Virus record (IMG/VR): IMGVR_UViG_3300034374_002965 | Location: 1 to 25,225 of that record | Origin: a virus | Length of the DNA stretch: 25,225 nt | Reading direction: 5' to 3' (one strand) | Shown: positions 1-25,225 of the stretch, piece by piece | Numbering within the stretch: position 1 is the stretch's first letter | How the letters are laid out: every line of letters starts with the position of its first letter | Translations under genes and position numbers: made by a program | Notes under the pieces: model-generated | Seen by the model: only the letters and a program-made list of their open reading frames with translations | What the model was told of the DNA's origin: nothing | Databases searched by the model: none

Positions 1-1974
1 TGCTGCGCTCAAACCACTAATACCAAATCCCAGCGCCTGTTGTCCGACAGACGGACCTGGGCTTAAGTTCTGACTGAACGACATTTGCGACGATGGTGTT
101 TTAGAATAAATGTCGGACAAGTACCCTAGCTGCTGCATCGGGTTAAACCGCTGCTGCATTTCGTTCTGTCGAGACGTATCAAACTGCGCTTGTTGCTGCT
201 GTTGCTGTTGACGACCCAAGTCGAACAAGAACCCAGTTTGTTTCTGCCCCAAAGTCTGCGTACCTTCGGCAAGAGCACCTTGTTGCGTTGCAAGCTGGCC
301 CTGAGTTTGAGCCGTGTTCAACCCGAGACGACCGTAATCTGTCCCCAGAGCACCCAGCCCTTGGCCGATAGCCGCTAATTGTTGAGCGCCCTGAAGACCC
401 AATTGAGCTTGCTGACCTGCCCCCGTTTGCTGGAGCTGCGCCTGATTCTGACCTAAAGCGCCTTGTTGCTGCGCGGATCGTGCTGCAAGTTCTTGACTTG
501 TAATGCCGAGGGCCGCGGCCCGATTGTCGATGTCGGCCTGTGACCTCAAGCCTTGAAGACCCAATTGCCCCGATTGTAGCCCCAACTGCCCCGCAAGCTG
601 CGCGGCGTTAATGCCCGTCTGAGCTTGGAGTTGTTCAAAGCTAAGGCCCGTTTGCGCCAAGCTTTGTGCATTTGACGCAGCCAATTGTTCGGCGGCAAGG
701 CGCTGCTGATTTGCAGCTTGTTGAGCCCCAAGACCAAGCTGACCTCCTTGTAAAAATTGCCCGGAAGCCAGTCTTTCCGCATCTAAGCCTAAAGCACCGG
801 CCGACTGAGCGGCATTCGCCACGGAAGAAGAACCTTGTGCACCAAGCGCACCAGTAGACGTCGCCGCCTGCTGCGCGCGACCTTGCTGACGTTCAAACGC
901 TTCTTGAGCCCGAGCGGAAGCAGATTCAAAACCAGCTTGCCGCATTTGAGCGGCGGTGCGACCCTGCTGTTCAAGTACATTTCGCGCCAATTCTTGTTCT
1001 GCCACCGCTTGCCGAGAACCGCCGAAAGCCCCCGCACCAACAGCTTGCGCAGCCACACTTTGTTGCTGTATATCACCCGCACGAGCAACGTCCGCCAAAG
1101 CTTGTTGTACGGCCTTGTCCTCAAACTCATTCATAAAAGCGCCTGCGCGGCCCGGATCAAATTCACCCGTCGTCTGTCCAAGTTGCGCAATTCCGGATAA
1201 AGCGCTGCTTTCACCCAAAGCGCCTGCGCGTTGGAGAGCAGAAGCTGCGTCCGCCGTTATGTTTCGTGCGTTCCGAACAGCACCTTGACTGCCTTGCAGC
1301 GCTTGTTCATAGGCGCTAATTCCTCCGGCAGAGGTGTCTTGAGCGGCTTGTCGAGCCTCTTGTGTAGCCGAACCGAGCTGTTGGCCAAGTTGTCCTAGAA
1401 TAGGGGCCTGTGCAGCGTTAGCCGCAGCCGCAGTATTCAACCCAAGACCACTAGCTGCGCCCATCGCACCTTGGGCCGCACCAATCTGTCCGGGAATCTG
1501 TCCGGAAATCGCACCTTGGTTGGCTAGATTGGCTTGCGCTATGTTTTGAGCGCCCCTTGCCGCCGCCCCCAGGCCCTGTTGAGCAAGACCCGTTTGGTTC
1601 AATCCATATTGTTGAGCGGCCGCTTGTCGCTGCGCAAGTAAAGCCTGTTGAACTGGGATTTGAAGGGCCGCTTGTTGAAAACGACTAGCGCCCTGATCTT
1701 GAAAGCGTTGCGCGCCGGGCATAACTCGGTTAGCCGACAGTTGCCCGGATTGCAGCCCCGCCGCAGCGCGGTTTAAAAAGGGTTGAAAGTTGTTTTGTTG
1801 GCTGAGGCCTTGATCCAAGGCTCGTTGTTGAAAGTCACTAAACCCCGCGGTTTGAAAATCAACCGGAGTTAAACCTCGAGCCACTTGAGCCCGCGCGTCG
1901 TTCAGAAGTTGGATGCGTGCCTGTTCAATTTCAGGGCTTTCCTGAAGAACTTGGACTGAGGTAGTTTCCGCCAT
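1..1974 (-). CDS. Ala/Gln/Gly-rich putative DNA-ejection (internal virion) protein, C-terminus beyond window
   Basis: The frame starts at ATG 1974, after an in-frame TGA at 1980-1978, and stays open for 658 codons to the left edge, so the gene is 3'-truncated by the window. I read every codon and found no stop. The protein is dominated by Ala, Gln, Gly and Leu, with many short QLGLQ-like and AAQ-like repeats and a seven-glutamine run near residues 589-595. Long Ala/Gln-rich helical proteins next to tail genes of podovirus-like phages are commonly internal virion or ejection proteins that form a trans-envelope conduit; that role is inferred from composition and position only. An AAAGG site spans the stop codon of the preceding gene, about 10 bases upstream. 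It could instead be a tail-tip or stalk protein. The reading frame is certain; the function is tentative. Confidence 0.8.
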   Translation of the reverse strand, partial: MAETTSVQVLQESPEIEQARIQLLNDARAQVARGLTPVDFQTAGFSDFQQRALDQGLSQQNNFQPFLNRAAAGLQSGQLSANRVMPGAQRFQDQGASRFQQAALQIPVQQALLAQRQAAAQQYGLNQTGLAQQGLGAAARGAQNIAQANLANQGAISGQIPGQIGAAQGAMGAASGLGLNTAAAANAAQAPILGQLGQQLGSATQEARQAAQDTSAGGISAYEQALQGSQGAVRNARNITADAASALQRAGALGESSALSGIAQLGQTTGEFDPGRAGAFMNEFEDKAVQQALADVARAGDIQQQSVAAQAVGAGAFGGSRQAVAEQELARNVLEQQGRTAAQMRQAGFESASARAQEAFERQQGRAQQAATSTGALGAQGSSSVANAAQSAGALGLDAERLASGQFLQGGQLGLGAQQAANQQRLAAEQLAASNAQSLAQTGLSFEQLQAQTGINAAQLAGQLGLQSGQLGLQGLRSQADIDNRAAALGITSQELAARSAQQQGALGQNQAQLQQTGAGQQAQLGLQGAQQLAAIGQGLGALGTDYGRLGLNTAQTQGQLATQQGALAEGTQTLGQKQTGFLFDLGRQQQQQQQAQFDTSRQNEMQQRFNPMQQLGYLSDIYSKTPSSQMSFSQNLSPGPSVGQQALGFGISGLSAA

Positions 1975-1988
1975 GGTTCACAAACCTT

Positions 1989-3482
1989 TTACGAAGCGCG
2001 CGCTTCTAAATCACGCATGACTGAATACATGTTACGGATACCGGTTTCTAAATTACCTTTTCCGGCCCCGCGAACAGCATCTGTCGTCATCACAAATTCA
2101 CCCGGCATCAACAGCGCTCGCACGCTGTCTTTACCACGGACACCTTCATCCGGCATGATGCCGCCGTTCCTACGCGGGTAAATTGGACCGCCTTCAGCCG
2201 CCTGAACGGGGCCGTAACCACTAGTTATTGGGGTGGTTGCATACGGGTTCCGCTGCTCCCTAAAGGTTGCCGGATCAAAAATAGGCGGAAGCGGGTCTAG
2301 CTTTCCGAAGCCCAAAGAATCCGCAGTTTCTTGGAAGGAAGGTCCTTCTTCTTCATCAAAAGCTCCCAGAGCATATGCGCCCACCCCAGCAAGAGCTGCG
2401 GGACCGACGTATTGTTTAAATCCGGGCTGTGCGGACGCCACGGCTTCTTTAAACATCTTGTCGGTAAACTCTTTATTGTTCTTGAGAGCGAAGTCTCTGG
2501 CTTGATCCACTTTTAGCTGTGTAAAGGCTTTTTGACTCGCTTCGCTACGAGGGAAAATAGGTTCTAAAAGGTCGCTCGCGCCCTCAAACTGTTTTTCTAC
2601 GGCATTCAATTGCCGCTGAACAAAATCGGGTTTTTGGTCGCTTGGGGCGCTTGGGGAAGCGGTATCTGAAAAAAAGTTTTCAGGCTTAAGCGACTCTTTG
2701 TAATCCGAAGTCCCTTCCTTGAAGAGGTTTGGATTAAAGGTGTCAAATATCCCCGCGTCTGGCGCGACCTGGGAACCGGAAATAGCACCAAAGCTTCCTT
2801 GAGAGGCCAAGTTCCGCAAACCCGAGCCAAATTGCTCGAACCGAGCGGCCGGGTTGGCAAAAGACTGTTTTACCCCTTCAAAAAAGCCCGGTCCGCCGCT
2901 GCCCATGGCCCCAATGCCCGCGAAACCCGCACCCATCACACCGGAAATAGCCGCCGATTTAAAGGAGTCGGTAAGGGAGTTACCGTTAATTAAGGAAGCG
3001 ATCCCAGTGCCCAACGCACCGCCGAAAACCGGACCCAAGGGTCCTGCGCCTAGCACAAGAGGCAATACAATGGGAGCTGCTTTTTTGACGAATTTCTTGA
3101 CGCTCTTGAAGATTTTCTTAAAGAAAAACTCTCGAATCCCCGTCGCAGGGTTAATACTGTTGTCGTTAGAACCAACAACATAGCGCTCAGGATTTTCGAC
3201 GCCTTGGCTACTCAAATAGGTAAAAATGGAGTCGCGCCAAGCAGGGTCGTCGTCCAGAAGTTCTTTGGGAATTACAAGTTCGCCACGCTCAAGGTGAGCC
3301 ACAACATTGTCGCCAAAACGACCGTGACCGGCAATCTCATCGGCAATCTCCGTGTACTGACCAATACCAGAAACAGGAAAGTCCGGCTCATCATTTCCAT
3401 AAAGGTCTTCGTCAACGAAAGTACCTATCCCGCCACCCGGAATCTCAAGCATTTCCATTTCCGCAGTTTGTTGAGCAGACAT
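1989..3482 (-). CDS. Putative DNA-ejection / tail-associated virion protein with GEFV-type motifs
   Basis: A 497-residue protein from ATG 3482, preferred over an upstream TTG because the ATG overlaps the previous gene's TGA (TGATG) and follows a GGAGG site. Near residues 57-72 it has GDNVVAHLERGELVIP. Residues 119-135 are very basic (KK-rich) and are followed by a hydrophobic, Gly/Ala-rich stretch at about 136-200 that could insert into a membrane. The C-terminus has NGG at about 439, then DSVRALLMPGEFVM at about 452-465. GG...DSxxAxLxxGEFVM motifs recur in large phage tail, tape-measure and ejection proteins, although their function is unknown to me. With the Ala/Gln-rich protein that follows, this looks like a pair of ejection proteins. 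The role is inferred; the coding call is strong. Confidence 0.85.
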   Translation of the reverse strand: MSAQQTAEMEMLEIPGGGIGTFVDEDLYGNDEPDFPVSGIGQYTEIADEIAGHGRFGDNVVAHLERGELVIPKELLDDDPAWRDSIFTYLSSQGVENPERYVVGSNDNSINPATGIREFFFKKIFKSVKKFVKKAAPIVLPLVLGAGPLGPVFGGALGTGIASLINGNSLTDSFKSAAISGVMGAGFAGIGAMGSGGPGFFEGVKQSFANPAARFEQFGSGLRNLASQGSFGAISGSQVAPDAGIFDTFNPNLFKEGTSDYKESLKPENFFSDTASPSAPSDQKPDFVQRQLNAVEKQFEGASDLLEPIFPRSEASQKAFTQLKVDQARDFALKNNKEFTDKMFKEAVASAQPGFKQYVGPAALAGVGAYALGAFDEEEGPSFQETADSLGFGKLDPLPPIFDPATFREQRNPYATTPITSGYGPVQAAEGGPIYPRRNGGIMPDEGVRGKDSVRALLMPGEFVMTTDAVRGAGKGNLETGIRNMYSVMRDLEARAS

Positions 3483-3595
3483 CAACCCGCGCCTCCAGAT
3501 AAATTCTCAGGTGCCGTGACCTGAACCAGTGTACTTCTTTTTTTGCCTCCCGTCCACGGGCGGCTGTAATACACGTTTAATTGTTTTTTACTCAT
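3482..3595 (-). CDS. Small 37-residue hypothetical protein
   Basis: A short frame of 37 codons plus TGA fits exactly between two genes. Its ATG overlaps the stop of the upstream gene (ATGA at 3595-3592), and its TGA shares a base with the ATG of the downstream gene. The product is basic at the N-terminus (MSKKQLNVYYSRPW), ends in SGGAG, and has no visible membrane segment or known motif. Its last codons contain the GGAGG Shine-Dalgarno site of the next gene, so part of its value may be translational coupling. The exact fit on both sides is the main evidence that it is real. Function unknown; a minor structural peptide is possible. Confidence 0.6.
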   Translation of the reverse strand: MSKKQLNVYYSRPWTGGKKRSTLVQVTAPENLSGGAG

Positions 3596-3888
3596 GGTGT
3601 ACTCACCGTTACAGAGCCTACCGCAGCGTCGCCTTGTTGCCCTCGGACGTGAGGAGTATTTATCAAAGCTACTTTGACAAACCCGTTTTGTTGAAACAAC
3701 GCGCCGTTTTCTAATCCAGAATCGTCCGTTTGTAGCGCTGTCAAAACCAAACCCGTGTGCCGACCTTCACCCGGATTCTGCATGTTTTCTGCGTAAACGC
3801 TAAACGACCGCATAACTTCCGCAAAATAACCCGGCCGATATTCTTCTGGTGGGATTGGAAAAAACGGAAGGACAAGATTTCGAGACAT
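3592..3888 (-). CDS. Conserved small structural-module protein (98 aa)
   Basis: The ATG at 3888 shares its A with the stop of the gp10-like gene (TAATG) and follows GGGAG at a good distance. An upstream in-frame ATG at 3939 would lie inside the gp10-like gene and is disfavoured. The product begins MSRNLVLPFFPIPPEEY and ends in VGSVTVSTP. The ending closely matches that of the 101-residue protein at 10370-10675, suggesting a shared C-terminal beta strand or related small tail-module proteins. No catalytic motif is visible. Its place directly after the gp10-like tail protein and before the ejection proteins suggests a minor tail component. I do not recognise a named family. Confidence 0.75.
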   Translation of the reverse strand: MSRNLVLPFFPIPPEEYRPGYFAEVMRSFSVYAENMQNPGEGRHTGLVLTALQTDDSGLENGALFQQNGFVKVALINTPHVRGQQGDAAVGSVTVSTP

Positions 3889-6002
3889 TACCGTCTCCCG
3901 TCCGGACGCATTTCTACCCTCGGTGCCCCCAATCGCCAAGTTGTGCCGGTGTCCGTGCTCTGTATTTTAAAGGCCATGGACCGACCTCGAAGCCGCAGGA
4001 AGACGTCTTCGGTAAACTGTTCTACCGGAACCGTGGCCGTTCTTTGGACCGAGGACCCCGTGCTGTTGGTATAGTTCCCACCCGGATAGTTCCGAACTTG
4101 AACCGTCATCGTGGCCGTCGGACTGTCATTGGTACTGTCCCGGAACGTCATGTCTGGTATTAAACGACTTACCAGCATGTAACGGTCCCCGGCCCCCAAA
4201 CTAACCTGACTGCTTTCGATGTAGGAGGAAATCCCTGTGGCCGGATCGGTACTCCCGTCATCTAAACCAAACTCTTGAAAATACAAAGATTGGTCCGTCG
4301 ATGCCGCGATAGGATACGCGTTTATCCCGCGGTCCAGCCAACAAGTGCGGTTTAAAACACCATAATACCAAATTTTTTGTTGGTAATTATACACCGCATA
4401 ACGGTCGCATTCGGAACTCGTTGAAGACGGATAAAACCACCAAATTTCGGAGAAAGAAGTGTTGGTGCTTGCCGTGACTTTTTCAAGTTGAGCCTCGTTT
4501 ATGTCCGAGAAAATGTAATCTCGTATGGTACACGGAAGCCTTTGAACGCCGCCAGCATAAATATAAAACTCTTCCTCACCCATCCAAAAAACCATGTCCT
4601 CAACAGCAACAGCCGCCAATGGCCCCGCCATCGTGATGTTTTCAGAAATGGTATTTATGCCAAAAGTAAACGGAGGCCCCAAAAACTGCATGGCGTGTAA
4701 AGACGTGTCTGTAAACACCAAAACTTGTTGACGTGTTTCTACCGCAGTTATGATCTCTGATCCGGAACCTATTCTGAGATCACCTGCGGTATTGGTTGCC
4801 GTAGACTCCCAGTCCGTCAAACTTTCTTGCGAGGAAAAACGTATTAAAAGCGGGTCTTGAACGCCTATGTTATTTTGCGGGTCACAGCCAAAAGCAATGA
4901 TGTGACGGTCCGCATCTGAAACCAAAACTTTTTTAGCTATTGTGGGAGTGGTGTTAGCGCCAGATAAACTGGAAAGCTCCACACCTCGCGCAGAAAGCCC
5001 GCTAGTTTTATCCCAATAAAAAATCCCCTGGTCCCGAACGTTAAACAACAGGTCTTCACCAAAATTATCGTGGCTCCAAATCCGCAACGTCGCACCGCTT
5101 GCTGTTAACGCCGCGCCCGATCCCCACGTTCCACGGCCCCACGTTGCGGCTCCCCACCCTGTTCCGGCAACGCTGCTGTCCAAACCCGAATTTATTTGAT
5201 ACGCTCCTACCGTGGAACTTCCGCCCGAACCGGAATCCGACGTTGTGGCAAACACAAACACTGGAGAATATCCCGTGGACGTAGATATAGCGTTTACGGA
5301 AGAAACCTCGCGAGCATCTATCAAATAAGAGTTTGCGCTAATCACGGCGCGGATTTGATATTCTTGGTTTAAGACATTCGCGGTAATTTGATCTCCTAAA
5401 GACGCCGCTCCGGAGAAGGTTACGAAATCATTCTCGAGGGCTCCGTGATCCGTGTCCGTAACTATTAAGGTTGCGCAGGTCACCGCTGCACCCGAAGAAT
5501 GACTAGCCGTAGTTGTGCTTGAATACCCCCTAGTCAGCCCTGAAAGAACGTTCCCACTGAGAGTGGCATAAAAAATTATTTCAGAATTGATTTTAATAAC
5601 GCCATTGGCCGGGAAACCGGACCCACTGGTAAGCGTTATCGAGGTGTCATCTACGCCGACATCGCCGTTTAACGTGTTGGCCTTGGCGGAAAAAGTTACG
5701 TCTCCCGCAGAAGTCGTGCTGCGAACAGGCGTTATGTCATAATACCCGCCGCCTTCGTTAATATAATATTTAAGGTTCGTTCCCACACCTAGATAGTTAG
5801 AGCCGTCTAGGGCTACCCAAGGGTGCAATGCGCGACAAGTCCCTAAAAAATAAGATGAAGTGGTAGGTATCCAGCCCCCTATTTTTTCCGGAGCACCGAA
5901 ACGGAATCTTACTTTGTCGCAATCAAACCACCCACCTTCGTTTGCGTACGAAGTTGTTTCGCGGTTTACGCCGGGCCGGAACTCCAGTTTTGTGAATGGC
6001 AT
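3888..6002 (-). CDS. P22 gp10-like tail / DNA-stabilisation protein
   Basis: A 704-residue protein opening with MPFTKLEFRPGVNRETTSYANEGG and containing KVRFRFGAPEKIGGW. This N-terminal pattern is typical of the phage stabilisation (P22 gp10-like) family, which forms the tail hub below the portal-adaptor complex and helps retain packaged DNA. Later blocks such as DPLLIRFSSQESLTDW, RIGSGSEIITAVETRQQVLVFT and AAVAVEDMVFWMGEEEFYIY fit the family's beta-propeller-like body. P22 gp10 is about 470 residues; the extra length includes an insert near residues 108-175 with ITLTSGSGFP...GEI-type and TRGYSSTTTASHSSGA text, resembling a beta-rich add-on domain seen in phage tail proteins, and a Gly/Trp-rich WGRGTWG stretch. 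Family recognition is from memory of sequence style. Tail role fairly sure. Confidence 0.82.
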   Translation of the reverse strand: MPFTKLEFRPGVNRETTSYANEGGWFDCDKVRFRFGAPEKIGGWIPTTSSYFLGTCRALHPWVALDGSNYLGVGTNLKYYINEGGGYYDITPVRSTTSAGDVTFSAKANTLNGDVGVDDTSITLTSGSGFPANGVIKINSEIIFYATLSGNVLSGLTRGYSSTTTASHSSGAAVTCATLIVTDTDHGALENDFVTFSGAASLGDQITANVLNQEYQIRAVISANSYLIDAREVSSVNAISTSTGYSPVFVFATTSDSGSGGSSTVGAYQINSGLDSSVAGTGWGAATWGRGTWGSGAALTASGATLRIWSHDNFGEDLLFNVRDQGIFYWDKTSGLSARGVELSSLSGANTTPTIAKKVLVSDADRHIIAFGCDPQNNIGVQDPLLIRFSSQESLTDWESTATNTAGDLRIGSGSEIITAVETRQQVLVFTDTSLHAMQFLGPPFTFGINTISENITMAGPLAAVAVEDMVFWMGEEEFYIYAGGVQRLPCTIRDYIFSDINEAQLEKVTASTNTSFSEIWWFYPSSTSSECDRYAVYNYQQKIWYYGVLNRTCWLDRGINAYPIAASTDQSLYFQEFGLDDGSTDPATGISSYIESSQVSLGAGDRYMLVSRLIPDMTFRDSTNDSPTATMTVQVRNYPGGNYTNSTGSSVQRTATVPVEQFTEDVFLRLRGRSMAFKIQSTDTGTTWRLGAPRVEMRPDGRR

Positions 6003-6050
6003 CGCACGGGCTCGCTGTTGTCGTTTAAAAAGCGGCTAAGGGCCCCCTCG

Positions 6051-6287
6051 TTATGCAGCCTCTCCGGCAGCAATAGCATCATTAAAAGGCGTCATGTCTT
6101 CCGTCGTCCAGATGTCACGGACGATGGTGCCTTTGAGGTGGTCGATATTGCGTTGAAGCACTGTGGGGTCATCTGCGTAGTCGTCAGGCGATGCAAGCAC
6201 AGCGTTAATGAGGTTTACAGAGTCCATTGACGCACTGTAATGCCGTGCAATATCTTCCGCTGTCATTTCGATTTCTTCTTCGGACAT
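6051..6287 (-). CDS. Small acidic hypothetical protein (78 aa)
   Basis: I start this at ATG 6287, which sits eight bases after an AAGGAG site. The frame is open to a further ATG at 6323, but that start would overlap the preceding gene and has no comparable site. The product is acidic and apparently helical (MSEEEIEMTAEDIARHYSAS), with a later block TVLQRNIDHLKGTIVRDIW. It forms a pair with the 73-residue gene just upstream, between the fibre and the gp10-like protein. No enzymatic motif is visible; it may be a fibre-assembly or attachment factor, but this is only positional inference. Confidence 0.72.
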   Translation of the reverse strand: MSEEEIEMTAEDIARHYSASMDSVNLINAVLASPDDYADDPTVLQRNIDHLKGTIVRDIWTTEDMTPFNDAIAAGEAA

Positions 6288-6291
6288 AATA

Positions 6292-6513
6292 TTACTCCTT
6301 TTCTGCGGGGGCTGGGTTTTCAAGCGAGTTAGTCAACAAACCAACAAAGGTGTCCCGGCAGACTTGCAACTGATCTACGTTGAACCGAGCGGCCATCAGC
6401 TTTTGGTCCAGATCAGCCAAGTGGTTGACCATAACAATCTCTTGCTCGTTTAGGTCTTGGACATTGTAAGGCTTGTCGTTGACCGTAATGGTTTTTTTCT
6501 CGTCGTCAGTCAT
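6292..6513 (-). CDS. Small acidic protein, DUF6447-like (73 aa)
   Basis: A 73-residue product with a short beta-like start (KTITVNDKPYNVQDL) followed by a helical stretch (EQEIVMVNHLADLDQKLMAARF) and a Pro/Glu-rich tail. This layout resembles the DUF6447 small proteins I recall from marine phages; a profile search was not possible. Its ATG lies inside the last codons of the fibre gene (8-base overlap), which implies translational coupling to fibre synthesis. That pairing makes a role as fibre-assembly chaperone or fibre-associated subunit attractive but unproven. Confidence 0.75.
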   Translation of the reverse strand: MTDDEKKTITVNDKPYNVQDLNEQEIVMVNHLADLDQKLMAARFNVDQLQVCRDTFVGLLTNSLENPAPAEKE

Positions 6514-8353
6514 TCAATTTCTCCCTCAGAATGTTAATTTCATCAGACAGTTCTTGGATGGCTCGAACCAAGACTGGGATCAGTTTGCCCGGTGTGGCTT
6601 CAAGCCTGTCTGGATTGGACTTTAATACAAGGTTCATAAGCTCCTCAACGCCAGCATCCTGCTGCGCTTCATCTAATTCTTGAGCAATGAAGCCTGCTTC
6701 CTTCTGGCCAACCTTAGCGCCATCACGCATGTTCCAAGTGAACTCGACTGGGTTCAGCGAGTTAACAAAGTCCAGACCAACAGAAAGGTCTTTGATGTCC
6801 TTCTTGTCTCTGCGATCTGACAGTGCTGTAATGGACGTAACTTGAGCGCGAATAGCTGTAATGCTTGTATTACCGAGTGTAATTTCGTTAGACACATCTG
6901 CTGCGGAGGCGGCTGCATCGTGTCCAATGATGGTGTTATTGCTGCCTGTCGTTAGGACATCACCCGCCTGTACGCCGAGAAGTGTATTGTCCACCCCAGT
7001 CGTCAGTTCGTAACCTGCTCTATAACCAACAGCGACGTTGTAATTGCCACTACTGATATCGTTACCAGCTTGACGGCCAATAGCGATATTGTCCGTTCCA
7101 GTTACAACACCTACGCCGATTGATGAATAGCCGATAGCGATATTATAATTACCCTCAGTTGCGTTGCCTGCTGCATTATAGCCCAAAAAATTATTGTATA
7201 TGCCGCTGGTCAAATCGTTGCCTGCTAGACGACCAATAGCTGTATTGCCCGTTCCAGTCATAACACCTGTGCCAATGGCTTCATGACCTATGGCGATGCC
7301 AAAACTAGCAGTAGTTGCGAACTCCCCTGCTTCGAAGCCCTGAAATATGTTGCCAGTGCCGGTGGTTACGTTAGAGCCTGCTTGAAAGCCCGAAAGAATG
7401 TTGTAATCTCCGCTGGTTAAACCGTAGCCAGCTTGATAACCAATAGCGACATTGTTTGTGCCTGTAAGAACACCTAAGCCAATAGCCTGTCTACCAATAG
7501 CAATATTACTGTCGCCAGTAGTTGCGTTAAGAGCGGCCTGATACCCAATAGCTGTGTTACCGTCACCTGTAGTCAAATCTTGTAGGGCGTTGAAACCCAT
7601 AGCCGTATTAAAAGTACCACCAGCCTCAATGTTAGCAAAGGTGCCGCTACCAAAACCGACGTTTGAGGTGCCGGTAGGATGCGTAGCTTGAATGTCTACA
7701 GTGCCACTTGGCATAGACAACGACGTAATGCCGTCTACGGTCCCCCCGTTGATGTCAGCGGTCGTCAACACAGAAGACGAAATGGTGATTACACCGGAGC
7801 TATCTGCGATGGAGCCTGCGGCGGTGCCGTCCTTAGCTTTTAGGTTGGTAACCTCAATGTTCGTGGTATCCACCGTAGTGGTTGTAATTGCGTCAAAATA
7901 CGCGTTGTTAAAGACGTTTGCCGCTACCGCACCAGAGCCCGCACCATTAAAGAAAACAACGGCGGTCGTTCCCGCAGGAACCTCGTAGTCATTGCTGGAG
8001 TTATAAGTCCCTTGAAACAAGAGTATGCTGCGCGAGCCTGACAGGTTGTTACGAACATACACAATTTTTTCGGCGTCATTCGGAGTAAGCTGAACAAAAA
8101 CGGTGCCCCCCAAATCGCCCCCGTCGCCAAAAATAACCAAACGATTGCGGCCGTTGGAGGCCGCCCCATCGCTAACGGGCAACGTGTTCGGAGAACCGGA
8201 ACTTCCCGTGGCTGCAAGCGTTACAGAAACTTGTCCATCTAATGACGTGTCCACCAGCTCAAAGTTAGTATTGGTCGTGTCGCCCCACGTACCCGACTGC
8301 TCTCCGGTAGCAATTATTTCAATACCGTTGTTAAGCGTATATGTGCTTGGCAT
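6506..8353 (-). CDS. Tail fibre with YadA-like head repeats and C-terminal Peptidase_S74 intramolecular chaperone
   Basis: A 615-residue protein. The N-terminus (NNGIEIIATGEQSGTWGDTT) matches the particle-attachment end I associate with marine phage fibres. Residues about 248-495 are a run of short repeats of the type NTAIGYQAG..LTTG..N, as in trimeric autotransporter (YadA-type) head domains, predicted to form a left-handed beta-roll trimer. Residues about 505-615 are a Peptidase_S74 chaperone: LSDRRDKKDIKDL, GFIAQEL and VLVRAIQEL. The dyad that drives self-cleavage in this family appears to be Ser512 and Lys517 (S followed five residues later by K), so cleavage just before Ser512 should release about 104 residues after trimer folding. 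Role: host recognition. A GAGGTG site precedes ATG 8353. Domain calls are firm; the receptor is unknown. Confidence 0.92.
   Translation of the reverse strand: MPSTYTLNNGIEIIATGEQSGTWGDTTNTNFELVDTSLDGQVSVTLAATGSSGSPNTLPVSDGAASNGRNRLVIFGDGGDLGGTVFVQLTPNDAEKIVYVRNNLSGSRSILLFQGTYNSSNDYEVPAGTTAVVFFNGAGSGAVAANVFNNAYFDAITTTTVDTTNIEVTNLKAKDGTAAGSIADSSGVITISSSVLTTADINGGTVDGITSLSMPSGTVDIQATHPTGTSNVGFGSGTFANIEAGGTFNTAMGFNALQDLTTGDGNTAIGYQAALNATTGDSNIAIGRQAIGLGVLTGTNNVAIGYQAGYGLTSGDYNILSGFQAGSNVTTGTGNIFQGFEAGEFATTASFGIAIGHEAIGTGVMTGTGNTAIGRLAGNDLTSGIYNNFLGYNAAGNATEGNYNIAIGYSSIGVGVVTGTDNIAIGRQAGNDISSGNYNVAVGYRAGYELTTGVDNTLLGVQAGDVLTTGSNNTIIGHDAAASAADVSNEITLGNTSITAIRAQVTSITALSDRRDKKDIKDLSVGLDFVNSLNPVEFTWNMRDGAKVGQKEAGFIAQELDEAQQDAGVEELMNLVLKSNPDRLEATPGKLIPVLVRAIQELSDEINILREKLND
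6869..7612 (-). repeat. YadA-type protein repeat array inside the fibre gene
   Basis: About a dozen degenerate repeats encode residues 248-495 of the fibre. The recurring core is N-x-[AT]-[IL]-G-x-x-A-G followed by L-T-[TS]-G. The repeats are conserved at protein level but diverged in DNA, with unit lengths alternating because of inserted IGxGVxTGT turns. This points to an old, structurally constrained array rather than a recent tandem expansion. Confidence 0.8.
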
Positions 8354-8364
8354 TTTTTAACACC

Positions 8365-8997
8365 TCATGCTGCAATTTGAACCCAGTCGGGGTTTGGGGA
8401 GGGGCTGGCCTCTGAATACCCTGGAGTTTGAACCGGAGTTTCCGCAGAGTACCCCGGAGTTTGAACCGGAGTTTCCTCTGAATACCCCGGAGTTTGAACC
8501 GGAGTTTCCTCACTATACCCCGGATTTTGGTCTGGAACAATCTGACCATACACCAGCACCGGATTCACGAGCCCGTCGGCGGTTAGGCCTGTGACGGAAA
8601 CGTCCGCGTTTGCCGCAGCAGTTGCCAAGCCAACCTGACCCTGAGACTCGCTAGGTGCTGTTACGTTTACCGTAACAAAAATACCCACCGAAACAGAACC
8701 TACAGAGCCGGTGGAAGCTACACCCGTAACAGCGGTAATAGCATCCGCCGTGACCGAAACAGAACCTACAGAGCCGGTGGAAGCTACACCCGTAACAGCG
8801 GTAATAGCGTCCGCCGTGACCGAAACAGAACCTACAGAGCCGGTGGAAGCTACACCCGTAACAGCGGTAATAGCGTCCGCCGTGACCGAAACAGAACCTA
8901 CAGAGCCGGTGGCTTTAGGTAGGTCCGTTTGGCCCCAAGGCATTGCGCCCCAGCCAGAGCGGCCCCAGCCGCCGAGGGGGACGACAATGCCCGACAT
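8365..8997 (-). CDS. Repeat-built putative virion surface/tail protein (210 aa)
   Basis: The ATG at 8997 shares its A with the stop of the preceding gene (TAATG). The N-terminus is Gly/Trp-rich (GGWGRSGWGAMPWGQ). Residues about 29-105 consist of three nearly identical 22-residue units (TGSVGSVSVTADAITAVTGV...) plus a partial fourth, alternating Val, Thr and Ser as expected for beta strands. The C-terminal part has four 11-residue units of TPGYSEETPVQ type, rich in Pro and Glu, probably extended. No catalytic motif is visible. Its place immediately before the fibre gene suggests a tail or fibre-base component. Weak copy-to-copy divergence in DNA implies recent expansion. The function is inferred from position only. 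Confidence 0.8.
   Translation of the reverse strand: MSGIVVPLGGWGRSGWGAMPWGQTDLPKATGSVGSVSVTADAITAVTGVASTGSVGSVSVTADAITAVTGVASTGSVGSVSVTADAITAVTGVASTGSVGSVSVGIFVTVNVTAPSESQGQVGLATAAANADVSVTGLTADGLVNPVLVYGQIVPDQNPGYSEETPVQTPGYSEETPVQTPGYSAETPVQTPGYSEASPSPNPDWVQIAA
8411..8531 (-). repeat. 33-bp tandem repeat, about 3.5 copies
   Basis: The plus-strand word GGAGTTTGAACCGGAGTTT begins at 8423, 8456 and 8489, with a degenerate fourth copy at 8522, giving an exact 33-base period. Each unit encodes 11 residues of the TPGYSEETPVQ type, so copy-number change keeps the frame. Confidence 0.9.
8687..8912 (-). repeat. 66-bp tandem repeat, 3.4 copies, nearly perfect
   Basis: Units begin with ACCGAAACAGAACCTACAGA on the plus strand at 8687, 8753, 8819 and 8885, an exact 66-base period, and the last copy is cut after 28 bases. 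The only difference I see between full copies is one A/G change at 8743. The unit is 22 codons, so gain or loss of copies is frame-neutral. Near identity at synonymous positions indicates recent duplication or ongoing homogenisation. Confidence 0.95.
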
Positions 8998-9431
8998 TAG
9001 GCTATCCGGATGATGGCATTACTTGCGTCTGCGGCCGGGAAAACAACCGTAAAGTCGCCGGAAGTCGAAGTTTTATCTGATCCAAAATCAAGGACAACCA
9101 CAGTGGGGTCACCAGCCGCAGAATCGTTATAAATTAAGGCTCCACGCGCCGTTATGGTAGCGGAACTCCAAGTCGTATCCGCGAAATCAGTGAGAGCGGT
9201 GGTGCCGCTAGTTGAAGGGTCCACTCGCGTCAAGGTGTTTCCGCCAGCCGTGTAGTTAGTTCCACTAACCTCGTTCGAAGCGGTGTAAGCGGTTGTGGCC
9301 GCCGTGAAACTTGCGCTGTTGGTATACAGAGCGATTTTGAAGGTACTGCCACCAGAGTTTTTGAAGTTGTGTACGGCTTCCAAAAGTTCTTTCTTAAAGC
9401 TGGTGCACATGAAATTACCCGAAAAGGCCAT
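8997..9431 (-). CDS. Putative virion structural protein (144 aa)
   Basis: The protein begins with a helix (SFKKELLEAVHNF) and continues with FKIALYTNSASF, TTAYTASNEVSGTNYTAGG and a beta-rich C-terminal part (ARGALIYN, VVVLDFGSDK, FTVVFPAADASNAIIRIA). This arrangement recurs in small proteins of the neck/tail region of marine podo- and myoviruses as I remember them, and is probably a beta-sandwich head- or tail-surface protein. The start follows AAGGAG, and the gene sits one step before the repeat-built protein. No enzymatic motif is seen. A virion role is likely; the exact place in the particle is unknown. Confidence 0.8.
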   Translation of the reverse strand: MAFSGNFMCTSFKKELLEAVHNFKNSGGSTFKIALYTNSASFTAATTAYTASNEVSGTNYTAGGNTLTRVDPSTSGTTALTDFADTTWSSATITARGALIYNDSAAGDPTVVVLDFGSDKTSTSGDFTVVFPAADASNAIIRIA

Positions 9432-9432
9432 A

Positions 9433-9726
9433 TCACATTCTCCTTATCATTTCGGCCAAATCTTTATGGCCTGCGTCATTCAACGCGTTGTATACGGTAG
9501 TTCTATCACTTTTTACCGCTTGACGCATGTAGAAAGCTAAAACCGACGTTATGTTCTCACGAAACGCTTTAGCTTGGTCCCGGATGACCGGATCAGCTTC
9601 GTCAGAAATAGAAATAATTTTGTCGGCCGCTATTTCGGCTATCTCTTCCGGAGCAAAACCGCGATGAGACGTGGTTTTAACTTCAACATGAAAACCGGGA
9701 TTTAGCTGCATAGTTCCTACCGTCAT
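9433..9726 (-). CDS. Conserved helical protein of the neck module (97 aa)
   Basis: The ATG overlaps the stop of the adaptor gene (ATGA at 9726-9723). After a short N-terminal strand region, the protein is mostly helical: EEIAEIAADKIISISDEADP, then VIRDQAKAFRENITSVLAFYMRQAV and a C-terminal DLAEMIRRM. Its end carries the Shine-Dalgarno site of the next gene. I recall similar approximately 100-residue proteins beside adaptor genes in marine phages, without an assigned function. A tail-assembly factor or minor neck protein is possible. Confidence 0.75.
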   Translation of the reverse strand: MTVGTMQLNPGFHVEVKTTSHRGFAPEEIAEIAADKIISISDEADPVIRDQAKAFRENITSVLAFYMRQAVKSDRTTVYNALNDAGHKDLAEMIRRM

Positions 9727-10373
9727 TGTTTGGGCCTAATTACCTTTCCGGTCCTATATTCGTCGGTAACCTCTTTGGCTTCCCCAAACATTTTCAAACT
9801 CTGGATTGCTTCTACAAACCGTTTTTCGTATTGAGCCATAATGTCCGGTTCACCTTTCATATAGATATAGGCCTCAATCAAGGTTCCATACAAAAGGGTT
9901 AATTCTGCATTTTCGCTTAACCACGTAGTTCCCGAACCGGACCCTGCTGTCAAGCTGGCGGGCCTGTAGAAATAGTGTAATTCCACGGCGTAGGCGGAGT
10001 CCGGAGTAGGACCTAAAACGAAGTTGTCCACGTCAAAAACGGCATAATACCGAGGGTTTCCGGTTGTTGCGGAGTTTGGGTTAAAAGACTGAACAAAATC
10101 TACGTCTTTAAAATCCAAAAAGACGTGGTCACTGCTTGAATCTACAAACGAAAGCGAAAAAGGAGCCAAAAAATCGCTGGGAACGGCCAAATATTTATTG
10201 GACGAGGTCATGTTCCCCGTCACGTTCTTGCGAAAAAAGCTCAATTGCACATTTTTAAGAATGCGCTCTTCGGCCTGACGGATAAACACCGGAAGATTGT
10301 TAACGAAAGACGTTTCGTCGTTTTCGGTGTAGTCTTGAACGGCTTGTTTTAGCTGATCGTATGTGAAACTCAT
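9723..10373 (-). CDS. Head-tail adaptor protein, SU10-type
   Basis: A 216-residue protein: helical start (MSFTYDQLKQAVQDYTEND), a segment FVNNLPVFIRQAEERILKNV, then a beta-rich middle with YLAVPSDFLAPFSLSFVD, NPRYYAVFDVDNFVLGPTP and VELHYFYRPASLT, and a C-terminal helical segment with LLYGTLIEAYIYMKGEPDIM. This order matches my memory of adaptor proteins of podovirus SU10 and many marine phages, which form the ring under the portal and start the neck. It lies two genes after the gp4-like adaptor, so the neck has at least two ring proteins. Its ATG forms ATGA with the preceding stop. The family call is from memory but the pattern is distinctive. Confidence 0.82.
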   Translation of the reverse strand: MSFTYDQLKQAVQDYTENDETSFVNNLPVFIRQAEERILKNVQLSFFRKNVTGNMTSSNKYLAVPSDFLAPFSLSFVDSSSDHVFLDFKDVDFVQSFNPNSATTGNPRYYAVFDVDNFVLGPTPDSAYAVELHYFYRPASLTAGSGSGTTWLSENAELTLLYGTLIEAYIYMKGEPDIMAQYEKRFVEAIQSLKMFGEAKEVTDEYRTGKVIRPKQ

Positions 10374-10675
10374 GGCGTGCTCACCGTTACTAAGCCGACC
10401 TGACCAAAACCGGGGCAGGGCCGAAGGGTGGGGTCCTCTATTAAAGGCAAACCCACGTAAACATCCATGGGTTCTATACGATCCGGTCGCGCATCGCGAA
10501 GCGCCTCGGGATCAGACACCTTTCGAAAAGGACCCAATTGAGGGTGTTTTGGTTCATATTGATCCGGGCCCACCAAAAGACCGTTCCACTCCTTCAGCAT
10601 AACCCTGTAAGGATATCGGAATCCCGAACGATCACAGATGGCGTAAGAGTTCTTACCCAGTGCAAACTTTGCCAT
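10370..10675 (-). CDS. Small conserved neck-module protein (101 aa)
   Basis: It is coupled on both sides: TAATG with the gp4-like adaptor gene and ATGA with the SU10-type adaptor gene. The product starts MAKFALGKNSYAICDRSGFR and contains YRVMLKEWNGLLVGPDQYEP and QLGPFRKVSDPEALRDARPDR, then ends in VGLVTVSTP. The DRSGF...W-N-G...YEPKHPQL pattern is one I associate with conserved small proteins lying between adaptor genes of marine phages. Its ending is nearly the same as that of the 98-residue protein at 3592-3888. It is probably a virion or neck-assembly protein; no catalytic features. Confidence 0.78.
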   Translation of the reverse strand: MAKFALGKNSYAICDRSGFRYPYRVMLKEWNGLLVGPDQYEPKHPQLGPFRKVSDPEALRDARPDRIEPMDVYVGLPLIEDPTLRPCPGFGQVGLVTVSTP

Positions 10676-11343
10676 TATCGGCCCCCGTAATAGTCATATT
10701 TCGGGGCGACATTAAAGGAGGCCCTGTCGCGATCTTCTTCGGCCGCGCGTTGAAACTCCTCCTCATATACGGCTTTTAAGAGTTGAGTGCGCTCTGGCGC
10801 GCGTTTCAAAGACAAGTAGTACGACAATCCTGCGGCTAAACACGGATAAAAACGAAAGGGCATATCCATGGTATTTGTGTAAACATCCGCGTCATCCATA
10901 CGAGTGAGCGCATCGTAAATCACAACATCCGAGGTGTTTTCCGGAGTTGGCCAAATCTTTAAATTTGGCGTGAGCTGACGGTCTAAGAAGAATTGATTAG
11001 GGCGGCCCTGCGTGGTTTTGGTAGGAATAGTAAGGTATTCGTCCCGGCTCAGACGATCCATGGAATAATCTGTTCCATCCCGACGGACAATCACAGACAA
11101 TACGTCAATGACGTCTGCTCCTAGATCGTATTCCCCGTCGCCTACAACCAGCGTCAACGAACGTTGTTTAATGGTCCATTGATTTAAGCCTCGATTAGCC
11201 CAATCTGCAAGCAACAGATTGAGAGAACGCTTTGCGGTTTTAAGGTCGTAACCGGTACGAACCTCAATACCACAACGCTCAAACGCCTCTTCTACATAAT
11301 CAGCGACGTCTAACTCAAAATCTGTGCTTCCCGAAGTGGCCAT
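10675..11343 (-). CDS. P22 gp4-like tail accessory / head-completion adaptor
   Basis: A 222-residue protein from ATG 11343, two bases after the previous stop. A longer open frame reaches 11637, but that part is an Arg/Ala-rich shadow of the Gly/Lys-rich gene in another frame. Residues 10-60 (DVADYVEEAFERCGIEVRTG, then AKRSLNLLLADWANRGLNQW) match the helical start I know from P22 tail-accessory-factor (gp4-like) proteins in marine phages. The middle is beta-rich (TLVVGDGEYDLGADVIDVLS) and the end is helical (YYLSLKRAPERTQLLKAVYEEEF). Family members bind the portal ring after packaging and plug the neck. P22 gp4 is shorter, near 166 residues. Some P22 gp4 relatives hydrolyse cell wall; I see no catalytic motif to support that here. 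Confidence 0.82.
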   Translation of the reverse strand: MATSGSTDFELDVADYVEEAFERCGIEVRTGYDLKTAKRSLNLLLADWANRGLNQWTIKQRSLTLVVGDGEYDLGADVIDVLSVIVRRDGTDYSMDRLSRDEYLTIPTKTTQGRPNQFFLDRQLTPNLKIWPTPENTSDVVIYDALTRMDDADVYTNTMDMPFRFYPCLAAGLSYYLSLKRAPERTQLLKAVYEEEFQRAAEEDRDRASFNVAPKYDYYGGR

Positions 11344-11344
11344 C

Positions 11345-11665
11345 TTATTTCTTCTTGACCATGCCGCCGCCGCGCATCTTCTTGACCATGCCGCCGCCGC
11401 GCATCTTCCGCACAGGCGTCTTCTTAACCATGCCGCCGCGCATCTTCCGCACAGGCTCCGACTCCGGCTTCGGCTTCGGCTGTTTACGCGGGGGAGGCGG
11501 CTTCGCCATATTCTTTTTATTCTCTTCGTTCTGGGCAGCCACGGCAGAACCAAAATCGGGATCACCAACCGTTGTGTCCGAGCCGGAAGGCGGGCTCTGG
11601 AAACCACCCGCCCCCAAGTTAACGACAGAACCGCCATTGCTAAATCGCCTAGGTTTCATAGCCAT
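11345..11665 (-). CDS. Basic protein with MRGGGMVKK repeats (106 aa)
   Basis: The ATG at 11665 follows AGGAG at eight bases and overlaps the end of the preceding gene. The N-terminal half is Gly/Ser/Asn-rich (FSNGGSVVNLGAGG). The middle is Pro/Lys-rich (PPPPRKQPKPKPE). The C-terminal 35 residues contain four MRGG(G)MVKK units and end in KKK. Such basic, Gly-rich tails are common in small proteins of marine phages, and their function is not known to me. The composition would suit nucleic-acid or membrane contact. Expression is supported by its clean ribosome-binding site and by fitting between two well-defined genes. Confidence 0.72.
   Translation of the reverse strand: MAMKPRRFSNGGSVVNLGAGGFQSPPSGSDTTVGDPDFGSAVAAQNEENKKNMAKPPPPRKQPKPKPESEPVRKMRGGMVKKTPVRKMRGGGMVKKMRGGGMVKKK
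11354..11407 (-). repeat. 27-bp tandem repeat, two perfect copies
   Basis: The 27-base unit beginning CTTGACCATGCCGCCGCCGC at 11354 is repeated directly at 11381. Degenerate copies follow near 11412-11440 and keep the CCATGCCGCCG...GCATCTTC core. The repeat encodes the 9-residue MRGGGMVKK unit in the Gly/Lys-rich gene and is frame-neutral. Confidence 0.88.
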
Positions 11666-12239
11666 TTTCTAGTCTCCTGTGAAAACGGTCCCGCTTTTCA
11701 TAGATTTCACGGGCGTTATATTGATCGTCGTATACGTTATAATAACCTTTTTTATCCAGCTTGTCTGCGGCCTGTTGTAACTTAGATAAGCGCTGAACAA
11801 AAATCATCGCGTATTCTGTTGCTAGGCGCGGTGCAAAATCTACGTCCTGCACAAATTCGCTTTCCTCGTCATGTGGATGAAAACCCATAACCCACATGTC
11901 CTTGTCGATGAACATGCCGTCAGAAATGGCGTCGTTTATTTGATCGAGATAATCGTGGAAAATTTTTGGGTCTTCGTCAAATTTAAAGTCTACAATTATG
12001 GCGAGGTCAAACAAATCGTCAAACCGAGAAATTGCGCTGTATAGACATTGCTTGTTGTTTTCGTACTTAAACAAGACAGAAACACTGTTGGATATCCAAG
12101 CTTGTTGAGCGTAAGGGCACGGTGGAAGGTCATTAAAGTGAGGACTAGGTTTTGACAGAACCTCAGAAGACCAATCTAGCAATTCTTGATGAACCGCTTG
12201 TTCCGTATCCAAAGAAGGTGTCAAAAAAGCTAGGGTCAT
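11649..12239 (-). CDS. Conserved phage protein of unknown function (196 aa)
   Basis: The ATG overlaps the preceding stop (ATGA at 12239-12236). The product is acidic, unlike its basic neighbours, and looks globular and cytoplasmic. Notable segments are LPPCPYAQQAWI near the N-terminus, SAISRFDDLFDLAIIVDFKF, DQINDAISDGMFIDKDMWVM followed by GFHPHDE, and a long helical C-terminus. The PPCPYA...W start and the GFHPHDE segment recall conserved proteins I have seen in marine phage genomes without assigned activity. His, Asp and Glu in the latter could bind metal, but this is speculation. The neighbours are structural, yet the composition suggests an enzyme or assembly factor rather than a repeat-type virion protein. 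Confidence 0.78.
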   Translation of the reverse strand: MTLAFLTPSLDTEQAVHQELLDWSSEVLSKPSPHFNDLPPCPYAQQAWISNSVSVLFKYENNKQCLYSAISRFDDLFDLAIIVDFKFDEDPKIFHDYLDQINDAISDGMFIDKDMWVMGFHPHDEESEFVQDVDFAPRLATEYAMIFVQRLSKLQQAADKLDKKGYYNVYDDQYNAREIYEKRDRFHRRLENGYET

Positions 12240-12562
12240 GACTGCGTCACAGAACCCTTGGTTACTTTGCGTCGATTGTTCATAATCGCTCCACAGCCCC
12301 GCGCAACAACGCCACCCCGTGCCATGTTTTTTACTTTTGCGCTTTTTGTGTTGGAAACAACGTTTTCCCCCCTTGCGCCTCCTTTTTTCTTTTTACGAGC
12401 TGTAGCGGCGCGCTCTGATTGAGTGAGGCTCTTCGCTTTGCTGCGGGGCAAGCACCGGTCAGGGTTCTTTTTGTTTTTAGACGTCCCGCAGGCACCTTTG
12501 ATTTTACCGTCCGTGCCTATTCTAACCCAATCTTGGTCGCGCCATTTTTTTAATTCACCCAT
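12236..12562 (-). CDS. Lys/Arg-rich Cys-containing protein (108 aa), DUF5872-like
   Basis: I start at ATG 12562, seven to eight bases after AAGGG. The frame is open much further upstream, to 12889, but that region only shadows the two preceding genes. Residues 1-60 include KKWRDQDWVRIGTDGKIKGA, then CGTSKNKKNPDRCLPRSKAK, resembling the small DUF5872-type proteins I recall, with a KW start, a Cys pair and a very basic middle. The C-terminus has a second motif, ARGGVVARGCGAIMNNRRKV, followed by TKGS, also familiar from marine phages. The overall charge is strongly positive. A possible virion or DNA-associated protein; no catalytic evidence. Confidence 0.75.
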   Translation of the reverse strand: MGELKKWRDQDWVRIGTDGKIKGACGTSKNKKNPDRCLPRSKAKSLTQSERAATARKKKKGGARGENVVSNTKSAKVKNMARGGVVARGCGAIMNNRRKVTKGSVTQS

Positions 12563-12743
12563 TTTTTTTGCCCTTCGCCTTTTTGGCGTAGTTGGGGTCC
12601 TTACAATACTTTGAGGCCGCCATATTCGCATACGCGGATGGGTATGTGTCGAATGTACGCTCTGCCCAGGCTTTGCCTGCCGGACATATTTTGCTTCCTT
12701 TGCTTTTTGAGGAAGATTTCTTAGACTTGCGTGAATAGGCCAT
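12555..12743 (-). CDS. Small Lys/Ser-rich protein with Cys pair (62 aa)
   Basis: A 62-residue product after GGAG. The N-terminus is Lys/Ser-rich (SRKSKKSSSKSKGS), the centre reads ICPAGKAWAERTFDTYPSAY, then ANMAASKYCKDP, and the end is Lys/Gly-rich. The ICPAGK...YPSAYANM core is a pattern I associate with small conserved marine phage proteins. The two cysteines in a compact core might bind zinc. It overlaps the next gene by 8 bases within an A-run. Function unknown. Confidence 0.75.
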   Translation of the reverse strand: MAYSRKSKKSSSKSKGSKICPAGKAWAERTFDTYPSAYANMAASKYCKDPNYAKKAKGKKNG

Positions 12744-12761
12744 TCCCTACTCCAAACAATT

Positions 12762-13046
12762 TTACCACGCCTTGCAAGACCAATACCTTGCGGAAAATTT
12801 ATCTTTCGCGGTATCGCAAGAATGTCGAGCCCGGAAGTTGCTTCGACGTTTAGGCTGATCTTTTTTGATAGACATATTTGGGTCGCCAAAACGAACCAAC
12901 TTAATTTCAGAACCTATTTTGGCGAGAACAGCGCTCTTTTTTGATTTACCGGGAGTCCGCTTTGGTTTGTTGTATCCTGCAAAGGTTTCTCCTCGATAAC
13001 TCAATCTTCCAGAAGGAAGTCTTTTAACGTTTTTAGTAGTAGCCAT
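12762..13046 (-). CDS. Small basic protein, DUF6321-like (94 aa)
   Basis: Coupled to the preceding gene by TAATG. Residues about 35-94 carry GKSKKSAVLAKIGSEIKLVR, then FGDPN, KKDQPKRRSNFRARHSCDTA and KDKFSARYWSCKAW at the very end. This KLVRFGD...R-x-x-F-x-A-R-H...SAxYW arrangement is one I recall from the DUF6321 proteins of marine phages, which I believe lack an assigned function. The charge is strongly positive, and two cysteines near the end sit in RHSCDTA and YWSCKAW. It leads the run of small basic genes. Confidence 0.76.
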   Translation of the reverse strand: MATTKNVKRLPSGRLSYRGETFAGYNKPKRTPGKSKKSAVLAKIGSEIKLVRFGDPNMSIKKDQPKRRSNFRARHSCDTAKDKFSARYWSCKAW

Positions 13047-13852
13047 TACGCCAAAACATCTCCGTTCTCAATGTAAATAAGCTCAAAAGCCGCAGAAATA
13101 TCAAAACTCACAGAACCGGAGGATGATATTGCTCTTACCTCAATGTCCGACTTTTCGGCTACCTTGACCGGCACGGAAAATGTTTCTTCAACGTGCATCC
13201 CTGTTGTTAAAGACTTAACATCCTTTGACTGGAAAACTTCGCCATACGGCCTCACCGCTAAAATCATTTTACAGACCGCTGGAGTGTTAGAGGTCGTCCC
13301 GTTAGATATGTCATATTGGAGCAAGTACGCCGTGTATCCCGAAGGAACGGTCCAAAGAGCCATTAAGCTCTGATTTGAGCCGGTTACGCCGTTAATGCTG
13401 GCATAAACATTGGCTGGGACGCCGGAGGTAATAGTGCCTGTTCCTGTATAAATCACGCCTGCGTTAGCGCCACCAGAACCAGCAGATCGCACAATCATCC
13501 GATTGACCCGCAGGTATGATTTGGTGGTGTTTACGGCTGTCTGCCCATTCAGGGTGACAGTTTCAGAAATTTCATTGTAGTCGGCGTCCAGTCCAAAAAC
13601 AGTCACCGTTCTTGCGCCAGTCCCAGCACTGGTATCGGCAGTCGAGCTACTGGAGACGGTCATCACCGATGCGCTGGGCGGGTAAACATAAAGACCGCCT
13701 TCTGACCATATCGTTTCTAAGCTGTTTCCAACAGAAGCGTTGTTGCCGAACTTGAACAGCGGCTTGTGGTAAGCAATTTGCCCACGAGAAACTTGAAGCT
13801 CAAACGGTTCGGAAGTTCCAACGCGTGAAATAGAACTAACTTCGCGGGCCAT
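13046..13852 (-). CDS. Putative virion structural protein, beta-rich (268 aa)
   Basis: The sequence is rich in Ser, Thr, Gly and Val, with few charged residues in the middle, as in beta-sandwich virion proteins. Recognisable blocks are YHKPLFKFGNNASVG, ARTVTVFGLDADYNEISETV, SYLRVNRMIVRSAGSGGANA and the final FELIYIENGDVLA. The ending of the type AFELIYIEN is one I associate with phage structural proteins located after the capsid genes. No catalytic motif or signal peptide is seen. A GAGG site precedes ATG 13852. A head-fibre, decoration or tail protein would fit; placing it needs mass spectrometry. Confidence 0.8.
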   Translation of the reverse strand: MAREVSSISRVGTSEPFELQVSRGQIAYHKPLFKFGNNASVGNSLETIWSEGGLYVYPPSASVMTVSSSSTADTSAGTGARTVTVFGLDADYNEISETVTLNGQTAVNTTKSYLRVNRMIVRSAGSGGANAGVIYTGTGTITSGVPANVYASINGVTGSNQSLMALWTVPSGYTAYLLQYDISNGTTSNTPAVCKMILAVRPYGEVFQSKDVKSLTTGMHVEETFSVPVKVAEKSDIEVRAISSSGSVSFDISAAFELIYIENGDVLA

Positions 13853-13861
13853 GATAACCTC

Positions 13862-14137
13862 TTAGCTGTAGAAAATAGTCATCGCCGTGATGTTGGTTGC
13901 AGTGCTCACATAAAAATCAGTTGTGAACAAAACACCTTCGTCAGGGATGTTTACAGAGTGGGAATCGGACGCCAAAAAGTCGATGTCCAAAACAGTTGCG
14001 CCGCCGTTACCGTCGGTAAGAGTAAGGCGTCCAGCTCCTGCGGCGGTCAAAACTTGCACCTGACGCAGACGGGAGCGACCAATAGAGGCCGCCCCTGTTC
14101 CGGTCAGACGTTTTGTTTTTACGTCTGAGTTTGCCAT
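13862..14137 (-). CDS. Small putative structural protein (91 aa)
   Basis: A 91-residue product after a strong AAGGAG site. The N-terminus is basic (SDVKTKRLTG), followed by alternating strand-like segments (RQVQVLTAAGAGRLTLTDGN, LFTTDFYVSTATNITAMTIF). The IPDEGVLFTTDFYV pattern is familiar from small proteins beside capsid-accessory genes in marine phages. It lies between two larger putative structural proteins of similar composition, so it probably belongs to the same sub-assembly. Function not known. Confidence 0.76.
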   Translation of the reverse strand: MANSDVKTKRLTGTGAASIGRSRLRQVQVLTAAGAGRLTLTDGNGGATVLDIDFLASDSHSVNIPDEGVLFTTDFYVSTATNITAMTIFYS

Positions 14138-14147
14138 GACTCACTCC

Positions 14148-14765
14148 TTACGAGGCTACGTCATAGCCCAAGATGGTGATTACCAGACGGCCCGCCGTAT
14201 ATTCAGCGTCCGTAGTAGACCCTGCGACCAAATACAGGTACTGGTCGGCAGCAATAGTACCGCCCGCCACACGCGTACCAACAGCAGCATCACCTGCGTT
14301 AATAATCAGTGTTTCCGTTAGATCACTGATCGGGCTGTCCTCAACGCCAGTTGCTTCCGTGGCAGAATAGAGGTCAATGTCTGGGTCGCCGCCCGCCGGA
14401 GCTTCAAAACACTCCATCGTAACGCCAAAGACAACACCCGAATTGGCCGTCGTAACCTGACCCAAGTAGGCTACGCCCGAGCCGTTCTTGCCGATAATGT
14501 CACCGGCGGCGGTGGACTGAAGACCGGTAAGGTCTAGCATAATAGTGGTTTTAACGAGGTTGACGTTAGTGCCTACGTCGCTTTTAAAGCGCTCCACCTG
14601 CGTGATGTAAGTTTCCGCGGTGCCTTCAATACCCGCACCAGCTTCGGCCTCCACGGCCATTTTGCTGCCGCTGGTGACCGTAATAGTACCGGTAGTTGCG
14701 TTTTTAGAAACTGTCTGAAAGCCGTTCTCAGAACGGACTGGACCAGAAAACGTTGTCGAAGCCAT
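14148..14765 (-). CDS. Putative capsid-surface structural protein (205 aa)
   Basis: The first gene after the terminator behind the coat gene. It begins MASTTFSGPVRSENGFQTVS, a start I recognise from proteins that follow the capsid gene in marine phages. The remainder is rich in Thr, Gly, Ala and Val (TGTITVTSGSKMAVEAEAGA) with RLVITILGYDVAS at the end, suggesting a beta-sandwich. A decoration or head-fibre role is likely but unproven. The ATG follows GAGGTGAAGAC. Because a terminator separates it from the coat gene, it should be made in lower amount than the coat protein unless a separate promoter exists in 14766-14882. Confidence 0.8.
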   Translation of the reverse strand: MASTTFSGPVRSENGFQTVSKNATTGTITVTSGSKMAVEAEAGAGIEGTAETYITQVERFKSDVGTNVNLVKTTIMLDLTGLQSTAAGDIIGKNGSGVAYLGQVTTANSGVVFGVTMECFEAPAGGDPDIDLYSATEATGVEDSPISDLTETLIINAGDAAVGTRVAGGTIAADQYLYLVAGSTTDAEYTAGRLVITILGYDVAS

Positions 14766-14881
14766 GTCTTCACCTCATGCACAAGGGTTTGCCTTGCAGT
14801 CTGTGCAACGTCAGGAGGGCAGGGACCTGTCTGCAAAGCTTTTTTAATGCCCACAGGTGTCATTCTAACAAGAAAGTAAAC

Positions 14882-14919
14882 AAAAAAGAAGGGGCCTCCC
14901 TTTTCGGGAAGCCCCTTCT
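14882..14919 (-). terminator. Rho-independent terminator behind the major capsid gene
   Basis: On the minus strand, a 14-bp stem (AGAAGGGGCTTCCC with GGGAGGCCCCTTCT, one U-G pair) has a 5-base loop, GAAAA, and is followed by a run of six Ts. The stem arms are 14906-14919 and 14887-14900. The T-run lies on the minus-strand side only, so it acts on capsid-gene transcription. It is the only strong terminator I see in the window. Confidence 0.92.
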
Positions 14920-14922
14920 CGC

Positions 14923-14941
14923 CGGCAGGTAAAACCTGTCG
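14923..14941 (-). other. Stem-loop immediately after the capsid stop codon
   Basis: An 8-bp stem with one G-T pair and an AAA-type 3-base loop (arms 14923-14930 and 14934-14941) begins two bases after the capsid TAA. It sits directly before the terminator hairpin. Two hairpins in a row could protect the capsid mRNA from 3' exonucleases or strengthen termination. Confidence 0.65.
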
Positions 14942-14943
14942 TT

Positions 14944-15855
14944 TTACGCTGCGCCGGGAGTACCGAACACAGAACGCCAATCGGAAACACCGAAGCTGTA
15001 GCGTTCACGCGCTTTGAAGCGCATGTTGCCGGTGTCAAAATCACCTTCCATCGCCGTCTTAATCGGAGAGCGATTGAAGTATTTGAAACCGTTTGGAGCG
15101 TCGGTTTTAATGAAGAATGCGTCCGTATCAACGAGGAAGTGATTAACTACCGCGCCGTCAGGAAGCATACCCATGGTCTTCATGGCATTGAGGTCGTTGT
15201 CGGCAGTACCAGAGCGGAGGTTAGAGTTGATAACTCGTTCCGCAATGAACTGAAGCTCTTTTGGAATAATGAGCTTCATACCGCGAACAGCAATCTTCAG
15301 ACCACGTTCGTCCGTCAGACCTGCAATATCAATAAGCATCTGTTCCAGGGACGTCTCGTTAAGGTCAGCCGCCGTGGAAAGAAGGTTACGTTGATTGCCG
15401 GAAAGACTTGGATGTGCCGTGGAGCAAAGCGCTGCGCCGTCACCAATTGCAGAAGCACCCGCCGTGAACGCATTGTTCAAGATGGCAGCCGCTTTAATCT
15501 GCTTGGTCTGAGCCATAGAGCGGGCCAGAGCCTTAGTGTACCGCGAAGCAAGACGGTCATAGAGGTTGTCTTCAACAGCCTCCTCAGTAACCGAAAATGC
15601 CAGCGCAATGGTTTCATGCGTGTACCGAGCGGTATACGTCTCCTGAGCATCATCAAAAGTAATGGCGTTGCCTTCACTCTTAACAGGTGCCGTGGAGAAA
15701 CCACCAAGCATCACTTCTTCTTCAAAGGCGCGGTCCGAAGACTCCTCCTCAAAGATTTCAGCGTGCTCGTTTTCGTAACGATCATACTCAAGACCAAACA
15801 GCGCATTAAGGCCGGGCTCAAGCTCTTTCGCAAGTTGTGCGCGAGAAATAGCCAT
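14944..15855 (-). CDS. Major capsid protein (HK97 fold, Mu gpT-like)
   Basis: A 303-residue protein preceded by the strongest ribosome-binding site of the region (AAGGAGGGC). The N-terminal third is acidic and helical (AKELEPGLNALFGLEYDRYE), compatible with the HK97 N-arm. Residues about 70-130 (YTARYTHETIALAFSVTEEA, then VEDNLYDRLASRY) and the centre with ALCSTAHPSLSG, LIIPKELQFIAERVI and the C-terminal RFKARERYSFGVSDWRSVFG follow the layout of Mu-type gpT head subunits, also close in length (about 305 residues). It assembles the icosahedral shell around the scaffold and portal. The scaffold gene upstream and terminator downstream agree. No decoration or protease domain is fused. Confidence 0.92.
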   Translation of the reverse strand: MAISRAQLAKELEPGLNALFGLEYDRYENEHAEIFEEESSDRAFEEEVMLGGFSTAPVKSEGNAITFDDAQETYTARYTHETIALAFSVTEEAVEDNLYDRLASRYTKALARSMAQTKQIKAAAILNNAFTAGASAIGDGAALCSTAHPSLSGNQRNLLSTAADLNETSLEQMLIDIAGLTDERGLKIAVRGMKLIIPKELQFIAERVINSNLRSGTADNDLNAMKTMGMLPDGAVVNHFLVDTDAFFIKTDAPNGFKYFNRSPIKTAMEGDFDTGNMRFKARERYSFGVSDWRSVFGTPGAA

Positions 15856-15868
15856 TTCTTAGCCCTCC

Positions 15869-16519
15869 TTAAATGCCGGTGGAATCTGCGGTGGTCTGAG
15901 AATCAAACCTCCGAGAACCAGCGTTAAAGTGCGCGTTTAGACGAACGATCAGCGGAATACCCGCTGCCGCATAATCGGAGTTTGCAGCATCGTCCATGAT
16001 GCCGACAACTCGAAGCGGTAGCGTTGCTGTCGTCGCTACGGAAGAAACACTAAGCGCGCTGTTAGACGAGCCCGTGTCCGTCGAACCCGTTCGTGCCGAA
16101 GTACCGAGCGAGGCGTTAGCAAACACCGTCGCAAGAGCCGTAGCACGGTCCGTAAGGGACGCATCAGACGCAACTTTGAAAAGCTGATCTGGGTTGTCGG
16201 CCACAAAGGCCTTAACCGGGTGGTTGGTATCAACACTAACCGAGCCAGAGCCGGGCCAGTAATTGATAAAGATTGGTTTCTTGGAAACCGAATCTACGTA
16301 TTCCACACCCATAAGGACGCCAAGCGCTTGCGTAGTGCCGCCAGAAGTGGCACCAGCAAAATCAATAACACCCGCGGCCAGAGGCACACAGATACCGTAT
16401 TGAAAGATTGCGTTGGTGTTGTTGGAAGCAATTTCGTACTGAGTAACGCCAGTAGAATTTACACCGCTGCCAACCATCCCAATAGGGCGAAGACCGTAGG
16501 CAGTGTTTTGATTTGCCAT
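15869..16519 (-). CDS. Putative capsid accessory / decoration protein (216 aa)
   Basis: It begins MANQNTAYGLRPIGMVGSGV, a start I associate with a widespread family of phage proteins encoded directly beside the major capsid gene. The middle contains AIFQYGICVPLAAGVIDFAG and LGVLMGVEYVDSVSKKPIFI followed by NYWPGSG, and the end has RVVGIMDDAANSDYAAAGIP. The composition is beta-rich and Gly/Ala/Ser-rich, and there is no enzymatic motif. The AGGAG site is 8 bases from the ATG. I infer a capsid-binding role from position; it could also be a minor head protein. Confidence 0.82.
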   Translation of the reverse strand: MANQNTAYGLRPIGMVGSGVNSTGVTQYEIASNNTNAIFQYGICVPLAAGVIDFAGATSGGTTQALGVLMGVEYVDSVSKKPIFINYWPGSGSVSVDTNHPVKAFVADNPDQLFKVASDASLTDRATALATVFANASLGTSARTGSTDTGSSNSALSVSSVATTATLPLRVVGIMDDAANSDYAAAGIPLIVRLNAHFNAGSRRFDSQTTADSTGI

Positions 16520-16547
16520 TGGTTGTTCTCCTAAAGGGGCGGACCTG

Positions 16548-17033
16548 TTATTTAGGGCCGCCGAAGGTTACACGAGATTGCCGATCAGCATTGCTGATCC
16601 GCATGGAGGAATGTGCGTTCTCGCGCATCATGTCGTGGTCAACAGCATTCATTTGATCGCGGTTACGATTACCGAAGTATTCGGTGCGTTCATGAATGGT
16701 CTCTTCCGGAATCCGTGCGAGAAGCAAGCCGCCGACGCCGAACACACCTTCGTATTTTCCCGAATCAACTACCGGGGCTTCAAAGTCAGGATGCTCATCC
16801 TTACGGACAAGTTCCCAACCTTCCCGGAGTTTAGAACTGACGTTTTTAGTATCATCAAAACCACGCGTTTCAGCGCGAATCCAACGATGCCTAAAACCGT
16901 CCGGTGCGGGCGGTGAATCGAGCATAGACGGGGGAGCCCAAGGCTTACGCATAGCCTTCTTCTCCCGAGTTTTTTTTGCGCGAGGAGTGCGGTCCACGGA
17001 CGAACCTACAGAAAATTCTTCTTGCTCGGCCAT
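16548..17033 (-). CDS. Conserved head-module protein of unknown function (161 aa)
   Basis: A hydrophilic protein with a basic N-terminal segment (residues 17-31, KAKKTREKK-like) and a conserved-looking core: DGFRHRWIRAETRGFDDTKN near 45-64, LREGWELVRKDEH near 69-81, and GVFGVGGLLLARIPEETI near 97-113. The R-W-I-R...G-x-x-D...N...L-x-x-G-W-E-x-V-R pattern is one I recall from marine phages, always near scaffold and capsid genes. Its function is unassigned. The position between scaffold and capsid accessory suggests a procapsid or packaging-related role. The ATG follows AAGGA and lies four bases after the scaffold stop. Confidence 0.8.
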   Translation of the reverse strand: MAEQEEFSVGSSVDRTPRAKKTREKKAMRKPWAPPSMLDSPPAPDGFRHRWIRAETRGFDDTKNVSSKLREGWELVRKDEHPDFEAPVVDSGKYEGVFGVGGLLLARIPEETIHERTEYFGNRNRDQMNAVDHDMMRENAHSSMRISNADRQSRVTFGGPK

Positions 17034-17037
17034 GTTC

Positions 17038-17922
17038 TTAATCCTTCACGTATTTCGCGTATTCTTCTAACGGCACACCCAATTTTTTGGCTATTGCCAC
17101 TTGGCTCGGGGTGAGTCGAACCTTCTTTCCTGTGCGCCCATTTGGTGTTCGCGAAGCACCAGCAACCGTTTGAGCGGGCCGCCTGCTGGAGGTTTTTGCG
17201 CCGCCGCCAAATTTATCAGCGATACGACGATCTAATTCAGTGTAATACTCTGAACTGTTCGGGTCAAACCCTTCATTTTCTACAAGGGATTTGTGTATTC
17301 CGAAGGCGGCATAAGTCATTGCTTCGTCTTGACCAAACCACGAGTTCCTAAGCGCCCACTGTTCCGCTTTTGCGTCAGGTTTTTTTACGGCTGCCGCTTG
17401 CGGCTGTTGCTGCGGCTGTTGCTGTTGCTGTTGATATTGTTGCGCCGCAAAAGCTTGGTTTCGCGAGTTTTCTTGTTGAAGCTTCGCCTGCGCCGCGCGA
17501 TCTGCTTGAATCGCCAAAGACGTAAGCTTTCGTTGAGCCTCTACTGTGGCTGCGGAATCACCCAACTCTATGGACCGAGCCAGTTGTTCTTCCACGCGCT
17601 CCATTTCAGACGTAACTCGGTTAGAGTATTCCGAAACATAGTTTGTGTCCAAAGCCTCTACTTGGCTTTTTAGCTGAGTGGCTTCGCTCTGAACGGCGTG
17701 AGCGTAACGAACAGCTTCTTGTTCGCGACGTTCCGCTTCCCGCATTTTTTTGGTTAGGCGGTCAATCCTTTTTTGGGTTGCCGTTTCTGCACGTTCAAAA
17801 TTTTCCGAAGAACCCTCAACCCGAGGAGAGTTTTCTTCCTCGGTTTTGTTTTCGAAAATTTCGATTTCGGTCTCTTCCGCGTCGCCCACGTCTAATTCGA
17901 CCGTGTTAGTGTCTTGAGACAT
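17038..17922 (-). CDS. Capsid scaffolding protein
   Basis: A 294-residue protein with the composition expected of a scaffold. Residues 1-45 are acidic. Residues about 46-155 are a long charged coiled coil (QKRIDRLTKKMREAERREQE). Residues 160-175 are a Gln-rich spacer, and a helical segment near 184-240 contains EQWALRNSWFGQDEAM. The C-terminal basic helix VRLTPSQVAIAKKLGVPLEE, then YAKYVKD, is the kind of positively charged end that binds coat protein during assembly. Its place two genes upstream of the coat gene is the standard order in podoviruses. There is no protease motif, so the scaffold may exit intact, as in P22. An AAGG site precedes ATG 17922. Confidence 0.87.
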   Translation of the reverse strand: MSQDTNTVELDVGDAEETEIEIFENKTEEENSPRVEGSSENFERAETATQKRIDRLTKKMREAERREQEAVRYAHAVQSEATQLKSQVEALDTNYVSEYSNRVTSEMERVEEQLARSIELGDSAATVEAQRKLTSLAIQADRAAQAKLQQENSRNQAFAAQQYQQQQQQPQQQPQAAAVKKPDAKAEQWALRNSWFGQDEAMTYAAFGIHKSLVENEGFDPNSSEYYTELDRRIADKFGGGAKTSSRRPAQTVAGASRTPNGRTGKKVRLTPSQVAIAKKLGVPLEEYAKYVKD

Positions 17923-17933
17923 AAAAAAATACC

Positions 17934-18395
17934 TTACAGATGATGAATGTCTTCGGGATCAAGAATTGACGCTAGAATTTCGTCATCGTTTAAGATGCGA
18001 ACTTCCCCACCATCAATTTGAAAACGAGAGCCCGCATAACGAGCAAACATGACCCATTGCTTCTCTTGGCACCACGGCCCGTCTGGGAATTTTTCTGAGT
18101 CTTTGTAAGCCAAAGGACCCAGCTTTAGGACGTATCCCGCCTGCGTGGATATTTGGCTTTTTTCCTGAACAGAGCCCGGAAGGAAAACACCGCCCGCCGT
18201 TTTAGACGTTCCTTGGTACGGAAGAATTAAAATGCGCCACCCCGTGGGATTAGGCATTCTGTCCAGCAGGTTTTCGCCTATTTTGTCGGGGTCAAGACGA
18301 GGGCTTTCCACATAAACGTCCGCCAAACTGGCTTTTTTGGGGACTTCCGGTTCGGAAAGCCTTTTTGCTATTTTGGTTAAATCTATTTTAGTCAT
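17934..18395 (-). CDS. Phage GroES-like co-chaperonin (Cpn10)
   Basis: Residues about 50-145 follow the Cpn10 fold: PTGWRILILPY, a loop with TSKTAGGVFLP at about 63-73 matching the GroES mobile-loop region and the GGIVLP signature, then AGYVLKLGPLAY, WVMFARYAGSRFQIDGGE and RILNDDEILASI, corresponding to the conserved GroES end. The N-terminal 45 residues are an extra hydrophilic extension, so the protein is longer than GroES (about 97). T4 gp31 is the known precedent: it replaces GroES on host GroEL so that the coat protein fits the cage. The location directly before scaffold and coat genes supports the same job. The ATG overlaps the preceding small gene by 8 bases. Confidence 0.85.
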   Translation of the reverse strand: MTKIDLTKIAKRLSEPEVPKKASLADVYVESPRLDPDKIGENLLDRMPNPTGWRILILPYQGTSKTAGGVFLPGSVQEKSQISTQAGYVLKLGPLAYKDSEKFPDGPWCQEKQWVMFARYAGSRFQIDGGEVRILNDDEILASILDPEDIHHL

Positions 18396-18582
18396 CGTAT
18401 CGCTCCTGTTTTTCTAGCAGGCCCTTGAGTTCCTGTTCCACATGAGTAAGGCAATCTAGGTTGCCCATAAGCTCACGATAGTGCTCCATAGATTTTAAAT
18501 TACCGGCCGACATGTAAGAAATGCAGCCTTCTCGCCGGTCTTTTAAAATACGAAGCACCGATTCTGTTACAGATATATCTAT
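18388..18582 (-). CDS. Small helical phage protein (64 aa), apparent ATA start
   Basis: An open frame runs from an in-frame TAA at about 18597 to the TAA at 18390-18388, overlapping the GroES-like gene by 8 bases. It reads DISVTESVLRILKDRREG after the start, then SYMSAGNLKSMEHYRELMGN and a helical C-terminus HVEQELKGLLEKQERYDD. The TESVLRxLKDRREG...YxxLxGxxxGL layout is familiar from small phage proteins that sit near head genes. An AAAGGAG site lies 7 bases before ATA 18582, exactly where a start should be, but no ATG, GTG or TTG is near. The first in-frame GTG would remove eight residues and is too far from the site. Either ATA is used or a G-to-A change is present. Function unknown. Confidence 0.68.
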   Translation of the reverse strand: MDISVTESVLRILKDRREGCISYMSAGNLKSMEHYRELMGNLDCLTHVEQELKGLLEKQERYDD

Positions 18583-18687
18583 GGGATAACTCCTTTACTT
18601 GAGGTATACTAAACCATATTTAACACAACTTTATAAGACTTGCTAGGAGGAAATGTGTTTTTATGGGTTATATCCTCGTTAATACCT
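18583..18687. other. AT-rich intergenic stretch between endolysin and the head genes
   Basis: This 105-base stretch is one of only two sizeable non-coding intervals in the window. It holds several TATA-like words on the minus strand (TTATAAAG, TTAAATATGG, TAGTATACC) but no -35/-10 pair with normal spacing that I can defend. An imperfect 13-base dyad lies at 18603-18615. A promoter for the head genes could be here. On the plus strand it carries AGGAGG at 18645-18650. Confidence 0.35.
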
Positions 18688-19149
18688 TTAACTGTTTTCG
18701 AAATGGGGGCCATCAAGGAAGGGCCTACGACCTTCTGACCTTCGCAGGTCAATGTAAGCGTTCATAGCATCTTCCATAGTACCTTCGTGCAGACGTATAT
18801 CCCGAACCTGCCACGCACCGCCCCAACGAATAGCAACCCCCGTCTCCTTAGCGGCCTGTTTCATGGCGTCCGCAAGCTCATCGTACGCCGACATCTCCCA
18901 ACAAACTCGTCCCGATAGATAAGCCACGAGGTCTACAGCATTACCCGACAAGTGCTTAGAGTTCATGGTCTGACTTAAGCCTCGCGCCACGAGCTCTTTC
19001 TGGCGCTCGATGGACCGTTTGCCCTCGGTAACACCAAAATCAATGGGGCTTAGTTCCAAAGCGCGCTTTACCGTGTCCGAAAGTTCCGGCTTAACCCCCA
19101 ACAAACGTTCCCTAGAACGCGCAGAAAGTACCCAATTGTGACTGCTCAT
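18688..19149 (-). CDS. Endolysin, M15-type L-Ala-D-Glu / D-Ala-D-Ala peptidase
   Basis: A 153-residue single-domain enzyme that cleaves peptidoglycan stem peptides at lysis. The zinc site is visible: His66 and Asp73 in SKHLSGNAVDL and His149 in LDGPHFE, with Asp146 three residues before the last His as the probable catalytic acid. H66, D73 and a final D-x-x-H match the layout of the T5 endolysin. GVTEGKRSIERQKELVARGL is the usual first substrate-site segment of this family. There is no signal peptide, so export depends on the holin encoded just upstream. Its ATG overlaps the stop of a 47-residue gene (ATGA). The family and metal ligands are well supported. Confidence 0.9.
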   Translation of the reverse strand: MSSHNWVLSARSRERLLGVKPELSDTVKRALELSPIDFGVTEGKRSIERQKELVARGLSQTMNSKHLSGNAVDLVAYLSGRVCWEMSAYDELADAMKQAAKETGVAIRWGGAWQVRDIRLHEGTMEDAMNAYIDLRRSEGRRPFLDGPHFENS

Positions 19150-19289
19150 CGACCCTGCCCTCTATATTTTTTCCAATTTTTTCTTTTGTGTTTGTTCTTA
19201 GGGAAAGAACGGAAACTTTGACCAATGCTGGTGACGTGTTTGATCTTCGGCGGACGGGCCAAAGAACCAATTGATGCTCTGGCAACCAT
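19146..19289 (-). CDS. Small basic protein between holin and endolysin (47 aa)
   Basis: The frame starts at ATG 19289, sharing its A with the holin stop (TAATG), and ends with TGA inside the endolysin start (ATGA at 19149-19146). The product has 47 residues and is strongly basic (KNKHKRKNWKKYRGQGR at the end), with no membrane segment. I recall similar peptides ending in KxxxKKYRGQGR in marine phages. The perfect fit on both sides makes a real gene likely. It might help lysis timing or bind nucleic acid or lipid; neither is shown. It is not a spanin by sequence: there is no lipobox and no transmembrane helix. Confidence 0.7.
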   Translation of the reverse strand: MVARASIGSLARPPKIKHVTSIGQSFRSFPKNKHKRKNWKKYRGQGR

Positions 19290-19672
19290 TAGCTAATAAC
19301 CTTACTGTCAGTTTTCTTGACCTTGTCGAAGCTCCTCATTCCCCCAATTCCGAGCATGCCTAGCAGAAGTGGCATCATCACGGACATATCGGCCTGTGGA
19401 ATCGACACTCCAAACCCCGCAGCAATGGGGCTGACCAAAAAATTCACCGCCATGCCCAGAACCGCCACATAGCCAGCCAACGGTCGCCAAGACGATTGAA
19501 ACCAGTTGCCCTTTGCATCTGCCTTAAGCACCTCAATTTGCTGGAGAGTTACCTCCTGGGCATGTCGTTGTGACATCGTAGCCAGTTGATGCGCGATTTT
19601 GGCTTTAGTGTCGGCGTCAGGAATTACTTTGTCCAACAATCCGGTAATTGGACCGATTAGTGCTGACAGCAT
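19289..19672 (-). CDS. Holin, GTA-type three-helix family
   Basis: A 127-residue protein with an amphipathic N-terminus (MLSALIGPITGLLDKVI), a charged helical middle (QRHAQEVTLQQIEVLKADAK) and two clear hydrophobic segments at about 64-90 and 97-112. The segment WFQSSWRPLAGYVAVLGMAV is the hallmark W-x-x-S-W-R-P stretch of the 3-TM holins linked to gene-transfer-agent release. It forms lethal lesions in the inner membrane that release or activate the endolysin. An AGGAG site precedes the ATG, and the stop overlaps the next gene. The lysis context (endolysin one gene downstream) agrees. Confidence 0.88.
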   Translation of the reverse strand: MLSALIGPITGLLDKVIPDADTKAKIAHQLATMSQRHAQEVTLQQIEVLKADAKGNWFQSSWRPLAGYVAVLGMAVNFLVSPIAAGFGVSIPQADMSVMMPLLLGMLGIGGMRSFDKVKKTDSKVIS

Positions 19673-19681
19673 TTCAATCTC

Positions 19682-20032
19682 CTATTTCTCGTCATTGATG
19701 ACAGGGTGCCTGCCATTGTGCATCGCAGCAAGTTTCGAGACCGAGCTATGAAGACTAGAAATTTCCGCCTGCATGGTGGCAACCTCGCGCGCTCGGCTCT
19801 CCATTTTGTCAGGTGCCAGCATACCGGACAAAACGCCCAGCTTCTGATTCGCCACTTCCATATGAGCCTGCTGCCGATCAACCGTTGAATCCAATTTCCG
19901 CAGCCGGTGTTCGATGTCGGATAGCGTGTCAATGACTGCCGCCAATTTCGTTTTCACGATGACCGCAGCGCTGACCACCGAAACGCCCATACCCGCCAGC
20001 GTGAGTATTAGACGTAAATCTAATTCACCCAT
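19682..20032 (-). CDS. Membrane-anchored coiled-coil protein of the lysis cassette (116 aa)
   Basis: Residues about 6-27 form one transmembrane segment (LRLILTLAGMGVSVVSAAVI), followed by a long amphipathic coiled coil (residues about 36-103, HRLRKLDSTVDRQQAHMEVA). This topology fits the DUF2730 / Mu gp25-like group, inner-membrane spanins, or a holin-associated protein. I see no partner outer-membrane lipoprotein nearby, so a classic two-gene spanin pair is not demonstrated. It is the first gene of the lysis group, with GGAG before its ATG. The membrane anchor and coil are clear; the role is inferred. Confidence 0.78.
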   Translation of the reverse strand: MGELDLRLILTLAGMGVSVVSAAVIVKTKLAAVIDTLSDIEHRLRKLDSTVDRQQAHMEVANQKLGVLSGMLAPDKMESRAREVATMQAEISSLHSSVSKLAAMHNGRHPVINDEK

Positions 20033-20059
20033 CGGCCTTCTCCAAAAACCTAGTGCGAG

Positions 20060-20260
20060 CTAACAACTAATGTAGCTCTTGCCTTTTATGGCAGCACCTG
20101 CACCACGGACAGTCATAACCTTACGCGTATCGCCCAACATAGGAGCCTCTGCGGTCTTTCCGTAAGGAATGCGGCCTTGACCTTTAATGTCGGCATACGG
20201 TACCGCTTTAGGAGGGTCTTTAGGGGCCGACCCGTTTACTCGAACTGTGCGTTTTTTCAT
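20060..20260 (-). CDS. Small basic protein after the portal (66 aa)
   Basis: The ATG overlaps the portal stop (ATGA at 20260-20257), implying coupled translation. The product is Lys/Arg/Gly/Pro-rich (MKKRTVRVNGSAPKDPPKAV), with TRKVMTVRGAGAAIKGKSYI near the end and a terminal Cys. The final RGAGAAIKGK part resembles the Gly/Lys-rich tails found in other small proteins of this phage. There is no membrane helix or catalytic motif. Function unknown. Confidence 0.74.
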   Translation of the reverse strand: MKKRTVRVNGSAPKDPPKAVPYADIKGQGRIPYGKTAEAPMLGDTRKVMTVRGAGAAIKGKSYISC

Positions 20261-22722
20261 TGTGGCATACCTCCGCCATCGGGTTGTTGTTTCAAAATTT
20301 CTCGTTCCATTGCCGCATCAATGCGGGCCTGCGTTTGACGCTCTTGCGCTGCAATCCGCTCTTGGAACTGTTGTGCCCGCATTTCGGCGGTCTGCTGATC
20401 TAATTGTAACTTTCCTTGGTCAATTTGCGCATCCACCTGATCGGACTGCGCCCGAAGTTCCAGCTCTTTCTCCTTAAGCTGAACCACAGGGTCCGGAGCA
20501 CCAGCCCCGGAAAGCTGACCAGAAAGTTCTTTTACTTGCTGCAAACCTTCTGCAATAAATTGAGCCGTTTGCTGCTCTATCTGTAGCATCTCGTCTTCGT
20601 TTGCAACCCGACCACCGCGCTGTTGAACTTGCTGCATGTACTGAGACACAGACCTCTCGCTCGCTGCAATCCGCACATGCTCCATAATATGTTTCTGTAG
20701 GCTCATAGCTATCGGGGGTGCTTGACCAACCAAGGCACTGCTCGCAAAAATTAAATGCGAGGTGATGTGAGCTTGGTGGTTCTGACCCTCAAAAGCTTTC
20801 AATGGCAACATATCTAAAGCGTTGATGTTTTCTTGAGCCGGGTCCAACGGTTCGGGAACTTCCGCCGGAATAGCTTTCATTAAACGATCTACGTCCGATA
20901 CGCCTAAAGCCTCATACATGTCACGGTATACTTCGTGCATGTTGTGAATTTCCGGGGCCTGTGACGCCAATTGCATCTTTGTCTGAGCTAAGACAATTCT
21001 TTGAGCCTGACTAAACACATTTGGGTTGCTTACCGGAATGACGTCTACACGATCATCAAAGTCTTGAGCCATAACCGATTGGTCGTCGCCCGCCACGGCG
21101 TAAGGATATTCTTGCGGTAGACTTTCCGACATTACACGAGCCAAAATCTTAAACTCTTGGCGCATAGCATAGTGAAGGCGCTTGTGAACGGCGCTCATGA
21201 CCCTAGAGCCCTGCTCTAGCATCGCCATGGTAGTACCTACCGCAGCTTGATCGTTGCCGTCCCCAACCTTTAAATCGGTTATCGTAGCAAACCGCTGACC
21301 AGCTTGAACCACAAAACCTAAAAGATTGAATAACGTCTGATCCGGACCCTTAAACGGGAGCGGCATCAAACTATCCCGGATCGCGCCCCCCGGAGCATCC
21401 ACGTCCCGGAACTCTCCGGGCTGAAGCGGGTCGTCATCGTCCCGGATGCGCAAACCACGCGCTTTAAAGCCCGCAGGGAGGTTGGAAAGGGTTCCAGCAT
21501 CAATTAACTGACGAAGCGCCGACGTTGCCGTTCTTGACAAACCACCAATCGTGTGAATTAGGCCCAGTCCGTAAAAGCCGAAGCCCGGAAGGAACTTATA
21601 ATGCGTGAAATACTGTATTTTACGCTTTAAAGTGTCATCTTCTTGGTAGTTCCGTCGAACAGACAGCACCTCGCCGTTATCCTGAGACAACGTTACGATG
21701 TACGGAACTTTAATTCCAGTGGGTTCGCCGTCTTCGTCAAGGTCTTCGTAACCTTCCAAGTCTAAATCGACATGACACTCCAAAAGTGTGCAGTCGTAAT
21801 CTACTTGATTAGGCTCAAAACCCTCAATTCTATCAATTTCTTGACCCACGCCTGAAGTGTTTTGCTGTGCAGGACTTACTTCAACGTCACGATAGAAACC
21901 CGCAACTTGGTTTTTACGCAAATCGTTCAAAGACATTCGAACAACCTGCGTAATGTTAGGACATGTATCCAAATCAGACGTCTCGTAAGGAACGACAAGG
22001 TCCTCAGACGGGACAAATTTGGAAACCGCGCGACCTAACGTTTCGTCATAATACGTCTTTTTAAATGTTGAACCCGCCAAAGGCAGGTAGAACAACATTT
22101 GATCCATATCAGGCGTATATTCTTCCATCACACTCGTGATGTAATAGTTCATGAAAGTCTTTACGCGCCTAGCTTGCGCAACTTTCTCACGAGTTTCGTT
22201 ACCCATGACCACAGTTCGGACAGGGCCCGAAGAAGGCAACAATTCGTTAAACGCTTGAGCTTGAAATTGCGTCGCAGCTTCCGCCAAAAGCGGATGAGTG
22301 ACGCCCGAAGCACCTCTAAACGGTTGCGTACGCTCGTTGTAAGTGAAACCCAGAAGGTCCAAACCATCCGCATAAGCTTCCTCCCATTCCTGCCTGCTCG
22401 CCTTATTAGAATCAAAATCCCCAGAAAGCTCGCTGGAAATACGACCTAGTTCACGCTCCGGGATTTCTTCTGCCAAGTTGGCGTAGAAATCATCGGATTC
22501 GCCCCGCTCGTCCGACGGATCAAAGTCCACCTCGACGCTGCCGTCTTCTAAAGCCACAACCTCAACGGGGCCTTCGTCTTCGTCCTCTAATTCATACGAA
22601 GCGTTTTCCAAAGTCCCCGGAAGCTCCAATTCGATTTCGGCCGCTAGGACGTCTGGGTCCAACTCAGAAGGAACACTGGTTTCCATTAAGCTGCTTTGAA
22701 AGCCGTTACGCTCTTCAGCCAT
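20257..22722 (-). CDS. Portal protein (P22-like, head-tail connector)
   Basis: An 821-residue protein. The first 85 residues are very acidic (Glu/Asp-rich), then comes the portal core with DGLDLLGFTYNERTQPFRGA followed by SGVTHPLLAEAATQF, MNYYITSVMEEYTPDMDQML, LPLAGSTFKKTYYD and VPSEDLVVPYETSDLDTCPN. These blocks match the portals I know from marine podoviruses related to P22 portal. The C-terminal 85 residues are Gln/Glu-rich coiled coil (LKEKELELRAQSDQVDAQID), equivalent in place to the barrel helix of P22. It forms the dodecameric DNA entry ring, docks the terminase and later the adaptors. AGGAGG precedes the ATG, which overlaps the preceding stop (TAATG). Confidence 0.92.
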   Translation of the reverse strand: MAEERNGFQSSLMETSVPSELDPDVLAAEIELELPGTLENASYELEDEDEGPVEVVALEDGSVEVDFDPSDERGESDDFYANLAEEIPERELGRISSELSGDFDSNKASRQEWEEAYADGLDLLGFTYNERTQPFRGASGVTHPLLAEAATQFQAQAFNELLPSSGPVRTVVMGNETREKVAQARRVKTFMNYYITSVMEEYTPDMDQMLFYLPLAGSTFKKTYYDETLGRAVSKFVPSEDLVVPYETSDLDTCPNITQVVRMSLNDLRKNQVAGFYRDVEVSPAQQNTSGVGQEIDRIEGFEPNQVDYDCTLLECHVDLDLEGYEDLDEDGEPTGIKVPYIVTLSQDNGEVLSVRRNYQEDDTLKRKIQYFTHYKFLPGFGFYGLGLIHTIGGLSRTATSALRQLIDAGTLSNLPAGFKARGLRIRDDDDPLQPGEFRDVDAPGGAIRDSLMPLPFKGPDQTLFNLLGFVVQAGQRFATITDLKVGDGNDQAAVGTTMAMLEQGSRVMSAVHKRLHYAMRQEFKILARVMSESLPQEYPYAVAGDDQSVMAQDFDDRVDVIPVSNPNVFSQAQRIVLAQTKMQLASQAPEIHNMHEVYRDMYEALGVSDVDRLMKAIPAEVPEPLDPAQENINALDMLPLKAFEGQNHQAHITSHLIFASSALVGQAPPIAMSLQKHIMEHVRIAASERSVSQYMQQVQQRGGRVANEDEMLQIEQQTAQFIAEGLQQVKELSGQLSGAGAPDPVVQLKEKELELRAQSDQVDAQIDQGKLQLDQQTAEMRAQQFQERIAAQERQTQARIDAAMEREILKQQPDGGGMPQ

Positions 22723-25225
22723 TAGTTTCTTCCTCCTAAGATCGACCGAAATGTATCCCTAAAGCGCCGGAACCGGCTCACAGGGTTTTTCGTGTCATCA
22801 TCATTACCCGTAGAGTCCATACCAACAAAATGCGGTTCCGCACGAAGAACATTTTTCGTGTCATCATTATTACCCGTAGAGTCCATACCAACAAAATTTG
22901 TTTTTGGCCTGCGCTCAAAATCTTGTACTCCAAGGGCACTATCAATTTGAGCTTTGGTATAACCCTCCGAATTTAACGCAGACCTTATCTGAGTTGCGGC
23001 TTCTTCTTCCGCTCGACGCACAAGGTCAACAAGAGGTTGATATTCACGGTCTTTATATTTTTCAGGCAAATCCGCGACATTCCCGGTTTCCGACAAAGCC
23101 ACGGCAGCCTTCATTTCCCCACTACTTAAATCGAGCATCTTTGAGTACAGGTCCAATTGTTTTTGGTTACGAGGGTCCATCCTACCATCGTCTACAAGAC
23201 TTGATGCGTCATATATATTTATCAAAAACCGGTGTTCGTTTTTTCCGCCGCGGCCTCTTTCTCCTAGCACATTTGTAGTCAAAAGAGTTCCTAGCGCCGA
23301 ATCTGTCCCCGTTGTTTCGATATAATCAGATAAACTGCTGCGAGCGCGAGTTAAAAAAGCATGTTCCAGTTCATGTCGAGACACTCTAGCCACGCGTTCA
23401 TTGTTTGCTCGTGCGGCGTCACTGAGACCCTCTAAAGTATCTCCAGACGCTTCAGCCTGGGTTCTTCCGTATCGGTCTGTAATGTTGTTGACCAATACCC
23501 CTTTAACTCTGGGGTCCACAGTTTCTGGATTAAACCTGTCTCCCCCGTACATCAAACCTTGCAAGCCTTCATGTACAGGTATCGGAAAGCGCCCTTCAAA
23601 AACTGAACTATCATAAAGAGGCTTTCCCGAATCGAGATGGCGAAGGCGACCTCGGTATGCTTGATCGAGAAGGGTGGTACCCGAAAGACGACGTAATGTT
23701 ACGGGACGAACGTCAAGATCATCCGACAATAAAGGGATTTCAGTTCCTGAGCCGCCTAATCCCGGTCTTGTCTGACGCATCATAAGTTCCGCAGAAGCTA
23801 AAGGACTACCTTCGATGTGCGGAGCCACAGTGTGAGCAAACTCGTCGTCCGCTAGACGAATTAAATCTCGACGCGGAACGCGTGAGATACCACCTAAACG
23901 GGGCGGCCTGTCCGGGGGCAACCGCTGAGATCGAACAGAACCCCCGTCTGCAAAGGTCTCTATAGAAAACAAGTCCGAGGCGGACCGTAATAACCGGAGG
24001 AAATAGGTTTCTTCTTCCGGACCAAAAGCGGCCTCAATATGAGCTTGGGAAAAACCGTCTCTTTTTAAGACAGGTTTAATCTGTTCCATAAGCTCTTCTT
24101 CCGCTTTTTTTAACTCCTTAGCCGCCTCTAAACTGATCTCCTTTACTTGATACTTTTCGGGTATCCTCAAGCCCTTGTCTTCTTCCGACGAGCGATCCCT
24201 AGCTAATTCAATCCCGGCCTGCATGGCGGAAACACTGTTTCCGTTTAGGAAGCCCCAAGTATCTAGCTGTTCTTCGTCCGTCGGGTCTAAACTACCCGAT
24301 TTAATTGCGGAGGCTACGTCTAAAATATTTATGTACGCCAAGTGATCGTTAGAAACGCTGGGCCTCTTATCTGGATTTGGTTGCAAAATCCTGCCCAAGG
24401 CCGAATCTTTACCTTTTACGCTTACATAAGGAGGAGAGTTGGGATCGTACGCAGTCGTTCTAAGGTGTGTTAATCCAGCATGAATTAGTTCGTGTTGCAG
24501 CGTTTCCGCTTGAGAAACGGTTTTAACTTCTGAAGATATTTGTCCCGTATCCGGGTCTCTGTGGTATTTTTCTACGAAAGGGGGAGCGGTCTGATTAAGA
24601 AGTATTCCGGTTTCAGACCCGGTCAACGATTTGGGTGTTGGAAAGTTCGCTCCGCGGACACCGGGTGCCAACCGAGCCTGAAGTTCGGCTAGGCTTAAGC
24701 CGCGGTTACGCAACCCACCCAAATAGTAATTTTGGCGCACGTCGTTTCCGTCTTTTATGACCGGACGTACGTTTAAAAAGTCCGAAATACTAGTCGGCTC
24801 GTTGTTCGGGGAAAATTCTTCACCCTCGTAAGCTCCCGGATTGGCCGTGCGACGCAAAAGCTCCATACGTGCAATGGGGTTTGTAATGTAAGGGTCAACC
24901 GTATGAACAAACTCATTATCCGCCATACGAACTAAATCGGGGCTCGGCGAAACTTCTTGAACACCACCTAAAAGGGGCGGCCTGCGAGGGGGCAACCGCT
25001 GAGATCGAACAGAACCCCCGTCTGCAAAGGTCCTTATCGGATCGCTCGAAGAATTAAGAATGCGACTAGCTTGATCCAAAACTTGTGGGGACGCGTTCCG
25101 GCCCAGAAGCTTACGGGCTACCGCGTCGTCCCGACGGTCCATGGACCCTAAACGAGCGGCCATAAAGTCCGGGAAGGTGCCCGCATCTCTAAACTCACGG
25201 GCCGCGGACAAACCTACAACTCCGC
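22722..25225 (-). CDS. Large protein with two diverged HExxH-containing domains; N-terminus probably beyond window
   Basis: The frame is open to the right edge. A TTG at 25211, with GGAG eight bases before it, gives 829 residues, but the text before it (GVVGL) reads as coding, so the gene is probably 5'-truncated. Two related domains start with FADGGSVRSQRLPP at residues about 62 and 420. Each has an [AD][ND]EF[VA]HTV segment (98-104, 455-461), HExxH (HELIH 240-244, HELEH 613-617), DSALG, then N-[DE]-H about 48 residues on (290, 660) and a similar helical tail. HExxH and a later His suggest a zincin-like metal site, unproven. The end has two FVGMDSTGN repeats. It sits directly before the portal where a terminase might be expected. 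I do not recognise the family. Confidence 0.8.
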   Translation of the reverse strand, partial: GVVGLSAAREFRDAGTFPDFMAARLGSMDRRDDAVARKLLGRNASPQVLDQASRILNSSSDPIRTFADGGSVRSQRLPPRRPPLLGGVQEVSPSPDLVRMADNEFVHTVDPYITNPIARMELLRRTANPGAYEGEEFSPNNEPTSISDFLNVRPVIKDGNDVRQNYYLGGLRNRGLSLAELQARLAPGVRGANFPTPKSLTGSETGILLNQTAPPFVEKYHRDPDTGQISSEVKTVSQAETLQHELIHAGLTHLRTTAYDPNSPPYVSVKGKDSALGRILQPNPDKRPSVSNDHLAYINILDVASAIKSGSLDPTDEEQLDTWGFLNGNSVSAMQAGIELARDRSSEEDKGLRIPEKYQVKEISLEAAKELKKAEEELMEQIKPVLKRDGFSQAHIEAAFGPEEETYFLRLLRSASDLFSIETFADGGSVRSQRLPPDRPPRLGGISRVPRRDLIRLADDEFAHTVAPHIEGSPLASAELMMRQTRPGLGGSGTEIPLLSDDLDVRPVTLRRLSGTTLLDQAYRGRLRHLDSGKPLYDSSVFEGRFPIPVHEGLQGLMYGGDRFNPETVDPRVKGVLVNNITDRYGRTQAEASGDTLEGLSDAARANNERVARVSRHELEHAFLTRARSSLSDYIETTGTDSALGTLLTTNVLGERGRGGKNEHRFLINIYDASSLVDDGRMDPRNQKQLDLYSKMLDLSSGEMKAAVALSETGNVADLPEKYKDREYQPLVDLVRRAEEEAATQIRSALNSEGYTKAQIDSALGVQDFERRPKTNFVGMDSTGNNDDTKNVLRAEPHFVGMDSTGNDDDTKNPVSRFRRFRDTFRSILGGRN
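22786..22897 (-). repeat. 46-bp direct repeat pair, 66-bp period, at the end of the HExxH gene
   Basis: Copies at 22786-22831 and 22852-22897 differ at one base (C versus T). They share TTTTTCGTGTCATCAT, then TACCCGTAGAGTCCATACCA. They encode the two FVGMDSTGN[ND]DDTKN units near the C-terminus of the protein. Confidence 0.92.
23890..23958 (-). repeat. Copy 1 of a 69-bp in-gene direct repeat
   Basis: It matches 24964-25032 with four mismatches, and its last 45 bases (23914-23958) are identical to 24988-25032. It encodes the FADGGSVRSQRLPP start of the second HExxH domain. The distance between copies is 1074 bases, a whole number of codons (358). Confidence 0.93.
24964..25032 (-). repeat. Copy 2 of the 69-bp in-gene direct repeat
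   Basis: It is the partner of 23890-23958 and encodes the FADGGSVRSQRLPP start of the first HExxH domain. The surrounding domain sequences are much more diverged than these 69 bases. Confidence 0.93.

Follow-up and report, generated by a model that had tools for sequence, protein, structure and literature searches.

An array of short repeat units in a viral tail fibre was found to be hypervariable in both length and sequence between conserved ends, with exchange of the C-terminal module between phages. The protein is probably a receptor-binding fibre that consists of a virion anchor, a trimeric beta-roll, and an S74 domain capable of removing itself. The joining of a beta-roll array and S74 in one protein is neither rare nor new and is common in viral contigs, and because deposited proteins such as gp55 of Methylophilales phage Venkman EXVC282S have it, the architecture was already known. 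What is newly added is the sharply bounded hypervariable array between near-constant ends, together with a linked small gene.

The fibre gene lies in the window, the whole stretch of DNA that was analysed, which is a linear IMG/VR record of 25,225 bases. The first-pass annotation had placed the gene at 6506-8353 without giving a strand, and these limits coincide exactly with an open reading frame on the minus strand that contains no internal stop. A reading as a frameshifted gene or pseudogene was rejected, the frame being intact. The gene and the parts of its product are as follows.

6506..8353, minus strand: tail fibre gene, an open frame from ATG with 615 aa plus stop, identified by Pfam S74 and PHROG tail/virion matches.
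7874..8353, minus strand: residues 1-160, a lineage-specific N-terminal domain and presumed virion anchor, from its matches and phrog_31104.
7613..7873, minus strand: residues 161-247, a linker with the first, weak repeat unit (231), from 92-98% identity in close relatives and low model confidence.
6914..7612, minus strand: residues 248-480, an array of 17-18-aa units predicted to form a left-handed parallel beta-roll, from a chain of regex matches, a model, and VIA-align.
6821..6913, minus strand: residues 481-511, a connector whose last part, 489-511, would form the C-terminal tip after maturation, from column entropy.
6848..6850, minus strand: Arg502, candidate counterpart of an inter-subunit Arg folding sensor, from conservation and analogy with T5.
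6509..6820, minus strand: residues 512-615, a Peptidase_S74 intramolecular chaperone with a predicted cut at Leu511/Ser512, from PF13884 and an invariant dyad.

Residues 295-613 matched phrog_23837 (virion structural protein, E 2.5e-84), the N-terminus matched phrog_31104, and other parts of the fibre matched PHROG tail spike and tail fibre families. Peptidase_S74 was the sole Pfam match of the protein at E <= 0.1, and an NCBIfam search with the fibre gave no match. Residues 1-160 matched four of 50,697 phage records (HTVC023P, 023Pt_psg01, CRP-901, and CRP-902; E <= 1e-5), in every case within a tail or tail fibre gene and at 31-41% identity; gp50 of CRP-902 has this N-terminus in common with the window fibre but no S74 (Pfam, E <= 0.1). 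The closest portal proteins were those of Pelagibacter phage HTVC027P (52% identity), phage DSL-LC04 (51%), and HTVC023P (50%), and the identity to Roseobacter phages CRP-901/902 was 41%. By the common N-terminal domain and the related portal the fibre belongs, at low identity, with the HTVC023P-/CRP-901-type tail fibres, and on the same basis the window phage is assigned to the marine phages related to the pelagiphage HTVC023P type. Residues 1-160 would anchor the fibre to the virion. No reliable model of this domain was obtained: the model from the whole-protein alignment A1 reached a pLDDT of 65.9, mostly below 55 in the N-terminal part. Because A1 misplaced the repeat part of C-terminal rows onto the N-terminus, its model is restricted to this statement, and the conclusions rest on a second alignment, A2.

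The C-terminal domain was recognized by PF13884 at residues 512-568 (E 5.8e-14; score 52.6 bits, curated cut-off 22). Ser512 and, five residues past it, Lys517 are present in the stretch TSITAL-SDRRDK-KDIK, just as the pair had been read from the sequence at first. A profile search yielded 141 S74 ORFs, of which 37 were left out as duplicates by tail or for E > 1e-5. SDxxxK was kept within the matched stretch in 104/104 distinct ORFs (distinct tails, E <= 1e-5), a count that is slightly biased because Lys517 falls within one of the six patterns by which the set was searched, and that ignores kinship among relatives which are not independent. Ser512, Asp513, Lys517, Gly554, and Ala557 were invariant in 101/101 aligned rows. 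Single-sequence phmmer against the PDB gave just two chance-like matches (E 0.51 and 0.88), and profiles were needed; a profile built from 36 rows over the final 135 residues matched 6f45 (E 2e-9), 8jov (3.1e-9), MyRF 7dc3 (3.1e-8), and the neck appendage 3gud (1e-6).

According to published accounts, S74 domains are cut before the Ser with the Lys as base (PMC3828593), cleavage in T5 requires correct trimers through an Arg of the neighbouring chain (PMC4690869), and S782A blocks cleavage of a Bdellovibrio fibre (PMC10769870). By analogy, the S74 domain of the window fibre is very probably removed during maturation, which would leave residues 1-511 (51.1 kDa) and release the part from Ser512 to the C-terminus (11.7 kDa). 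The latter counts 104 residues, in agreement, as regards length, with the fragment of about 104 residues that had been anticipated. As described for the L-shaped fibre pb1 of T5, a C-terminal chaperone likewise carries a Ser-Lys dyad five residues apart and is cut before the Ser, whereas the receptor domain is bullet-shaped instead of a beta-roll and the Arg sensor lies at Ser-14, compared with Ser-10 for the candidate here (PMC4690869). This candidate, Arg502, is Arg in 83/101 rows of the S74 alignment and in 50/50 rows of A2, and its candidate role as a folding sensor is proposed by analogy with T5 Arg1250. A dead or non-cleaving S74 that stays on as a permanent tip is highly unlikely; cleavage is a prediction here and is reported to depend on correct trimers (PMC4690869), which would allow for such a case, but invariance of the motif Ser, Asp, and Lys in every aligned row would be unexpected if cleavage were dispensable.

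In the array upstream of the connector, a regular expression found a chain of 15 units, each 17-18 aa long and with a near-constant Gly, whose starts span residues 231-473. The longest chain was 3 in a control with one composition shuffle for each of 107 S74 ORFs. The expression is lenient yet overlooks some arrays, since those of the contigs L182 and L183 and of CRP-831 and HTVC112P were found by eye and that of Venkman was under-counted. A2 covers residues 247-615 in 50 rows, one for the window and 49 for relatives taken from the set of 104 S74 ORFs, mostly the best-scoring. In it, the unit positions N, G, and A had mean entropies of 1.23, 0.20, and 1.24 bits, and values of 3.0-3.4 bits (a few 2.7-2.8) were found at the position before the Asn, two after the Gly, and at those of the following loop. 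The high-entropy positions of the unit look exposed, and conservation is periodic along the array.

The monomer model of residues 247-615 built from A2 had a pLDDT of 83.3 as a whole, with values mostly of 80-95 in the array. Its top match in VIA-align was the BpaC head 7o23 (Z 17.7, rmsd 2.6, 217 aligned, 27% identity), and other autotransporter heads were matched as well, with Z scores of 16.0-16.3 for CbpF, 14.3 for EibD, 13.8 for YadA, and 13.7 for BoaA. Matches to non-adhesin helices comprised YdcK, a hexapeptide-type protein (Z 14.0-14.1, rmsd 4.6-4.7), and GlmU/LpxD (Z about 11-12); the Z of YdcK is level with that of EibD and above that of YadA, though its rmsd is larger. In addition, a profile of the array plus S74 matched the CA3 chain 7ar9 over the array (E 0.0019). 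Because YdcK, GlmU/LpxD, and 7ar9 also match, the exact type of solenoid is less certain than the description as a left-handed parallel solenoid. Foldseek found no match in the PDB at E <= 0.001, the best being CbpF (2.9e-3) and YadA (0.069).

Pfam YadA_head (PF05658) gave no match to the window protein at E <= 0.1, and 3/50 aligned relatives matched it at E <= 1 (best 0.051). The predicted fold, of the monomer only, resembles a YadA-type head (Z 13.7-17.7) while YadA_head fails, so the array is described as head-roll-like and not as a YadA_head member by sequence. The membrane-anchor barrel at the C-terminus of trimeric autotransporter adhesins, named YadA_anchor in Pfam, was absent from the Pfam matches at E <= 0.1 (only PF13884 was found), and the fibre carries S74 in place of a membrane anchor. 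Like the heads of BpaC, CbpF, YadA, BoaA, and EibD, the array is predicted to be a left-handed parallel beta-roll in which each layer has a Gly that hardly varies, and it is acidic (pI 4.05), as reported for the BpaC head; unlike the 14-residue layers described for autotransporter heads, mostly 15 in UspA1, its units have 17 or 18 aa (PMC9543794). The 'YadA-like stalk' of the first-pass annotation holds as far as adhesin-style repeats are concerned, on the strength of the predicted fold, but VIA-align likens them to the beta-roll of the YadA head and not to the coiled-coil stalk.

Four metagenome contigs, L001, L003, L004, and L005, are near relatives of the window phage. Their neighbour genes are 93-100% (8 genes), 84-98% (13), 86-98% (6), and 86-98% (8) identical in amino acids, respectively, and the portal, 99% identical in L003 and L005, is missing from the L001 record, which is short. 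Residues 1-160 of the fibre are 100% identical in all four and residues 161-247 are 92-98% identical, whereas the best match of the array reaches 68% in L001, 60% in L003, 57% in L004, and 66% in L005. Only L003 extends to the fibre C-terminus, where the connector 481-511 is 77% and S74 98% identical. The L003 fibre has 1,084 aa (1,083 if the stop is left out) and 41 units (regex) compared with 615 aa and 15 units in the window. At the nucleotide level, the gene and that of L003 agree at 0.92-1.00 as far as about nt 816 and at 0.83-0.98 from nt 1531 onwards, and the array bins between them range from 0.35 to 0.80 in the two main alignments, bar one partial bin at 0.91; an alternative register aligns nt 825-1277 at 81%. 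That the difference in array length stems from misassembly of tandem repeats in metagenomes is highly unlikely. The close relatives are indeed all metagenome contigs, and three of the four stop before S74, but the window gene has no self-match (blastn, E <= 1e-10), the blocks of L003 that match one another share only about 66-77% identity and are too divergent for easy collapse, and the arrays differ in sequence, not in length alone.

The contig L002 stems from a diverged phage, with 32-64% identity in four neighbour genes and 27% in the fibre N-terminus. Its fibre is nevertheless 92% identical over residues 161-247, 90% over the array, and 100% over the connector and S74. The conserved ends and this swap together indicate that the C-terminal module moves between anchors and that the array is the hot part. 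The array variation could also reflect drift plus recombination among repeats.

In the working that we infer, residues 1-160 would attach three chains to the virion, and these would wind into a trimeric left-handed beta-roll (about 248-480), with the C-terminal S74 nucleating trimerization and folding. Once the connector is correctly packed, Ser512 as the nucleophile and Lys517 as the general base would cut the Leu511-Ser512 bond, S74 would be lost, and the mature fibre would end in the short conserved connector; the earlier placement of the mature C-terminus at about 485-511 is supported. The tip 489-511 is conserved, its mean column entropy over the 50 rows of A2 being 0.87 bit compared with 1.06 for S74 and 2.24 for the array. 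Because the tip is conserved and the array hypervariable, host contact along the repeats is plausible, and the likeliest, though still tentative, carrier of host specificity is the beta-roll array, with the contact on its sides. The first proposal, that the repeats themselves touch the receptor, fits this pattern but is only suggested by it, since a conserved tip would equally be expected of a docking site for a second protein. To our knowledge, no receptor has been identified for such fibres. If the side faces of the array do set specificity, host range would be tuned by exchanging or re-sizing the beta-roll between two constant ends, an arrangement unlike that of tip-based tailspikes.

Mizuno et al. 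2014 presented two fibres from pelagiphages, one of which has a YadA domain at its C-terminus; few reads were recruited to this region, for which a part in host recognition was suggested (PMC3909814). The legend there lists S74 and a YadA-like domain (3S6L_A) for the set of fibres drawn, and the N-terminus is of the T7 type (PF03906) (PMC3909814), whereas the N-terminus of the window fibre differs and has no Pfam match. A YadA-domain protein of cyanophage S-TIM4 is reported to gain mutations on passage through less suitable hosts (PMC6224464).

The main rival to side contact is that S74 cleavage bares the connector stretch 489-511, on which the product of one of two small downstream genes would dock or form a cap, with the array serving as a shaft whose variation mainly sets length. 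This is judged unlikely, and side contact and tip docking are not exclusive of each other. The two genes are:

6292..6513, minus strand: g6513, 73 aa, phrog_21153, a candidate accessory gene that overlaps the fibre 3' end by 8 nt.
6051..6323, minus strand: g6323, an ORF of 90 aa, likely about 78 aa translated, a candidate partner of beta-roll fibres from co-occurrence.

Besides the conservation of the tip beside a varying array, tip docking is favoured by the best-scoring solved relative of the S74 domain, 6f45, whose chain A is named 'long tail fiber distal subunit' and which comes from Salmonella phage S16 (PMC7917993). In the account of S16, gp37 loses an S74-type chaperone of 113 residues, exposing the tip on which gp38 docks (PMC7917993), whereas the window fibre has only candidate partners. 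Of these, g6513 moved together with the fibre C-terminus: it is 100% identical over 67/73 aa in L002, whose fibre has the same C-terminal part and a different anchor. As for g6323, a Trp is invariant in 20/20 aligned sequences, and the gene adjoins, or lies one gene from, a beta-roll fibre in 7/7 named phages that carry it. A g6323-type gene immediately follows the fibre at its 3' end in Venkman, ctpbd312, CRP-831, and CRP-7, stands immediately 5' of it in CRP-1, and lies at a distance of one gene in HTVC111P and HTVC112P, the arrays having been detected by regex in five of the seven and by eye in two. Searched alone, g6323 occurs in 7/50,697 phage records (E <= 0.01), all among the 79 records that match the fibre, and the remaining 72 gave no g6323 match. 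Viral contigs with g6323 numbered 20, including several already in the set or near-duplicates; an array ORF lies upstream in 17 by regex and in L182 and L183 (same fibre) by eye, and L178 has merely 37 bases upstream of the gene. For this anchor, 21 distinct, closed fibres had 900 nt or more of downstream sequence; g6323 was present within 900 nt in 9/9 with an array and 0/12 without, and either small gene in 9/9 versus 4/12 (Fisher p 0.0046, uncorrected for kinship).

Several observations weigh against tip docking. Of the S74 ORFs, 88 have 900 nt or more of downstream sequence, and among these g6323 comes after 25/63 with an array, 2/22 without a detected array, and 0/3 cut at the 5' end; because just 25/63 array ORFs have it and 38/63 have no homologue, the gene is a frequent and not an obligate companion. 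Nor is it tied to S74, for it also stands beside array fibres without that domain (L168, L180, CRP-831, and CRP-1), those of L168, L180, and CRP-831 ending differently. Its translated core is 100% identical in L165-L167 despite differing arrays, unlike a variable adhesin. The g6323 protein also has no database match of weight: none in Pfam or PHROG at E <= 0.01 for the window protein, scattered ones only for 20 family members (best 0.01 and 0.0071), and none of weight in the PDB. XkdW was not accepted as the family of g6323, given that 1/20 members matched PF09636 (E 0.067) and its own record had none. The g6323 protein may act as a chaperone or as a cap, and the recurring small gene offers a handle on the assembly of long beta-roll fibres.

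The fibre matches 79/50,697 named phage records, in none of which a single match spans 80% of its length, and the connector-plus-S74 piece matches 36/50,697. At least four chained units stand upstream of the Ser in 72/104 S74 ORFs, or 56/85 of those with a closed 5' end, where the number of units ranges from 4 to 60; together with the 15 and 41 units of the window and L003, the proposed comparison in relatives accordingly shows that repeat numbers differ. Venkman gp55, annotated as a 'putative FhaB-like adhesion protein', has the unit array and, immediately after it, a similar connector and an S74 domain with SDARDK, and a g6323-type gene directly downstream, but its match spans query residues 219-613 only and no related N-terminal domain was found. 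The Bdellovibrio MAT fibre Bd3182 is described as a similarly chimeric adhesive trimer with a terminal S74, although it belongs to a bacterial predator and has a trimeric beta-helix tip (PMC10769870). It is conceivable, if quite unlikely, that marine phages of several groups have a cassette in common in which a hypervariable beta-roll would provide specificity on its sides, S74 would remove itself, the tip would be conserved, and in many the g6323 protein would assemble or cap the fibre. Fold matches in BFVD numbered 118 at E <= 0.001, and among the 50 of these listed are proteins named Peptidase S74 of Tupanvirus, Gaeavirus, and Edafosvirus.

The tail fibre gene lies among the following features.

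6051-6323, minus strand: g6323, an unnamed small gene
6292-6513, minus strand: g6513, 73 aa, phrog_21153
8365-8997, minus strand: the gene directly upstream of the fibre
17934-18395, minus strand: GroES-type co-chaperonin gene (PF00166, E 1e-9)
18688-19149, minus strand: M15-type peptidase (PF13539)
19289-19672, minus strand: GTA-type 3-TM holin (PF11351)
22722-25211, minus strand: 829-aa ORF

On the 3' side, g6513 overlaps the fibre end by 8 nt, and both this small gene and the fibre C-terminus are common to the window and the diverged phage L002. Searches of g6323 against Pfam and PHROG returned no match of weight; alignment of its family displayed a Trp invariant in all 20 of 20 sequences. 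In addition, g6323 recurrently adjoins beta-roll fibres across several marine phage groups. Three consecutive ORFs with S74, the predicted self-cleaving chaperone domain, were observed in each of the contigs L121, L130, L141 and L150.

The upstream gene, sharing 86% identity with its counterparts in the near relatives L004 and L005, contains two tandem repeats, one of 66 bp (3.4 copies, 99%) and another of 33 bp (3.5 copies, 89%).

The M15-type peptidase and the holin likely constitute a lysis pair. An annotated GroES is present in the Roseobacter phage CRP-902 as well. By eye, the 829-aa ORF carries two FADGGSVRSQRLPP blocks, an apparent internal duplication, and a repeated FVGMDSTGN motif close to its end.
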